From Oscillatoriophycideae cyanobacterium NC_groundwater_1537_Pr4_S-0.65um_50_18 (GTDB lineage Bacteria; Cyanobacteriota; Cyanobacteriia; Elainellales; Elainellaceae), in contig JACQYI010000060.1 in the NCBI GenBank assembly GCA_016208305.1, positions 124,001 to 188,000 of the forward strand: a DNA stretch of 64,000 nt, read 5' to 3'. Positions 1-64,000 of this stretch are shown here, piece after piece. How positions within the stretch are numbered: the first letter of the stretch is position 1; every line of letters starts with the position of its first letter. Position numbers and translations under genes: made by a program. Under the pieces are notes generated by a model. It worked only from the letters and a program-made list of their open reading frames with translations. It was not told the DNA's origin and did no database searches.

Positions 1-663
1 GACGGTGAACTCTCGCTCCCGGTTCAACCTGCTGCACTCGATATTGAACCAACCTGGGTTCCGGCAATTGAAAACAGAGGTGAAGGCATCTTCATCTCTT
101 TTAAGAAGGAGGCGATTGAGAACTGGCTGAAACGAGATGCAGTCCAAAAACGGGGGCGCAGCCTGTACAAAGGCTTTGACGAATGGCGCAGTCAACGCGG
201 TATTGACGCAGATAAGGTAAAGTTTCCTGGGTTGCCCTACGTCATGCTGCACTCACTATCACACCTACTCATCACTGCTGTCTCACTTGAATGCGGCTAT
301 GCTGCCAGTGCTATTCGAGAACGAATTTATACGGGAGAATCAGGCTATGGCATCCTCCTCTATACAGGCACTTCCGGGTCTGAAGGAACCCTCGGTGGTT
401 TAGTGCAAATTGGAAAACGGATCGAAGCTCACTTGATGAGTGCGTTGGAGATGAGCAAACTTTGCTCCAATGATCCAGTCTGCGCCCAGCATCAACCCAG
501 CAACCAGCAGGAGGATCGTTTCTTACATGGCGCTGCCTGTCACGGTTGCTTGCTCATTGCAGAACCATCCTGTGAGCGCCGCAATGAATTTCTCGATCGG
601 GCACTTGTCACGGATACTGTTGAGGGTTTGGGCGCAGAGTTCTTTCAAACTGGAGGGTCCTAA
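1..663 (+). CDS. drmB: DrmB, DISARM DUF1998 protein (C-terminal part)
   Basis: The frame is open from base 1, so this is the 3' part (220 residues) of a longer gene. It carries the DUF1998 C-terminal region: a His-rich segment (MLHSLSHLL), a GTSGSEGTLGGL motif, and a cysteine cluster (CSNDPVC, then CHGCLLIAEPSCE) suggesting metal binding. In DISARM anti-phage systems DrmB works with the DrmA helicase and DrmC; DrmAB is known to bind DNA with a 5' overhang. The stop overlaps the drmC start by one base (TAATG), which indicates translational coupling. The helicase and methylase genes of the system would lie outside the window. A generic DUF1998 protein is the alternative, but the adjacent DrmC makes DISARM likely. 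Confidence 0.85.
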   Translation, partial: DGELSLPVQPAALDIEPTWVPAIENRGEGIFISFKKEAIENWLKRDAVQKRGRSLYKGFDEWRSQRGIDADKVKFPGLPYVMLHSLSHLLITAVSLECGYAASAIRERIYTGESGYGILLYTGTSGSEGTLGGLVQIGKRIEAHLMSALEMSKLCSNDPVCAQHQPSNQQEDRFLHGAACHGCLLIAEPSCERRNEFLDRALVTDTVEGLGAEFFQTGGS

Positions 664-1463
664 TGTCGTCCTTCCTGAAGCTCAGCCGTCCTGCTTTAAT
701 TGGACTTGCTGCTGCGCTTAATACTGGAAGAGTCCATTCGCCTTATTCAATCCCCAATCTTGAAAGCCTTATTCCTAAAGGACTCTGCCAAGAAATTGTA
801 GAGGAACTGAATCGTCTCAGTTCACTGGGAGCCTCTCCATCCCATATTGCTTATACCCTGAATTTGCTTGCAGCGGAGCGGACAATTACTCAACAGGTGC
901 GCGATCGCGTCGAGTTAGTCTGGACGGAACAGGAAGTTGCTGGCTCTGAAAGCCGCGATACAGCCGTTGTCGTTCGTGAATTATTCAACACTGCTAAACG
1001 TAGCGTTTTGATTTCAAGCTTTGCCATTGATCGAGGAGAGAAGGCACGCAATTTGTTTGAGGGGCTAGCAAAGCGAATGGATGCTGATTCAGGATTGCGA
1101 GTCCGAATGTTTCTGAACATTCAGCGTCCTCATGGGAATGACGAATCAGAGGCGATTCTTCTGCAAAGGTTTGCAGAAACTTTCCGCAAGGAGATCTGGG
1201 TTGGAAGTCGCTTACCAGATGTATTTTACGATCCGCGATCGCTGGCACTTGGAACAGAAACAAAAGCATGTCTTCATGCCAAGTGCGTTGTGGTAGACGA
1301 GGAGCGAGTATTCATAACGTCCGCTAATTTCACTGAAGCAGCACATGAGCGAAACATCGAGGCAGGGATTCTTTTAGCAGAGCCAGCACTAGCAAAAGCA
1401 GTTTGCTTGCAGTTTGAAACCCTGGTTGCAAGATCCAAACTTAAGAGAGCTATTCGCTCTTGA
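663..1463 (+). CDS. drmC: DrmC, DISARM phospholipase D-like protein
   Basis: This 266-residue protein has a single PLD/HKD motif: H205, K207 and D212, followed by the ITSANFTEAAHERN segment with S220, N222 and E233. This is typical of DrmC, which has one HKD copy rather than two. An N-terminal helical region (about 1-90) precedes the PLD fold. In DISARM DrmC is a putative nuclease of the core set, reported as dispensable for protection in some tests. The start overlaps the drmB stop by one base. No gene follows on this strand, so drmC ends the operon here. Chemical activity is inferred from the motif only. Confidence 0.85.
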   Translation: MSSFLKLSRPALIGLAAALNTGRVHSPYSIPNLESLIPKGLCQEIVEELNRLSSLGASPSHIAYTLNLLAAERTITQQVRDRVELVWTEQEVAGSESRDTAVVVRELFNTAKRSVLISSFAIDRGEKARNLFEGLAKRMDADSGLRVRMFLNIQRPHGNDESEAILLQRFAETFRKEIWVGSRLPDVFYDPRSLALGTETKACLHAKCVVVDEERVFITSANFTEAAHERNIEAGILLAEPALAKAVCLQFETLVARSKLKRAIRS

Positions 1464-1496
1464 TGTTCCTAATCCTTCCAGAATCTAAGCAAATTT

Positions 1497-1890
1497 TCAG
1501 CTTAAGTTGTTTGCAGACGTAGCAACTTGTTGAATTACTGTTAGAAGTGTTTCCAAGTCTTTACGAATTTCTGCAAGTTGACTTACTTTGCTACTAGAAG
1601 CTGGGATCTCGCGTTCAGTTCGCTGCTGGACTTTAGAAATCTTCTCAATCTGCCCATAAATCCGAGTCTCAACTTGGCGTAGCTGTTCCTCAATTTATTG
1701 TTTTAAGTCAACCCCGGTAGATTAGAATTGACTTGTAATATTCTGACGAATATTAGACATCTTTTGTTCGTACTCACGTTCTTGATGCAGTGAGTACATA
1801 TTCATACTAACTGAAATTAAGCTCAGAGCTGAGCCTAGAAACATTGCAGCATCTCCAATACCTTTAGCAATTCCAACCGCTTGCCAAAGC
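1497..1890 (-). pseudogene. Decayed coiled-coil protein gene
   Basis: The minus strand between drmC and the protease gene reads as two protein-like segments separated by stops. The upstream piece (about 1870-1725) encodes a glycine/alanine-rich, membrane-helix-like segment (AVGIAKGIGDAAMFLGSALS), then a charged helix ending in a TAA. The downstream piece (about 1690-1497) encodes a heptad-rich helix (IEEQLRQVETRIYGQIEKIS) ending at TGA, with an in-frame TAA just before it. The composition suggests the C-terminal part of a coiled-coil or membrane-associated protein. No start, Shine-Dalgarno sequence or full-length frame is left. I do not recognise the family. The rest of the gap, about 1900-2128, shows only a 9-bp inverted repeat (1974-1982 with 2017-2025). 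Confidence 0.5.
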
Positions 1891-2128
1891 TAGAATTTAA
1901 AGCCAATCAGCTTTTCTACCGTGAACGAATAGAAAATATAGCGTAGTTTGTAAATCAATAACGCAGTCTATCAACACGGCTCTAAGAAAGCGTTCGAGTT
2001 TCTGATAACCCAAGATGAGCCGTGTCCAAGTGGTAGTGACCAGAAGTGAGCTAGAAGCCCGAAACACTTGAGAATTCTAACTGGGTAAAACTGTGTTACT
2101 TATTTGCAACTTGTGCCAAATATTTTGC

Positions 2129-3109
2129 TCATTCACAATACTGAAACCCTACAGCGTGCAGGTCTTCAAGAACTGTATTTATGTTAATACCTTCATTACG
2201 AAGAAAGGTCATAGAAGAATTGTTAGGCTCATTCAGATTACCTCCAGCATGATGTAATGCAACCACGCGCCATTCTCGATTAAACACTGGAGATCCTGAC
2301 GATCCAGGTAAAGTGTCCGTTAAGTATTGAACAACGCTACTGTCAACATAGGCAATAATATTCGCACGGTAGGCGAGTTGCTTCTCACCACCTTGCGGAT
2401 GCTGAATAATTTGTACAAATTCATCGCGAGCTATTTGAACTGGTTCTAGCTGAATAAATCCATAAGGTTCACTAGGATTTCCTTTAACTCCAACAATAGT
2501 CCAATCGTGTTCCTCTGAGGTTTCAAAACATGAATCAGGATCTAGCTGAAAGGTTTTTGGCGTAACAAGTTGACCAGTCACATTAGTCTGAACATCAAAT
2601 TCTGCCCACGATTTTTGAGCAGTAGCATAACTCCTAATAACGTGATTATTTGTCAAAATTATATTTCTAGCTATCAAAAAACCTGTTCCAAAACTACCAG
2701 GCACTCGAATGCGGGCAACAGAACGGGCGCATTTAAGTCCTCGTTCGAGAAACGATATAGGCACCAAAGTACTCTCTGTACCGATAATTTTTTCAAGGTC
2801 TTGGTTTACTGCACCTCGCCAATCGGTGACATCATTTTCGGTGCTAGCGTATTCCCCACGACTCATTCCAATCAACATCTCATCCTGTGGGTAACGCTCG
2901 ATCGCTCGTGCAAGAATCGAATCCAGTTTGAGTTGTTTTTTTGCTTCAGAAAGCACTTCGTACCATCGGGTTACAGGCGCTCCAGATAAATCAATATAAG
3001 CAGGATCAAGCCCTGCATCTTCAATTAGAGATCGCACGTCCCGCTCTGCTGGAATTAGGAAAGCAAGTTTTAGTCGCAGCGCCCGAATTGATTCTTGATT
3101 CCAATTCAT
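2129..3109 (-). CDS. EAD1-like domain fused to trypsin-like serine protease
   Basis: This protein has 326 residues from ATG 3109. That start is preferred over the upstream TTG at 3115 because a GGAG lies 8 bases before it. Residues 1-80 form a small helical domain of the effector-associated type (EAD1-like; ends ARAIERYP). A chymotrypsin-fold protease follows, with H156 in TNNHV, D202 in HDWTI and S271 in LPGSSGSPVF, so the triad looks intact. There is no signal peptide, so it should act in the cytoplasm. It is the last gene of a five-gene operon, 15 bases after the GAP1-like gene. In related predicted conflict systems, EAD adaptors tether proteases or nucleases to a sensor. Here the protease is probably the effector; that role is inferred. 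Confidence 0.8.
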   Translation of the reverse strand: MNWNQESIRALRLKLAFLIPAERDVRSLIEDAGLDPAYIDLSGAPVTRWYEVLSEAKKQLKLDSILARAIERYPQDEMLIGMSRGEYASTENDVTDWRGAVNQDLEKIIGTESTLVPISFLERGLKCARSVARIRVPGSFGTGFLIARNIILTNNHVIRSYATAQKSWAEFDVQTNVTGQLVTPKTFQLDPDSCFETSEEHDWTIVGVKGNPSEPYGFIQLEPVQIARDEFVQIIQHPQGGEKQLAYRANIIAYVDSSVVQYLTDTLPGSSGSPVFNREWRVVALHHAGGNLNEPNNSSMTFLRNEGININTVLEDLHAVGFQYCE

Positions 3110-3124
3110 TAACAATCTCCAATG

Positions 3125-5668
3125 TTACAGTTTGCGAGAAAGACGCTCAAGTTCTCTAAGCTCAGAGTGGTGTGGGTAACGCTCTCTTGCTAATTTAATC
3201 ACTCGATCAAGTGAAACTCTACCTTGCTGTATGGCAGCAATTGCTGAATACCATGCTTCAGCAACTGTGCCATTTACTTTAAGATCACCTGGTTGTCCAC
3301 CAACATCATCCCAAAATCCATCTGTATTAGGACCTTTTGAAAATAGTTCAACAAGAATCTTTCGCAAAGATGAATAGAAATCATTTTGGGCAGTTGGTTG
3401 GCGCAAAGCTATCATTGCGTGTAACCTTGTTAGCCAAGGCAAAATCTCGAGGGTATTTTCAACAAGCAGATACAATGCCATACTATGCCCTGCTCTTTGA
3501 TAGCACTCAAATGCCATCTCAGCGATCGATGTCCAGCGATTTTGCCGAATCCACTCAGCAAATTGCTTAATACGCAGATCTGAAATTTCCAAAGTATTGT
3601 GACACAATACCTGCATAACCTCTTGTGCATTCGAGATGTTACTTTTGGATGAAACTAAAAATGCTATGTAGTTAGACGTTAGCCTACCCAAATTTTGATT
3701 AAATTTCTGAGCAGCTTCAGTGAAACATCTGGGTTTGAGGAGGTTTTCGGTGAGTTCTGGTTCCGGTTGGACATTGGAGTCTTCACACCAAAGCTCGAAT
3801 ACACCTTTTGCAGTAGCTTCAAGAAATCCAATCTTTGCCTCCAAAGGTAGTACCGACCAAATTTTAGTCCGAGAACTATAGTCGATTAAATTTGCAGCAG
3901 AAGTATAACTCAGGCAGATTAATAAGTTTTTATCGATGGGATGCCCTAACAAGAGTTCGTCTAGAAGGTTTGCCATTACCTGATTGGGGTAAAGAATACC
4001 AGCAAGCGGATTTGCTCCAGCTTGGATCGCTACCAACCAGATTTTGCGCCAAGCAACATTATCTGAAGCAATTTGATTGAGAAGGGTAGGTTCTTCAAAA
4101 CAACAAGTACCCGCCTCCTGAAGCACTCGTTCATCTAGAACAGTCAGCGCGAGATCAAGAAAAACCTGCGCTCCGATGCACTTGCGAAAGGTGTTTAATG
4201 CCACATCAACCTCGCTTGAGCGCTTCAAGCAAGACTGAAGAATCTGATCATTGGGCCGGTTTACCACCACCTGTAGATAGGTCAATAGACGAGGAAAAGC
4301 GTTCGACTGCAAGTTCAAGTTTTGAGAAAACATTTCTAGCACAGTCTGTGCTTTCTCTCCATCGATTTCCGTAGGAGCAGTTTCATATAGCAAAGCATCA
4401 GCATGACTAGGAAGATGTTCTCGCAGGCGTAAGACTAACTCAGGCTGATTCAACCACCAATTCCATAGACTGCTTGCTAGAGCACTGGATAAATTCTTAA
4501 CCTGTTCTACGATCGCGCTACTTACAGCGTTCCTCCACCACACAGCAGTTCTTTCCTCAAATGCCCACTCGACGAATTCTCGATTAATGTTGTTGAAGAC
4601 TGCCAGATGACGATTAACTGAAGGATTCAATAATCTCCCAAGACGTTGCTCTGCGGCTGCAAAACTCTCTAACCTGAGATTGGCAAAATAGCGAATATCT
4701 CTAATATCAGCATTTCGTAGAATATTTTCTAAGGTTGAGATTGAGCGTTCCTTTAGTTCTGTAGCTTGTTGCAACTCAGGAGCAAGACTATTGAGGAGGA
4801 CAGCCGCTTCTACTGCCTGGCTAATTTCTCCTTGTTCGGCATCATCAAAAGCCTCTAGACAGTCATTTGCTAATTTAAGCCTATGAAACTCGCGGATAAC
4901 AGGCAGAGAACAAAGAAATTGTGGGAGTGAACGATCAGCATTACCATATTGGAGCAGAAGGAATTCTGCTCGTGAATTTGGTTCCCTCTCTAACGGTTTT
5001 AAGATTTTGGCTTGATCCCATCGTGCAGCAGTATTTCTTGGAGTTGTCACAAAATGCGGTCTAGGTTCTCCCAGATCATTTGGAGAGTAGCTTCGACCGA
5101 AACGCAAAATGCTCCGAAATACAGCAGGGAGTAACGCCCATACGCTCACAAGTACACATTCAAACTTATCTTGGCAATCCGCCCACACACCTGGTAATTG
5201 GTTCGTTAAAAGCGCATCAATCAAACCCAGCCTTATTGATAAAGGTGTAAGATTTGCAAGGTCAGCAGGTTTCCGCTCTCGTCGGGCTTCGCAGAGGTTC
5301 CTGTCTTTCCAGTAATGCCATTCACTTGGCGATGACTCGGTTGCAGGAAGACAATCGATTAGGATAGACAGATCATTGATTTTTTCAAGTTCATTGCTCG
5401 GTAACAGTAGGCAAAAACTACGAACCATTCCTCCTCTTGGAGCTGTTGGATCTAAAAAAGTTCGCATCAACACGTACCAGCAGTCATATGGAAACCCTGA
5501 AAGATAGGGTGATGGTGTTGTGCCTGGAGGTGGATCAGAAGATGGGCGATCGCTGAGCGGCGCGAGTCCACTTAGTCGATCGCGCATTTCTATAGGTAGA
5601 GATGAATCAATTAATCCGTGCCGCCGATTAATTTCGCCAAAGATTGCCCAGTCGAACAATCGGTTCAT
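3125..5668 (-). CDS. GAP1-like GTPase-associated protein
   Basis: This 847-residue protein starts at ATG 5668, which overlaps the upstream gene's stop (ATGA). That overlap is why I reject the longer frame beginning at 5689. The first 110 residues resemble the GAP1-N1 domain: a short opening strand (FDWAIFGEI), then DRPSSDPPPG, SPYLSGFP, CWYVLMRTFLDPTAPRGG and a leucine-rich helix. The remainder is almost wholly alpha-helical, possibly superhelical (GAP1-M/GAP1-C-like), with no P-loop. Proteins of this type were described only by comparative genomics, as partners of double GTPases in bacterial conflict systems. It sits between two GTPases and an EAD-protease, as expected for a scaffold linking sensor to effector. 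The family assignment is from memory of the domain pattern. Confidence 0.65.
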   Translation of the reverse strand: MNRLFDWAIFGEINRRHGLIDSSLPIEMRDRLSGLAPLSDRPSSDPPPGTTPSPYLSGFPYDCWYVLMRTFLDPTAPRGGMVRSFCLLLPSNELEKINDLSILIDCLPATESSPSEWHYWKDRNLCEARRERKPADLANLTPLSIRLGLIDALLTNQLPGVWADCQDKFECVLVSVWALLPAVFRSILRFGRSYSPNDLGEPRPHFVTTPRNTAARWDQAKILKPLEREPNSRAEFLLLQYGNADRSLPQFLCSLPVIREFHRLKLANDCLEAFDDAEQGEISQAVEAAVLLNSLAPELQQATELKERSISTLENILRNADIRDIRYFANLRLESFAAAEQRLGRLLNPSVNRHLAVFNNINREFVEWAFEERTAVWWRNAVSSAIVEQVKNLSSALASSLWNWWLNQPELVLRLREHLPSHADALLYETAPTEIDGEKAQTVLEMFSQNLNLQSNAFPRLLTYLQVVVNRPNDQILQSCLKRSSEVDVALNTFRKCIGAQVFLDLALTVLDERVLQEAGTCCFEEPTLLNQIASDNVAWRKIWLVAIQAGANPLAGILYPNQVMANLLDELLLGHPIDKNLLICLSYTSAANLIDYSSRTKIWSVLPLEAKIGFLEATAKGVFELWCEDSNVQPEPELTENLLKPRCFTEAAQKFNQNLGRLTSNYIAFLVSSKSNISNAQEVMQVLCHNTLEISDLRIKQFAEWIRQNRWTSIAEMAFECYQRAGHSMALYLLVENTLEILPWLTRLHAMIALRQPTAQNDFYSSLRKILVELFSKGPNTDGFWDDVGGQPGDLKVNGTVAEAWYSAIAAIQQGRVSLDRVIKLARERYPHHSELRELERLSRKL

Positions 5669-6531
5669 GATACCTTCTCCATCAACCATCTCAAGGGTTC
5701 AGAGAGATCAGTAGTTCTGGAACCATCAGGATTAATGACAAAACCATGTTGCTCTGGCCCCTCATCACGGAATGCTTCATTCACTTTATTTGATTCGATT
5801 ACCATTCCCAGTGATGACACTCCAAAAATAGAGAAATATTCAGCATCCCAGATTGTTGTCAAAAATTCATACAGCAAAGGTAGCTTGTTCTTAAGCACAA
5901 CAGAGGGTTTGTCTTGTTTCTGGGTATCTATTTCGTCCCAACAGGATAGAGCCACAACTAATGCAGGCAGTTTCACTCGACCGTGAATACTAATACGTTT
6001 TTCATACAACAGCATTTGCACCAATTCAATCATCCTAGCGTTTGAATTCCAGGGCTTTACGGTTTCAGTTGCATCTGATTTAATAGATTTTTTAGGAGTA
6101 GCAAGTTTTCCCTTTGGCGCTGGATGTGCGATTGCATCTGGAGAGTCATCAATCGTACTCAATCTCAAAAAGAGCATCCAGGCATCAGCCTTGGCAATCC
6201 GGTCTTGCCACGCTTCCGAGAATGATCGAGATTTAAGGATTTCACTAACTTGCTCTCCACCATAATCAGGCCAGGTTAATGAAATGTGCTGTTCATTAAG
6301 TCTTACAGGCAACACCAATTCGAGATGAGACGTACTAGGTGTATGCGCTGGAGTTAGACCTTGATTGAGTGCTGTCAAACCAGCATCAAACGGAGCGATC
6401 GTATCTGGTGTCCCATCTAAGCTAAGACTGTCATGAGCATTAGCACGAAGCCGACCTAAGAGCTGTACTCCGTAATTTGTTTTGCCAACGTTGTGCTCTC
6501 CAATTACTAAAACGCTTGCATGATTACTCAT
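5665..6531 (-). CDS. P-loop GTPase, DO-GTPase1-like
   Basis: This 288-residue protein has a clear Walker A (GEHNVGKT, residues 11-18) near the N terminus. A Walker B/switch II stretch follows (LTWPDYGGEQ, with DxxGGE), and a late SCWDE segment may serve as the base-specificity motif. A low-complexity lysine/alanine/proline linker near residues 140-160 interrupts the GTPase core. ATG overlaps by four bases both with the preceding GTPase gene and with the following GAP1-like gene, so the three are translationally coupled. It probably hydrolyses GTP as a regulatory switch. The DxxGGE variant and context resemble the first GTPase of the double-GTPase systems. Confidence 0.7.
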   Translation of the reverse strand: MSNHASVLVIGEHNVGKTNYGVQLLGRLRANAHDSLSLDGTPDTIAPFDAGLTALNQGLTPAHTPSTSHLELVLPVRLNEQHISLTWPDYGGEQVSEILKSRSFSEAWQDRIAKADAWMLFLRLSTIDDSPDAIAHPAPKGKLATPKKSIKSDATETVKPWNSNARMIELVQMLLYEKRISIHGRVKLPALVVALSCWDEIDTQKQDKPSVVLKNKLPLLYEFLTTIWDAEYFSIFGVSSLGMVIESNKVNEAFRDEGPEQHGFVINPDGSRTTDLSEPLRWLMEKVS

Positions 6532-7487
6532 TCCGATCGCCCTCTAAAACTTAGGAACGGATTCGTGTAATCAACTGGGATCTGGATTGCTCTAATTTCT
6601 TGTCCTTCTAGAGCGTGTTCAATCGACCAACTTACAGCCTCAATTACACCCAGAGATTCTGAAAAGTTAGCTGAAATTACGTTGAAGCTTCGTTTAATCT
6701 TCTTGCGATCGACATTTTGCTTGAGCACATCAATTGCCTGATTTTGCATAAACATGTCATACTTTGCCCAGACAATTCCGATAGCATGAGGTAGATACGA
6801 ATCGAACACGCGATCCAGCAATTTCAAGGATTGAAATCTTGCATTACCCCGGTGTTCAGGAGAACTCAGTTTTTCACTATCAAGGAACATCAATACTGAT
6901 TCTGCATGCTGCTCAAGCCAACGCGCACCTTCAGCTTGCGGATCGAAGCGATTAATAGCCCAAAGCTCAAACCATTCTCCAGGTGCGTCAGCAAATACTA
7001 CGTCATATAACTGATTACTTTGATCCTTCAATGCTAAATGCAATAGTCCTGGTTGACGAGATATCCCTCGCGGAGTGTGATCAGGAAAGCTGGGCGGCTC
7101 TTGTCCTGACCAGCGCATTTTACTTGCAAGGATCTCCCAGCCGCCTAGTGTGAAAGATCCGGCAAATTTGTAACCATCTAACATCTGACCGTTCAAAAGT
7201 AATAGATAGAGTGTAGCAAGAAAGCTAGTTTTACCCGCGTCAGATACGCCGACCAACGCAATCGTTACGACTCGACTTCGAGGCGAAAATTTTGCGACAT
7301 CATCCATTCCGAGGGTAAATCCCGTCCATGAAAGCAAGGACGACTGTTGCTGTGCAGATTCTATTTGGGTTTCTGGTGAATCACCTGCAACAAAAAAAGA
7401 ACATTTTTGATAATCAGGATTACCTTCATGACATCTAAGATTGTCGGTTACGTGGCACTTGGGCTTTGTGCATTTACTCATGTGCAT
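6528..7487 (-). CDS. Zinc-finger P-loop GTPase, DO-GTPase2-like
   Basis: This 319-residue protein opens with a treble-clef or zinc-ribbon-like cluster (C6, C11, C19, C29). A GTPase domain follows, with Walker A VSDAGKTS and a Walker B region VVFADAPGEW. A WAKYD segment probably takes the NKxD role. The DxPGE signature differs from the DxxGGE of its partner, so the two GTPases are not recent duplicates. The start overlaps the end of the upstream helical gene by 14 bases (an alternative ATG at 7481 is possible), and the stop overlaps the next start by four. The pairing of two distinct GTPases in one operon is diagnostic of the predicted double-GTPase conflict systems. Confidence 0.7.
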   Translation of the reverse strand: MHMSKCTKPKCHVTDNLRCHEGNPDYQKCSFFVAGDSPETQIESAQQQSSLLSWTGFTLGMDDVAKFSPRSRVVTIALVGVSDAGKTSFLATLYLLLLNGQMLDGYKFAGSFTLGGWEILASKMRWSGQEPPSFPDHTPRGISRQPGLLHLALKDQSNQLYDVVFADAPGEWFELWAINRFDPQAEGARWLEQHAESVLMFLDSEKLSSPEHRGNARFQSLKLLDRVFDSYLPHAIGIVWAKYDMFMQNQAIDVLKQNVDRKKIKRSFNVISANFSESLGVIEAVSWSIEHALEGQEIRAIQIPVDYTNPFLSFRGRSE

Positions 7488-8808
7488 GTTCCTTCACCAA
7501 CTTTTCAGCGAGCAAGTCGCGAAATAACCACATACCCAACTGTCTCGGTGTAACGGCAACATCAAATAAATCGCCAAGCATTTCTTGTGATACTGCTTGT
7601 CCCCCTAACGCTGCACGAACAGCAGCAATCAAGGGCTGAGTGCAGTTCTCCAGATTTGAGTGATGTATTTTGAATAGCTTGATCTCATTTAGTACTTCAG
7701 TTTGTTTGAAGTTGCTCAACCACTCATGTAGTTTGACAGCTTTGCGACTTTTTGCTGAACCATCGCTGGTGGCATTAAGGATTGCTTCACCCAGGATGAA
7801 CACAACACTTTCTAAACAAGGAACATCAACGATATCAAATAAATCGAGAGCCATCGCAATCACTGTTGCAGGTAATGGTAAGTCTCGATAGCTTGACCGT
7901 AATGTAGGTGAATACAAGGACTGCATCCACCAAAGCACTTTAGTCTCTATTGCTGAAGCTAAATCGAATTTCTTGGACCTATTAACATAGGTTACGATTT
8001 CTTGTAGCTTCTCTGAAATTACGGATGAACTCTCAGTCGCAAACTCAGCCAAAGTCTCCTCAATTGATTGAGCAATACTTTCCGAAGCTATATTTGAAAA
8101 CGGTTTATTCCAGTGAGGAGCATTAGTTGCTTGGTACTGATTCGTAGGCTTCCTCTTAGGAGCAGTCCCTTGTTCGTCATGAGGTCCAACCGCAGCAAAT
8201 AATCCATCCTGGAGTGCTGCTCGATTAACTTCTATATTTTCTGGAGCAGCAATTTCAACATCAAAATCTAGCTTCTCCCCAATTCCGATTGAAGGAATAT
8301 AGTAAGTACCAGCAAACTCTTCAGCTTTAATTGCTGCTGTTGTTAGCACCTTCTTAATTAAGCCGCTCTCTTTCCGATCGTATCTATAGTGTGGAACGGC
8401 ACTGGCATTGGCATGGTAAACGATCGACGCCAGTCTTCCGTCACTATCACACAATCTATTAACTGTCTCTAGCATAATCGCTTTGAGCAATGCGAGTGGT
8501 CGGTCTTGCGGATACACGTTATCAATTAATCGCCAAGACTCTTTCAATGTGTCGTAGACTGATAGAATTCCAGCTTCATTAGCGGAGGGCTTGGGTTGAA
8601 ACGCAACCAGAGAGAAATCGATCAGTGAGTGAGGATCTTCTTCGATCCTGGTAGATAGAGAGGTAACTGTCTCCCTCAGATGCTCATATCGCTGTTCATC
8701 TGCTCCAAGATCCCCAAGAAGCCCATCCTTAAGATATTGATCAATGATAGGTAATGCAGAAGGTTTCGAGGCTTGAGTCATACTAAGTTTTTGGTGAGCG
8801 TGATTCAA
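7474..8808 (-). CDS. Helical GTPase-system-associated protein (GASH-like)
   Basis: This is the first gene of the five-gene operon and encodes 444 residues, predominantly alpha-helical, with no P-loop, catalytic motif, signal peptide or membrane segment. The N-terminal region (about 30-140) contains an ALLKAIMLETVNRLCD helix. The middle (about 215-235) is a lysine/proline/glutamine linker, and the C-terminal half is helical repeats. By position it corresponds to the GTPase-associated system helical (GASH) component of double-GTPase conflict systems. That label is inferred from context more than from motifs. An internal ATG at 8781 is an alternative start. Upstream, 8809-9106 is an intergenic region shared with the divergent gene at 9107; I saw no clear promoter. 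Confidence 0.55.
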   Translation of the reverse strand: MNHAHQKLSMTQASKPSALPIIDQYLKDGLLGDLGADEQRYEHLRETVTSLSTRIEEDPHSLIDFSLVAFQPKPSANEAGILSVYDTLKESWRLIDNVYPQDRPLALLKAIMLETVNRLCDSDGRLASIVYHANASAVPHYRYDRKESGLIKKVLTTAAIKAEEFAGTYYIPSIGIGEKLDFDVEIAAPENIEVNRAALQDGLFAAVGPHDEQGTAPKRKPTNQYQATNAPHWNKPFSNIASESIAQSIEETLAEFATESSSVISEKLQEIVTYVNRSKKFDLASAIETKVLWWMQSLYSPTLRSSYRDLPLPATVIAMALDLFDIVDVPCLESVVFILGEAILNATSDGSAKSRKAVKLHEWLSNFKQTEVLNEIKLFKIHHSNLENCTQPLIAAVRAALGGQAVSQEMLGDLFDVAVTPRQLGMWLFRDLLAEKLVKEHAHE

Positions 8809-9106
8809 TATTTTGACACAGGAATTATTTATGCAAGTACATTTGCTCTATTTTAGTCGGCATCGCTGGGCTACCTAAAGGGTAATTTGACACGTAAATA
8901 GCCGTTTTTGGGAAGGTCTATCAATTTATCAATTGCCATCCCTATCACGCTATTGCGATCTGTCAATTCAAACAAAACATGTTAGTCTCATAACTTTTCC
9001 ACTTTTTTACTCTTTTCCAGGCAGTCCTCATATCACATTATGTGACAACTATTCGTGCATCAAGAAAAGTTGGGGTAACTTGGGGTAAGAGTTAAGGAGT
9101 ATTGCT

Positions 9107-9766
9107 ATGAAAGTTCACAATGTAATCTATGTTGATTTGAATCCAGAAAATATCGGATTTGAGCCTGAAAGAGGAGCACTAGAAAATGCTGGAATTATCT
9201 ATCTAGTTGAAGTTAGCGAAGAAGACCTAAAGATGTTTTACGGCGAAAATGACTGGACGGAGGACTTTGAGATAAGCGAAGGAAGCGAATGGAAACGATT
9301 CTTTTCCTTGGATGAGGTAGAGAATTTGGTAAATGGGAATGAAAAACTAGAAATTGGTTTTTATACGCTCGTTGCTCTGAGTGACGAATTTCGTACTGAA
9401 CCTGAAATGTTGGAGCGTCAGTACCACTCCATCCTTAAGGAGGCTAAAACTTCATTCACTCAGCTTCTGAAAGAGTGGAGATGGGATAAGAGGACAAATC
9501 TACCCCAGTCTGAGCCAGATAGTCAATTCAAATTAGTCAATACATCTAATGGATGGGAATCAGACGAGCGTTACGCGACTGAAGAAGATGCGGAAAAGGT
9601 GCTGAGATATAACAAGAGGCAATACTACAGCGTTCCTGGGCGACAAAATGATATTTTCCGCGAGATTGTAATTGATGCTAGTGCTGAGTGGGATTACGAT
9701 TCTGAGCAAGGGCAATTTCGTTGGTTCCCAAAGTTTGCTTGTTTAGCGGGTGCAACAAGCGATTAA
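9107..9766 (+). CDS. Acidic hypothetical protein
   Basis: This 219-residue, strongly acidic protein has a good Shine-Dalgarno sequence (AAGGAG, 8 bases before ATG). It has no signal peptide, membrane segment or cysteine motif. The first 110 residues mix strands and acidic helices (VEVSEEDLKMFYGENDW). A middle helix is rich in lysine and arginine, and the end is tyrosine-rich and beta-like. I do not recognise the family. It is divergent from the GTPase operon and could be an accessory or immunity-like protein of the defence island, but nothing in the sequence proves this. The codon pattern is that of a real gene. Confidence 0.55.
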   Translation: MKVHNVIYVDLNPENIGFEPERGALENAGIIYLVEVSEEDLKMFYGENDWTEDFEISEGSEWKRFFSLDEVENLVNGNEKLEIGFYTLVALSDEFRTEPEMLERQYHSILKEAKTSFTQLLKEWRWDKRTNLPQSEPDSQFKLVNTSNGWESDERYATEEDAEKVLRYNKRQYYSVPGRQNDIFREIVIDASAEWDYDSEQGQFRWFPKFACLAGATSD

Positions 9767-10370
9767 GCAAGGCTAACCGCTCTGGCTACTGTAAAACACA
9801 CACTGAACACGCTCCACACCGAAAAACTCGTAAGCCTGCAAAATATCGAGAAAAGAAGATCGAATAAGCCTTTAGAGATTAAGTGGAGTATGACTTCTCT
9901 GATATCCAGTCGTCTTTATTTCAAAGAAATTTGAAAGGCTCATTGCTATCATGGTTTTTTCCTTTGGCTAGGACTAGACCTAATAGTTTGAGCATCAGCG
10001 CTGTCAGGAAAATGCCCTTCGATTTTGATGTTTTGAAAGTTTCCGAGTTACTCGCTATAACTTCCAGTCCAATTGGTCCTAATCCACTTGAGCCTAAAGG
10101 AGTTTGTTGTTTATTACGTCGGCACTGTGGGACAAGGTGCTAGCGATCAATACTCTCTTTGGTATTCAGGTGGTAGCCCTAGCAGAACTGTTGGTAGCGT
10201 TATTGAAGAATGGCTTCCTTCGGAAGCAACAGTGACTTGTTCAGCGAATTTACTTGTTCTGATTTCGCTAGTAAAGAGAGTAGCGAGTTTAATGGTATCT
10301 CAAAATCATGTACTGTTGTTCCCAATTGAATTAGCTATTGTCCAAGCGTCAAAATTGCTCCCCAATTAAG
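9767..10370 (+). other. Intergenic region with possible decayed gene
   Basis: The 600 bases between the acidic protein gene and the convergent gene ending at 10371 contain broken plus-strand frames. One runs from 9883 to 10143 in one phase and another from about 10073 to 10369 in another, with protein-like stretches such as YYVGTVGQGASDQYSLWY. Neither has a Shine-Dalgarno sequence. The switch of phase near 10080-10140 suggests a frameshifted remnant, but I cannot name it. Confidence 0.25.
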
Positions 10371-11075
10371 CTATATACGCAATTCATGTGAGAAGCCAAC
10401 TCGTTCTGCGATCGAATAAAGATTAAACAAGTCGCAGACGTATGCCATCACACAAGTGAGTTCTTGTGCCAATCTTTGTTGTTTTGCAGTTGCAACGGGT
10501 AACTGTTTCACTGCCGTTCTTATACCGATGTCACATTCGTACCATATAGTAAATGCAGAGCAAGCATGATACATATCAGGATCATTGTTCTGAGCGGTTG
10601 CATTTGGGATGTCGAACGCCTGTCGCCATTCACCCAACTGAATCACCATATGAATGCAATACCTTGTTAAAGATTGTTTTCCAGCATCATAGGAATTTGT
10701 TCGCTCAAACACCTCAATCTGATTTAACTGCAATGGCTGCTCTAGTGTGTGTAATATCCACTTAGTTGTTTTTGGCGCAACTTCTAGAACAAAACAAGCC
10801 TGCTTCGGTTTTACTTTAACCTCTTTTAACAGATCGCGTACAAACTCCTGAAATTGTGACGTAGATACGAGCGATCGCGCATCTGTTTCTAACACCAAGC
10901 GAATTTGCTCTAGAACACTTTCTTGAGCAGACAAAAGCTGCTGCTCAAGCTCCTGCAAGCCCTGAAGCTCAGTAGCGAGTTGCAGTTGAATTTGTCCAAT
11001 TCGGGCCGAAATTTCTGCTGTCTTCTGCTGCCGTAGTGCATAGTACATTGATAGGGAATCATCTAAGTTTTGCAT
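10371..11075 (-). CDS. Coiled-coil hypothetical protein, paralogue A
   Basis: This 234-residue protein starts with a glutamine-rich coiled coil (about 15-65), followed by a globular domain with ETDARSLVS and a C-terminal helix (RLAQELTCVMAYVCDLF). The same plan recurs in the gene at 12029-12727: coiled coil, then GADARCLLS, then RVTQELSCLLVAVGSLF. The two are therefore divergent paralogues. Between them on the same strand lies a protein with primase-like motifs. Start ATG 11075 lies 45 bases after the stop (11100) of that gene, consistent with one operon. The function is unknown. The repeated plan suggests two subunits that could pair through their coiled coils. Confidence 0.65.
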   Translation of the reverse strand: MQNLDDSLSMYYALRQQKTAEISARIGQIQLQLATELQGLQELEQQLLSAQESVLEQIRLVLETDARSLVSTSQFQEFVRDLLKEVKVKPKQACFVLEVAPKTTKWILHTLEQPLQLNQIEVFERTNSYDAGKQSLTRYCIHMVIQLGEWRQAFDIPNATAQNNDPDMYHACSAFTIWYECDIGIRTAVKQLPVATAKQQRLAQELTCVMAYVCDLFNLYSIAERVGFSHELRI

Positions 11076-11099
11076 CCGCTACTATCCCCACGGTAGAAT

Positions 11100-12020
11100 T
11101 TACGCTAGCTCCAGACCCAATCGACTCACTCGGCAGTAAGCATCGTGTGACTCAACGATCGGTTCAAATTCTGGCAGGATTGATTGCTCACCCACAATTT
11201 CAATTAGGTGACAAACTGCATAAGGATTAGAGGATGGCAACACCATTCCCGTGATGCGATCATAAATTGACTGTTCTTCATATTTAGACTGCTCTATTCG
11301 CCAAGGTTTTGGAGTCAATCTTGCCCGAAAAGTTGCTTGAAATTTACAAAGCCGTGCATAAAGCGGATCTGCATATAGGCTTTTCATCAATCGCTGCGAC
11401 TTGGGTTCCAGTGGGTGGAATTCGTGAGTTGTGCAAAAATACCGCAATCCATTGCGCGTTCGATAAACTCTGAAGCCGAGTTGGGGAAACTGTTCAACCA
11501 GTGCTTCCAAAGCTGCGATCGCCTGTTGCTGGCTGATCGCCATCTGACAACTACTAGGACAATCTCTCGTATCTCTCCCCCTCGGCACACCGATATCAAC
11601 ATCGACAATCAGTAGGCGATCGGTATTGAGAATTAAGCAGTCGTAGCGATTGCGAGTGAGGACTGCTATTTGCTTACCTGAATAACAAATCTCACCAAGC
11701 ACAGGCTCATTCAGGACACTGTACTCACCCTGCTGTAGCTTGTACCACTGGGAGGCATTCGGGTAATCCTTGATCTTAATTGGGCTAAGCTGTGCCAGTC
11801 CATTCCGTTCTTGGAGAGACAGAACCTGTGCCCACTTCTTCACCAAAGCACTGTTGTCTCGGTCGGACTTTGCCTCCAATACCAGTTCAGTGAGGTATTT
11901 TTGTACTTGGGTTGCCGAGTCATTCAAATCTCGCCAACTCGCCCAGTAGCAGAGCTTACGATAAAGCTGAGGATGCTTGTGGACAAATTCCTCAAAAGAA
12001 CAGGCAGTTTGGTTGAGCAT
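11100..12020 (-). CDS. Hypothetical protein with primase/polymerase-like motifs
   Basis: This protein has 306 residues from ATG 12020, which has an AGGGG Shine-Dalgarno five bases upstream. The longer frame begins with a TTG at 12050 inside the previous gene. Residues 1-110 are helical. Then comes a strand-DxD element (LLIVDVDIG, D140 and D142), a basic segment with FRVYRTRNGLRY (183-194) and THE (198-200), and a conserved-looking FRARLTPKPWR (231-241). The hDhD plus later sxH-like order is compatible with the archaeo-eukaryotic primase/PrimPol catalytic core, so a DNA-priming role is conceivable. I recall similar uncharacterised bacterial proteins with the RLTPKPWR signature, but no proven activity. 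It is flanked by two paralogous coiled-coil proteins. Confidence 0.6.
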   Translation of the reverse strand: MLNQTACSFEEFVHKHPQLYRKLCYWASWRDLNDSATQVQKYLTELVLEAKSDRDNSALVKKWAQVLSLQERNGLAQLSPIKIKDYPNASQWYKLQQGEYSVLNEPVLGEICYSGKQIAVLTRNRYDCLILNTDRLLIVDVDIGVPRGRDTRDCPSSCQMAISQQQAIAALEALVEQFPQLGFRVYRTRNGLRYFCTTHEFHPLEPKSQRLMKSLYADPLYARLCKFQATFRARLTPKPWRIEQSKYEEQSIYDRITGMVLPSSNPYAVCHLIEIVGEQSILPEFEPIVESHDAYCRVSRLGLELA

Positions 12021-12028
12021 CACCACCC

Positions 12029-12727
12029 CTACTGCGGACGAGGGTAACAAAAATGCTCAGTCTGGCGATCTCGGGCGAATAGACTCCCTACTGCTACAAG
12101 CAGGCAACTCAATTCCTGAGTTACACGCCCAACTTGGGATTCATCAATCTGCAACGCCTTTGCATCCAACTTGAGCTTGCGACAGCAATCATAATATTGA
12201 GCAATCAATGGTAGAGATCGATAAGACGCAGGAATATCTGGAATCTCATCGGCGGTAGGGATGTAAAACCTCTGCTGGTAGCAGCCGATTTTCACTGATA
12301 GCCAGTACAACCAGTAAGTTTTGGGAAACTCCTTGTTCTCATCGTCAACATCCTCCCAACCAAGGGTGTATTCCAAAATTTGGATAGGAGCGGGAAGACT
12401 TCGCAGCAGCCACCTACCAGGATCTAGATCAAAGTGAATTGAATAAGGGGAATTAGGCTGTTTGCAGAAGCTTTCGACCGAGATGCTTTTGGCATAAGCC
12501 GCCAATTCAGGCGCGGACAGTAAACATCGAGCATCTGCCCCAATAAGCGCGCGAAATTGTCTGAGGGCTTCCTCTTCGGCTTTTATTGCAAGTTCCTCCT
12601 GCTGTTGCAATACCTCAAGTTGATCCTGAATCTCCTGGTAAAGCTGAGAGAGGCGATCGCTCATCTGCGTGCGATGTTCTCGGCGCAGCCGTTGATAAGC
12701 GGTGAGTTGAGAGTAAAGAGAAAGCAT
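12029..12727 (-). CDS. Coiled-coil hypothetical protein, paralogue B
   Basis: This 232-residue protein has a long N-terminal coiled coil rich in Q, E and L (about 10-65). Next is GADARCLLSAPELAAYAK, a beta-rich middle with many aromatic residues, and a C-terminal helix QVGRVTQELSCLLVAVGSLF. It resembles paralogue A at 10371-11075 in layout and in the last helix. The QVGRxTQ signature also appears in the 175-residue protein at 13781-14308. It is the first gene of a three-gene minus-strand cluster and is followed after 8 bases by the primase-like gene. Function unknown. Confidence 0.65.
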   Translation of the reverse strand: MLSLYSQLTAYQRLRREHRTQMSDRLSQLYQEIQDQLEVLQQQEELAIKAEEEALRQFRALIGADARCLLSAPELAAYAKSISVESFCKQPNSPYSIHFDLDPGRWLLRSLPAPIQILEYTLGWEDVDDENKEFPKTYWLYWLSVKIGCYQQRFYIPTADEIPDIPASYRSLPLIAQYYDCCRKLKLDAKALQIDESQVGRVTQELSCLLVAVGSLFARDRQTEHFCYPRPQ

Positions 12728-12897
12728 AAAACTTCAAAGAGAACAAATAGGGCGCATTATTCTCTAGAGAATGAGTCACCTCAGAGATAGTACGTAGTCA
12801 CTAACCTTCAAGCAGGATAAATGAATTAAACCAGCAAAACAACAGAATTTGGAGGATTCTGATCGTGGGTTACGATCACTTGCCCTTATCACCATTT

Positions 12898-12916
12898 TAG
12901 TCACGAATCATGACTA
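12898..12916. promoter_or_regulatory. Candidate HTH operator, copy 1
   Basis: A 19-bp inverted repeat, TAGTCA-N7-TGACTA, lies about 85 bases upstream of the TTG start of the small HTH gene at 13001. The same geometry recurs at 13240-13258. This suggests an operator for the adjacent HTH proteins; the role is inferred. Confidence 0.45.
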
Positions 12917-13000
12917 TTGCTTCTCTAGGACCATTGGCAGGCGAATAGACAGCAGTTCCATCATGCTGAATATTGGATCAATGTACTGAGGAGTGATTGT

Positions 13001-13237
13001 TTGGAGCCGTTGGAGTACTGTAGACGATGGGTTCAAGTGTCCCCCGATGAGTGGGGATATAGGAAAGCTTGTATCGCTGCCCTAGCCCAAGCGACAGGAT
13101 TGAGTGAGAGAACGATCAATAACTGGGGGGCTTCATTCGAGAAGCGTCCTAAGTACGTTTTGCACATGCTAAAGATGGCTAACAAGCTAAACCAGGTGAA
13201 ACAGATTATTCTGGATGAGGATCTTTTTTCCGAATAA
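13001..13237 (+). CDS. Small HTH protein, twin 1
   Basis: This 78-residue protein starts at TTG. A GAGGAG Shine-Dalgarno seven bases upstream supports this unusual start, and no ATG or GTG is available in frame nearby. It contains a helix-turn-helix-like segment (ALAQATGLSERTINNWGASF, about residues 25-44) after a conserved EYCRRWV opening, and ends with a hydrophobic helix. A second copy at 13337 shares the layout (EYCRRWV, YRKxCI, LAxxTGLS, KYVxxxL). It is probably a DNA-binding regulator of the surrounding element. Confidence 0.65.
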   Translation: MEPLEYCRRWVQVSPDEWGYRKACIAALAQATGLSERTINNWGASFEKRPKYVLHMLKMANKLNQVKQIILDEDLFSE

Positions 13238-13239
13238 TT

Positions 13240-13258
13240 TAGTCGTGATCTGTGACTA
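13240..13258. promoter_or_regulatory. Candidate HTH operator, copy 2
   Basis: The sequence TAGTCG-N7-TGACTA has the same 6-7-6 architecture as the copy at 12898-12916. It lies between the twin HTH genes, 79 bases upstream of the TTG start of the second. Its position after the first gene could also let it act as a weak hairpin. Confidence 0.45.
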
Positions 13259-13336
13259 AAAGCTTGCGCTTGGTAATTTGGGTCGCCTAAGCTGAACCCT
13301 AAGTTTGCTGTCGAGGGATCAACAGCCCATTTTACC

Positions 13337-13666
13337 TTGCCTAAACCTAATGAAGTTACTAAAATTCGCTCTAAACCAAACGAGCATCCCATTGATGGTC
13401 TTCAAAGGATGCCCTTAGAGCCGATTGAGTACTGCCGACGATGGGTTCCCGCGATCGAGGGGAAAGGGTATCGGAAAACATGCATCAACGCTCTTGCAGA
13501 AGTAACAGGACTTAGCCCGTCCACGATTAAGGACTGGGGATCCGATTTCGAGCGACGCCCCAAATATGTCCCTCGTCTGTTGCGTCAGGCTGATCTCCTC
13601 AATCAGTTCAAGCAACTGGTGGCGGCAGGGTGCGTTACCGCGCCATCTAACTTCTTCCAAGATTAG
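13337..13666 (+). CDS. Small HTH protein, twin 2
   Basis: This protein has 109 residues from TTG 13337, or 85 from the internal ATG at 13409, whose product lines up better with the N terminus of twin 1 (MPLEPIEYC versus MEPLEYC). Neither start has a strong Shine-Dalgarno sequence. It holds the same HTH core (ALAEVTGLSPSTIKDWGSDF) and KYVPRLL helix as the gene at 13001. The tandem arrangement with near-identical candidate operators suggests a duplicated regulatory cassette with autoregulation. The function is inferred from the HTH only. Confidence 0.6.
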   Translation: MPKPNEVTKIRSKPNEHPIDGLQRMPLEPIEYCRRWVPAIEGKGYRKTCINALAEVTGLSPSTIKDWGSDFERRPKYVPRLLRQADLLNQFKQLVAAGCVTAPSNFFQD

Positions 13667-13780
13667 GAAGCTAAACCGTTGAACTTTTACATAAGCACAG
13701 CAATCACTTTTGAACCAATCGGATCCCTCAGCAGCCGAACTGGCTTCTCACGGCGACAGACCACAAGGTAAGCAGAACAA

Positions 13781-14308
13781 CTAAGAATGAAGCGGGCAGG
13801 GACGAATAGGGCAGTGCTGCATATCGCGATAGATAATCTCTGAGAAAACGGTAAATTTTTCGCCACTATTACAATATTCAGAAAACTTCTGTAGGATCTG
13901 CTGAGTCAATCTGCCAACTTGCTCCTGCGACAAGGCGAGGCAGTGAACAGGCTCGATTTTGGCTTGCTGCTCCGTACCCAGCCACAGTTCCGCACCCATT
14001 GCGTGAAGTAAAACTTTCTCTTTACAGCGAGGCGGATGATCAACGTAAAGAATCAGGAGCGGAAAATACTCCGATACCGATGAATCCGTCGTGAGTTTAA
14101 GAGTCCCTGCTATATCTACCTCCTGCTGAAGCTGGCGAGAAATAACCCGTTTGAAGTTTCGCTGACTCCGGTGGCGGTAATGCGATCTCCGCTTGTGGCA
14201 TTTCAGGTCATCCCAGCAACCATCTCCTTCCACGCCGTGTAGCTGCCGCGCTTCCTCAACAGCTAAAACCGCGCATTTTAGGCATTTTTTATTCGCTCGG
14301 CGAGCCAT
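13781..14308 (-). CDS. Basic cysteine-containing hypothetical protein
   Basis: This 175-residue protein has a very basic, His/Arg-rich N-terminal third with a possible zinc site: CLKC at residues 9-12, then C32 and C38 before HKRRSHYRHR. The C-terminal half carries LSQEQVGRLTQQILQKF, which echoes the final helices of the two coiled-coil paralogues in this block. It could therefore be a partner or distant relative of them. Nucleic-acid binding is plausible from the charge and cysteines. It is divergent from the integrase gene, and the interval between them holds a direct repeat of the TAGTCA half-site. Similar cyanobacterial hypothetical proteins exist as far as I recall; no function is known to me. 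Confidence 0.6.
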   Translation of the reverse strand: MARRANKKCLKCAVLAVEEARQLHGVEGDGCWDDLKCHKRRSHYRHRSQRNFKRVISRQLQQEVDIAGTLKLTTDSSVSEYFPLLILYVDHPPRCKEKVLLHAMGAELWLGTEQQAKIEPVHCLALSQEQVGRLTQQILQKFSEYCNSGEKFTVFSEIIYRDMQHCPIRPCPLHS

Positions 14309-14340
14309 AAAAGGTCAAGTTTGGGAGGCTTATAGTAGGT

Positions 14341-14357
14341 TAGTCAGACTTTAGTCA
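14341..14357. promoter_or_regulatory. Direct repeat of TAGTCA half-sites
   Basis: Two TAGTCAGAC copies start at 14341 and 14352, one helical turn apart. They lie in the divergent promoter region between the 175-residue gene and the tyrosine recombinase gene. The half-site equals that of the inverted repeats near the HTH genes, so the same regulators may act here. Confidence 0.35.
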
Positions 14358-14431
14358 GACATAGATATTAGATAAATATCTTACTCTATAAATATGGTAC
14401 TTTTGTATCTAAACTCTGAAATCATCCTTAC

Positions 14432-15445
14432 ATGACAGCAGATCAGCAGTCTTTACTCCCTATTCGTCTAATTTCAAGCCAACCGATCTCTGCCCAAGCT
14501 GTAAGTAGCTCGGAGAGGGCTGATTTGCGATTGGAGCGGGTTAAGGAGTTCCTAAACGCTAGTAATTTGGCTTCCAACACACAAAAATCCTACCGGCTTG
14601 AACTAGAACGCTTTATAGCCTGGAGCGATAAAGCTTGGATTGATGTCACACCCAGAGATATTGCTAATTTCAAGAAATACTTAAAGGATGAATGCCGAAC
14701 TCGCCAGGGAAACCTGTTGTCTCCTGCTGCAATTAATCAGGCAATAACGGCTCTCAAAAGTTTTTTCAAGTGGTTTCAGCTCGCCGGTTACTTGGATCCT
14801 ACTGCCGTTCTGCCAACGGCAGCGGTGAAGTTTGAGAAGTTGGGCGAACCTTTACCACGGCATCTAAGCTTGGAGCAGATGGAGATAATCTATCAAGCAG
14901 TGACTGGAGATGAGGACATTAATCTGCGCGATCGCGCTTTGCTGGCAGTTTTGACCCATGGCTTACGGGCAGAGGACGTTTCGACCTTAAACGTTGGTAA
15001 TTATGATGGCATCCGCCTAAGATTTTCCAGGAAAAAAGATAAAAGTGATGCGATCGTTCCTTTACGGCAGGTAGCGAGGGAGCAGCTTGAAGCCTACCTG
15101 GAGCGACGGCGATCGCAGCAGGAAGTATTGTCGGATAGTAGCCCACTTTTTCTGTCTTACGACCTTCGCAACCCTGGACAAAGGCTTGGATATCAAGGAA
15201 TTTATTACTTTACGAAAGTGCGTTTAGGAACAGCAACAGGGATTACAGATATAACCCCTCATCGCTTTCGTCACACCTACGCGACTGAATTAGTAGAATT
15301 GGGAATTGACAGCCTTCTAGCCCGCAGTTTAACAGGGCATAAATCGGAGAAGGTATTCGAGAGGTACATTAAAGGCAAGCGATTAAAAGTAGCTGAAGAT
15401 GCTTTTTTAAGGGCGATCGGAGAGAAACCGTCTTTAGAAACTTAA
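14432..15445 (+). CDS. Tyrosine recombinase/integrase
   Basis: This 337-residue XerC/D-type tyrosine recombinase has a SAM-like core-binding domain (about 32-120) and a catalytic domain with the full set of residues: R179 in HGLRAED, H277 and R280 in TPHRFRHTYATEL, H303 in TGHKSEK and the nucleophile Y312 in ERYI. Length and spacing fit an active phage-type or element integrase. It cuts and rejoins DNA at specific att sites. A catalytically dead relative follows 65 bases downstream on the same strand, and a tRNA-Met gene lies 2.2 kb away. It is probably the recombinase of the accessory block at 10-17 kb; att sites were not identified. Confidence 0.9.
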   Translation: MTADQQSLLPIRLISSQPISAQAVSSSERADLRLERVKEFLNASNLASNTQKSYRLELERFIAWSDKAWIDVTPRDIANFKKYLKDECRTRQGNLLSPAAINQAITALKSFFKWFQLAGYLDPTAVLPTAAVKFEKLGEPLPRHLSLEQMEIIYQAVTGDEDINLRDRALLAVLTHGLRAEDVSTLNVGNYDGIRLRFSRKKDKSDAIVPLRQVAREQLEAYLERRRSQQEVLSDSSPLFLSYDLRNPGQRLGYQGIYYFTKVRLGTATGITDITPHRFRHTYATELVELGIDSLLARSLTGHKSEKVFERYIKGKRLKVAEDAFLRAIGEKPSLET

Positions 15446-15510
15446 GACATTAATCAAGGATGGCGAGCAGCATTGGTCACGCCTCTATCAGCTAAACTTC
15501 GGTCACATAG

Positions 15511-16818
15511 ATGAACAGGAACATGTCTAACTCTGATCTGCAAAAGATTTTTATTAGGTACGTTAATAAATCAATTGGCTCGTCTACCTCAAGTATTCCT
15601 TCTGACCTCAAGCCAATGCCAATTTCGGCAGTGGCTGACTCTCGCTTAGAAATAATTGAAGCTTTCCTGAAAAACCAAAACTATATTCCTAAAACTGCTC
15701 AAAACTATCGACGCATTTTGCAAGATTTTGTATTGAGTATTACAGTTCCATTTAACGAGATTACAGCTGATACTATTGAGAAATATATTTCAAGTGCAGA
15801 TAGCTTTAGTAAAGCTGTTCGAAAACAAAAAACATCGGCACTCAAATCATTCTTTGCTTGGCTTCAAGTTACTCATCCAGGAATAAAATCTGAAAAATAT
15901 TCAACAGTTATTGGTCCTTGTTCAAAAACAATTGAAGATTTTTTTAATGCTTGTCGCAATGAACCTGGAATTGTTTACTGTACCAATATACTAAGAGATT
16001 TCGTGTTAGACATTTCTGTTCCTTACAGTAGAATTACAGCCGACGTTATCGAGTCGTACATTCTAGATAAAGGCGATGGTAGCAAGTTTCATCTAGATTT
16101 GATGATTTCAGCATTCAAACTATTTTTTGATTGGCTTGAATCTAATCATCCAGCAATGATTGACCAAAACCCGACTACCTTTATTGAGTTAAAAAAATTA
16201 CTGATATCAAATTCTGCACTACAGACCAAGGAGATATCCCAGCTTTGGGATGCTATTTTGACTCAAGATGCTAACGAATTGGTCATTGCTAGAGATGTTG
16301 CACTCCTAACCTGTATAGGATGTGGCTTGACTGCTCAAGAAATTCAAAACGCCAACGTTCAAGGTTTGAATAATGAAGACAATAGGCGTGCCTTACTTTG
16401 CGTCAAAAATGTTAAGGACTGGCTTTCGAGAGAAGTCCTTCTAAGTAGAAGTAATCAAGAAGCACTTGAATCTTATATTCAATTGAGATCACAGAACAAG
16501 CAGCACTTAAACCTTACAAGTCAGTCTCCATTACTTATTTCCTATAATGAGCGAACTTACGGGCACCGATTGAATTACGTCGAAATTGTTGCCATTATCA
16601 AACACTGGGAAAACCTTTCGAATATCTCCAACCTAAGTTTGCAACGGCTCAAAACTACTTTCAGCGCTCAACCTGTGTTTAGTTTGTTAGGGCAGGAATG
16701 CCAGGGGCGAGATCTTTCTGTAATTCTGTCTCTAGCTCATGAGGCATATTTCAAAGCTATTGGTGAAGAGCCACCTGGTATAAGCATTGAAGAACTTCTC
16801 CAAAGTGTGTACAAATAG
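15511..16818 (+). CDS. Catalytically dead tyrosine-recombinase-like protein
   Basis: This 435-residue protein has two consecutive core-binding (SAM-like) domains (about 44-122 and 138-214), each with ALKSFFAWL/AFKLFFDWLE and ITADxIExYI motifs. A degenerate catalytic domain follows. By alignment to the neighbouring integrase, the Arg becomes T274, HxxR becomes Q378 and K381, the second His becomes Q395, and no Tyr is in place (about V404). It cannot recombine DNA by the known chemistry, yet the frame is intact over 1.3 kb with no stops. It may act as a DNA-binding or directionality partner of the integrase. It is more AT-rich than its neighbour. The function is inferred. Confidence 0.75.
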   Translation: MNRNMSNSDLQKIFIRYVNKSIGSSTSSIPSDLKPMPISAVADSRLEIIEAFLKNQNYIPKTAQNYRRILQDFVLSITVPFNEITADTIEKYISSADSFSKAVRKQKTSALKSFFAWLQVTHPGIKSEKYSTVIGPCSKTIEDFFNACRNEPGIVYCTNILRDFVLDISVPYSRITADVIESYILDKGDGSKFHLDLMISAFKLFFDWLESNHPAMIDQNPTTFIELKKLLISNSALQTKEISQLWDAILTQDANELVIARDVALLTCIGCGLTAQEIQNANVQGLNNEDNRRALLCVKNVKDWLSREVLLSRSNQEALESYIQLRSQNKQHLNLTSQSPLLISYNERTYGHRLNYVEIVAIIKHWENLSNISNLSLQRLKTTFSAQPVFSLLGQECQGRDLSVILSLAHEAYFKAIGEEPPGISIEELLQSVYK

Positions 16819-17366
16819 TCTCTTCAAGGATATTTCAAGAGATGTGGGTTGGTATCGTTCAGCCGATTCAACAACCTAGACTTGTGCTTGAGTCCTTTGC
16901 CATTGGTAGCAAACCAGTGTGACCCGTGCTATCGATGAAAGGTGCGTCCCACTCCATAAAGGCTTTCTGCCAATTGGTGAAATCTACGCCCATGAGAGCG
17001 TGTTGCTCGGTGCTATTTGAAGGTAAGCGTTTGAACGGTAGCTAGAACGGTTGACTAGGGGTTGATCATGCCGTAGAGCAACTTCTTCTATGGATCGATA
17101 GCTAAGCAACTATTGAGGGTGCCCAACACCACTAGCAACCGAATGCTCCAAAGTGGACACCGTTGCCCACGCTTGGTACGAAAGTCTTCAACTGGCTACT
17201 GAGCTTCAATTAATGTGACAGACACAACATAGACAAGACAGCCAAATTGATGCCCTCCCAAATTTTCTACTGCCATATTGAATTCATCCTATCCAATAAG
17301 GCTCCAACTTCTTTAGTTGCCAAATTAGTACACTTGGACATGAAACAGATTTTTGAACCACTTTAG
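16819..17366. other. Intergenic region, possible gene fragment
   Basis: No intact gene is seen here. On the minus strand, about 17024-16868 is open and protein-like (GVDFTNWQKAFMEWDAPFID) and ends in TGA, but it has no start or Shine-Dalgarno sequence. It may be a fragment of a lost gene. The rest shows no structure that I can name. Confidence 0.3.
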
Positions 17367-17402
17367 GATCGAAATGGTTTGACATGCCAAACCATTTCGA
17401 TC
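17367..17402. repeat. 15-bp perfect inverted repeat (hairpin 1)
   Basis: GATCGAAATGGTTTG (17367-17381) and its exact complement (17388-17402) flank six bases. The outer 11 bases recur in a second hairpin at 17511-17546, and both are preceded by CTTYAG. Possible roles are an element end, a recombination site or a terminator. Confidence 0.6.
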
Positions 17403-17510
17403 TATTTCTCTCAATCCCCCATCGTGCTTATATTTCACGGATTTTTGAGAAAAAGTTTACTAAAGGAGCGTTTCTAGAAGCCAGTAATAACAAGCGTTTC
17501 AGAACTTCAG

Positions 17511-17546
17511 GATCGAAATGGTCTGAGAGGTCAATCCATTTCGATC
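17511..17546. repeat. 11-bp inverted repeat (hairpin 2)
   Basis: GATCGAAATGG (17511-17521) pairs with CCATTTCGATC (17536-17546) across 14 bases. It shares the outer arm and the left flank with hairpin 1, 144 bases away. The total span is 36 bp in both copies. Confidence 0.6.
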
Positions 17547-17578
17547 TCTACATGCCTAAAACTGAGCCTAAAAAACAA

Positions 17579-17611
17579 GGGGGGATTAGGGATGTTTGGG
17601 GATGGTTAGGG
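17579..17611 (+). other. Candidate G-quadruplex motif
   Basis: Four G-runs (6, 3, 4 and 3 Gs) are separated by loops of 4, 6 and 7 bases. This fits the usual G4 pattern. It lies between the paired hairpins and the tRNA-Met gene. Confidence 0.4.
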
Positions 17612-17633
17612 ATGATTGGCAAAAACCGAAATT

Positions 17634-17666
17634 CCCCGCAATCCCTATCAGTTCTGGATTGCGGGG
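17634..17666 (-). terminator. Probable tRNA terminator hairpin
   Basis: CCCCGCAATCC (17634-17644) pairs perfectly with 17656-17666 across 11 bases. On the minus strand it lies 22 bases downstream of the tRNA 3' end and is followed by AATTTCGGTTTTTG. It fits an intrinsic terminator for the tRNA transcript. Confidence 0.6.
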
Positions 17667-17687
17667 TTATTCAATTCATTCAAAAGA

Positions 17688-17760
17688 TGGCTCAGGCGGG
17701 ATTTGAACCTGCGACCTTGGGCTTATGAGTCCCCTGCTCTAACCACTGAGCTACTGAGCC
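17688..17760 (-). tRNA. trnM: tRNA-Met (CAU anticodon)
   Basis: The minus strand folds into a 73-nt cloverleaf. The acceptor stem is GGCTCAG/CTGAGCC with discriminator A, the D arm contains AGCTCAGTGGTTAGAGC, the anticodon loop is CTCATAA (anticodon CAU), and the T arm has GGTTCAAATCC. CCA is not encoded. It could be elongator tRNA-Met, or a tRNA-Ile whose CAU is modified to lysidine; the sequence alone does not decide. It borders the accessory block carrying a tyrosine recombinase, so it may have served as an integration site, though I found no second copy of its 3' end in the window. Confidence 0.9.
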
Positions 17761-17938
17761 TTGACCTTGTTACTTACTAAATAACCTTTCCTCAGCTCAC
17801 TCTTTGAATTGAGCGACTCAGAGGTATTTGCAAGCAGCTTCACAATTTTAACAATGGCGTGTTTAATATGACAAGCTTTAACTCAATGCGAAGTGGAAAA
17901 ATTGCTAAAAATTTCGGGTCGCGAATGGTAGCTGTTGC

Positions 17939-17980
17939 CATCCTGCCCAGGATGCGTTGGGCGCGCAAAGTGCCCAACGC
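17939..17980 (-). terminator. Hairpins downstream of pgm
   Basis: GCGTTGGGC (17954-17962) pairs with GCCCAACGC (17972-17980). An adjoining palindrome, CATCCTG-CC-CAGGATG (17939-17954), follows on the minus strand. Both lie 44-85 bases after the pgm stop and probably end its transcript. Confidence 0.5.
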
Positions 17981-18023
17981 AATAACTCTAGCCACCAACT
18001 GCCAGAGCTGACTCAATTGGCGG

Positions 18024-19685
18024 CTAGAGCGCTTCGTTCACGATCTGACTGGCTTCTGTTAAGATTTGGTCGAGATGGGTTTCGCTCTTAAAGCTTTCCG
18101 CATAGATCTTGTAGACATTTTCCGTGCCAGAAGGGCGGGCAGCAAACCAACCATTATCCGTTGTCACTTTGAGGCCGCCGATCGCCGCATCATTTCCTGG
18201 AGCTTTGGTTAATTTGGCAGTAATGGCATCTCCAGCCAAGCTTGCTGCCTTTACATCTTCAGGGGCTAGCTTGCTGAGGCGTGCTTTTTGCTCAGGGGAG
18301 GCAGGCGCATCTACTCGAGTGTAGTAGGGCTTGCCTAAGCGATCGGTCATGTCTTGGTAATGCAGTCCTGGATCTTTTCCGGTACGGGCAGTGATTTCAG
18401 CTGCTAGCAGATCCATAATGATGCCGTCTTTATCCGTTGTCCAAACGGTGCCGTCTTTCCGCAAAAAAGAAGCTCCGGCACTTTCTTCGCCGCCAAAGCC
18501 AAAAGAGCCATCTAGCAGACCATCCACAAACCACTTAAAGCCCACAGGCACTTCCGACACCGGACGACCTATTTCTTTGCCAACGCGATCGATCATGTTG
18601 CTGCTCACCAGGGTTTTGCCAATGGCGCTCTTGCTTGACCACCCAGTGCGGTTGGTAAACAAATACCAGATGGCAACCGATAGGAAGTGGTTGGGGTTCA
18701 TCAAGCCAACGCTGCGGGTCACAATGCCGTGGCGATCGGAGTCAGTATCGTTGCCAAAGGCGATGTCGTAGTCGTCTTTGATCTTAACCAGACTCGCCAT
18801 TGCGTAGGGTGACGAGCAATCCATCCGGATTTTGCCATCCCAGTCTACCGACATGAAACGGAAGGTAGGGTCAATGGTGCGGTTGACGAGAGAAATATTT
18901 AAGCCGTAATGATTGGCGATCGGTTCCCAGTAGGCGATATTGGAGCCGCCTAACGGATCAGCCCCGATGCGCAGACCTGCTGAGCGAATCACATCAATGT
19001 CAATAATGTTTGTCAGATCGCTGACATAGGGCATGATGTAGTCGTGAACATGGGTGGTGGTTGCCTTGAGCGCTGCGTCGTAGGACATGCGCTGCACCCC
19101 CTGATTTTTGTTTGCCAAGAGCTGATTGGCACGCTCTTGCACCCACTTGGTAATCTCTGGCTCTGCGGGGCCGCCGGAAGGAGGATTGTACTTAAAGCCG
19201 CCATCACTGGGAGGGTTGTGAGAGGGCGTGATGATAATGCCGTCAGCTAAGCCCGTGGTTCTGCCCCGGTTGTACGCCAAGATGGCGTGAGAGATGACGG
19301 GGGTAGGCGTGAACTGTGCGTAGCCTTCGGTAGGGGCGATGAAAACCTCGATGCCGTGAGCGGCCAGCACTTCTAATGCCGATCGCTGAGCTGGTGCCGA
19401 TAGCGCGTGGGAGTCCATGCCCATATAAAGTGGGCCATCAATGCCTTTGCTCTTGCGGTATTCTGCCACAGCCTGGGTGACAGCCCAAATATGATCTTCG
19501 TTGAAGGTGGCGTTGGCTGAAGATCCGCGATGTCCCGATGTGCCAAAGCTCACTTTTTGTAGAGGGTTTGCTGGATCGGGATGCAGGGTGTAGTAAGCAT
19601 CTAGCAGTTTGACAACATCAATTAGGATGTCCGCAGGTGCGGGCTTTCCGGCAAGGGGGCTGATTTTCTCATCCACGGTTTGCAT
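18024..19685 (-). CDS. pgm: Phosphoglucomutase (alpha-D-glucose phosphate-specific)
   Basis: This 553-residue enzyme interconverts glucose 1-phosphate and glucose 6-phosphate, linking glycogen and sugar-nucleotide synthesis to central carbon flow. It shows the family hallmarks: [10 protein letters not shown] near residue 48, the phosphoserine loop [18 protein letters not shown], a metal loop [11 protein letters not shown], a sugar-binding GFGGEESAG, and a C-terminal phosphate-binding [14 protein letters not shown] 19685 is preferred because the N terminus then matches the usual family start; the open frame extends to 19718. It belongs to the E. coli Pgm subgroup. It stands alone, with hairpins on both sides. 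Confidence 0.95.
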
Positions 19686-19824
19686 CTGCTTTCTCTTTAT
19701 CCCGTCACGGAGGGTCATGTCCAGAATAACCTGAAATCGTGCCTAGGACAGGTGATTAAAGCAACGCTAGATTATGTTTCAATCAAGATTTCTTTGCAAA
19801 ATTTGGCATTGCTTAATCCGACTA

Positions 19825-19875
19825 TGAAATTTGTTTTGGCAGGTACACTTCGTCCGCCTACCAAAATAAATTTCA
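19825..19875. repeat. Dispersed hairpin family, copy 1
   Basis: An inverted repeat with 19-nt arms and a few mismatches (TGAAATTTGTTTTGGCAGG against 19857-19875). With its left flank (TTGCTTAATC) it matches the copy at 21115-21164, and the arms resemble the one at 51522-51574. Confidence 0.6.
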
Positions 19876-19900
19876 AACCTAAAATCAGCATAGTGAAAAT

Positions 19901-19930
19901 CCCCACCGAAGACTGATGGCTTCAGTGGGG
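19901..19930. terminator. GC-rich hairpin
   Basis: CCCCACCGAAG (19901-19911) pairs with CTTCAGTGGGG (19920-19930) with one mismatch across eight bases. It lies in the 400-base interval upstream of pgm. Its role is unclear. Confidence 0.4.
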
Positions 19931-19997
19931 GCAACCTGTTGTGTGATGTAGCGTTGCATTGAGCGAAGTAAGGCTTCTTACAAAATTAAAACTAAAG

Positions 19998-20038
19998 ACT
20001 TTTTTGAGAGAGGGCGATCCCGCCGCTCCCAAAAAAGT
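19998..20038 (-). terminator. Hairpin after the small secreted peptide gene
   Basis: ACTTTTTTGAGAG (19998-20010) pairs with CTCCCAAAAAAGT (20026-20038), with an inner GGCG/CCGCC stem. It lies just downstream of the minus-strand small gene ending at 20087 and fits a terminator with an A/T-rich base. Confidence 0.6.
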
Positions 20039-20086
20039 TCTTCAAGTTATTTCTGTGCAGATTCTTTTCTGTGCAGATCCTAAAGT

Positions 20087-20215
20087 TTACTTGCTGGGGC
20101 AAACCGCAGCGGAGGTTTGATTACAGAAACCGCCATCTCCAGAAGTTGCGAGAGCTTGGCCACCAAAACCTGCGAGAGTCAAAGTTGCGATCGACAAAAT
20201 GATAAAGCGCTTCAT
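20087..20215 (-). CDS. Small secreted peptide with two cysteines
   Basis: This short frame encodes 42 residues. The start MKRFIILSIATLTLAGFGGQ is a textbook signal peptide with a likely cut after ALA (residues 21-23). The mature part is about 19 residues with C31 and C39, able to form one disulphide. A Shine-Dalgarno AGGTG lies seven bases before the ATG, and a hairpin follows the stop. The architecture argues for a real gene despite its size. I do not recognise the peptide. Export to the periplasm or medium is likely; its role (signalling, bacteriocin-like or structural) is unknown. Confidence 0.6.
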   Translation of the reverse strand: MKRFIILSIATLTLAGFGGQALATSGDGGFCNQTSAAVCPSK

Positions 20216-20472
20216 GGTTCACCTGTGAATGAGGAGTGTTTTCTCTGACTTCTCTAGAATCGAACGGATCGCTGAATCTCCTGTGAGAGCTATCTGAGAA
20301 GCCCCTAACAGATGACTGAGAAAACGCTGAGAATTTCTCTCTTGAGGGGCATTAGGTCTGGGATAGGGCTGTGGTAACTTATAGGCTGTGGAATCCTGAT
20401 AGCAGACTGGGATACTTGAACAAAGCTTTACCCATCCAAACTTTTTGAACCTAAATACAAGGACGTAAAAAT

Positions 20473-21087
20473 ATGAATCTTACTCGGTCAATCTTGCGAC
20501 TGATTCCAGCTACCCTGCTGCCAATGGCGATCGCTTCTTTCCCCGCCCAAGCTCAGGAAGGTACTGTTACTTATCTGTGCGATGAAGATAAAACCTTTCA
20601 GGCTGAGTATATGCCTGAGGGCGCTCGTGTCGTTTTGGCTGACGAAACGCTGATGCTTACCCCAGTGGCTACTGGCTCTGGTGCCCGCTATTCTGATGGT
20701 GAAACAACCCTTTACACTAGGGGTGAAGAGGCATTCGTAGAGGTGGGCACCGAGCGCCTTTATGATTCTTGTGTGGCGCAAGAAATGGTTGACGACACCC
20801 AAGCTTCAGAAGAGACTGAGATTGAAACTGACTCTGACTCTGCCCAATCTACAGGAATCCAACAATCTACAGGAACTCAATCTACAGAAGCTCAAACTTC
20901 TGGCACAACGAGCCGTAGCACCACTTCGTCTCAAACTACTGTAATTCAACAGCGCAGCACCACGCCGAACGAGACAAATCCTGTCACAACAACCACCACA
21001 CCTAGCCGCTCAGCGCAAACCACAACCACAACCACCCAGCAGACGGCTCCTGCTCAGCAGCAGGCTCCCGTTCGGGCGCTTTGGTAA
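20473..21087 (+). CDS. Secreted MliC-like protein with Thr-rich tail
   Basis: This 204-residue protein has a signal peptide (1-28, cut after AQA) and a MliC-type domain of about 75 residues (30-105): YLCDEDKTFQAEY, then LMLTPVATGSGARYSD and a closing cysteine in LYDSCVA. The two cysteines probably form a disulphide. The C-terminal half is a low-complexity Thr/Ser/Gln tail. MliC domains inhibit C-type lysozymes in proteobacteria; in cyanobacteria the role is unproven. An RBS-like AAGGACG precedes the ATG. A terminator hairpin follows at 21194-21221. Confidence 0.7.
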   Translation: MNLTRSILRLIPATLLPMAIASFPAQAQEGTVTYLCDEDKTFQAEYMPEGARVVLADETLMLTPVATGSGARYSDGETTLYTRGEEAFVEVGTERLYDSCVAQEMVDDTQASEETEIETDSDSAQSTGIQQSTGTQSTEAQTSGTTSRSTTSSQTTVIQQRSTTPNETNPVTTTTTPSRSAQTTTTTTQQTAPAQQQAPVRALW

Positions 21088-21114
21088 CGATCGCCAGCAG
21101 TATTGCTTAATCGG

Positions 21115-21164
21115 CTATGAAGTTTATTTTGGGAGGCGCGCGTTTCTCAAAATAAATTTCATAG
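21115..21164. repeat. Dispersed hairpin family, copy 2
   Basis: The arm CTATGAAGTTTATTTTGGGA (21115-21134) is nearly complementary to 21145-21164, with a GC-rich loop. The preceding TTGCTTAATC and the arms match the copy at 19825-19875. Confidence 0.6.
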
Positions 21165-21193
21165 ATAAAATCTCAGTCGAAGGATTCTGATCG

Positions 21194-21221
21194 AACAGGG
21201 AGTGTGAAAACGCTCCCTGTT
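21194..21221 (+). terminator. Intrinsic terminator after the MliC-like gene
   Basis: AACAGGGAGTG (21194-21204) pairs with CGCTCCCTGTT (21211-21221) and is followed by TTCGTTTTG. This is a classical stem plus U-rich tail downstream of the gene ending at 21087. Confidence 0.75.
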
Positions 21222-21291
21222 TCGTTTTGACAAGAAGTTTAGTTTTCATGCGAAATTTATAGGTGTGCAAAATTTATAGCGTTGTGGGTTT

Positions 21292-21963
21292 ATGGCAGAA
21301 ACTGCGATCGCCCATTTGGTATCGCTGATATGGGGCGCTTTGTCGCTCAAAGCTGAGGCTTTTCAGCAGATTCAGGTTTTGCCTCAGAGCAGTCAGGCGG
21401 CGCTGCTGGTGGCCTTCATGGCTGGATTCTCTCAGGCGATCGGGCAGGGTATTGTGCTGTTTATCAACCGGGTGAGGCCGCTACGCTTCATTTTGAGTTT
21501 GCTGATGTCAGCCCTTTTGTTTGCCTTCGGCTATGTCTTTTGGGCGCTCAGCACTTGGCTGGCCAGCATTTTGCTGTTTCGGGGCGGCTGGCAGACTTTA
21601 CCCGCAGTCATCCGCACGCTTGGGCTGTCCTATGCGCCTCTGATCTTCAGTTTTTCGATCGCCTTACCCTATTTGGGGCTACCGATTTCGACACTGCTCT
21701 CCATCTGGAGCTTTTTGGCTTTTTTGACGGGCTTAAAGGCGGCACTGGGATTGGATCTGTGGCAAGCATTTGGCTGTGGCGTTCTGGGGTGGGCTGTGTT
21801 TGAAGGGCTGCAGCGGACTATCGGGCGACCGCTAGCAGGCTTGGGGCGCTGGCTCACCAATACGGCCGCAGGTGTAAACTTAGTGACTAACCTGAAGGAT
21901 TTAGAGCAGATTGTTGCCCGCAGAGCTGCACAGGTGGTTAACTCCAGCAAGGATCGCCCCTAG
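21292..21963 (+). CDS. Polytopic membrane protein (YIP1-like)
   Basis: This 223-residue protein has about five hydrophobic helices (roughly 38-60, 65-95, 100-125, 130-150 and 155-175), with a more polar tail (LKDLEQIVARRAAQ). The helix pattern, short loops and LSYAPLIFSF near the centre resemble YIP1-type membrane proteins of cyanobacteria. No catalytic residue can be named. The next gene starts about 150 bases downstream on the same strand, and the two may be co-transcribed. The function is unknown. Confidence 0.6.
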   Translation: MAETAIAHLVSLIWGALSLKAEAFQQIQVLPQSSQAALLVAFMAGFSQAIGQGIVLFINRVRPLRFILSLLMSALLFAFGYVFWALSTWLASILLFRGGWQTLPAVIRTLGLSYAPLIFSFSIALPYLGLPISTLLSIWSFLAFLTGLKAALGLDLWQAFGCGVLGWAVFEGLQRTIGRPLAGLGRWLTNTAAGVNLVTNLKDLEQIVARRAAQVVNSSKDRP

Positions 21964-22111
21964 TATTTTGGTAAGGTCTAGTGTTTTGGTAAGGTCTAGT
22001 GTTTTAGCAAGATTGCAGACCTGCGATTCTGAAAAACTTGCTTAAATTAAAAGTTTTATTCGGGGGCTACCCCACCGATAAAAACTTGTGAGTCCCCCAC
22101 GTCCCGGAGAA

Positions 22112-25081
22112 ATGCCTGTGAGCCAACGATCGCCCCAAAAAATCATCTGGGCTGGCGCTGGATTTGTGGCGCTTGTGAGTGTCCTGACCTTTCCAGTGCT
22201 GCCTGTCATTTTGCACAGCCTAGCGATCGCCTTGGGGGCGACCTGGCATGTTTTTGCCAATCTGATTGTCATTACGCTGATTTCTATTCTGGTGGCTGGC
22301 TTTTTTGCGCCGCTAGAGGCACTGGGCTGGTGGGCGGGCTGGTATGGCGATGAAATTGAGACGACACAGAATCCGGGTAGCCTGGTCGAGCCGTTCCCGA
22401 CTGAGCTAGATGTGACGCGGTATGTCGTTTATCTAGATGGTATTTCGCAAGCCCGATTTGCCTATTTGCCAGAGGTCGAGAAATTTTTGGATGCGTTGGC
22501 GCTCGATATGCCCGACAACATCGTGCTGATTAAGGGCATCATGTCTTACTCGGTGCTGAACAGACCGCTGACCGAAGATCGACTGATGGCATTCTTTTGG
22601 AGAATGGCCGATCGCCTGCAAATGAATCCTAGAGGCGGCCTGATGGGGGCACTCGTAGCGGCCACGATTAACATTCGCAATATTCTGATTGTTAGCGTTG
22701 CGGCTGATCAGCGCTATGGCCCGATCTATAACCAGGGTACGGCGCAGATCATTCACAATAGCCTGATGAACCACGGCTACCAGCCTGGTATCCCGATTAC
22801 GCTGATTGGCTACAGCGGCGGCGGACAGATGGCGATGGGGGCAGCGCCTTATCTAAGGCGATCGCTCAAAGCGCCCATTGAGCTAATCTCGCTGTCTGGG
22901 GTGATTAGCGGCAATCACAATGTTTTGCAGCTAGAGCATCTCTATCACCTAGTGGGTGGCCAAGATTTGATCGAGAAGGTCGGCGCGGTGATGTTTCCCA
23001 GACGCTGGAAACTGTTTGCCCTGTCTTACTGGAATCGTGCCAAGCGGCGGGGCAAAATTAGTCTGATCTCTTTGGGCAAGCAGGTCGGGCATAACGGCGC
23101 AGATGGGCCGTATGGCGATCGGGCGCTGTTGCCGGATGGTCGCACCTACCTTCAGCAGACTGTTCAGATCATTTCTGACATCATTCAAGACAAGTCGCCG
23201 CTGGCGCAAGCGACGCAGCAGATGCGCCTAAGCAACTACGATCGCTATCAGCAGTCTCCGTTTAATCGCCCTGGCACCTATCCCCTTCAGCAATCGGTTG
23301 ATCCAGAATATTACCGACCGATCGCCCCCTGGATGGGTCGGCTAATTTTGCCTACCAGAGAGCAGCGATTGCAGGTGCGGGGCGTTTTTCTAGAGATTCA
23401 TCATGCGCCGCCAGAATACCAGCATTGGGTCGGGCAGCGGGTGATTTTGCGCTGGAGCCGTGAACCTCAAGTGCGAGCGTATCTGCGGGCAGTGACAAAG
23501 GATGTGCATTTTAGCGAAGATGCCAGCTATAGCCAAATGCAGGGCAATGTCCATCCTTACCGGATTGACCATTGGCATCAGGTTGGGCCACTAGAATCTC
23601 TGGCGGGTTCACGCCCTGAAGATGATGTGATTGTGCGGCTCCAAGATCCGGTTGTGGTATCCGATCGAGAAAAGATGGGTTCTGACGCGATGATTCTTTC
23701 GATCGCCCATGATCCCGTTCAGATTACCGGAAGATTTTATGGCTTGGTTAAGATCTTAGAGCCGCTAGAAGATAGCCAGATAACCGATGTGAGGAATCGA
23801 CCGGAACTGTTTCGAGTGGTGCATTTCGATCGCATTTCTCGCCAATTTGAAGGATTAAGAGAAACAATTTATATTCCGCAGCCTGTCTTTGATCAACACC
23901 ACGGCAGTTCTCCTTCGACCACCCAAAACATTACCCGATCGCCTGCTAATGTCATGGGCTGGTATATCTATGGCGCTAAGGATGATGCAGGGCGGTTTGT
24001 GGTGCAGGCGATCGCGCCGCGTCAGCTCTTGCGACTCCAGCCCGATCAGATCATTATGGGCAAAAACGCCGCCTGGCACTATCTAAGGCAGCAAACCTGG
24101 AAAGACAGCACGAAGGGCACCCTGCGATCGGTGCTGCTGTGCCCTTCTAGCCCTGCCGACGATTCTTCGCCGCTCACTCTCTGGGAAGCAGGCGATCGCG
24201 CCCTCCTGATCCATGTCTATGGCGGTATTGGGGGTCACAAGAAAGAACCTGCGGCCAGTTCGCCTATTTTCTTTGGGCATTTTGCCTATGGGGTGGCGAC
24301 GGTGGTGCAAGAGCCACTGGCGGATGAACTGATGTTTGACATTGAGTATCACCAGGTTTATACCCACAATATTGATGGCATTACGGCAGGCACGATCGCC
24401 TGGAATCGGTTCTTGGGCGATCGACAGTTTGGTTGGCTGGGCAGACGGCCTGTTTGTGATCTGCTGATTCGGATGGATGCGCTGACTGAAGACTATCGGA
24501 TTCAGGATGCTCATCAGGGCAGGATGCAGGGCTGCAAGCGATCGGTACTCGATATTCTAATTGCCCAGTTGGAAGTGATGACTGCCCGCTACCGCATTGG
24601 CGACGGCACAGGCGGCACTTACGTGGGGGCGGCCCACAACTGCTCTCAAGATTCTAATCAGGCGCTTTATGCCGCCCTCAAGCAGGTGCAGAAAATGGTG
24701 AAATCTAGCCCTGATCTTCAGGAACGGCTGCGCCAAAATCCAGTGCAGGAGCAGCAATTTCAGCAGCTTGCCAAGCTGAGTAAAACCCTGCGGCGCGAGC
24801 TAATGCCCTTTGGTACGGCTCGTGCCGATTGGCAAAATTCTAATGTCCAAAATCCGGATGAGCAAAGCGCCACCTTGGGAATTAGCCCGGAAGAAGATGC
24901 GCTCCAAAATATCCGCATGGGGCTGATTAGCTGGCGAACGCTGCTGCCGCGTCTGGCAAGTGAAACGATCGCCAAACTGTTTTTGGAGCAGGGCGCATCG
25001 ATTTGGGTGCTGCGTACCAATCAAGTTGGCGGTTATGACCCCGATATTGAGCCGATCGCTCCTACACAAATTGGCTGGTGA
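22112..25081 (+). CDS. Large alpha/beta-hydrolase-like membrane protein
   Basis: This protein has 989 residues from ATG 22112 (GGAG just upstream; a GTG at 22088 is possible). Two hydrophobic helices (about 10-35 and 45-70) are followed by a region with an alpha/beta-hydrolase nucleophile elbow, LIGYSGGGQMAMGAAPYL, near residue 235, so S in GYSGG is the likely nucleophile. The remaining 600 residues include beta-rich and helical parts that I do not recognise. Similar long proteins occur in cyanobacteria. Localisation to the inner or thylakoid membrane with a cytoplasmic or lumenal hydrolase domain is inferred. Substrate unknown. Confidence 0.6.
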   Translation: MPVSQRSPQKIIWAGAGFVALVSVLTFPVLPVILHSLAIALGATWHVFANLIVITLISILVAGFFAPLEALGWWAGWYGDEIETTQNPGSLVEPFPTELDVTRYVVYLDGISQARFAYLPEVEKFLDALALDMPDNIVLIKGIMSYSVLNRPLTEDRLMAFFWRMADRLQMNPRGGLMGALVAATINIRNILIVSVAADQRYGPIYNQGTAQIIHNSLMNHGYQPGIPITLIGYSGGGQMAMGAAPYLRRSLKAPIELISLSGVISGNHNVLQLEHLYHLVGGQDLIEKVGAVMFPRRWKLFALSYWNRAKRRGKISLISLGKQVGHNGADGPYGDRALLPDGRTYLQQTVQIISDIIQDKSPLAQATQQMRLSNYDRYQQSPFNRPGTYPLQQSVDPEYYRPIAPWMGRLILPTREQRLQVRGVFLEIHHAPPEYQHWVGQRVILRWSREPQVRAYLRAVTKDVHFSEDASYSQMQGNVHPYRIDHWHQVGPLESLAGSRPEDDVIVRLQDPVVVSDREKMGSDAMILSIAHDPVQITGRFYGLVKILEPLEDSQITDVRNRPELFRVVHFDRISRQFEGLRETIYIPQPVFDQHHGSSPSTTQNITRSPANVMGWYIYGAKDDAGRFVVQAIAPRQLLRLQPDQIIMGKNAAWHYLRQQTWKDSTKGTLRSVLLCPSSPADDSSPLTLWEAGDRALLIHVYGGIGGHKKEPAASSPIFFGHFAYGVATVVQEPLADELMFDIEYHQVYTHNIDGITAGTIAWNRFLGDRQFGWLGRRPVCDLLIRMDALTEDYRIQDAHQGRMQGCKRSVLDILIAQLEVMTARYRIGDGTGGTYVGAAHNCSQDSNQALYAALKQVQKMVKSSPDLQERLRQNPVQEQQFQQLAKLSKTLRRELMPFGTARADWQNSNVQNPDEQSATLGISPEEDALQNIRMGLISWRTLLPRLASETIAKLFLEQGASIWVLRTNQVGGYDPDIEPIAPTQIGW

Positions 25082-25107
25082 GGGTGCTGCTTCAATCCAA
25101 TCGATTA

Positions 25108-25142
25108 TCTCTCAAAACTTGGGTAACATAGGCGATCGCACT
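25108..25142. repeat. 35-bp direct repeat, copy 1
   Basis: The same 35 bases, starting TCTCTCAAAACTTGGG and ending in a HIP1 site, recur exactly at 25828-25862. They flank the YoeB/antitoxin pair. Bases 25131-25152 recur again at 26711-26732. Confidence 0.9.
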
Positions 25143-25241
25143 TTACGCTTTCTTTTACAGATTTCGAGGGGCGATCGGATTGGGCTGAAAATGGTGCTGG
25201 GTTTTGTATTAATCTAATTTATGGGATGAGCGATCGCACAA

Positions 25242-25493
25242 CTACTTGTAATGCGTCCACATCCGTAAAATCTTCACCGTATGCTCAGACTCGATCACTC
25301 CGTATACAAGACGATGCTGAATGTTAATTCGCCGAGAATGTGCCCCTTCTAAATCTCCTACTAACTTTTCATAGGGAGGTGGAGTTTGAAACGGATTGAT
25401 TTGAATAATGTTGAGTAAAGCTTGTGCCTTATCTCGCAGGTTGCTAGCGGTCAGCTTTTTGGCATCTTTCTGAGCCTGTTTGGTATAGACCAA
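25242..25493 (-). CDS. yoeB: Txe/YoeB family toxin
   Basis: This 83-residue protein matches the YoeB ribosome-dependent mRNA interferase family: YTKQAQKDAKKL at the start, then PPPYEKLVGDLEGAHSRRIN, QHRLVYGV, and the C-terminal VKILRMWTHY with the conserved His-Tyr end. It would cut mRNA in the ribosomal A site when freed from its antitoxin. The only usable start is TTG (25493), because a TAG lies two codons upstream. It is encoded eight bases after the antitoxin, the usual order. It looks intact and functional. Confidence 0.85.
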   Translation of the reverse strand: MVYTKQAQKDAKKLTASNLRDKAQALLNIIQINPFQTPPPYEKLVGDLEGAHSRRINIQHRLVYGVIESEHTVKILRMWTHYK

Positions 25494-25501
25494 ATCCTAA
25501 A

Positions 25502-25738
25502 TCACCATTCCAACTCCCGATCGCACTCCTCAATCGGGGTTGCCAATCCTTGCCGAATGGATTCTCGCATCCCTGGAACTGAGAGTAGATAAAGTGTTTC
25601 TTGCACGGATGCCCAATCCGCTTCAGACAGCAATACGGCATTACTACTGTGTCCTGCAATCACGATCGGCTGATGTGACTGACTCACCGAATCAATCAAT
25701 TTTTGTAGTTGCTGTTGAGCTTCATTGACTGGGATCAT
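25502..25738 (-). CDS. Phd/YefM-type antitoxin
   Basis: This 78-residue protein has a Phd/YefM N-terminal domain: IPVNEAQQQLQKLIDSVSQS, then PIVIAGHSSNAVLLSEADW. An acidic, helical C-terminal tail (EECDRELEW) would wrap and neutralise the YoeB toxin encoded directly downstream. Such antitoxins bind their own promoter and repress the operon with the toxin. The pair sits between two exact 35-bp direct repeats. Confidence 0.85.
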   Translation of the reverse strand: MIPVNEAQQQLQKLIDSVSQSHQPIVIAGHSSNAVLLSEADWASVQETLYLLSVPGMRESIRQGLATPIEECDRELEW

Positions 25739-25827
25739 CGGGTTTACCTGCTGAAGTATACTTCTCTACAAGTATGCCTCGCCTTCCTAGATCTTTGGAC
25801 GACAAGCGATCGCCCCTCTACCGATCG

Positions 25828-25862
25828 TCTCTCAAAACTTGGGTAACATAGGCGATCGCACT
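25828..25862. repeat. 35-bp direct repeat, copy 2
   Basis: This is an exact second copy of bases 25108-25142, placed upstream of the antitoxin gene. The repeat pair brackets the toxin-antitoxin unit over 755 bp. Confidence 0.9.
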
Positions 25863-25883
25863 GCGTCTACCTCGGAGGCTATG

Positions 25884-26231
25884 TTAGGTTGCGTCAGGTT
25901 TTTCTAGGTCTTCGCCAATTGTTTGCTGTGATGCGTTGCGGATATGGAGAATACGAACTATGGATAAATCTTCTCTTTCCAAAATAGTGAAAAGGATTCG
26001 GTACGAATTACGTCCTCGACCGTAGAGTAATTGGCGAATCTCTTGGCTAAAGTACTTATTTTCTCGTGCTACCGGACAACGTTTAGGCATTTGAGGTAAG
26101 GACTCTATTGCTTGCAGTAATCCTGAGTACCATTGGCTTGCCCTTACAGAAGAAGTAGCTTGGGACAACCGTAGAAAGGCTCCATCTGCTTCTGCCTCAG
26201 CTACGCTGGAAATTTCGATCCGATACTTTAT
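25884..26231 (-). CDS. RelE/ParE-family toxin, canonical start lost
   Basis: The frame encodes KYRIEISSVAEAEADGAF, then a helix QWYSGLLQAIESLP and the beta core QLLYGRGRNSYRILFTI with LSIVRILHIRN, all typical of ParE/RelE toxins. At the expected start, overlapping the antitoxin stop, the codon is ATA (26229-26231) instead of ATG. No ATG, GTG or TTG occurs until TTG 26168, which would remove about 22 conserved residues. A single G-to-A change would turn an ATGA overlap into this ATAA, so the toxin may be silenced or poorly expressed. The coordinates assume the ATA start. Confidence 0.65.
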   Translation of the reverse strand: MKYRIEISSVAEAEADGAFLRLSQATSSVRASQWYSGLLQAIESLPQMPKRCPVARENKYFSQEIRQLLYGRGRNSYRILFTILEREDLSIVRILHIRNASQQTIGEDLEKPDAT

Positions 26232-26482
26232 GAATTGGCTGGTAGATCGTACTTGTGGCGTTGTTCTTCAGCAAAGTCTTGAAAAGACCGGAATTGCCCA
26301 GACTCAAAATTATCTAGCCCTTGCTGAATGCCCTGAATCGCCTCTTCGGAATCTTGCACCTCCCACTCTAAGGCACTGGCTAGCAATTCAGACGCAATAA
26401 AGCTAACATCTTTACCTCTCTGAACCGCCCTGTCACGCAGCAATGCCTCTAATTCGGGACTCAGGGTAACAACAATTGTCAT
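26228..26482 (-). CDS. Antitoxin of RelE/ParE pair
   Basis: This 84-residue protein begins with a ribbon-helix-helix-like strand and helix (TIVVTLSPELEALLRDRA, then FIASELLASAL). An acidic C-terminal region (DSEEAIQGIQQGLDNFESG) would bind the toxin. A GAGGTTG Shine-Dalgarno precedes the ATG. The TAA stop overlaps the presumed toxin start. It probably represses its own promoter, as type II antitoxins do. Confidence 0.75.
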   Translation of the reverse strand: MTIVVTLSPELEALLRDRAVQRGKDVSFIASELLASALEWEVQDSEEAIQGIQQGLDNFESGQFRSFQDFAEEQRHKYDLPANS

Positions 26483-26739
26483 CGAACAACCTCATTGCAA
26501 GACAAAGCCTCCATGCTGCATTTTAGCAAAAGAGAGTCGCCGCTATGCTTCCTTCGGAGATCGCATCTTGTGTATCTATTTTGCCATCGTAGTTTTTGAA
26601 AGATGTTGCATCAGTAGCAGCTTAAGATTCAAACCGACGGCGATTGTCCCATTATCATCTCAAGCGATCGCACCATCATTCCCACCGATCGCTTCCCGAA
26701 GGGCAACACGGGCGATCGCACTTTACGCTTTCCTGTGGG

Positions 26740-27024
26740 CTAATAAACTTCATCATGGGTTCCAATGTCGAGCAAAACAATGACTTCGCTATTTATCTCC
26801 GTATCCTGTTCAATAGAGAAAATAACGCGACAGTCATAGCCACAATAGCAGGATTGAAGACCGTTAAACCTACCGCTCAGTTTGTGGATGCCTAAGCTTG
26901 GGGTAAATACGTCTGCTTCCATTTGTTGTAAGGTTTCTTCAATGCGTTGCTGGAGGTCGGCGTTCCGTTTGACAAACTTGCGGAATGCTCGTTTGAACTT
27001 TGGAGTCAAAACCAACGGTCTCAT
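26740..27024 (-). CDS. RelE/YafQ-like mRNA interferase toxin
   Basis: This 94-residue protein carries the RelE/YafQ pattern: LTPKFKRAFRKFVKRN, then IEETLQQM, HKLSGRFNGLQSCYCGYDCRVIFSI and IVLLDIGTHDEVY. The final His and Tyr are conserved in active members. It should cleave ribosome-bound mRNA. The start ATG overlaps the antitoxin stop by four bases (27021-27024). It is the third toxin-antitoxin pair in 2 kb, all on the same strand. Confidence 0.85.
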   Translation of the reverse strand: MRPLVLTPKFKRAFRKFVKRNADLQQRIEETLQQMEADVFTPSLGIHKLSGRFNGLQSCYCGYDCRVIFSIEQDTEINSEVIVLLDIGTHDEVY

Positions 27025-27248
27025 TCTTCTGACTCTTCTAAAGACTGGCGCAGCGCTACAATGACATTCTCGGCTGACTGGTGTTGAAATTTACCTGCAC
27101 GAAAATCAGCTAAGGTTTGTTGAGCATCCGCAGCCATGTCTGCACGACGACTCTCGTAGTGTCGGTTTTGCAGAAGTTTTATCAGCATTTCTTGCTGCTC
27201 GTAGGGCAATTTCAGAGCGCTTTCTAGAATCTGATTAAGGGTGCTCAT
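27021..27248 (-). CDS. Antitoxin of RelE/YafQ-like pair
   Basis: This 75-residue protein has a helical N terminus (LNQILESALKLPYEQQEML), a short basic linker and a helical, acidic C terminus (VALRQSLEESEE). It resembles cyanobacterial antitoxins that partner RelE/StbE-like toxins. The four-base ATGA overlap with the toxin shows coupling. The N-terminal DNA-binding fold cannot be named with confidence. Confidence 0.75.
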   Translation of the reverse strand: MSTLNQILESALKLPYEQQEMLIKLLQNRHYESRRADMAADAQQTLADFRAGKFQHQSAENVIVALRQSLEESEE

Positions 27249-27824
27249 AGCGTTGGGCTACTGCCTCTCAGGTCGAATGGTTTGCGAAGCTAAGTAAATT
27301 GTATCGCCCATCTCCTCAGCTTGTAAGCCGCTTCTTCCTCACAGATTGATTCACCCTAGCAACTTATGTTCATAACTCACTAGCAACTTTGCGATCGCCT
27401 CCTGAATTCTGAGCAACATGAGCGATCGCCCCCTCATCACCTCCACCGATCGCTTCCCGACACCTTTCAGAAAACCGATCGCCCCTTCACGAATCGCCTC
27501 CTGAATCTGGTCAGCATGCAGAGTGCGTTGCGATCGAGCAAACAGCACCGTCAATGTTCGTATCGTTTCTATGCACGAGAAATGACGTTAGAATTCCTAT
27601 AAAAATAGTGTGACAAGCCTAAAATTGTGCAAACTTTCTAGAAGCTTCATGCACTAAGTTAGCCTTGTCAGTCCACTACGCGATCTGTGAGATGGTTGAT
27701 TGAACGGTAACTTGAGCAGCCTAACGGCTCGGATTATCAGTACCAGAGAACTTAAAACGAAGCAGGAAATATCTCGATACGTCTGCTGTGTTTAATTACA
27801 GTCTCTTGCCAAATGCATTGGGAA
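27249..27824. other. HIP1-rich intergenic region
   Basis: No convincing gene lies here. It is dense in CGATCGC-type octamers and contains two copies of CGCCTCCTGAATYTG. A minus-strand open frame (27351-27554) lacks a Shine-Dalgarno sequence and is made mostly of HIP1-derived codons. The first 82-bp direct repeat occupies 27528-27611. Confidence 0.4.
27528..27611. repeat. 82-bp direct repeat, copy 1
   Basis: The sequence matches 29428-29509 at roughly 90% identity by eye, including CAATGTTCGTATCG and GAGAAATGACGTTAGAATTC. The two copies bracket the DUF6602 gene, the HEARO-like RNA and a 66-residue gene. Confidence 0.85.
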
Positions 27825-28706
27825 TCAAGACTCATCTAGGTTTATGAAGCCACGAATTTGATTATCCGTGTCACTAATATAATCAGCCATCTCTGGAAAA
27901 AGAATAGTAGTTTGTGAAACTCCCATGAAAACGTAAGTTGCAAATAATTTATAATGCATAACTTGATCGTTAGTCGGTTGCATGAATCTGTTTTTCAGGT
28001 GTATGTATCCAAGGGCTGGATACATCATAGGTCTGCGTTCGTCTGGATCATAATATAGCAATAACCCATCTTCTAGACTTAAAATTAAATTGTGCCTGTA
28101 TCTATAGGGTAGATTAGTGTGATATAGTTGATTGATTTCGCTAGCTATATCTTGAATATTAAAGTCAAGCTTTTGGCATATAATAAATGTGAATAATTGA
28201 TCATATGGACAAGTCTCTGGATCGTAATCACCTGTAATTACTTTCCTTATAATTGTCTTGGTTTTGAGGTTTTCCCTTTGCTTTTTAACATTAGTAAGCT
28301 TATTGATTGCATTCTTAAAATCTTGCTTAGATAAGACTGACTTTATTTCTCCGATAGCACAGACTGTTTCAACAGGAAAGAATCTTTGCCTACTCTCAGA
28401 CTGGATTAAGGGAGTAACTTGTGCATCATAAACAACTATGTCGCATTGTGTACTAATTTCGTCATTAGGACTGATGATAAAACCTTGAGAGATGTCTAAG
28501 TTCATCGGGACTACAAATTTTAAAAAATCTTTTACTATTGCTTCCCTGTACGAGCCATATTCGCCAGGATGAATCAGCTTACGCTGATTTTCATCATAGA
28601 AGAGCAGTTTAGAAACATTGGAAAATGAGTTTTTGAAAATCTCTATTTGTTCCAATAACAGTTGCTCAAATATTTTGCTTGCCACAATTGATACTTTATT
28701 CTCCAC
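27825..28706 (-). CDS. DUF6602 nuclease-like protein
   Basis: This protein has about 293 residues from GTG 28706, where GAGAGG lies nine bases upstream; the frame is open to a weak TTG at 28748. It has the DUF6602 pattern: YGSYREAIVKDFLKFVVP, then SQGFIISPNDEISTQCDIVVYD and FPVETVCAIGEIKS. The E...D...ExK spacing is that of a PDDEXK nuclease fold. The rest is a less conserved helical and beta domain. Such proteins often lie in defence or mobile regions. A restriction-like role is inferred. The gene is AT-rich relative to neighbours and sits inside a segment bounded by 82-bp repeats, suggesting acquisition. Confidence 0.7.
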   Translation of the reverse strand: MENKVSIVASKIFEQLLLEQIEIFKNSFSNVSKLLFYDENQRKLIHPGEYGSYREAIVKDFLKFVVPMNLDISQGFIISPNDEISTQCDIVVYDAQVTPLIQSESRQRFFPVETVCAIGEIKSVLSKQDFKNAINKLTNVKKQRENLKTKTIIRKVITGDYDPETCPYDQLFTFIICQKLDFNIQDIASEINQLYHTNLPYRYRHNLILSLEDGLLLYYDPDERRPMMYPALGYIHLKNRFMQPTNDQVMHYKLFATYVFMGVSQTTILFPEMADYISDTDNQIRGFINLDES

Positions 28707-28828
28707 GCTTACACTGCCTCTCCCACAGCCGCCCGATCGCCCCTTCAAAAATCAAAGAATCCTGACAAAAGCTGTAACAAATTTCTCAGTACGCTTGCAT
28801 TCATGCCCGGTTTTATTTTATGCTTTCC

Positions 28829-29001
28829 CGAACTGGTGAGACGCCAGTGAAACGAGCTTAAGGTATGGACGCGGCTGCGGGGGGCTTGGAACACCCCCAC
28901 AACCGCTAACCTGCCGTCTGGGTTGGCAGAAGGCTGGCTGAGTTGATTTTAAGTCATCGAATGCCTTGCTAATGCAAAAACAAAGTGGTTGGCTAACCAC
29001 G
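28829..29001 (+). ncRNA. HEARO/omegaRNA-like structured RNA without IscB
   Basis: This stretch folds well on the plus strand. It has ACTGG/CCAGT with a GAAACGAGC run after it, a GACG...CGTC outer stem enclosing a GCGG-GGGGG hairpin closed by CCCCC-CCGC, a CTGCC/GGCAG hairpin, a TTTTAAGTCATCGAATGCC linker, and a final GTGGTT-GGCT-AACCAC hairpin. The order and the GTGAAACGAGCTTAAGG-type motif recall the HEARO RNA (the omegaRNA of IscB) in cyanobacteria, recognised from memory only. No IscB gene follows; a small unrelated gene starts at 29051. It would be a stand-alone copy or relic. Confidence 0.5.
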
Positions 29002-29050
29002 CCTTAAGCTTTTCTTCTCTACAAACACCCATTAGCAAGGTAATACCATC

Positions 29051-29251
29051 ATGACGACAGAGTTCAACGAACTGCTGACAGACCATCCTGCCGATCGATC
29101 GCAGATCTGGCTCATTGGCACACGCGAGCAGGTGATGCATTTGATCAACGAATGCTACGTGAAGGGATTAACGGATGACCGCGCCAAGTTCACGCCCATC
29201 ATTCCCTTACCCTTTGGCAACGGTAAATACATGACGATACTGGTGCGCTAG
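29051..29251 (+). CDS. Small conserved cyanobacterial protein
   Basis: This 66-residue soluble protein has a mixed alpha/beta pattern (DRSQIWLIGTREQVMHLINE, then FTPIIPLPFGNGKYMTILVR). AAGGTAAT lies eight bases before the ATG. I recall similar short hypothetical proteins in cyanobacteria but no function. It is followed by a 13-bp hairpin at 29265-29300. Its position directly downstream of the HEARO-like RNA is where an IscB gene would normally be, but it bears no HNH or RuvC motif. Confidence 0.6.
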   Translation: MTTEFNELLTDHPADRSQIWLIGTREQVMHLINECYVKGLTDDRAKFTPIIPLPFGNGKYMTILVR

Positions 29252-29264
29252 AAACAAGAGACAC

Positions 29265-29300
29265 GACAAAGCCATTGCGATCGATCACAATGGCTTTGTC
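29265..29300 (+). terminator. Hairpin after the small gene
   Basis: GACAAAGCCATTG (29265-29277) pairs perfectly with 29288-29300 around a CGATCGATCA loop. It lies 14 bases past the stop at 29251. The core belongs to the CAATGGC palindrome family of this region. Confidence 0.65.
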
Positions 29301-29370
29301 ATCAACCACAATGGCATTGCAGGCGATCGCAATCTTAATTGCAGACCTGACAATCTGACTGCATCAAGTC

Positions 29371-29404
29371 ACAATCCTATTGCAGCTAACTGCAATGCCA
29401 TTGT
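29371..29404. repeat. CAATGGCATTG-family hairpin
   Basis: ATTGCAG-CTAA-CTGCAAT (29379-29396) extends outwards to ACAAT/ATTGT. It resembles the perfect hairpin at 30276-30309. Several further CAATGGCATTGC half-copies lie at 29300-29340. Confidence 0.5.
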
Positions 29405-29427
29405 AGCTACACAGCATGTAGGGTATA

Positions 29428-29509
29428 TTGCGATCGAGTAAACGCACTGTCAATGTTCGTATCGCTTCTACGCACGAGAAATGACGTTAGAATTCTCATG
29501 AAAATGGTG
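29428..29509. repeat. 82-bp direct repeat, copy 2
   Basis: This is the second copy of 27528-27611, in the same orientation, with scattered substitutions and one 1-base gap. The interval between this copy and the gene ending at 29646 shows no other feature. Confidence 0.85.
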
Positions 29510-29645
29510 CGTTCGCTATGTCGCAGCATACCTTACGCAATTCAATTATTTAAAGGTCGTTTTTTCTGGAAAAGGGTATTATGCTCCCAAAATCAACTCT
29601 CTTTGTATCTTGTGATTCTAGATGCCATAGCTATCTCGAAATGTA

Positions 29646-30167
29646 TTATGTTGTCCAATTTCTTCTTCTCAGGGTTCCAATATACTCATCGTAAATATCG
29701 CGATATTCCAACTCAAAAATGATCTTTTTCAATGAGATAAGTACTTGGTCGTAGTAATCCTGAAATTCAGAGCTTACATAGTCGGCAGAAATTTCTAGTA
29801 AAGCCTTCTGATCACCAGCACTTATAGAAAATTGTGAGCTTGTACTTACTTTTGTCCAACCATTCTTTTGTTGAAGGATTGGCATCGCATCTCTAAGGTT
29901 ATTCTTAATCTTCAATTCGTTTTCATAAACTTTTACATTTGAGCACAACATAGGGCCAGTCCCATCATTGCGGATTTCAATCCTAATAGAATTTTCAGAA
30001 GTGGTAAAGTGTATTTTCCCAATCGGTCTAACTGACAAGCGATTGTGCTTGTGCTGTAACTCAAGAGAAAAATATCCAATAAGGATAGAAGCTACTGATA
30101 CAAGTAGAGCACACAACGCAATTATCGTGTCAGCATTATTCTGAATATGTTTCAAAATCTCTTGCAA
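29646..30167 (-). CDS. Single-pass membrane hypothetical protein
   Basis: This 173-residue protein has one membrane helix (about 13-37, TIIALCALLVSVASILIGYF). A soluble beta-rich domain follows (about 45-150; IHFTTSENSIRIEIRNDGTG and later strands). The C-terminal part is helical and charged. The N-terminal end is short and polar, so the bulk would be cytoplasmic or periplasmic depending on topology. Proteins of this plan are common in accessory regions. I do not recognise the domain. It is AT-rich relative to carB downstream. The start lacks a strong Shine-Dalgarno sequence. Confidence 0.55.
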   Translation of the reverse strand: MQEILKHIQNNADTIIALCALLVSVASILIGYFSLELQHKHNRLSVRPIGKIHFTTSENSIRIEIRNDGTGPMLCSNVKVYENELKIKNNLRDAMPILQQKNGWTKVSTSSQFSISAGDQKALLEISADYVSSEFQDYYDQVLISLKKIIFELEYRDIYDEYIGTLRRRNWTT

Positions 30168-30275
30168 TTAATGTCTGGCTCCTTTTGCATACCCCTAGGT
30201 GATGCCTAACGCTCGCGCTCACCGGACGCAGATAACCTTCGCAACAATAAGCTATATCTTCTAATTGCAGCGCTG

Positions 30276-30309
30276 ACAATGGCATTGTAGCCAACTACAA
30301 TGCCATTGT
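30276..30309 (-). terminator. Perfect 15-bp hairpin downstream of carB
   Basis: ACAATGGCATTGTAG (30276-30290), loop CCAA, then the exact complement (30295-30309). It lies 41 bases after the carB stop on the minus strand, so it may end that transcript. It belongs to the CAATGGCATTG palindrome family. Confidence 0.6.
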
Positions 30310-30350
30310 GGTTACTTAACCATCTGCTTCATCCGTTCCCTATCCGCTGT

Positions 30351-33300
30351 CTAAAGACCCAGATGTTCCTGCAACGACTTCACCTCTAACGGCTGCGATT
30401 GCAGCGATCGAATGGCGGCAGCAGTCGCATTGGCTCCGGCGATCGTCGTCACAATGGGGATCTTTTGTAAGAGCGCAGTTTGGCGGATGGAGCGATCGTC
30501 AATTTGGGCGGTGGCTCCAATCGGCGTGTTGATGATCAGCTGAATCCGATGATTCTTAATCGAGTCGAGGATGTTGGGTCTGCCTTCATGCAGCTTCAGG
30601 ATCAGCTCGACCTCAATGCCCTGCTCTTGCAACGCCTTGCGAGTTCCAGACGTGGCCACGACCTGAAAGCCCAGGCTGATCAGATCTTTGACCACCGGAA
30701 TCGCTGATGCCTTATCGCGATCGTTCATCGAGACAAACACTGTGCCCGACTGCGGCAGCACCTGAGACGCGCCCAGTTCTGCCTTGGCAAACGCCTTACC
30801 AAAGTCGGCATCAATGCCCATGACTTCGCCAGTCGATCGCATTTCAGGGCCAAGAATAATATCGGTGCCGGGGAATTTGGCGAAGGGCAAGACCGCCTCT
30901 TTCACCGAGATGTGAGTGGGAATCACTTCAGTGGTGTAGTCCAAAGCCTCTAGCGACTTGCCCGACATCACCCGCACCGCCATTTTTGCCAGCGGCACGC
31001 CGATCGCCTTCGAGACAAAGGGTACCGTGCGCGAGGCGCGGGGGTTGGCTTCCAGAATGTAGACCTGTTCGCCCTGCACAGCAAACTGGATGTTCATTAG
31101 CCCAACTACGTTGAGGGCTTTTGCCAGGGCGATCGTCCAGGTGCGAATCACGCCCATAACGTCATCCGATAGGGTGACGGTCGGAATTGAGCAAGCCGAA
31201 TCGCCAGAGTGAATCCCCGCCTGTTCGATATGCTCCATGATGCCGCCGATAACGACGTTGCCTTGCTGATCGGCGATCGCGTCTACATCTACCTCAATGG
31301 CGTTTTCTAGAAACTGGTCGATCAAAATCGGGTGATCGGGTTCTACCAACACGGCGTAGGTCATGTAGCGCTCTAGGTCGGTGTCAGAGTAGACAATTTC
31401 CATCGCGCGACCGCCCAAGACGTAGCTGGGGCGCACCACCACCGGATAGCCGATCCGCTGTGCTACATCGCGGGATTCCTCGAAGCTGCGGGCGAGTCCG
31501 TTGGCGGGTTGGCGGATGTCGAGCTGCCGCAGAATTTTTTCAAACCGCTCCCGGTCTTCGGCCACATCGATCGAGTCGGGCGAGGTGCCCCAGATTTTGG
31601 TGACAATTTCGGGGTGAGTATTCAGATATTTTTGGAGCGGAATCGCCAACTTCAGCGGCGTTTGGCCGCCAAATTGAATGATCACGCCCTCTGGCTGTTC
31701 CGCTTCTAGGATGTTGAGGACATCCTCTTTGGTCAGCGGTTCAAAGTAGAGGCGATCGCTCGTGTCGTAATCTGTCGAAACCGTTTCAGGGTTGGAGTTA
31801 ACCATGATGGTTTCAAAGCCGTCATCCCGCAGGGCAAATGAGGCATGACAGCAGCAGTAGTCAAACTCGATTCCCTGCCCAATCCGGTTGGGGCCTCCGC
31901 CCAAAATCATCACCTTGCGGCGATCGGAAGGCAGCACTTCCGATTCCACCACGCTCTCTTCGCCCTCTTCGCCCAGCGACGCACCCGACTCATAGGTGGA
32001 ATAGTAGTAGGGGGTGAGGGCTTCAAATTCTGCCGCGCAGGTATCTACCGTTTTGTACACCGGAGTGATGCCTAGGCTCTTGCGGTAGGCGCGCACTTCG
32101 TCTTCGTGGGTTTTGGTGGCGTAGGCAATTTGGCGATCGCTAAATCCTTGCTGCTTCACGCCATACATGACCTCGCGGGTTAGCTTGGTCAGCGGCGTTT
32201 TCTTCAGGTACTTTTCGGTTTCCAACAGATCTCGCAGCTTATCGAGGAACCACAGATCGATCGCCGTCAGCTCATAAATTTCTTCCACGGTCATGCCCAG
32301 CAGCATGGCTTGCCGCACGGTAAAGATCCGCTCAGGGTTGGGGATGCGCAGTCCAGAGCGAATTTGCTCCAGGCTGGGCAGCTTCTCGACGCGATCGCAG
32401 CCCCAGCCTGCCCGACCTGTTTCTAGAGAGCGCAGCGCCTTTTGAAACGACTCTTGAAACGTGCGTCCGATCGCCATTGCCTCGCCCACCGACTTCATTT
32501 GGGTGGTCAGGGTTGGCGTGGAGCCAGGGAATTTCTCGAAGGCAAAGCGGGGAATCTTGGTGACGACATAATCGATCGTCGGCTCAAAGCTGGCCGGAGT
32601 CTTTTTGGTAATGTCGTTGGGAATCTCATCCAAGGTATAGCCAACCGCCAGCTTTGCCGCCATTTTGGCGATCGGGAAGCCTGTTGCCTTCGAGGCCAGT
32701 GCCGAACTGCGGGACACACGCGGATTCATCTCAATCACCACCACTTCACCCGTTTCGGGATTGACGGCAAACTGAATGTTGGAACCGCCCGTTTCCACGC
32801 CAATCTCGCGGATGATTTTGATCGAGGCATCCCGCAACCGCTGATATTCTTTATCCGTCAGGGTTTGCGCCGGGGCAACCGTGATCGAATCACCTGTGTG
32901 AATCCCCATCGGGTCAAGGTTTTCGATCGAGCAGATAATCACAACGTTATCGGCTAGGTCGCGCATCACCTCTAGCTCATATTCCTTCCAGCCCAGCAGC
33001 GACTTCTCGATCAGAATCTGCGACACTGGACTGGCATCCAGACCCGACTGGGAAATTTGCTCAAATTCTTCCTGGTTATAGGCAATGCCGCCGCCTGTGC
33101 CGCCCATCGTAAAGGCAGGACGAATAATCAAGGGGTAAGAGCCAATCTCGATGCCTACGGCCTTGGCTTCCTTCATGGTTTCGGCCAGCCCTGAAGGGCA
33201 AACCCCGACGCCGATGCGCGCCATCGCTTCTTTAAACAGCTTGCGGTCTTCTGCCATCTCGATCGCGGGCAATTTCGCGCCAATTAGCTCCACGTTGTAT

Positions 33301-33629
33301 TTATCTAACGTGCCGTTTTTCGCCAGAGATACCGCTAAGTTCAATGCCGTTTGTCCGCCCATAGTCGGTAGCAGCGCATCAGGACGCTCTTTCTCGATAA
33401 TTTTGGCGACAATTTCCGGGGTCAGCGGCTCAATATAGGTGCGATCGGCGGTTTCGGGGTCGGTCATGATGGTTGCAGGGTTGGAGTTGACCAACACCAC
33501 CTCATAGCCTTCATCTCGTAGGGCTTTGCAGGCTTGGGTGCCCGAATAGTCAAACTCACAGGCTTGCCCAATGACGATCGGGCCAGAGCCAATCAGCAAA
33601 ATTTTGTGGAGATCATCGCGGCGCGGCAT
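30351..33629 (-). CDS. carB: Carbamoyl-phosphate synthase large subunit
   Basis: This 1092-residue enzyme makes carbamoyl phosphate from bicarbonate, ammonia (from CarA) and two ATP, for pyrimidine and arginine synthesis. It shows two homologous ATP-grasp halves. The first opens with [20 protein letters not shown] and contains [16 protein letters not shown]. The second opens with [20 protein letters not shown] and contains [15 protein letters not shown]. Between them is the oligomerisation domain. The C terminus is the allosteric MGS-like domain (about 945-1092; [18 protein letters not shown]). The length is typical of the family. The ATG at 33629 gives the standard N terminus ([14 protein letters not shown]). 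It is a solitary gene here, with carA elsewhere. Confidence 0.98.
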
Positions 33630-33844
33630 AGGTCAGACCCAACTCACTGATTTAAATCCCACTTATTGTAAAGGCATTGGGGCGATCGTTTTGAATCAAC
33701 TGATTCAAGTTTTGGGACAACCTTCTGTAAAAATGAAGGGTTCTGAGTTTGCGAGAGTACCCATCGGGGGAATGTGGGCGAGCTATGCATTTTCCATACT
33801 GGAAGTCAAGCTTTCAAGATTGACTTAACATAAGGAAAAGCAAT

Positions 33845-35326
33845 ATGGGCGCAATAGACGTTAAGTATGCTGAACTTGGAGGGGCTGGCGGATGGCTCGG
33901 TGCGCCAACCACGCCCGAAACCACAGCACCCGACGGAGTTGGAGCTTTTAGACATTTTGCCAATGGTTCAATTTATTGGTCTCCAGCAACGGGTGCCCAT
34001 GAAGTGCATGGATTGATTCGATCTAAGTGGTCGTCCTTGGGCTGGGAACGTAGTTTCTTGGGCTATCCCCTCACTGATGAACTAGCGACTCCCGACGGAC
34101 GTGGACGCTACAACCATTTCCAGGGTGGTTCGATTTACTGGACTTCTGAAACGGGTGCCTATGAAGTGCATGGCGCTATTCGCGGCAAGTGGGCAGAGTT
34201 GGGCTGGGAGCGCAGTTTCTTAGGCTACCCCCTGACGGATGAGTTGGTGACTCCTGACGGACGCGGACGCTACAACCACTTTCAGGGTGGCTCGATTTAC
34301 TGGACTCCCCAAACGGGTGCCTATGAAGTGCATGGCGCTATTCGCGGCAAGTGGGCAGAGTTAGGCTGGGAGCGCAGTTTCTTGGGCTATCCCCTGACAG
34401 ATGAGTTGGTGACTCCCGACGGACGCGGACGCTACAACCACTTTCAAGGTGGCTCGATTTACTGGACTCCTGAAACGGGGGCGCATGAAGTACATGGCGC
34501 TATTCGCGGCAAATGGGCAGATTTGGGCTGGGAGCGCAGTTTCTTGGGCTATCCCCTCACCGATGAGTTGGTAACTCCCGACGGACGCGGACGCTACAAC
34601 CACTTTCAGGGTGGCTCGATTTACTGGACTCCCCAAACGGGGGCACATGTCATCTATGGCGCAATTCGAGAAAAGTGGGCTTCTATGGGCTGGGAACGCA
34701 GTCGGTTGGGTTATCCCACCACGGATGAGCTGCCGAGCCGAGCCGGAATCGGTCGATTCAACAATTTTGAACATGGCTCGATCTACTGGTCTCCCGCCAC
34801 GGGTGCAAACCCTTGCTTTGAAGCCGTACGCCTGCATGTCAAGATTTTGACGACTCCGACGATCGCCATCAATCAAATGCTGGATTCGATGGAGCAGGTG
34901 TATTCGACCGCAGGCATCCGGGTTGATTTGATCTCGACTGAAACGCTCAATTTGCCTGCTTTGAATGATATCGATGTGGGCACTTGCGTCATGGGTGTCA
35001 GCACTGCTGAGCAAATCCAGCTCTTTGCAAACCGCAACAGCGTGGGTGCAAATGAAGTGGTCGTCTACTTTGTGCGATCGACCGTTCCGCCTTTCAATGG
35101 CTGTGCTGCCCATCCTGCCGGAAGACCCGGAGCAGTGGTTGCTCAAGGGGCTTCTCAATGGACGCTTGGCCATGAGGTGGGTCACGTCCTGGGATTACGC
35201 CATGTAGATGACAATAACCGCTTGATGACCGGAAACGGGACTGGAAATATCACCAATCCACCCCCTGATTTTGTCGGCACGGAAGTGTCTACGATGACAG
35301 GAAGTGTCTTAACTCGTGCACTCTAG
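33845..35326 (+). CDS. LGFP-repeat metzincin protease
   Basis: This 493-residue protein has six or so tandem LGFP repeats of 54 residues in the first 320 residues ([30 protein letters not shown]). The C-terminal protease domain holds the metzincin zinc site [11 protein letters not shown] (443-453) and the Met-turn RLMTG. LGFP repeats bind cell-wall or surface polymers; the protease would cut proteins at such a surface. No signal peptide is visible, so export would need another route. The start ATG follows AAGGAAAA. A HEAT-repeat gene begins 11 bases after the stop and is probably co-transcribed. Confidence 0.85.
34051..34698 (+). repeat. 162-bp tandem repeats inside the LGFP gene
   Basis: Four near-identical 162-bp units start at 34051, 34213, 34375 and 34537. 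They encode 54-residue LGFP repeats. The high DNA identity suggests recent duplication or gene conversion; copy number may vary between strains. Confidence 0.9.
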
Positions 35327-35337
35327 AGGAGCCTATT

Positions 35338-35844
35338 ATGTCAGTAACTATTGATCAAGTCAGTGCCCAACTCAATCTTGACGAACCGGACTATGGCAAA
35401 CTAGCCCTGCTGGGGGCAGAGATTGTGCCTTTCCTGAAGCAGCTGACCCTTGGCACCGATGCCATGCTGGCCTCTAAGGCAGTATACCTAGCCAGCCTGA
35501 TTCAGAGTGAGCAGTCTCCTTCTGTCGTGGCCGCAGGCATCAGCAGCCCTGAAGTGTTGGTTCGCGTTGCTGCCGCCTCAGCCGCTCGAAATCTGCCGAA
35601 GGCGCTATCGATTAACTTGTTTGATTCGCTGTTAGACGATCGCGATGTTGGCGTGCGCAAAGTCGCACTCAATTCGATCTCCGCTTCTGGCTTACTCAAT
35701 GAGCAAAATGACGCAGTACGCGCTATCTTGACCGATGAAGCAGCCATGACTGAAATGTCTAACCTGAAGACAAAGATTCAAGGTTTGGCAACAGCAGATC
35801 AGCACGAGTTTATTCGGGAACTGGCGACAGAAACGCTGCGCTAA
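35338..35844 (+). CDS. HEAT-repeat protein
   Basis: This 168-residue protein is made of about four HEAT-like helical pairs (LASKAVYLASLI, VLVRVAAASAARNLP, VGVRKVALNSISAS), ending in a charged helix. It has no signal peptide or catalytic motif. GAGGAG sits seven bases before the ATG, and the gene starts 11 bases after the protease stop, so the two form an operon. HEAT proteins are adaptors. A role as chaperone, secretion helper or inhibitor of the adjacent metzincin is a reasonable guess only. A hairpin at 35853-35895 closes the operon. Confidence 0.75.
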   Translation: MSVTIDQVSAQLNLDEPDYGKLALLGAEIVPFLKQLTLGTDAMLASKAVYLASLIQSEQSPSVVAAGISSPEVLVRVAAASAARNLPKALSINLFDSLLDDRDVGVRKVALNSISASGLLNEQNDAVRAILTDEAAMTEMSNLKTKIQGLATADQHEFIRELATETLR

Positions 35845-35852
35845 TGCTGTAT

Positions 35853-35895
35853 GAATGGACTTTCGCAGGGGCTGAAACTCTACGAAAGTTCATTC
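35853..35895 (+). terminator. Terminator after the HEAT gene
   Basis: GAATGGACTTTCG (35853-35865) pairs with 35883-35895 with one mismatch, followed by TTATTCC. It lies nine bases after the stop at 35844. Confidence 0.65.
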
Positions 35896-35945
35896 TTATT
35901 CCTCTCAGCTATAGTTATGACTCTTAATTTTTAGGGAAGAATGGA

Positions 35946-35984
35946 AAAGTTTTATAGGGGCGCACTGCGCCCCTATAAAACTTT
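35946..35984. terminator. 19-bp perfect inverted repeat between convergent genes
   Basis: AAAGTTTTATAGGGGCGCA (35946-35964) and its exact complement (35966-35984) are separated by one base. It lies between the HEAT gene and the convergent glycosyltransferase gene, so it can serve as a bidirectional terminator. Confidence 0.7.
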
Positions 35985-36056
35985 CTGAGAGCAACTGCCA
36001 CTAAAAGCTGGAAGACTTGGCGATCGCGTGAGAAGTTAGGATGAGCGACAAAGGAA

Positions 36057-37274
36057 TCAGGCTTGCAGAAACTGATTGGCAACGAGCGGCACTGCTTTCT
36101 TTTCCTGATAACAATCAGAAGAAACTTGATAGCTCGATAGCCACCTTTTATTTTCAGGTGCATCGTCCAGCCAGCGATCGAGAACATCTGCCCACTTGAC
36201 AGGCAGCCGCAGCTTTTGCCAGGTTTCATAAGACCGCACAGAGATGCTGTAGTAAAGCTCGGCGTCTGATACCACCTTCTCAACGCAGTTCGCTAGAGCG
36301 GTAGAGTTACCTGCTGGGAAAATCATGGCGCTACTGCCGTGACTCAAGCTATTTCGGAACATAGGATGATCCGACGCAACGATGGGAGTACGCGATCGCA
36401 GGGCATGATGGATTACCAGGGGAAAGCCTTCAGGATAGCTATGGTGACTTGGAACAATCACCAGATCAGATTCTCGCATCAACGGCTCTACCTGATGATT
36501 GGCAATAACCCCTAAAAACTCAACCTGATTGGTAATGCCGAGCTGCTCTGCCTGACGCAAAAACAATCCGTCTGCATCTTTGCCAACCAGTTGCAATCGC
36601 GCCTGAATGTTTCTAACCTTGAGCTGAGCAACCGCTTCTAGAATATCGCCTACGCCTTTAGCCGGAAGCATTGAGCCGACATAGAGTAAATTCCATGCCT
36701 CAGCTTCTCTCAGCGGTTTAGGAACCAGAGAGCCTGGATAAGTCTCTAGGAGAAAGTCCCAGGGAATAATCTTTCTAGCATCTACTCCCAAATTTTGCAG
36801 TACCAGCGATGAAGTAATTCCATAGCTGCCTACCCACTCAATTTGAGGATGATTGAGCAGCTTAACTAAACGATAGTTCTTAATCTTATTTCGCCAACCT
36901 CTTGTGATGATGGATTCAGCAAATAGGGCGATCGTCTTAACCTTTTTCTGAATAGCCCAAGTGAATAGTTCTTTATTGGGAATACGAAGAATCAGATGGG
37001 TTGGTCGAAACTGTTCAATAACCTGAATGATCTCTTTAAAGTCAATTCTTTCACTAAAGCCAGCGCCGATCGCCCGCACACCATTAGGCAATGTTTCGTC
37101 GTATTTTTCAGCCGACATACAGCAGAGGACAGCAACTTCCTCAGCATATCCACTTAATTTAGCGACTGAATCGACAGAATACTTTTGTGCATAGTAAGTT
37201 TCTTGCTGCCCAACAGAAAAATGTTGCACGGCCTGACGATAGTCACCAGAATACTGTACGAACAATACACGCAT
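36057..37274 (-). CDS. GT4-family glycosyltransferase
   Basis: This protein has 405 residues from ATG 37274, giving the expected start MRVLFVQYSGDYRQ; the frame is open to 37346. It has the two Rossmann domains of GT-B glycosyltransferases. The C-terminal one shows NLLYVGSMLPAKGVGDILEA, LVGKDADG and VIVPSHHSYPEGFPLVIHHA, with the E-x7-E-type nucleotide-sugar site (EGFPLVIHHAL). It transfers a sugar from a nucleotide donor to an unknown acceptor, probably in exopolysaccharide or O-antigen synthesis. A sugar aminotransferase of related use lies upstream in the opposite direction. Confidence 0.85.
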   Translation of the reverse strand: MRVLFVQYSGDYRQAVQHFSVGQQETYYAQKYSVDSVAKLSGYAEEVAVLCCMSAEKYDETLPNGVRAIGAGFSERIDFKEIIQVIEQFRPTHLILRIPNKELFTWAIQKKVKTIALFAESIITRGWRNKIKNYRLVKLLNHPQIEWVGSYGITSSLVLQNLGVDARKIIPWDFLLETYPGSLVPKPLREAEAWNLLYVGSMLPAKGVGDILEAVAQLKVRNIQARLQLVGKDADGLFLRQAEQLGITNQVEFLGVIANHQVEPLMRESDLVIVPSHHSYPEGFPLVIHHALRSRTPIVASDHPMFRNSLSHGSSAMIFPAGNSTALANCVEKVVSDAELYYSISVRSYETWQKLRLPVKWADVLDRWLDDAPENKRWLSSYQVSSDCYQEKKAVPLVANQFLQA

Positions 37275-37472
37275 TTTGTACTTTGACCTATTTTTTAAGG
37301 GGTAAATAAAATCCTTCAGATTCTCAGCTAGAGGATCTGGCGGCAATTATCTAAGCTCATCTTTGGGGGGATGATGAAGAGCTTTACTTATAGGAAGTCA
37401 GCACCCTATTTGAAACGGCTATGTTCCCAGACAGGCTGAGAAATGGCTAAAGATGCGGAAGTTTGAAAACTT

Positions 37473-37581
37473 GTGCAACTTAAAAACCTATGCAACTTAA
37501 AAACCTATGCAACTTAAAAACCTATGCAACTTGAAAACTCGTGCAACTTGAAAATCTATGCAACATATAAACCTGTGCAAA
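37473..37581. repeat. 17-bp tandem repeat array
   Basis: Six full units and one partial unit of RTGCAACTTAAAAACCT occur. Units 1-3 differ only in the first base (GTG, then ATG twice); units 4-6 carry substitutions. They lie in the 1-kb gap between divergent sugar genes. Such arrays are typical cyanobacterial short tandem repeats and can vary in copy number. Confidence 0.9.
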
Positions 37582-38298
37582 CAGAGGAGGCGCTGAAACT
37601 GCTAGGTGATAAATTATTTTGTTGCTTCGAACTTCTTGACCTGCCTGGCTTCCAGCTTCTCTTTAGAGGTAGAACGCCTTCTGCTAAGAGTACCCTGCTT
37701 CTCGAAATTGTAAACACACCGATGATGTAACTAACAAAAGTGTATATAGAAAGACACTTCTTGAAGAGAAAGAGAGGTCGGACTTTATGCAAATCTCACA
37801 CCTCAAGCGTTCTTTACCAACTTTTGGCTAAGAACCTCTGGAAAGAATTGATCAATGTGGACGCCTAACTATAGTCTGGCTTTATCCTATGTAAAATATC
37901 TGACTTGCGTAAAGGCATGGCACGTACAGACCTATACCGCACAATCATTTCCGTGAATCTCATCGGAGATGCCATCTCAGGGCGATCTAACTTGAAGGTA
38001 AACACTCTAAAGTGCTCATTCTGAAGAATAAGCAGCACTTTAAATGTTTTTCCCTAAGTGCATCCACTCCGTAATTTCACTATAACGGATATTCTCATCA
38101 GATATGTCTCACGTATGTCTCATAAGTTACGAATTAAAAAAATTGGTTACAAGTTTGCCTGTTTTTTCTAGACCTCTGCTGAGGGCTGCTTACCTAAGCA
38201 AACCTTCTCTGATCAATTTTCTAGTTGCAAATATGTCCACATAGGGTTCTGGCTTTTAGCATTCTCGCTTCATACATAACTTAGGATTTAGAAACCAA
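37582..38298. other. Intergenic region upstream of the aminotransferase
   Basis: I see no convincing gene here. The frames starting at 37524 (plus) and 37792 (minus) lack Shine-Dalgarno sequences and coding character. The region is AT-rich towards 38300 and must contain the promoters of the divergent sugar genes. Confidence 0.4.
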
Positions 38299-39531
38299 AT
38301 GCTTGATTTTCCCTCGGAAAATTTAACGTCTAACGAAAACAGACTCACCGCACTTAACGCGATCGCACCTCCCCAAATCTATAAGCCGAGTGAAGCTGTG
38401 CAGACGGTTCCCTTTAATAAAGCGCTGATCACGCACCGAGAATTAGAATGTATTACCGAAGCGATCGCTAATGGGCATTTGACCGGAGATGGTGAGTTTA
38501 CAAAGCGCTGTCAGGCATGGCTAGAGCAACAGGTTGGCTGTCAGACTGCACTGATTACTCATTCTTGTACGGCAGCGCTAGAGATGGCTGCTATCTTGGC
38601 CGATATTCAGCCAGGAGACGAAGTCATTATGCCCTCCTATACGTTTGTCTCTACGGCAAATGCCTTTGTACTGCGAGGGGCTGTCCCCGTTTTTGTAGAT
38701 ATTCGTCCTGATACGCTCAACTTAGATGAAACGAAAATAGAAGCAGCCATTACGTCCAAAACCAAGGCGATCGCTCCGGTTCACTACGCGGGCGTGAGCT
38801 GTGAGATGGATACTCTGATGGACATTGCCAATCGCCATAATCTACTGGTGATTGAAGATGCAGCTCAGGGCATTATGTCAACTTACAAAGGCAGACCCGT
38901 TGGCAGCATCGGCCATCTAGCTGCTTTAAGCTTTCACCAAACCAAAAATATTGTCTCTGGTGAAGGCGGTGCCCTACTCATTAATGACCCTAAGCTGCTA
39001 GAGCGAGCAGAAATCATTCGGGAGAAGGGCACCAATCGAAGTAAATTCTTTCGGGGCGAGGTGGATAAGTACACCTGGGTTGATTTAGGCTCTTCCTATT
39101 TACCCAGCGATTTAATTGCAGCCATGCTCTGGGCGCAATTGGAGAAAGCGGAATATATTCAGCGGCGGCGTCACAGCATTTGGCAATACTATGATGAGGT
39201 CTTTGCCGACTTAGAAGCCCCACAGATTCTGCAAAGGCCGAGCATTCCAGGCGACTGTCAGCACAATGCCCATATGTACTATCTGCTGCTGCAAAATTTG
39301 GCAACTCGAACGGCTGTTCTTGCAGAGCTTAAATCAAAAGGCGTGCAGGCAACATTTCACTATGTACCGCTCCACAGTGCTCCTGCGGGCAAGAAGTATG
39401 GTCGCGTTTCGGGCGGCATGGAGGTGACGGATGATGTGAGCGATCGCCTGCTCAGATTGCCTCTGGGGGGCGGCATGACGTTGAAAGAAGCAGAGTATGT
39501 GGTTTCTGTGGTTCTGAACGCTTTAGGCTAA
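38299..39531 (+). CDS. rffA: DegT/DnrJ-family sugar aminotransferase (RffA/WecE-like)
   Basis: This 410-residue PLP enzyme is close in layout to dTDP-4-amino-4,6-dideoxygalactose transaminase. The opening VPFNKALITHRELECITEAI, THSCTAALEMAAIL, YTFVSTANAFVLRGAVPVFVD and EDAAQGIMSTYKGRPVG are typical. The PLP lysine lies in SFHQTKNIVSGEGGAL. The family converts a keto-deoxysugar nucleotide to an amino sugar with glutamate. The roughly 35-residue N-terminal extension (MLDFPSENLTSNENRLTALN) is longer than in E. coli RffA. The exact sugar substrate is inferred. A perfect hairpin follows the stop. Confidence 0.8.
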   Translation: MLDFPSENLTSNENRLTALNAIAPPQIYKPSEAVQTVPFNKALITHRELECITEAIANGHLTGDGEFTKRCQAWLEQQVGCQTALITHSCTAALEMAAILADIQPGDEVIMPSYTFVSTANAFVLRGAVPVFVDIRPDTLNLDETKIEAAITSKTKAIAPVHYAGVSCEMDTLMDIANRHNLLVIEDAAQGIMSTYKGRPVGSIGHLAALSFHQTKNIVSGEGGALLINDPKLLERAEIIREKGTNRSKFFRGEVDKYTWVDLGSSYLPSDLIAAMLWAQLEKAEYIQRRRHSIWQYYDEVFADLEAPQILQRPSIPGDCQHNAHMYYLLLQNLATRTAVLAELKSKGVQATFHYVPLHSAPAGKKYGRVSGGMEVTDDVSDRLLRLPLGGGMTLKEAEYVVSVVLNALG

Positions 39532-39559
39532 TACCCAATGTCTTGTAGCGATCGCTAAT

Positions 39560-39598
39560 TATTTTTGAAAGCCGTGCATTGCACGGCTTTCAAAAATA
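39560..39598. terminator. 19-bp perfect inverted repeat
   Basis: TATTTTTGAAAGCCGTGCA (39560-39578) and its exact complement (39580-39598) flank one base. It lies between the convergent aminotransferase and thiC genes, so it suits a bidirectional terminator. Confidence 0.7.
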
Positions 39599-39663
39599 AC
39601 TCATTTGGATTTAAGCGCGTAGCGCGCCCACAAAATGTCCTCAGGGGCATGGCTATGGCTATG

Positions 39664-41140
<1,477 letters not shown>

Positions 41141-41268
41141 CCTATCACAATTGGATGAGTTTTGCGCGAAAGTTTGGAGAATCAGCTACAGGTTATAAGA
41201 TGTGTTTTAGCTTACATCTTTCCGTTCACTTTTTTATCTCCCATTCCTACAGGCTATTTCCCAGGAGC

Positions 41269-42750
41269 TTACTCTCCCACGCCGATCGCCTCTTCTGGTT
41301 CTACATACAAATGGCTTTGCGTCCGCAGTTTTTGGAAGTCAAATGACTCTCGGCTGATGGCACTAGAGGCGATCGCCACCAAGGCTGATAGGACTAGGGC
41401 TGCCGCAAAGCTCACCAGCAAATCACCCCCAAAAGGAATCGCCAGCCACGGGGTAAAGTCGGGCTGGGGGAAGAAGAGTGCGCCTGCTGCAATACCGAGT
41501 AGAGCGCTCACCATAGCCGCCATTCCGGTCAGACGTCGGGAATAGAATCCGTACAGGACAGGGAAAAATGCGCCAGCACAGACCAAATCTGCCAAGAGAA
41601 ACAAATAGAGAACATCATAACCTTGAGCTGCGATGAGGATGGCCGGAAGCCCGATCGCTACCGTAAGAACTCGCGAGGTGCGTAACAACCCTGCTGACTG
41701 CATCTGTGGAAACAAACGCATGAGATCAGTTGTGAAAACGCTAGCGATCCCATTTAGCAACGCGGAGAGAGTACTCATGACCAATGCTAATGCCAGCACT
41801 AGCACCAGAATCGTTACCCAAAGCGGTAAAGCAAGCTGATTGAGCAGGGAGAAGAAAGCGCGATCGTCATTAAAGCCAAAATGTGCGGCAAGTAAACCTA
41901 ATCCTCCTGAGATTAAGATAATAGGGAAAACTGCTAAAGCACCGCCCCAAAAGGCTTTTTTTACAGTTTTATCCGTGCGACAGGCGTAAATCCGCTGCCA
42001 GTTACTCTGGTTAAACATTTCCGCCGCGACGATCGCAATCATCAGCGTTGCCCCAAATTTGATGCCATCGATGTAGCCAAAATTCAGCAGCTCAGGAGCC
42101 TGAAGCTGTACAGGAGCGATCGCATTTCCCCAGCCGCCGAGTGCCGCTAGCGCCACCCAAAAGCTAATCAACAATAGCGGTAGCATGACCGCAAACTGAA
42201 TCGCATCAGTAAAGATTGAGGCTCCTAATCCGCCATAGGTGGTGTAAATAAATGTGGCCGTAATCACCACCAAAGCCGTCCAGCCCAAAGGCACCTCTGC
42301 CAGAATTTGCACAGCTTTGGCGATCGCCGTGAGTTCTGCTGCCAGATAAATAAACATGTAGAAAACAATGATGCCTAGCGTCAGCAGATACATGGCATTG
42401 CCAAAGCGATACAGCACAAATTCATTCAGCGAATGTCCGGTGGGCATCAAATGGCGGATGCGCGGCCCAACCTGCGTAAATAAAACCAGCGGCAAAGCTG
42501 ACCCAATGCAGTACCCGATGATTCCGGCTATGCCGCTGGTAGCTCCTACTTGCGGGGGGCTAAACAAAATCCAGACTCCCATCGCCGAAGCCACGATCGT
42601 CGCGAGGGCCATGCCTGTGCCAAATTGATTGCGGCTCACCATGAAGTCTTCGATGTTCATGGTTTGCTTGCTGGCATTCAACAATCCCAGTAGCGCAAAT
42701 AAACCTGTTGTTACCAATGTAACCAGAAGAGCGATCGCCCCTGTAGACAT
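41269..42750 (-). CDS. TPP-riboswitch-controlled sodium:solute symporter
   Basis: This protein has 493 residues from ATG 42750, chosen because it begins with the first membrane helix; the frame is open to 42927. About 13 membrane helices fit the SSS (LeuT-fold) family. Helix landmarks include MVSRNQFGTGMALATIVASA near residue 37, YTTYGGLGASIFTDAIQF in the middle and a charged C-terminal tail. The TPP riboswitch 180 bases upstream implies import of thiamine or a precursor (HMP or thiazole), as predicted for the ThiV group of symporters. The substrate is inferred from the riboswitch. Confidence 0.8.
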   Translation of the reverse strand: MSTGAIALLVTLVTTGLFALLGLLNASKQTMNIEDFMVSRNQFGTGMALATIVASAMGVWILFSPPQVGATSGIAGIIGYCIGSALPLVLFTQVGPRIRHLMPTGHSLNEFVLYRFGNAMYLLTLGIIVFYMFIYLAAELTAIAKAVQILAEVPLGWTALVVITATFIYTTYGGLGASIFTDAIQFAVMLPLLLISFWVALAALGGWGNAIAPVQLQAPELLNFGYIDGIKFGATLMIAIVAAEMFNQSNWQRIYACRTDKTVKKAFWGGALAVFPIILISGGLGLLAAHFGFNDDRAFFSLLNQLALPLWVTILVLVLALALVMSTLSALLNGIASVFTTDLMRLFPQMQSAGLLRTSRVLTVAIGLPAILIAAQGYDVLYLFLLADLVCAGAFFPVLYGFYSRRLTGMAAMVSALLGIAAGALFFPQPDFTPWLAIPFGGDLLVSFAAALVLSALVAIASSAISRESFDFQKLRTQSHLYVEPEEAIGVGE

Positions 42751-42796
42751 AGTTATATAGCCCATTCTCGTAGAGTGTGGGGCATTGCCTAATAGG

Positions 42797-42848
42797 GGGA
42801 TGAATTTTTGTTGGAGAGGAGTGCTCCTCTCCAACAAAAATTCATCCC
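42797..42848. repeat. 25-bp perfect inverted repeat in a riboswitch leader
   Basis: The 25-base arms (42797-42821 and 42824-42848) are exactly complementary with a two-base centre. It sits between the TPP aptamer and the symporter ATG. No U-tract follows on the minus strand, so it is not a simple intrinsic terminator. Confidence 0.85.
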
Positions 42849-42927
42849 AGAAATCAGCAACGCCGAGTGTGGTTGGGCTAGGGTAATGCTTGAGATCGCA
42901 CCTGTGATCAGATTTGTAACAACTCAA

Positions 42928-43015
42928 CGCTTCCCTCCGCTGGTACTAACCAGACTCAGGTTCCGAGGGTGTAATCTCAGCCTGAATTACTCAGGCACCC
43001 CTAGCTTGTAGGCTA
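42928..43015 (-). promoter_or_regulatory. TPP riboswitch upstream of the symporter
   Basis: The minus strand holds AGGGGTGCC, CAGGCTGAGATTACACCC, GAACCTGA, CTGGTTAGTACCAG and CGGAGGGAAGC. It differs from the thiC copy at a minority of positions. The symporter ATG is about 178 bases downstream. Confidence 0.95.
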
Positions 43016-43216
43016 TCCTACCACCAAATACCCTCTATTTAATCTAAGCAATTGTCGTTTTTTATACAAAAAAATTAAGCTTTATAGACGCTGGGGGCAG
43101 TCCGATCGCAGTGAGTCAAGGCATTGGGCAGGATTGCGTACAGGTATGAGAGAATTCATCTATCGCAATACGAGCGCAATACGAGTTGTCCCACTCATCC
43201 ATCCCGAGAAACCAGC

Positions 43217-43681
43217 ATGAGTTCTGAGAATTCTGAGATCAAAATTATGGAAGAGGCAGAGGAACTGCTGCCACCGGCAAAACTAGCCAAGATTAAGCAG
43301 GAGTTTGAGCTGATCGATCGCAACAAAGACGGCAAAATCGATATTGATGAATATCTTGATTATCTGCTGGCCAGCGAGCGAGCCAGACTGGCCAAGAAGT
43401 TTGCCTACCTCGATCGAGACAAAGATGGCTTCATTGATCTGGAAGAGTTTTTAATCGCTTCAGATCCACAATACCTTTTGCTGCGGCGGTTCAGAGATTT
43501 TGACGCCAATCGCAATGGCGTGCTGTCGATGTCGGAAGCGCTGAAAATTGCTGAAGAATTCAACTTCCCCATCACGCGAGATTGGCTAGAGAAAATGTCA
43601 ACCCAGACCGATGCCAACGGCAAAAAGCTGATTACCTACAACGAATACTTGGGTGCTGTCAGCCGTTTGGGCTTCCAATAG
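43217..43681 (+). CDS. EF-hand calcium-binding protein
   Basis: This 154-residue protein starts at ATG 43217 (MSSENSEIKIMEEAEELL). It has three good EF-hand loops: DRNKDGKIDIDE, DRDKDGFIDLEE and DANRNGVLSMSE. A fourth degenerate one (TDANGKKLITYNE) follows, giving a calmodulin-like layout. It has no signal peptide and is probably a cytoplasmic Ca sensor or buffer. It is followed after 93 bases, on the same strand, by a CAX-like exchanger, so the two may act together in cation handling. The frame upstream of 43217 is not needed. Confidence 0.85.
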   Translation: MSSENSEIKIMEEAEELLPPAKLAKIKQEFELIDRNKDGKIDIDEYLDYLLASERARLAKKFAYLDRDKDGFIDLEEFLIASDPQYLLLRRFRDFDANRNGVLSMSEALKIAEEFNFPITRDWLEKMSTQTDANGKKLITYNEYLGAVSRLGFQ

Positions 43682-43774
43682 CGATCGCCCTGTCTGTTAA
43701 GGGTCATAGGGTCATGTGGTACGAGGGGCATGTAATGCTAAGGTCGTTTTGTACTGCATGATTCCCTTCACTCT

Positions 43775-44932
43775 GTGACCTCCTTCAAGAATCTGATTTT
43801 ATTGATCCTCCTGGCGTTTATGCCAATCGCCTTCCTGGCCGATCGGCTGGAATGGGGGGATACGCTGGTATTTGTAAGTTCTGCGATCGCCATCATTCCG
43901 CTGTCTATTTGGCTCAGCACCGCCACCGAAAAAATTGCGGTGGTCACAGGCTCATCCATTGGTGGATTGGTGAATGCGGTATTTTGCAATGCGACGGCGC
44001 TGATTATTGCCCTGACGGCCTTGCGAAAGGGTTTGGTCGATATTGTGGAGGCCAGCATTACGGGCAGTATTGTGAGTGCGCTGCTGCTCTTGCTGGGTCT
44101 AGCTATGTTGGCAGGTGGACTGCGCTATAAAGAGCAGGAGTTTAAACCAATTATTGCTCAAGTGAACGGCTCTTCTATGACGTTGGCTGTCGTTTCTTTG
44201 GCCATGCCCACGGCTGTGATTGCCACCTCCAATCTGGTGAATGAAGCTGCGATTCAAGATATTTCGGTGATCGTGTCCACGATTTTGATAGTGGTTTATG
44301 GGCTAACGCTGATCTTTTCATTGGGCACCCACAGCTATCTCTATGATGTGGGTCTAGCGGATGAAGAGCCGTCAGCAAAAGAGCGTCTGCATTTGGCAGA
44401 GTCGCAGGCAGCGTTGCAGAATTCAGAAGTGGAGAGCCAGGACGAGCTAGGGCAGCATTTGGAACGATCGCCAGGGCTATGGGTGTGGATTGGGGTTTTG
44501 CTGATCTCAACGATCGCCATTGCCTTTCTCTCAGAGCTGTTTGTGGGCGTGATTGAGCCAGAAACGGAAAAGCTGGGCTTAACGCCTCTGTTTACGGGCG
44601 TGATTTTTTTGCCGCTGCTGAGCGATGTATCAGGCTATGTGACGGTGATTCGGCTGGCTCTCAAAAACAAAATGGATCTGACGGTTTCTACGGTGACGGG
44701 CGACAGTCTGCTGGTGGCGCTGTTTATGGCTCCCGTACTGGTGCTGGTGGGTCAGGTGATAGGACAGCCGATGACGCTCAACTTTAATCCGTTTGAGGTG
44801 GTAGCGATCGCCATTAGCGTCACGGTTGCCAATTTGATTAGTTTTAGAGGGCGATCGAACTGGCTAGACGGCAGTTTGCTGTTGGCCGTTTATCTGGTGC
44901 TGGGCGTAGCGTTTTACTACCACCCAGCCTGA
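43775..44932 (+). CDS. CAX/CaCA-like exchanger lacking conserved glutamates
   Basis: This protein has 385 residues from GTG 43775, with about 11 membrane helices and an acidic central loop (residues 192-232, DEEPSAKERLHLAES). It aligns well with H+/Ca2+ antiporters of the CAX type: VVTGSSIGGLVNAVF, LRKGLVDIVEASITGSIV and LALKNKMDLTVSTVTGDSLL. However, the two key acidic motifs are changed. GNATE reads CNATA (A75) and GNAAEH reads SDVSGY (G287). Both Ca-binding glutamates are therefore missing. It may carry another substrate, or be a sensor or non-functional relative. It sits next to an EF-hand gene. Confidence 0.8.
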   Translation: MTSFKNLILLILLAFMPIAFLADRLEWGDTLVFVSSAIAIIPLSIWLSTATEKIAVVTGSSIGGLVNAVFCNATALIIALTALRKGLVDIVEASITGSIVSALLLLLGLAMLAGGLRYKEQEFKPIIAQVNGSSMTLAVVSLAMPTAVIATSNLVNEAAIQDISVIVSTILIVVYGLTLIFSLGTHSYLYDVGLADEEPSAKERLHLAESQAALQNSEVESQDELGQHLERSPGLWVWIGVLLISTIAIAFLSELFVGVIEPETEKLGLTPLFTGVIFLPLLSDVSGYVTVIRLALKNKMDLTVSTVTGDSLLVALFMAPVLVLVGQVIGQPMTLNFNPFEVVAIAISVTVANLISFRGRSNWLDGSLLLAVYLVLGVAFYYHPA

Positions 44933-44958
44933 AGTATCGCTGCAAGTGTTGGGCAGCA

Positions 44959-45014
44959 ACATGTTTGTGAGTGCGCTCCGCCCCCCACAAACATGTCCTA
45001 AGCGTAAAGCTTAG
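44959..45014. terminator. Hairpins between convergent genes
   Basis: ACATGTTTGTG (44959-44969) pairs with 44986-44996, and CTAAGC-GTAAA-GCTTAG (44998-45014) follows. They lie between the exchanger gene and the convergent kinase gene. Confidence 0.6.
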
Positions 45015-45019
45015 CGTGG

Positions 45020-46318
45020 CTAACCAGCAGCGATCGCCTCATTGCTGATGGGAGCACTGGGGGCAAACACCTTTAGACCATCGGGGATGCATTCCACTTC
45101 GATCGGCGTGGTGCCGACAATTTCACCATCCACCACTACTTTTTGCGGCGGATGGGTCGTGACGCGTAGGCGCTTGGCTCTGAGGTGAACTACCGTTTGA
45201 TGTTCGACGCCTGTTCCGGTGAGAGCCGCGCCCATCATCCGCAGCATGGTAGTAATGCCCTGGAGCTTAGTTTCGGCAGTGGCGATCGTCATGTCTAGCA
45301 GGCCATCGTCAAAGATGACCTGGCCGCCCCCTTGCGCCAAGATCGAGGTGGGAGGTGCAGCGTTGGCGATCGTAATGGCGCTGGCTTCAAAGTGGTAGAT
45401 CGTGCCCTCGGCCTCAATTTCAGTTTCAAACAGCGTTTGGCTTTCCATCGTCTGCCAGCCTGCCATCAGGTAGGCTAATGCCCCCCACTGGTCTTTCATT
45501 TCGCGGCTGGCCAGCTCTACCGTAACGGCCTCATAGCCTACACCCGCCAGCAGCACCATAGGCAAGCCGTTGCAGGTGGCAGCATCTACCGTGCGGATAT
45601 TGCCGCTCAAGATTACCTGGCAGGCGTTGCGAATTGGCAGCAGTCGAGGAATGCCTAGCGCTGCTGCAAAGGCGTTTGCCGTACCGCGTGGGATAATGCC
45701 TAGCGGAATTTCGGTGCCGACGAGCGCTCCGGCCACGGCAGAGATGGTGCCGTCGCCTCCCGAAGCAATGACGAGATCGGCCTGAGCTTCGATCGCCTCT
45801 AGCACCATCGCTGCCGGATCGACATCGGGCTTGGTTTCACGCACCACCACCTGCATATGGGGTTCCAATAGCTGCTGAATCAGCGATAGCTCTTGTCCTG
45901 GATTGCCCTGCCCTGCTACCGGATTGAAGATCAGGTGGGCAATGCGCGTTTGTGCCAAAGACTGGACGATGGTGGCGGCAGTGGCCAAATTCGTTGCCAG
46001 CATGACGTTGTGAAAGTTGCAGATACGCAGAAACGCCTGGATATCTGGCTCATGCGGCTGGGCATAGAGCGGATCGACTAAGAAAATCACCGCTAATACG
46101 TTGCCATTGACAACCTCTGCGCCAATTTGAATATCGCCCCCCTCAGGGCCGGGGAGCATCGATTCGATCTTCAGTCCGGTTGCCCATTGGATGCGCTCTC
46201 CGGTAGCGGCAGTTGCAATCAGGCGATACCGACCCAGCAGTGGCGCATGCTGTTTGGCGAAATCGACGATCGCGTCTTTCTTGGAGTCGTGGGCAATCAG
46301 GGCAATGGTAGTAGGCAT
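45020..46318 (-). CDS. Methylglyoxal synthase / diacylglycerol kinase fusion
   Basis: This 432-residue fusion has residues 1-120 as an MgsA-like domain: AHDSKKD with H10 and D11, then MLPGPEGGDIQIG (54-66), VDPL and HEPD (H89, D92), so the MGS signature residues look complete. Residues 125-420 are a YegS/DAGK-type lipid kinase with FNPVAGQGNPG, the ATP loop SGGDGTISAVAGAL (186-199) and RGTANAFA. MGS makes methylglyoxal from dihydroxyacetone phosphate; the kinase phosphorylates a lipid diol. I recall such fusions in cyanobacteria. The coupling could link triose-phosphate overflow to lipid signalling; that is inference. Confidence 0.9.
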   Translation of the reverse strand: MPTTIALIAHDSKKDAIVDFAKQHAPLLGRYRLIATAATGERIQWATGLKIESMLPGPEGGDIQIGAEVVNGNVLAVIFLVDPLYAQPHEPDIQAFLRICNFHNVMLATNLATAATIVQSLAQTRIAHLIFNPVAGQGNPGQELSLIQQLLEPHMQVVVRETKPDVDPAAMVLEAIEAQADLVIASGGDGTISAVAGALVGTEIPLGIIPRGTANAFAAALGIPRLLPIRNACQVILSGNIRTVDAATCNGLPMVLLAGVGYEAVTVELASREMKDQWGALAYLMAGWQTMESQTLFETEIEAEGTIYHFEASAITIANAAPPTSILAQGGGQVIFDDGLLDMTIATAETKLQGITTMLRMMGAALTGTGVEHQTVVHLRAKRLRVTTHPPQKVVVDGEIVGTTPIEVECIPDGLKVFAPSAPISNEAIAAG

Positions 46319-46811
46319 TGTTGTGGCTTCAAGTATTTCTCTATTCTAGAATGCTGCTCTACCCGAATGGCTTGGTGTGGCGGGTGGAAAGTGACAACCC
46401 CAAAAGGCTGTCGGGTGAGGGAGAGCGTGAGGTGTACTGCAAAGAATTGCGGTAAAACTAATTTTAGTAATCTGGTTTTAGTAATCTAGCGGTGAACTCG
46501 CCCCTCCAAATCTGCCCAGAAAGGGCAATGAATAAAGGGCGATCGCTACTGATGCATGAAGGCAACCAGCATCCTCTTGTTAAAAACAAGCAGATCGAGT
46601 TGATCAATCAATACACCAATCTAGGCAACCGCCTAATGCCACCGTGGTTTATGACAATGCCATCGCGATCGATCACAACAGCATTGTCATAGCTTCCGTT
46701 TCTACCGCTGCAAATTTGCTTGCTTGCATCTGAACTTAAGTGGCGATCGCAGCGTTCCTAAACTGTTCCTAAACTATTCCCCCTTTTAGGGCTACTTATC
46801 TCAAGCCAAGT
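46319..46811. other. Intergenic region
   Basis: No gene is supported. A plus-strand frame (46492-46692) lacks a Shine-Dalgarno sequence and ends in the CAATGGC repeat family. A 10-bp hairpin, ATGACAATGC (46651-46660) with 46681-46690, encloses a CGATCGATCAC loop like those at 29265 and 30276. Confidence 0.4.
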
Positions 46812-47243
46812 TCATGCACAAAGAACATCGGCAGACCAAACGCGATCGATCGGAATCCCTAATTTTTGCTCTATGTCTTGTAGGAGAGCAATGTCAGGCG
46901 CATTCAGCTCATAAATAACTTGGCTGCGATCGAGTGAGATATAGGATTGCACCCACTCAATGCCATATTCTGCACAGTAGAGCAAGATTTTGCGACTTAT
47001 TTCATTCCAGTCGGTTTCGCTCAGCGGGGGATAGGTGCCTTCCATAATATGCCGCATTTTTGAATCTGGTTGCGGTGCGTTAGCTTCTGGCCGAATCCGA
47101 TCGCCTGCCCAAATCGGACGAGAGGGTAACCCGACTCTGCGATAAGACTCCCGCAAAGATTCGGCATCGGGTGCCTCAAAGGTGCAAATTATGCGATGGC
47201 GATCGGTGGATAGAAGAGAATAGATCCAGTTGAGTTTCAACAA
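46812..47243 (-). CDS. DUF4242 tandem protein, 5'-truncated
   Basis: This protein has up to 143 residues, with two DUF4242-like units. The second unit is full length (from DWNEISRKILLYCAEYGIEW to RVWSADV). The first starts inside the domain (NWIYSLLSTDRHRIICTFEA); the usual opening strand and helix, about 35 residues, are absent, and an in-frame TAA lies just upstream of the TTG start. It is therefore probably truncated, although still open. DUF4242 proteins (SCO4226 type) bind nickel in Streptomyces. Function here is unknown and perhaps lost. Confidence 0.6.
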   Translation of the reverse strand: MLKLNWIYSLLSTDRHRIICTFEAPDAESLRESYRRVGLPSRPIWAGDRIRPEANAPQPDSKMRHIMEGTYPPLSETDWNEISRKILLYCAEYGIEWVQSYISLDRSQVIYELNAPDIALLQDIEQKLGIPIDRVWSADVLCA

Positions 47244-47329
47244 TAATTACAGATGTAATCACCTCTGTTAGATCGGTTCAAGCATCTTGAGAATCTGCGT
47301 CAGCCAATCATGCGTCAGCCAATCATGTG

Positions 47330-47637
47330 CTAATTTTGCTGCATTTGCCGCGCGGCCTGTTCGATGGCTGTGCGGGCGTGGCAGCTCAGCATAAGGCGAT
47401 CGATTTGCTTGCATAGCGCATCAAATTGGGCGATCGCCTGTTCTGGCTTACCCAACCCTAAAACGCTCTGAATTAAAAATGCCTGAGACAGACCCATTTC
47501 GCTGGGATGGTTCATGGCTTGAGCCGACTGCAAGGCCACCTCAGCTCGAACGGCTGCCACCTCAAACCTGCTGTTCTAAATCCACTTCAGCGGCTCCGAG
47601 CAAAACATAAGCCAGCATACATTTAATATCCATCTGT
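47330..47637 (-). pseudogene. TPR-like gene remnant with frameshift
   Basis: An upstream piece begins MDIKCMLAYVLLGAAEVDLE and ends at a TGA near 47569. The frame then shifts to VAAVRAEVALQSAQAMNHPS, continuing through SVLGLGKPEQAIAQFDAL to 47330. The helical repeat pattern is TPR-like. The two pieces read naturally across a one-base frameshift, so the gene looks broken. It lies next to the truncated DUF4242 gene. Confidence 0.5.
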
Positions 47638-47806
47638 TGTAGCTTGCCGAAGACATTGCCCTTGAACAATGAACGAAGTCCCTAGGAATTCTCTATTCTC
47701 AAGCTTACATCCGGTTTATATTTTCAATAAACTTTTGACACCAACCTTAAATCGATGGGGCAATCAAAGAGCGAGTGACCAGTCTCTTGTGTTTCCCTGT
47801 AGCAGG

Positions 47807-47843
47807 TTTTGGAAGTGCCGCGCTCCGAGCGACACTTCCAAAA
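47807..47843. terminator. 15-bp inverted repeat
   Basis: TTTTGGAAGTGCCGC (47807-47821) pairs with GCGACACTTCCAAAA (47829-47843) with one mismatch around CTCCGA. It lies just downstream of the minus-strand gene ending at 47874. Confidence 0.6.
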
Positions 47844-47873
47844 CTATTGGCAAAACCTATTGGATGATTTTCC

Positions 47874-48155
47874 TTAGTTCATCAATACCCAGAGACGCTG
47901 TAGCGAACTAGAGGCTGCCTGTCCTTTGCGGTCATACTCGGTGAGTGACCAGCAGCGATCGAGATACTCAACCCGCTGCTCTTCGACCAACTCATCGATC
48001 AGGAGAGCAAGCAGCTTTCGCCAAAACGGATTCAACCCAGCGGCAAGATAATGGGTTTGCTCAGCAGGATTGGGAACGGTATCTGGAATCAGCTCTAATT
48101 GCCGATAAGCCGTCCATTGAGAGCTATATGTGGAGCTACGGTTGGAAAATCTCAT
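47874..48155 (-). CDS. Small cyanobacterial hypothetical protein
   Basis: This 93-residue protein starts at ATG 48155, directly after a perfect GGAGGT Shine-Dalgarno. The longer frame to 48191 is therefore rejected. The N terminus is Ser/Arg/Tyr-rich; the middle is helical (GLNPFWRKLLALLIDELVEE) and the C terminus is basic. It has no signal peptide, metal motif or membrane segment. It resembles short hypothetical proteins of cyanobacteria but has no named family. A terminator-like hairpin lies downstream. Confidence 0.65.
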   Translation of the reverse strand: MRFSNRSSTYSSQWTAYRQLELIPDTVPNPAEQTHYLAAGLNPFWRKLLALLIDELVEEQRVEYLDRCWSLTEYDRKGQAASSSLQRLWVLMN

Positions 48156-48373
48156 GGTGAACCTCCTCAATTTGCATTGCAGGAGGCACATATAAACCTG
48201 TCACCATACGTCACGACTAGTCAAAAGCGATCGTATGTTCGAATCTTTTTCTGTGCCTTACGCTACTTTTATCCCCTTATTTTACCATCTTTTTTAGAAA
48301 AATCGATATCGGCCATGAGTGCCATATCAGCGGTTTGGACGCTCTAACGGCAACTCATTTAGGGATTTGTTTC

Positions 48374-48427
48374 ATTTGATGGAAAGATTTGATGGAAAGA
48401 GTCGTGGAGTGCCCCTTTCCATCAAAT
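48374..48427. repeat. Inverted repeat with duplicated left arm
   Basis: ATTTGATGGAAAG occurs twice in tandem (48374-48386 and 48387-48399) and is complementary to 48415-48427. Two alternative 13-bp hairpins can form. It lies 11 bases downstream of the minus-strand gene ending at 48438. Confidence 0.75.
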
Positions 48428-48437
48428 CAATGCCTGC

Positions 48438-48863
48438 TTATTGGCGTTCCCAACGAAACTTGCGGTCTGCTTCTAGGATGGGCAGATCGTTGATGCTGGC
48501 AAATCGCCGCATCATTAGCCCATTTTCAGCAAACTCCCAGTTTTCATTGCCGTAGGCGCGATACCAAGCGCCAGAATCATCGTGCCACTCATATTCAAAT
48601 CGCACCGCAATGCGATTATCCATAAAACACCAGAGTTCTTTCCGCAACCGATAGTCGAGTTCTTTGGCCCACTTGCGCTGGAGAAACGCCCGGATGGCCT
48701 CCCGTCCTGAAAAAAATTCAGACCGATTTCGCCATTCAGAGTCTTCGGTATAGGCCAAGGCAACCCGCTCTGGATCGCGCGTGTTCCAAGCATTTTCTGC
48801 CGCCTGAACTTTAGCTTTGGCGGTTTCTAGCGTAAACGGAGGGAGCGGCGGTTTAGTTTCCAT
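48438..48863 (-). CDS. DUF1348 (SnoaL/NTF2-like) protein
   Basis: This 141-residue protein (ATG 48863) matches DUF1348: [20 protein letters not shown], then [33 protein letters not shown] and [20 protein letters not shown]. The fold is an NTF2-like cone with a hydrophobic pocket. The ligand or reaction is unknown. The frame is open to 49001, but the upstream part overlaps the neighbouring oxidase gene and has no role. Such proteins are common and soluble. Confidence 0.85.
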
Positions 48864-48948
48864 AGATTTTGATGGGTAAGAAATAAGGCGTTGCTGATTG
48901 TAGCGCTGACGATCGGGTCTTGAGCTTTTTGTGGGGTTGCGCGATCGC

Positions 48949-49905
48949 CTACCAAGAACCCATCGGTTCAAGAAAAGGCGAAAGCTCTGGACTTGATCCA
49001 TGTAGAGGAAGACTGGCTTCTACGCGATAGCCTTGCGCTAGGCGAAAGCGAAACAAGCGCTCTGCCCCTGCATAGGCAGCAATTTCGGCTCCTTCCCAGA
49101 TCACTTCGGCTGTGCCTGTGAGATACAGCAGGTTGCCCTGCGAAAAATCCACAAATAGCAAACCTGCATGGGGATTCAGCGCCAAGTTGCCAAAGGTATT
49201 AAAGTGAAAATTGCCAGAAAAATCGGGAACGGTTAGCGTCTGCTCGTCATCAATGCGCACAAAGCCCGGTTTGCCTCCCCGATGAGAGACATCGACACCG
49301 CTGGCGTCTCCGGCTGACTCATCAAGATAGGCAGTTGCGATAAAAAATGTGTCAGCCGCTGCAATCATGGCCTGCTCTGCTGCTCCTAAGGTTGCGATCG
49401 CCTGTACCGATGGGGAAGCAGCATTCTCTCTCAGCTCCAACAGGCGAGCCTGAATGTATTGAGGGCAGTTGCCAAAGCTTTGCTTGACCTGCACCTCAAA
49501 GCCATCGGCATGGGTTGCGGTCACTGTGCCATTCAGACGGTTGCGGCGACGGGTATGCAGTTCGATCCCCAGTAGGCCAATGTCTATGCTCTCGGCCAGC
49601 GTAGTCGCCAACGGATCACCCAGCAGTGGTCGTGCGGCAATATTTAAAGTGCGATCGTCCAAAGAAGAGAGAAACCCTGGCTCTCCTACGAGGATGGAAG
49701 CCCAAGGGTTTCCTGCCGCATCCACGGTGCCGACGATGACATAGGGCAACTGGGCAAAAAACTGCTGATGCTGCTCTGGCAGGTAGTCTCGGATCACCCG
49801 TCGCCCTTGCCTATCCATGCGATCCAATACGCCCAACCGCGCTTGAATTGCCAACTCACCCCGATGAAAGGGAGATGCAGAACTTGACCAACCTAAATTT
49901 GCCAT
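48949..49905 (-). CDS. Pyridoxamine 5'-phosphate oxidase-family flavoprotein
   Basis: This 318-residue protein has the PNPOx-like split-barrel fold: [19 protein letters not shown] near residue 58, [15 protein letters not shown] and a second barrel-like half ([26 protein letters not shown]). Members of this larger, two-barrel group bind FMN and reduce or oxidise small molecules; the substrate is unknown. The start at ATG 49905 gives [20 protein letters not shown], a typical start for this group. The GST and TetR genes next to it suggest a stress or detoxification setting. Confidence 0.85.
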
Positions 49906-49973
49906 GATCTTGTCTTGGGTGAAGGTGCAGTTGTGAAGGTGCAGCTGCGAAACTGCAAGTTCTTACAGGCTTG

Positions 49974-50573
49974 CTAGATTCCTGCCATTGGGATGTAGCC
50001 TGAGAGCTGTTTAATGCGATCGATCCAGGCCAGAACATGGGGATAGCTATCTAAGTCAATCTTGCCATCGCGGGCGAGGGCGACATAGGGAAAGATAGCG
50101 ATATCAGCGATCGTGGGACGCTCAAACTCTAGCCAGGTGTGGGTACTTAAATGGGTATCGAGTTGGGTCAAGATAAAGGCTGCCTTTTGATGGGCGCGTT
50201 CAATGTTGATGTTGGTAACGCCAAATAAGTAGTAGAGGCGCGAATTTTCGGGTCCCTGCCGCACTTCGCCTGCCGCTGTCGAGAGCCAACGGATTACTTG
50301 AGCCAGAGGCAGTGCCTCTGACGGTAGCCATGCGTCGCCGCCATATTGTCGGGCAAGATAGACCAAAATGGCCTGGGCATCCGCTAGTTTGACCTCTCCA
50401 TCTACCAATAGGGGAACCTGACCGAAGGGATTGAGCGCTAAAAACTCCGGCGATTTCTGTTCGCCTTTCATCAAGTCCACTTTTACCCATTCATATTCCA
50501 CTTTGAGCAGTTCCAGCAGCAGTCTAACTTTGTAGCAGTTCCCAGATACTTCGTGACCGTAGAGTTGAATCAT
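49974..50573 (-). CDS. Glutathione S-transferase
   Basis: This 199-residue protein (ATG 50573) has a thioredoxin-like N-terminal domain with IQLYGHEVSGNCYKVRLLLE, the cis-Pro loop FGQVPLLVDGEVKLADAQAI and an all-helical C-terminal domain (FERPTIADIAIFPYVALA). S10 or the following N is the likely catalytic position. It conjugates glutathione to electrophiles. The frame to 50666 runs through the promoter region and is rejected. The gene is divergent from a TetR regulator, with two operator-like repeats between them. Confidence 0.9.
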   Translation of the reverse strand: MIQLYGHEVSGNCYKVRLLLELLKVEYEWVKVDLMKGEQKSPEFLALNPFGQVPLLVDGEVKLADAQAILVYLARQYGGDAWLPSEALPLAQVIRWLSTAAGEVRQGPENSRLYYLFGVTNINIERAHQKAAFILTQLDTHLSTHTWLEFERPTIADIAIFPYVALARDGKIDLDSYPHVLAWIDRIKQLSGYIPMAGI

Positions 50574-50614
50574 AGATTTATCCCTTAAGCGGGCTGCTAT
50601 TGAGTGAATAACTG

Positions 50615-50630
50615 TACCGATCGTTCGGTA
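50615..50630. promoter_or_regulatory. TetR-type operator, site 1
   Basis: TACCGATCGTTCGGTA is a near-perfect palindrome lying between the GST and TetR genes. Site 2, 27 bases away, has the same sequence with one change. Confidence 0.7.
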
Positions 50631-50641
50631 TAAACTGACTG

Positions 50642-50657
50642 TACCGATCGTTTGGTA
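50642..50657. promoter_or_regulatory. TetR-type operator, site 2
   Basis: TACCGATCGTTTGGTA overlaps a TATAAT hexamer at 50656-50661 that can serve as the -10 of the TetR gene. Binding here would repress that promoter directly. Confidence 0.7.
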
Positions 50658-50749
50658 TAATGTCAACAGGTCAATTCAACTTTTCTGCATTTCATTTTTC
50701 GCGTTTCCATCAGCTCGCGAATTGAGCAAGAACGACTTTCTATCAGCCC

Positions 50750-51298
50750 ATGTCTAAACAAGCGCATGTTCCGCCTCTGCTCGATCTGTTCCGGCAGTTT
50801 GGCTATGACGGGGTAACACTCTCAAAAATTTCTCAGGCAACGGGGTTGGGCAAGGCTAGCCTTTACCATCACTTTCCGGGCGGCAAAGATGAAATGGTTG
50901 AAACGGTGTTAACGGCGCTAGAGCAGGGGCTAGAGCAAATTGTGCTGGAAACGTTGCGGAGTCAAGGAGATGCTCCTACCAGACTGCGCCAGATGTGCGA
51001 TCGCATTAGCAAAGCCTATAACGATGGGCAAAAACCTTGTCTGCTAGCCTCCCTCATGCTGGGATCGGCCAAGGAGGTGTTTCGAGAGCAGGTTCGCGCC
51101 TTGTTGACCCTGTGGATCGATGCGATCGCCACTGTACTAATTGAGGCAGGTATGGAAGAGAACTTAGCGCGTCAGCGAGGAGAAGATGGCGTTATTGCCA
51201 TTCAAGGCGCGTTGATTCTGGCTCAGGGGTTGGGCAATCCTCTGCCTTTCCAGCGTGTCATTCAGCAGCTTCCCCATGAACTTTGCCGACCGATATGA
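50750..51298 (+). CDS. TetR/AcrR-family transcriptional regulator
   Basis: This 182-residue protein has an N-terminal HTH of the TetR type: LLDLFRQFGYDGVTLSKISQ, then ATGLGKASLYHHFPGGKDEM (about residues 30-50). A helical ligand-binding domain (YNDGQKPCLLASLMLGSA) follows. The C-terminal pattern resembles the LmrA/YxaF subgroup. It probably represses itself and the divergent GST gene through the twin palindromes at 50615 and 50642. The ligand is unknown but likely an electrophile or drug-like molecule. Confidence 0.9.
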   Translation: MSKQAHVPPLLDLFRQFGYDGVTLSKISQATGLGKASLYHHFPGGKDEMVETVLTALEQGLEQIVLETLRSQGDAPTRLRQMCDRISKAYNDGQKPCLLASLMLGSAKEVFREQVRALLTLWIDAIATVLIEAGMEENLARQRGEDGVIAIQGALILAQGLGNPLPFQRVIQQLPHELCRPI

Positions 51299-51343
51299 AT
51301 TTGATGCGTAGATGTGTGGCAATGCTTACAGCGATTTTTAGAT

Positions 51344-51375
51344 GGGAGAGTGGGTGAGTGGGAGAGTGGGTGAGT
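51344..51375 (+). repeat. 16-bp tandem repeat, two copies
   Basis: GGGAGAGTGGGTGAGT occurs twice in a row (51344-51359 and 51360-51375). It lies 45 bases after the TetR stop. It is a short simple repeat with no evident role. Confidence 0.85.
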
Positions 51376-51521
51376 GAGCAGCTTATGTAGGGGGAAATGG
51401 CGGTAAATCCAACGAAGGTTTTTTCGAGCCTGATTGCGTGGAGCTATGTTTGGGAGAATTTGCGATCGCAGGTTTCAAATTCCTCATTTAAAGTCCATCC
51501 TGAAAGTTGCTGATTTTATTT

Positions 51522-51574
51522 ATGAGATTTATGTTGAGAAGCTTGTAGCGCGCGCCTCTCAACATAAATTTCAT
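51522..51574. repeat. Dispersed hairpin family, copy 3
   Basis: ATGAGATTTATGTTGAGA (51522-51539) pairs with 51557-51574 with one mismatch around a GCGCGCGCC-containing loop. The arm and loop resemble the copy at 21115-21164. Confidence 0.6.
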
Positions 51575-51722
51575 GGCCAGATTAAGCAAGAATTAAGCAA
51601 TGTCTAAAAAAACTTAATAAACCCTTTGACTTTACCCCCGTAAATTCACTGACTTTTAACAGCTAAGGTTTCAGAGTCAGCTTACTTTGGGTAAAGTTCA
51701 GCTCTTTCATAGAGAACCCCCT

Positions 51723-52022
51723 ATGCAAGCCTCTCCTTCCCTAGGGAAAAAAGGTGTCAAGTTATTTAGAATTTGTTACAAGCTTAGAGAGACAGGTGCT
51801 GTTCATCGACCCATTGGTTTTCATACCTTGGAGGCAGCTGAAAAAATCGTGGCTCAGTTTAATGTGCGATATGCCGAGCATTGCGAATATTTTCTGGAAC
51901 CTGTCAACATCAATAGTCTGTCAGAGGATACGTTGATTAACTTAGTTCATCAAGAGAAACTGCCGCTCAACGATGCAAGACCCTATCTGCCTACAAATGC
52001 CTTGCCTCCTTCAGGGGGATGA
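51723..52022 (+). CDS. Small hypothetical protein
   Basis: This protein has 99 residues from ATG 51723, with AGAGAA upstream; the frame is open to a TTG at 51687. It has a basic N terminus (GKKGVKLFRICYKL), then a region like a short alpha/beta fold (HTLEAAEKIVAQFNVRYAEH) and a Pro/Asn-rich tail. It has no signal peptide or known motif. I do not recognise it. It precedes rarD by 70 bases on the same strand and may share its transcript. Confidence 0.55.
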   Translation: MQASPSLGKKGVKLFRICYKLRETGAVHRPIGFHTLEAAEKIVAQFNVRYAEHCEYFLEPVNINSLSEDTLINLVHQEKLPLNDARPYLPTNALPPSGG

Positions 52023-52092
52023 GCCGTTCGCAACTGTGCTGCTGTATCCCTCTCCCAACTGCCTCTGACTGAATTGACAGGCGATCGCTAGG

Positions 52093-53040
52093 ATGAGTGG
52101 AGCATCTTCACAGGTTCTTGGCTTGAATACTAAATCACAAGACTCGGCTAATCTGCCGCCCTTTGCTCCTTCTGGCGGACTTTATGCCGTTCTGGCCTAC
52201 GTTGCTTGGGGGCTGTTGCCAATTTATTGGAAACTCTTTGGCCAAACTCCGGCGATCGAGGTGCTAAGTCATCGAATGATTTGGTCAATGGTGTTCTTGC
52301 TGACTCTGCTGGGGTTGCAACACCGTCAAGCTGAGCTAAAACAGCTCTCGCCTAAAAAAGTGGGAGTTTTGCTGACGACCGCACTGCTGCTCACCTTCAA
52401 TTGGGGACTCTATATCTACGGCGTGAATAGCGATCGGGTGGTGGAAACGAGCTTAGGCTATTTCATCAATCCGTTGGTTAATGTGCTGCTGGGGTTTCTG
52501 GTTTTCAAAGAGCGGTTGAGTTTGGGGCAAAAGATCGCAGTGCTGTTGGCAGGGTTGGGCGTCGCCAACTTCATTTGGAATTTTGGCTCGGTGCCTTGGA
52601 TTGCTCTAGCACTGGCGTTTTCGTTTGCTTGCTATGGGCTATTGCGCAAGATTGTCGCTGTCTCGCCTATGGTGGGGTTGGCTGTAGAAACAGCGTTGAT
52701 TACCCCCTTGGCGCTGGCATTGGTCGGATTTTGGGCAGTTTCGGGGACAGGGCATCTGGGCACCAGCTTATCCATGACGCTGCTGTTTATCGGGGCAGGG
52801 GTCATGACCTCTATGCCCCTGCTCTGGTTTAATAACGCGGCAAAACGACTGCGCTTCTCAACCCTAGGATTTTTTCAGTACATTGCTCCGAGCATTCAGC
52901 TCTTGCTGGGCGTGTTTGTCTATCGTGAGCCGTTCACGGCTACCCATGCCGTTACCTTTGGGCTAATTTGGCTGGCGCTGGCTATTTATTCTGGCACTTC
53001 CTGGAGAGAGCAGCGATCGAAAAGCGCGCAAACTCATTAA
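52093..53040 (+). CDS. rarD: RarD, EamA-family permease
   Basis: This 315-residue integral membrane protein has ten predicted helices in two EamA/DMT repeats, preceded by a 28-residue polar N terminus. RarD landmarks include AYVAWGLLPIYWKLF at helix 1, LSHRMIWSMVFL, NWGLYIYGVNSDRVVETSLG and YFINPLVNVLLGF, and later GFFQYIAPSIQLLLGVFVY. RarD is a putative drug/metabolite exporter with an unproven substrate. ATG 52093 gives the typical length. Confidence 0.92.
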   Translation: MSGASSQVLGLNTKSQDSANLPPFAPSGGLYAVLAYVAWGLLPIYWKLFGQTPAIEVLSHRMIWSMVFLLTLLGLQHRQAELKQLSPKKVGVLLTTALLLTFNWGLYIYGVNSDRVVETSLGYFINPLVNVLLGFLVFKERLSLGQKIAVLLAGLGVANFIWNFGSVPWIALALAFSFACYGLLRKIVAVSPMVGLAVETALITPLALALVGFWAVSGTGHLGTSLSMTLLFIGAGVMTSMPLLWFNNAAKRLRFSTLGFFQYIAPSIQLLLGVFVYREPFTATHAVTFGLIWLALAIYSGTSWREQRSKSAQTH

Positions 53041-53130
53041 CCTGCAATAGGTTTTTAGTGCCATGCTCTGTGCATCACTTCCAACACATCCAAAAAACGA
53101 TTGGACTTTAGCGAAGCCATGAGCCAAGCC

Positions 53131-53583
53131 TCAAAGAGCAATTTCGCCTTGAGCAATACCCATGCCGACGGCTAGCCCAATACAGCCCAAAAAGGTAACA
53201 GCCAAAATGAACAGGGCAAAAATCTCTCCCGCAGAAAGGGGGCGATCGGTTGGGTCTAGATAGGCCGAAGATCGATATTTACGAGATTCAGACACCGGAC
53301 GATTGAGATCTCGCGGCGGCTGAATGACCCTGTAGCGCGAGTAGCCAATTTTTAGATCATAGGCCAGCCGCCGCTCTGGATTGCTCAAGGTGGCATAGGC
53401 TTCGTTGAGCTGCTGGAACTTGGCAGTGGCAATCGCCGCAGGTAAACTCGTCGTATCTGGATGGTATTGCTTACTCAAATCTCGATAGGTTTGCCTAATT
53501 TGCTGCACCGATGCAGAAGGGTGCAGACTCAGCAAATCGTAGTATGTCGAGCTTTGAGCCGAACTTGCCCCTGCCTCAACCAT
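53131..53583 (-). CDS. J-domain protein with C-terminal membrane helix
   Basis: This 150-residue protein has a J domain (residues 14-75: YYDLLSLHPSASVQQIRQTY, HPD at 41-43, LSNPERRLAYD). It stimulates an Hsp70/DnaK partner. A short linker precedes a C-terminal hydrophobic helix (about 114-140, IFALFILAVTFLGCIGLAVG), so it should anchor the chaperone at a membrane. Such tail-anchored J proteins are common in cyanobacteria. Start ATG 53583. Confidence 0.9.
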   Translation of the reverse strand: MVEAGASSAQSSTYYDLLSLHPSASVQQIRQTYRDLSKQYHPDTTSLPAAIATAKFQQLNEAYATLSNPERRLAYDLKIGYSRYRVIQPPRDLNRPVSESRKYRSSAYLDPTDRPLSAGEIFALFILAVTFLGCIGLAVGMGIAQGEIAL

Positions 53584-53615
53584 CGACTTCCCCCAGAAAT
53601 ACTCAGACTTAAAGT

Positions 53616-54467
53616 TTAAGCAATCTCAAAACAATACTCTAAGTCAGAGCGGGTCAGGCGAATCTGCGCCAGCGTAAAGATGACGGGAATGATGCGCCCA
53701 TAATTTGTGGCGATCGCTCTCCAGCCCAAATCGGTGAAAAACCAGACCCACATGGCTGGCCCCAAAACCGCAAGCACGCTACGCGTTGCGCCATAGCGGG
53801 CAGCACTAGTCGCCATTGCTCGGCTAGCGCTCTGCAAGGCCACCTGGCTCTGAATTTGCGCAGCGACGGTCGCGCCTCCCTGCAAAACGGCCTGTCTTGC
53901 CACCTGGTAGGTTGCCGCATGCAGAGCAAACTGGCGCGCCACAAGCTGTAAAACCAAAGGGCGAATCACGGAACTCATAGCCAAAGCTCCGCCCCCTTTT
54001 AATAAAATGCTCACCGGGTCGTTGTGGGGTGCGGCAGGCATCTGCTGAACCAGATGAGACTCTGAAATGGTCTGTTGTAGCTGGCTTCCCAAAACTTCCT
54101 GCTCTTTGGGTGGCAGTTGCTGCCAAGCTCGATTGAGCAAATGCAAAAAGATTTCAGCTTCTAGATCTTCTGCTGAATAACTAGAGGCATAGGGAATTTT
54201 TAAGTACCGACAGACCTGAATCAAGACCTGCCGATAGCTAATTTGATTGGCTTTACCAAGCAACACAGTCATGCCATCTGCCCCCAAAAAGCGAAATCGC
54301 TCTTCGATGGAGCTGATCCAAACTCGCCGATCTTGGCTTTGCACCTGGAGCGGTTCAGGCGTATAGATATAGTCCAGGGGATTAAATTTTCGACGGAATA
54401 GGATATCGGTTAGCGCCTGCAATTCGTCATCTGTTGCCAACTCAAGGGCTGCTCTCATCTCATCCAA
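53616..54467 (-). CDS. YaaW-family protein
   Basis: This 283-residue protein has the YaaW-type N-terminal part: DEMRAALELATDDELQALTD, then FRRKFNPLDYIYTPEPLQVQ and ERFRFLGADGMTVL. A second region (about 155-250) is Ala/Val/Gln-rich with hydrophobic stretches (VLAVLGPAMWVWFFTDLGWR), probably membrane-embedded. The conserved N terminus begins MDE, so TTG 54467, with GGAGG nine bases upstream, is used rather than ATG 54458. Function unknown. It lies 33 bases upstream of the J-domain gene on the same strand, suggesting an operon. Confidence 0.75.
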   Translation of the reverse strand: MDEMRAALELATDDELQALTDILFRRKFNPLDYIYTPEPLQVQSQDRRVWISSIEERFRFLGADGMTVLLGKANQISYRQVLIQVCRYLKIPYASSYSAEDLEAEIFLHLLNRAWQQLPPKEQEVLGSQLQQTISESHLVQQMPAAPHNDPVSILLKGGGALAMSSVIRPLVLQLVARQFALHAATYQVARQAVLQGGATVAAQIQSQVALQSASRAMATSAARYGATRSVLAVLGPAMWVWFFTDLGWRAIATNYGRIIPVIFTLAQIRLTRSDLEYCFEIA

Positions 54468-54747
54468 GGCACATATCCCTCCACCGCACTAAAATTCATG
54501 CCCCGCCTGTTGAATATTCTACTGAATGTGTCAAGAGAATGGGTTAAGCGTCATGGACTTGCGGGTGGGGGATGGATAGAGATTTTGCTTTCACTGCCCT
54601 GAAAAATTCAGCAAGTGGGTGGCGAGTGCCAGCCCTGCACCTGTGAAAATCAGAGCACCCATGAAAATCAAAGAACTTCATGCCCAAATAACGAACTTAA
54701 TCTGTCAAGGTATTTAAAGAGCAAAGTCTTAGACGAAGAGGGAGAGC

Positions 54748-55863
54748 ATGTTTGACGTGGCAATTGTGGGGGCAGGTATAGCGGGCTTAATCTGCGCCCA
54801 ACGCCTTCAGCATAGGGGATATCAAGTTGTTGTTCTAGAGAAATCGCGCGGGCTAGGCGGGCGGATGGCCACTCGGCGCTTACAGGGCACTTGGGCCGAT
54901 CACGGCATTCGTTGTGTAGAAGATCAGGGAAAGTTCTCGCAGGCTTTAGTAGAGACGCTGCTTGAGCAGGGTGTGACCCATCTATGGACGGATACCCTCC
55001 ACAGGCTAGACAGCGGCAAATTGACAGAATCCGATCGCCATCCACGATATGTCGCGGCAGATGGCATCACGACGATCGCCAAGTTTTTGGCATCTGGCCT
55101 AGAGATTTGGCGAGATCAGCGGGTGCAAGCGATCGCCTCTATGCCTGAGTCAGCCTGGAATTTAACCTTAGAATCGGCGACGCTAGAGAAAAAAAACGTG
55201 ACTGCCAAAAGTTTGGTGCTGGCTATTCCGGCACCTCAAGCGGCGCTGTTGATAGAGCCATTTGCCGAGCAGATGCCTACCTTACTGGCAGCAGTACAGT
55301 CCGTAGAGTTTGCGCCCTGCATTACAGCGATCGCAGCCTATGCTCCAAAGCCGCAATCTCAGATGACAGAGATTCCCTGGAGAGCGATCGCAGGTTCTGA
55401 AGCTTCAGATCTCGCCTGGATTGGACTAGAAACTACTAAGCACCTTGATCCCTCTCAGTCAGAACTCACGCCTGTGATCGTGGCTCAGAGCAGCGCCCAG
55501 TTTGCTGAGCGCTATTTAGAAGCTGCCGACCTTCAGACTGTGGGACAGCAGCTTTTGGCAACTGTGCAGGGTTTGCTGCCTTGGCTCAGCCCCCCAGAGG
55601 TTTTGCAGGTGCACCGCTGGCGCTACGGCTTTGTGACGAAACCGATCGCCGATACCTGCCTGAGCACAAACCAGCCTTTGCCGTTGGTGTGCAGTGGGGA
55701 TTGGTGCGGGGGCAACCAAATTGAGAATGCGCTGCAATCGGGGTGGGCGGCAGCAGAGCAAATGGCAATTCTCATGCAGAAGCTAGGAATCTTTGGGGGC
55801 GATCGCTCAGAGGATTTTGCCGATTTGCTGCGGGCGCTTAGCTTTAGCTATAGACAGCCCTAA
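54748..55863 (+). CDS. FAD-dependent oxidoreductase (renalase-like)
   Basis: This 371-residue flavoprotein has a Rossmann FAD site at the start, DVAIVGAGIAGLICAQRL (3-20), then VLEKSRGLGGRMATRR. The C-terminal SGDWCGGNQIENALQSGWAA closes the FAD pocket. The layout is that of renalase-type and amine-oxidase-like proteins of cyanobacteria. The reaction is probably oxidation of a small reduced cofactor or amine, unproven. A terminator hairpin lies at 55912-55945. Confidence 0.85.
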   Translation: MFDVAIVGAGIAGLICAQRLQHRGYQVVVLEKSRGLGGRMATRRLQGTWADHGIRCVEDQGKFSQALVETLLEQGVTHLWTDTLHRLDSGKLTESDRHPRYVAADGITTIAKFLASGLEIWRDQRVQAIASMPESAWNLTLESATLEKKNVTAKSLVLAIPAPQAALLIEPFAEQMPTLLAAVQSVEFAPCITAIAAYAPKPQSQMTEIPWRAIAGSEASDLAWIGLETTKHLDPSQSELTPVIVAQSSAQFAERYLEAADLQTVGQQLLATVQGLLPWLSPPEVLQVHRWRYGFVTKPIADTCLSTNQPLPLVCSGDWCGGNQIENALQSGWAAAEQMAILMQKLGIFGGDRSEDFADLLRALSFSYRQP

Positions 55864-55911
55864 CTGAGAGGAGTTTTGGGCTGCGGCGATGGGCGTTCAA
55901 AATAAAACTCA

Positions 55912-55945
55912 AAAACGTCGATAGCTTTATGGCTACCGACGTTTT
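55912..55945 (+). terminator. Terminator after the oxidoreductase gene
   Basis: AAAACGTCGATAGC (55912-55925) pairs with GCTACCGACGTTTT (55932-55945) with one mismatch around TTTATG. It lies 48 bases past the stop at 55863. Confidence 0.65.
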
Positions 55946-56117
55946 CGATGTTTAGAGCTTTATGGCGCACACCACGAAACTCTAGTAATGCTCTACCGAT
56001 CGCGCCTGAGAAACCAGCCTTTGGCTTTGAGCCGGAGGTTAAGAGCTGCGATCGCCTCAGATAGAGCGAGATGGATGCTTTGCTATAGTGCTATATCGCT
56101 ATAGGTATGTACAGAAA

Positions 56118-56300
56118 CTATTCTGTAACTTCAGCCCCATCTTGGCTCATGTTGTCGCTGTTTTCGTCCTCTTGAGCATTACCGCCGCTGCCATAGCGTC
56201 TCTTGCCAAAACGACCTACATTCGTGCGCTTACGGAATTTACGAGCATAAGCCTGGTTGCGAAGTGCTTTTTCTTTCTTTTGGTTGCGGCGTTTAGCCAT
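56118..56300 (-). CDS. Small basic cyanobacterial protein
   Basis: This 60-residue protein starts at ATG 56300 (GAGGT five bases upstream). The first half is extremely basic (AKRRNQKKEKALRNQAYARK, FRKRTNVGRFGKRR) and the end is acidic (EDENSDNMSQDGAEVTE). The charge pattern suggests nucleic acid or ribosome binding. Similar short basic proteins occur in cyanobacteria, as far as I recall. Function unknown. The frame to 56381 is not needed. Confidence 0.6.
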   Translation of the reverse strand: MAKRRNQKKEKALRNQAYARKFRKRTNVGRFGKRRYGSGGNAQEDENSDNMSQDGAEVTE

Positions 56301-56529
56301 TCTGAACCTCTTTACGTCTGTTAATCTAGTCAGAGAAAAACTGGAGTGATGAAAAATCTTTGGCGCATGCTGCTCTGGCAAACATCGTCAACGACCTCAC
56401 CAAATATTTCCCACAAGTTGGATATTTTATCATAATTCTCGGCCTCTCCCCAGGTCAGTGATTTGGCGCAGGTTGTTGAGTGATCTTGAGGTTTACGCTG
56501 TAGGGCTATGCGCTTAAATCTAAATAAAC

Positions 56530-56570
56530 TATGTGTTGAAAGTCTCGCTAAATGCGGCTTTCAACACATA
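56530..56570 (-). terminator. Hairpin downstream of the CCA enzyme gene
   Basis: TATGTGTTGAAAG (56530-56542) is perfectly complementary to 56558-56570. It lies 32 bases past the minus-strand stop at 56602. Confidence 0.65.
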
Positions 56571-56601
56571 ACTTGCCCTAACCTCATTATGGAGCGTCCT
56601 A

Positions 56602-57951
56602 TTACGTTGAGCCATGCTGAGGGGTATTCATCGCCTTGGCAAAGGCCAGAGCTTCTTGGCGAGTTTGAATTTTGCCTTCAGCTCTGGCTAATTGAATAGC
56701 TTCCAAAAGTTGACCAATTTGACGACCGGGCGGCAGCTTCAGCTCGATCATGAGATCTTTGCCCGTCAAGGGGGCGATCGGGTGAGCTACGGGGTCATCA
56801 GGCTGCAAGAAACGCTCAATCAAAGGGGCGATCGCCGCTAGAGGAGTCTTTAGCGCCACCGCCAGAACCACCAAAGCCGGAAAAGCTGCGCCGACCCCTC
56901 TAAACAAACAATATTGGGCTTGCAGAGATAATGGCTCGCCCTGAGTCGCCCCTGCTTGAGCTGCAAAGTCCTTAGCCGCGCAGATGCTGGGCAGCCAGTG
57001 AATCACTGTTAGAACCGCCTGAATTTCGGCACGACTATATTTCAGCCGCCATAGCTCTTGCTCTGCTATTTGTGGCTCATGGCTAACCAGGCAAGCCAGT
57101 TTGGCAATTTTGAGCCAGCTGCGTCCTGTGCCTGAGGTTTTATGCTGATCTCGCAGCCAGCCCGATAGCTCTAGCCCTGCTCTAGCCCAGGTTTGATCCA
57201 GCGCTAAAGCTGCGACATCGATTTGCTCTAGCTGCTGCAATCCATCCGCATTTGCATGGGGAAACCAATGCTTTAGCAGTCCATCCTGCCAGGACATGGC
57301 TAGAAAAGGAGTGCCTTTGGCAGTGCTGAGGAGATAGCCAATTTCGCCCTGCACCCGTTCGGCAGCAATTTCTTGCAGCAGATTTGCCAAGCATTGAATC
57401 GTTTTGCGCGTGTCTGGCTCTAGGGTGAAACCCAGCTGAGCTGCCTGCCGATAAGCTCTCAGCAAGCGCAAGGGATCTTCTTTTAAGTTTTCGGGCGCAA
57501 TCATCTGGATTAGCCGCTGCTGGAGAGCGATCGAACCCTGGAGCGGATCTAAAACCTCCTGAGTGTGAGGGCTATAGGCGATCGCATTCACCGTAAAGTC
57601 GCGCCGATGCAGGTCTTCTTCTAGGCTATCGCCGACCTGCTGGGCAAAATCGACGGTGGCTTTCTCAAACACGACCCGAGCAATCTGCCGCTCAGCATCT
57701 AGCAACACGAATCCGGCATGGTAGTGGCTGGCGATCGCCTTGGCAACCTTGACTGCCCCTTCTGGCATGACAAAATCTAGATCTAAATAGTCAGCGCGTC
57801 TGCCCAACAGCGCATCTCGGACGTTGCCCCCAACCAAGTAGGTCGATCGAGGCAGCCAATCCAAGCTGAAGGGCCAGGTTTGTGGCGATAGCACTGAGGC
57901 ATCTAAACCCTGTGTCTGAGCAATATCTGTAAATAAATGCGTCCGTTTCAA
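56602..57951 (-). CDS. cca: CCA tRNA nucleotidyltransferase
   Basis: This 449-residue class II nucleotidyltransferase adds CCA (or part of it, or A tails) to tRNA 3' ends. It carries the G-rich loop YLVGGNVRDALLGRR (38-52), the metal aspartates in DLDF (57-60), HRRDFTVNAIAY and a head/neck helical region with LKEDPLRLLRAYRQAAQLGF. The tRNA gene in this window lacks an encoded CCA, so such an enzyme is needed. The start is TTG 57951; no ATG lies in frame nearby. Some cyanobacteria split the activity over two enzymes, so a CC- or A-adding specialist is possible. Confidence 0.9.
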   Translation of the reverse strand: MKRTHLFTDIAQTQGLDASVLSPQTWPFSLDWLPRSTYLVGGNVRDALLGRRADYLDLDFVMPEGAVKVAKAIASHYHAGFVLLDAERQIARVVFEKATVDFAQQVGDSLEEDLHRRDFTVNAIAYSPHTQEVLDPLQGSIALQQRLIQMIAPENLKEDPLRLLRAYRQAAQLGFTLEPDTRKTIQCLANLLQEIAAERVQGEIGYLLSTAKGTPFLAMSWQDGLLKHWFPHANADGLQQLEQIDVAALALDQTWARAGLELSGWLRDQHKTSGTGRSWLKIAKLACLVSHEPQIAEQELWRLKYSRAEIQAVLTVIHWLPSICAAKDFAAQAGATQGEPLSLQAQYCLFRGVGAAFPALVVLAVALKTPLAAIAPLIERFLQPDDPVAHPIAPLTGKDLMIELKLPPGRQIGQLLEAIQLARAEGKIQTRQEALAFAKAMNTPQHGST

Positions 57952-58497
57952 CAGCTCGTCCCAACGTGATGAACAATTTCGCTACACCAGTAGCGATCTA
58001 CACCTAATCTCCGTCCCATTCCCCGAACTTTCCCATTGCCCACTTTCATTGTGTCAATATTTTTTCAACCTGAGCGTGGCTAGATGAGAGGTGAGGGTCT
58101 AGACCCGTCGTTGATTTTATTGGAAAGAAGCAGACCTTCCTTTGCAACAAAATCAGCGACACCTTTGAAATAAAGCTCCAAAGATATCGAGAGGGCAGTC
58201 TGTACTCTATTTAATTTTTCGGTTTGGTTTTCTCAGCTTCTCACACAGCGCGATGCGTTAGTCAAATCTGATTGCCTAAATGCTAGAGCCTTTGCCTGAT
58301 TTCTAGCCTGTGGAACCGATCGCGCCACAATGCTCTAAAAAGCTAAAAATTAAGAAGACTTTGCAATTACCTGCGCCTGTTTTGCCCAGATTGAGTGCCC
58401 AGGTTGAGCGGGAACTGGCCAGAGGGGACAGGCTTCCTCCAAGAATAGGATTGAATCTCCTAGAATTGGAGGAATAGCAAAAGCGGAGGGTTTGCCC
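57952..58497. other. Intergenic region
   Basis: No gene is supported on either strand. An imperfect hairpin with a T/A-rich base pairs 58112-58130 with 58136-58155 around GACCT. The region also holds the ycf34 leader. The antisense frame at 58303-58578 is not convincing. Confidence 0.4.
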
Positions 58498-58746
58498 ATG
58501 TGTATTTGCATTAACTGCCACTACGTCGATCGCTGCACAACCTATCACGCCGTAGAAGAATTGCACCAGCAGCGCCACTTAACCGAATCTCCTGACTTTG
58601 AAGCCACAGAACCCGAAATTAATGCCAATATCCGCGTCGTAGGGGATGAGATCGAGAAAGAATATGATGTCGTTGGCTGTCTGAGCTTCAAGCAAGATAT
58701 AGGTCGGTGGGTGCGCCTGCGTCCGGGTGAACTTGTGCCGACGTAG
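58498..58746 (+). CDS. ycf34: Ycf34 family protein
   Basis: This 82-residue protein has the Ycf34 signature: MCICINCHYVDRCTTYH with C2, C4, C7 and C13, then PDFEATEPEIN and the conserved VVGCLSFKQDIGRWVRLRPG. Homologues exist in cyanobacteria and red-lineage plastids. Work on Synechocystis Ycf34 linked it to an iron-sulphur cluster and photosynthetic function. GGAGGG precedes the ATG. It lies alone with a 19-bp palindrome downstream. Confidence 0.95.
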   Translation: MCICINCHYVDRCTTYHAVEELHQQRHLTESPDFEATEPEINANIRVVGDEIEKEYDVVGCLSFKQDIGRWVRLRPGELVPT

Positions 58747-58832
58747 CCTATGAACCTGCAAGTTTCAGCGCTTTTCTCTTGTGGATGTCGTGAAGCCTGA
58801 CACGCAAGGATCGCACATCAATTAACCTGTCA

Positions 58833-58870
58833 TAGGTTGTGGAGGTGCCGCGCGGCACCTCCACAACCTA
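58833..58870. terminator. 19-bp perfect palindrome after ycf34
   Basis: TAGGTTGTGGAGGTGCCGC (58833-58851) is immediately followed by its exact complement (58852-58870). It lies 87 bases downstream of ycf34. Confidence 0.7.
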
Positions 58871-59007
58871 CTGGGTTTTATCTAAATCTATGATTCAATT
58901 TACCTTGGTAAAGATGTGTAAGTTCTGATTAATTCTGGCTAGAATTAGCTCATCCAGGCGCAGTATCTTCAAGCGTGCCACTTCTATATGCAGTAATCCG
59001 ATAATCC

Positions 59008-59625
59008 ATGAGCAGTCCTGAAGTTCGAGGTCTGGTTGGTGAAGTCAAGACCCAGGTGGCAATTCTGGCTTTTGCGATCGGTTTGATGTGGGCGATCGAA
59101 ATCGTCGATTTTTTCTTAGGCGGAGCGCTCAACAGCTTTGGCATTATTCCGCGAAACGTAATTGGGCTACGAGGTATCCTATTCGCGCCCTTCCTGCATG
59201 GCAACTTTGCTCATTTGATCGCCAATACCGTACCTTTTGCCACGTTGGGCTGGTTTGTCATGTTGCGTCGTACCAGCGATTTTTTCTGGGTAACGGCGAT
59301 CGCAATGCTGGTTGGCGGCTTGGGCACTTGGCTCATCGCCTCACCCAACACCGTTCATATTGGCGCAAGCGGCGTGATCTTTGGCTACTTGGGATTCCTA
59401 ATTTCTCGAGGCTATTTTGAGCGCAGCTTTGGCTCCATGCTGTTTTCTATCCTGGTTGGCTTAGCCTATGGCGGTCTGATTTGGGGAGTCTTACCAGGAC
59501 AGTTGGGCATTTCTTGGCAAGGGCATCTGTTTGGGTTTATCGGCGGCATTGTCGCTGCTTGGCTCATGGCAGACTCTAAAGCAGCCTCTAAAGCTGAACG
59601 ACGCCGATCGTATCGAGGGTTTTAA
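59008..59625 (+). CDS. Rhomboid-family intramembrane protease
   Basis: This 205-residue protein has six membrane helices and the rhomboid catalytic layout: HGNFAHLIANT (H64-T74), the serine motif HIGASGVIFGYLGF with S121, and the helix-6 histidine H173 in WQGHLFGFIGG. It cleaves membrane proteins within the bilayer; the substrate is unknown. The short N terminus and basic C tail (KAERRRSYRGF) are common. A plus-strand stretch downstream (to 59749) in another frame may be a leftover, not counted as a gene. Confidence 0.9.
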   Translation: MSSPEVRGLVGEVKTQVAILAFAIGLMWAIEIVDFFLGGALNSFGIIPRNVIGLRGILFAPFLHGNFAHLIANTVPFATLGWFVMLRRTSDFFWVTAIAMLVGGLGTWLIASPNTVHIGASGVIFGYLGFLISRGYFERSFGSMLFSILVGLAYGGLIWGVLPGQLGISWQGHLFGFIGGIVAAWLMADSKAASKAERRRSYRGF

Positions 59626-59830
59626 GACCGTTAACTTCCTAATTGGCAAACTGGATGGCAAACCCAATGTTGCAGCACTTGATAAAAAACCATTAAATCA
59701 GCGGGAATTTCTCCAAATTAAAGGTATTCATAACGAGAAGTTAGCTTAAAGGCTGGTTTGCAAATGCGATCGACTTTAAGATAGCTTCTCAGGAGTTATA
59801 TTCAGCTTTTATCAAGCTAAGGTGCAAAAA

Positions 59831-60445
59831 ATGGGACTTTTCTTTGATGTTTTGGGTGCTATTAACGACCCCAATCAGCAGGCGAGTGTGGGTCAATTGG
59901 GTTCGCTGCTCAGCTCAGTGCAGCAAATTAGCCAACAGACTGGACTAGATGCAGGCACAACGCAAAATGTCATATCTGCTCTGGGAGGGGCGCTCCGTCC
60001 TGTCTTGCAGCAGCAAAATTCAGAAATGGGGGGGCAACAGCTTGCAGGAATGCTGAGTCAGCTTGCAGGAGGCGGCAGTAATTCCTTAGGTGGAATGCTC
60101 GGTCAAGTGGCTGGCGGCAATCCTTTAGGCGGAATGCTCGGTCAAGCGGCAACAGCAGCTGTGGGAGGCAACGCGCTTCAGTCTCTGATTCCAGCTCAGA
60201 TGCAGCAACAAATTGCCCAAGCTGTGGCTCAAAAGACAGGGTTAGATGCAACTATGGTGCAATCGCTGCTGCCAATGTTGATTCCCGTCGTGCTGGGCTT
60301 CTTGAATTTGGGCGCTAATAAGCCCGGTGCGCCCGGTGGAGCCAGTAACCCATTGCTCAGCGCTTTCTTGGATAGCGATCGCGATGGTGATACCGATCTA
60401 GGCGATGTGATGAAATTTGCTACCCGCTTTCTCTCTCCGGCCTAA
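59831..60445 (+). CDS. DUF937 (YidB-like) protein
   Basis: This protein has 204 residues from ATG 59831 (AAGGTG upstream). It opens with LFFDVLGAINDPNQQASVGQ, followed by helical, Gln/Gly/Met-rich repeats (GGMLGQVAGGNPLGGMLGQA). A domain with LIPAQMQQQIAQAVAQKTGL and a C-terminal Ca-binding-like loop DSDRDGDTDLGDV complete it. The YidB/DUF937 family has no settled function. The hydrophobic Gly/Leu runs suggest a self-associating, possibly membrane- or surface-associated protein. A terminator hairpin at 60602-60636 lies between it and the next convergent gene. Confidence 0.8.
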   Translation: MGLFFDVLGAINDPNQQASVGQLGSLLSSVQQISQQTGLDAGTTQNVISALGGALRPVLQQQNSEMGGQQLAGMLSQLAGGGSNSLGGMLGQVAGGNPLGGMLGQAATAAVGGNALQSLIPAQMQQQIAQAVAQKTGLDATMVQSLLPMLIPVVLGFLNLGANKPGAPGGASNPLLSAFLDSDRDGDTDLGDVMKFATRFLSPA

Positions 60446-60601
60446 CTGCCGTGAGTACAGAGATATCTGAGTACAGAGATATCAAGGGTTGCGAATTTAA
60501 CAAAACCCAAGATATGAAAAGTGAGTCTGTCAAAACTTTTGCAAAACATCCTTGAGAAGCAAGGTAAGAAGAAGCTTTATAGCCAAGATTTAGCCCAAAA
60601 C

Positions 60602-60636
60602 TAAAGCGGACGGAGGCTTTGCCTCCGTCCGCTTTA
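60602..60636. terminator. 16-bp perfect hairpin between convergent genes
   Basis: TAAAGCGGACGGAGGC (60602-60617), loop TTT, then its exact complement (60621-60636). It lies between the YidB-like gene and the convergent acidic secreted protein gene. Confidence 0.75.
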
Positions 60637-60681
60637 ATTGAGAAGTCTATTCTGCAAGCTGCCTGAAGCCGAGGCTCACGT

Positions 60682-60972
60682 TTAGGGGTCTACTAAAATG
60701 GTCGTGTTGCCATCGGTATCTTCATGAGCAACGTTGCCGTCAGTGTCAACTAGCGTAGCGCTGCCGTCAACATCTTCGTAAAGAACGTTACCTTCGTCAT
60801 CAACCGTTGTAGCGTTGCCATCAGCATCTACATGAGCTGCGTTGCCTTCGTCATCTACAGCAGTGACGCTACCATCTTCGTACTCGTATAGATCTACATC
60901 TTGAGCAAGGGCAGGCAAACCTAATCCCAGGGTACATAGAATCATGCTACCAATCAAAAGCAGTTTTCTCAT
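60682..60972 (-). CDS. Secreted acidic repeat protein
   Basis: This 96-residue protein has a signal peptide (1-24, cut after ALA). The mature 72 residues consist of six 10-12 residue repeats around V-D-x-D/E-G-N/S (GSVTAVDDEGNAAHVDADGN). The repeat resembles Ca-binding or beta-roll motifs and is highly acidic. The DNA repeat is also visible. It stands alone; function unknown. The Asp/Gly pattern could bind calcium, but this is inferred. Confidence 0.7.
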   Translation of the reverse strand: MRKLLLIGSMILCTLGLGLPALAQDVDLYEYEDGSVTAVDDEGNAAHVDADGNATTVDDEGNVLYEDVDGSATLVDTDGNVAHEDTDGNTTILVDP

Positions 60973-61113
60973 TTAGGAATGCCTCTAAACTAGTTGAGTG
61001 TTCCTTGGTTTTAGCTGCGATTGCTACATGATGTTATTCGAGGAATCACGGATCAATCCTATGCTGCTCCCTATTCAATCCAGCGGCAATTTATGTCTAA
61101 AGATAGATACAGC

Positions 61114-61154
61114 CGATATTTGAAAGCTTGGCAGATTAAAGCTTTCAAATATCG
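61114..61154 (-). terminator. 14-bp perfect hairpin
   Basis: CGATATTTGAAAGC (61114-61127) pairs exactly with 61141-61154 around 13 bases. It lies 49 bases past the stop at 61203 on the minus strand. Confidence 0.65.
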
Positions 61155-61202
61155 CATACAGCCTTGATGCCGTTAAGAATTGCTGTGGGCTTGCCTAAAG
61201 CG

Positions 61203-63455
61203 TCAGTGATCGCGCGGAGTTTGCCCAGGTGTAGAGGCATTAGACGAACGAATTCTGACGGGAGCCGATCGTGCAACCGAGAGCCACCTGCCTTCTTCGG
61301 TGAGGTAGCCTAGCGTCGCAATATAGTCACCGTAGGATGGCACGCTGACATGACGATCGTTAGCCGTTTCGCTACATTCAAACTGCTGGAGTCCTTTAGG
61401 GGGTTGATCATTCAGATCGACACCTGTAATGTCGTAGATTCTCAAAACCAAACGCTGTCCCCCCTTTTGCCGCAATTCCTGTTTGCGTTCTTCAGAGACT
61501 TCCCAGTAGGCATAGATTTCTTCAGCGCTGCGCGGCACCAGCAGTAGCCGACTTTCGGCAGTTGCACGATCGCTAGAGATGCGGCTGCGGGCGGCTGCAA
61601 CGGCATCTCCTGCAATCGCTTTACCCATAGGAGTGACGTTTCCTGACGCGGTTCCTGATGGAGAGACCGCTGGGTTAGCACTATCTTGGCTGGAATTCTC
61701 TAAGAGATTGGATGAACTCCCAGGAGATGGGTCTACGGCAGTCTGTACTTTAGAGGCTGTCTCACCTACAGCAGTTGGCAAAGCCTCATAGCTAGGTGGC
61801 TCGGATAGGATTGAGGTATCTTCTGGGGTTGAAGGAAGGCAAACCGGAACCCGCACATGGGGCGATCGCGCCAAGGGTAGCCAGCGCTGTGTGCCAGTCA
61901 GGTAACCAATCTCAGCAATATAGTCTCGATCGTCAATGGGAATGGGCACATGCAGCTCTTGAGCAGATTCTGAGCAGTCAAATTCCTGGGTGCTGTGGGG
62001 GGGCTGGTAATAGGCATCAATATCGGTCACATCGTAAAGCCGTAGCTTCAAGTCTTGTCCGCCCTGCTGCTTCAGGAGAGTTCTATGGGCTTCTGACACC
62101 TCCCAGCTAGCATGAGCAGATTTGCAGTTTCGCGGCGTCAGGACAATGCGGCTGTCGTGAGCTTGGGGCAGGGCTGTAGATGCAAGGACAGGACTAGGAG
62201 CCTCAGGAATTACGGTTGTAGGGACGATCGATTCCCTCAAAGCCGACTCTGCTGGAATAGCCTCTGCCTCTGAGCGATCGCGCAGCAACCAAGCTAAAAA
62301 CCCCAGGCCGCCTAAGGCAGGCAAAAGCCACCACCAACGTGACAAGAAGCTGTCCCCTTCGATGGCAGTGATGAGGTTGCCGGGGGAGGCGCTAGCTCCT
62401 GGATCTGCTGATGGCGGAGCCGTTGCGCCCGGTGATGTGGCTCCCGGTGCAACTGCGCCTGGTGAAGCGGCTCCTGGCGAAACCACTGGACTAGAAGCAC
62501 TCGGTGAAACTGCCGGAGCCGGACTGGCTACTGCCGGAGCCGGACTGGCAGGAGCGGCAGCCGCAACAGCCGCGACGGCTCCAGTGACCGCAGCCACTCT
62601 AGCGGCTTCTACAGCGGCCTGACTATCGGGCGCAGTGGCAATACCCAAGAATCCCTGAATGGCTGGGCTGGGATCAGGGCCTTTGTAGACGTAAGAAAGA
62701 GGCTGCGAAAAGGGGTAGCGCGGATCGTTGGGGAAGGTGCCATATAAGGGAAGAATGCGCACCGCCGGATTGGTACTCACCTGATCGGTGATGCCATAGC
62801 TGATGCCATCGTTGCCCAGTTGCTGAATGATCTCGTTGGTGTTGTCATCTGCCACCTTGACGGTGCTGGCACCCGGCTGAAACGGTGCGACTTGAAAGAC
62901 AGGATAATTGGCGAAAGCGCGCCGAGTGTCGCTGTTGTCAGGGCGATCGATCAAGCGAATGGGAAGATCAACCCCACCGACCTGCGACCATTCCGTAATT
63001 TCGCCTCTGAAGATGCTGGCAAACTGTTCGCCTGTTAAGCCTTCAGTAAAAGGATTGTTAGCGCCGACGAAAATGGCGATCCTGTTGCGAGCCACTGGAA
63101 CTGCAACAAGACCTTGCGCCTGTTCTTCTGCGGTGAGAGGACGACCGATCGCCGCCAAATCAGCCTTGCCTTCTAAAACAGCCTGAAGTGCAGTCTCGCT
63201 GTCGCTATAGCTTAGATCGACCTGTGTGCCCGGAAACTGAGTTTTGAAGCGATCGCTCAACGCTTGGTTGATTGACGTCATGCTGCTAGAGCCGTCAATT
63301 TTGACCGTTGTGCCTTGAGGGAGAGGTGCCGGAATCGGGAATGCAGCCTGAGCCAGGACTAGATTTGACGTTAAAGCGGCTGAATTTGGAGCAGCGGTGA
63401 AAGCGAGTAACATCACGAGAGCCGCTACAGCTTCGCATTTCTTAAGTGGTTTCAT
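61203..63455 (-). CDS. PstS-like domain, TM and two DUF4912 domains
   Basis: This 750-residue protein has a signal peptide (1-36), then a PBP-like domain (about 50-280): TVKIDGSSSMTSINQALSDR, SDSETALQAVLEGKADLAAI, GEITEWSQVGG and NPAVRILPLYGTF. It resembles phosphate-binding PstS proteins, but ligand residues were not checked. A Pro/Ala/Ser linker (about 305-365) leads to a membrane helix (WWWLLPALGGLGFLAWLL) and two DUF4912 units (RIVLTPRNCKSAHASWEVSE and RLLLVPRSAEEIYAYWEVSE). The PBP part should be outside the membrane and the DUF4912 pair inside. This layout suggests an envelope sensor; that is inferred. Confidence 0.8.
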   Translation of the reverse strand: MKPLKKCEAVAALVMLLAFTAAPNSAALTSNLVLAQAAFPIPAPLPQGTTVKIDGSSSMTSINQALSDRFKTQFPGTQVDLSYSDSETALQAVLEGKADLAAIGRPLTAEEQAQGLVAVPVARNRIAIFVGANNPFTEGLTGEQFASIFRGEITEWSQVGGVDLPIRLIDRPDNSDTRRAFANYPVFQVAPFQPGASTVKVADDNTNEIIQQLGNDGISYGITDQVSTNPAVRILPLYGTFPNDPRYPFSQPLSYVYKGPDPSPAIQGFLGIATAPDSQAAVEAARVAAVTGAVAAVAAAAPASPAPAVASPAPAVSPSASSPVVSPGAASPGAVAPGATSPGATAPPSADPGASASPGNLITAIEGDSFLSRWWWLLPALGGLGFLAWLLRDRSEAEAIPAESALRESIVPTTVIPEAPSPVLASTALPQAHDSRIVLTPRNCKSAHASWEVSEAHRTLLKQQGGQDLKLRLYDVTDIDAYYQPPHSTQEFDCSESAQELHVPIPIDDRDYIAEIGYLTGTQRWLPLARSPHVRVPVCLPSTPEDTSILSEPPSYEALPTAVGETASKVQTAVDPSPGSSSNLLENSSQDSANPAVSPSGTASGNVTPMGKAIAGDAVAAARSRISSDRATAESRLLLVPRSAEEIYAYWEVSEERKQELRQKGGQRLVLRIYDITGVDLNDQPPKGLQQFECSETANDRHVSVPSYGDYIATLGYLTEEGRWLSVARSAPVRIRSSNASTPGQTPRDH

Positions 63456-63613
63456 AAAAAATCCTGACTGAACCTTGCATTTGCGAAAAGCACGCTGTGA
63501 TTATAGGATCAAGCCCTAAAATCGGGGAATTTAAGTAATATTTATTTTTCATTTTTTATAGTAACCCTAAATCCTCTGGGTGCTCTTTGCGCTTCAGCCA
63601 AACCTGACTGGCA

Positions 63614-64000
63614 TCAGCCAAACCTGACTTGCAATAGGGAACAATCATCTTCAAAGCTGCCTTTGCCGCTGAGCGACTGTACGGCAGCAATCACTTGCTC
63701 AAAGGGGTCTGGCTGTAGACCGTGAAACTGGCTGAGGAGATGGATAAATTCATCTAAATTCCAAGGCGTTTCATCCGGTTGTGCCACCTCATAAATGCCG
63801 TCGCTAAAGAGGTACAGCGTATCGCCTGACCGAACTTGGCAAAATTCGCTGGTGTATTTGCGATCGCTCAACATGCCGATCGGCACACCTGCCGTTTTTA
63901 GCAGCCTGATATCGGCTAACGATGAGATGCTGGCTGACATCAAAACGGCAGGCGGATGCCCAGCACTAGCATAAATTAACTGTCGTTTTTGCTGATTGTA
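63614..64000 (-). CDS. PP2C/SpoIIE-type phosphatase (C-terminal part)
   Basis: The frame stays open to the window edge, so only the last 128 residues are seen. It shows the SpoIIE/PP2C C-terminal core: IYASAGHPPAVLM, then GVPIGMLSDRKYTSEFCQVR, GDTLYLFSDGIYEV and SFEDDCSLLQVRFG, with the metal-binding Asp residues of SDG and EDD. Such phosphatases remove phosphate from anti-anti-sigma factors or are the output of two-component or GAF sensors; the missing N-terminal part would say which. Confidence 0.85.
   Translation of the reverse strand, partial: YNQQKRQLIYASAGHPPAVLMSASISSLADIRLLKTAGVPIGMLSDRKYTSEFCQVRSGDTLYLFSDGIYEVAQPDETPWNLDEFIHLLSQFHGLQPDPFEQVIAAVQSLSGKGSFEDDCSLLQVRFG

Follow-up and report, generated by a model that had tools for sequence, protein, structure and literature searches.

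The stretch of DNA analysed here, which we call the window, comprises 64,000 nucleotides (positions 124001-188000 of contig C55) of a 6.94-Mb draft cyanobacterial genome that we label G000. It carries seven genes, designated A, P, B, h1, h2, C and INT1, whose arrangement INT1-C-h2-h1-B-P-A we refer to as the module (Table 1). As the first-pass annotation of this DNA had described, A, P and B are three co-directional open reading frames on the minus strand, and the motifs that it had picked out in P (D140-V141-D142, RTRNGLRY and RLTPKPWR) are present and conserved. It had overlooked h1 and h2, two plus-strand genes flanked by B and C, as well as INT1, all three of which belong to the same conserved block.

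Table 1. Genes and features of the module and its surroundings (positions in the window).
Feature	Position	Strand	Description
A	10371-11075	-	234 aa; long N-terminal helix; paralogue of B; dN/dS 0.16-0.20
P	11100-12020	-	306 aa with the ATG start (316 aa with the TTG start further upstream, at 12050); dN/dS 0.12-0.14
P motifs			hhhDVD at 137-142; YRTRNGLR; FRARLTPKPWR
B	12029-12727	-	232 aa; paralogue of A; dN/dS 0.13-0.20
h1	13001-13237	+	78 aa; weak helix-turn-helix (HTH) similarity, Pfam HTH matches under cut-off; kept in L019, L020 and L026
h2	13337-13666	+	109 aa; HTH-like; paralogue of h1
C	13781-14308	-	175 aa; Cys/His-rich N-terminus; orthologues in L019, L020 and L030
INT1	14432-15445	+	XerC/D-type tyrosine recombinase; Pfam PF00589, E 5e-18; NCBIfam match
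Shared DNA block (module)	10381-15439	.	continuous homology with L019 (86%) and L020 (78%)
INT2	15511-16818	+	tyrosine-recombinase-like, catalytic residues lost; outside the shared block
tRNA-Met	17688-17760	-	adjoins the module; its 3' end was not found repeated

The catalytic R-H-R-H-Y residues of INT1 are intact (R, HxxR, H and Y, by alignment). The neighbouring INT2 no longer has the catalytic Arg, HxxR and Tyr and is missing from the other copies of the module; it is possibly a DNA-binding relic or a target selector. The tRNA-Met gene was considered as an attachment site and rejected, as a direct repeat of its 3' end was not found: allowing one mismatch, this end has no second occurrence in the genome, and no 13-nt repeat occurs in 45 kb. 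A search for an empty site by way of the neighbouring phosphoglucomutase gene in relatives yielded none, and the genes beyond phosphoglucomutase are not conserved. A minus-strand cluster at 2129-8808 of the window codes for a protein with a GASH domain (PF19994, E 7e-46), for two proteins resembling GTPases, for one of 854 aa and for one resembling trypsin; it looks like a GTPase-associated conflict system adjoining the module.

The seven genes form one single 5.05-kb DNA block in two further cyanobacterial genomes, a Leptolyngbyaceae MAG (locus L019) and Elainella saxicola E1 (loci L020 and L023), which are the nearest named relatives carrying the module. Homology to L019 spans positions 10393-15439 and homology to L020 positions 10381-15428, so that the block stops within the final codons of A at one edge and within those of INT1 at the other. 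The DNA past A differs among these loci, and past INT1 the two relatives are alike to each other and unlike the window. The presence of the same block in three genomes, with surroundings past A that differ, bears out the earlier suggestion that these genes occur together rather than scattered. All seven genes are under purifying selection (dN/dS 0.03-0.21 in comparisons of the window, L019 and L020; h1, h2, C and INT1 below 0.22), while dS is patchy: between the window and L020, P and A are close (0.44-0.50) and B and C are distant (>2), and the opposite applies to INT1 compared with L019. Such a mosaic is characteristic of mobile copies that exchange blocks. The module is real, mobile and largely undescribed, and its genes exist, are linked, are under selection and move as one.

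More distant arrangements retain part of this organisation. At locus L030 the order is recombinase, C, small HTH-like genes, two A/B-type genes and P, and parts of it are kept at L026, L031, L033, L034 and L029/L182. At several P loci with or without A/B (L024, L027, L028, L029/L182 and L031) we also observed a conserved pair of small genes, encoding an HTH-like protein and a protein of about 105 aa with a C-terminal SPSRxW...EDDLEL. The Leptolyngbyaceae MAG carries a second INT1-type recombinase (41% identical) immediately past A (L019:11823-12647), and at L033:2971-6406 the P gene is split by two insertions of about 2.7 and 1.1 kb, one with an IS21-like transposase.

P was found in 8 of 36 genomes of the order that the analysis covered, with up to four or five copies in one genome, and in a single one of the 386 genomes sampled across the phylum, namely the present one. 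Distant relatives of P occur on a plasmid of Fischerella, in a faecal phage record that is unverified and on two large IMG/VR phage contigs (L035 and L036, 137 and 197 kb), where, near positions 10000-10870, the P relative is 37-38% identical and lies immediately downstream of rIIA, of rIIB and of a phrog_6452 gene. A scan of viral contigs with a degenerate pattern for RARLxPKPWR returned the same two phages and otherwise chance matches. Across 16 P sequences, those of two large phages and of a cyanobacterial plasmid among them, hhhDhD, YxTxxGxR and RARLxPKPWR are kept, with hhhDhD and TxxGxR in every one.

A and B are indeed paralogues, as had been proposed: they are about 22-25% identical, and one profile retrieves both together with their relatives. 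The claim that the protein now called C is linked to them by a QVGRxTQ helix did not hold, since the A/B profile gave no match to C at E<=10. C as a third A/B paralogue was therefore rejected, and the QVGRxTQ string is lacking in the L030 copy of C and in the Elainella copy of B; judged by these sequences, the resemblance is a coincidence. An A/B-type pair lies close to P in the window and at L019, L020, L030, L033 and L034, and 8 kb away at L029. Genes of the A/B type (E <1e-20) occur in ten of the 36 genomes of the order, six of which also have P (Fisher p 0.002). The expected co-occurrence of A, B and P thus stood in part: a paralogue pair recurs near P in several elements, but A/B are also present in P-less genomes (G033, G014, G013 and G022), and P stands without A/B nearby at L024, L025, L027 and L028. 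A/B and P are therefore not obligate partners, being associated yet separable, and the first-pass suggestion that A and B load or regulate P gained no support. In genome G012 (C23:128546-133389) about 4 kb separate an A/B-type gene from a TniQ gene and P is absent, which ties the A/B family to Tn7-like elements outside this module. A, P, B and C had no match above chance in Pfam, NCBIfam, PHROGs or PADLOC, and an AlphaFold2 model of B built from six sequences (pLDDT 64) had no fold match.

The first-pass annotation had called P primase-like. Enzymes of the archaeo-eukaryotic primase (AEP) superfamily carry motif I (hhhDhD/E), motif II (sxH) and motif III (hD/E), followed in some families by an Arg-hydrophobic motif IV (PMC5862659), and DR0530-like AEPs have Arg or Lys in place of the motif II His (PMC5862659). 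All 16 members of the P family have a recognisable motif I, as LLIVDVD or a variant of it. The motif II His is missing from the family, which has an invariant Gly-x-Arg there, and our candidate for motif III, the invariant D218 (306-aa numbering; D228 in the alternative numbering), is a guess whose position is left unfixed by the alignments to AEP profiles. The P profile was set against 326 protein families taken from fetched DNA, nine of them AEP. The best of the 326 was a Prim-Pol family, with a score of 30.6 as against 24.4 for the best non-AEP family, and the nine AEP families as a group ranked above the other 317 (p 7e-5). The best AEP match had an hhalign probability of 13% and a single-comparison E of 0.002, which does not survive 326 tests on its own. 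Against combined Prim-Pol and TOTE profiles P scored 28.0 and 28.5, where the maxima with shuffled profiles were 18.9 and 22.4, two column-shuffled profiles (about 135 over 4-13 columns, a numerical artefact) having been excluded from this control. In these profile alignments DVD falls on motif I, and TRNGLR coincides with motif II. A comparison of the P profile with PDB sequences gave no match, and an AlphaFold2 model from five sequences was unusable (pLDDT 41, pTM 0.28) and without a Foldseek match. The primase-like label, which had been proposed before these comparisons, thus keeps weak but specific and consistent profile support for an AEP relationship, each match alone being weak, and is at odds with the absent motif II His. 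We give P roughly an even chance of having an AEP fold and a lower one of being an active primase. Were P an AEP enzyme, the range of catalytic motifs of the superfamily would be wider.

It is also quite possible, if on balance doubtful, that P lies outside the AEP superfamily, in an unnamed family with a fold of its own (for example a nuclease or a nucleic-acid-binding protein), and that the module is anti-phage or plasmid-conflict cargo. The absent motif II His and unconfirmed motif III fit such a protein, as do the invariant RARLxPKPWR, the Cys and His-Asp residues atypical of known AEPs, and the lack of a structure match in the searches above; the group ranking of the AEP families over the 317 others speaks against it. 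A role as conflict cargo would agree with the company that the module keeps past A, namely the GASH/GTPase cluster in the window, dynamin-like GTPases at L020, and NACHT-like and SNF2 helicase genes elsewhere, but no module gene matches PADLOC defence models beyond chance.

The nature of the carriers emerged from the relatives. The gene past INT1 at L019 encodes Cas12k (E 1e-176) and is adjoined by a four-copy CRISPR repeat with a 75-nt period, and Elainella (L020/L023) has a Cas12k homologue at the same distance past INT1. In genome G026, a stretch of about 17 kb (L029/L182) runs from P through an A/B pair, a recombinase of the INT1 type (39% identical), Cas12k and a CRISPR array to an end bearing TGTACA and, last, a tRNA gene. 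At L034/L183 the A/B pair is accompanied by the remnant of a P gene, by Cas12k and, adjoining a tRNA gene, by an end of the type found in CRISPR-associated transposons (CASTs). At L025/L026 two P genes flank the genes for a TnsC-like ATPase, for a transposase of the Mu type and for two TniQ proteins. Cas12k is commoner in P-positive genomes (6 of 8, versus 7 of 28 of the others; p 0.016). At L019, L023 and L182 an INT1-type recombinase whose catalytic residues are intact stands 1.2-1.5 kb away from Cas12k. The DNA read at 15 further type V-K CAST loci of the family (between about 6 and 20 kb, with several short contigs) lacks the module, INT1 included, which argues that INT1 belongs to the module and not to the transposon. 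The present genome gave no match for Cas12k or for TniQ (PF06527), and the window copy therefore lies outside any Tn7-like element. Carried in some V-K loci, absent from 15 others and free of a CAST here, the module is a separable passenger of Tn7-like elements. The earlier statement that no element type could be named was half right: relatives carry the module beside Cas12k and a CRISPR array, but the window copy has neither Cas12k nor TniQ.

We tentatively read the region as a horizontally moving, recombinase-linked cassette of one cyanobacterial family, INT1-C-h2-h1-B-P-A, which includes a divergent AEP-like enzyme, an interpretation to which we give somewhat less than an even chance. INT1 would most probably be a site-specific recombinase that acts on the cassette or on its carrier, the HTH-like h1 and h2 would have a regulatory role, and A and B may form a heteromeric partner of P, with which P would act on the nucleic acid of the element.

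It is unlikely that the window copy is instead the stranded leftover of a decayed V-K transposon or of a prophage island at the tRNA gene. Its order relative to the tRNA gene is that of the CAST-borne copies, and INT2 is catalytically dead; on the other hand, purifying selection acts on its seven intact genes, neither a TGTACA-type end nor a CRISPR repeat was found beside the window tRNA gene, and the genome lacks Cas12k and TniQ. Still less probable is that the module serves as a recombination accessory of its carriers, INT1 resolving the cointegrates of TnsA-less V-K elements with the assistance of P, A and B. V-K CASTs have no TnsA and no known resolution system (PMC11406308), which is why a recombinase beside Cas12k is of interest, and resolvases have been reported in other TnsA-less Tn7-like elements (Benler et al., PMC8649781). 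The three intact recombinases close to Cas12k would suit such a function, but none was near the other 15 V-K loci within the DNA read, which rules out INT1 as a general V-K resolvase, and the window copy exists without any CAST. That P founds a new AEP family with Arg for the motif II His and forms, with A/B and INT1, a portable replication/resolution module acquired by cyanobacterial CASTs, which aids some V-K elements with cointegrates, is a long shot.

The unit deserves notice in that its A, P, B and C match no curated family, and it is nevertheless mobile, under selection and common to V-K CASTs, other islands, a plasmid and, in the case of P, large phages. The recombinase beside Cas12k bears in addition on a stated question, that of how native hosts handle the cointegrates of TnsA-less V-K transposons (PMC11406308).

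Among known systems, Tsy elements (YRec, a small HTH protein and TnsF; PMC10293859) resemble the window in having an active tyrosine recombinase, small HTH-like genes and an adjacent second recombinase-like protein; unlike in Tsy, INT2 is dead and unshared, there is no comM target, and nothing corresponding to A, B, P or C is described for Tsy (PMC10293859). V-K transposons are carriers of the module at L019 and L020/L023, of an A/B pair with INT1 at L182 and of an A/B pair at L183/L034, whereas the window copy differs from them by the absence of Cas12k and TniQ. For P itself, the best remote profile matches are Prim-Pol (PF09250) and AEP-TOTE (PF22548), which likewise have an hhhDhD strand followed by a helix and a strand pair with TxxG near motif II, and which are likewise carried by mobile elements. 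P differs from both in its invariant Arg for the motif II His, its unique RARLxPKPWR and its lack of a helicase domain, and neither Pfam model matched it. By their published description, the DR0530-like and PrimPol-PV1 AEPs offer a precedent in mobile elements for the loss of this His and for a conserved Arg-hydrophobic motif IV (PMC5862659).
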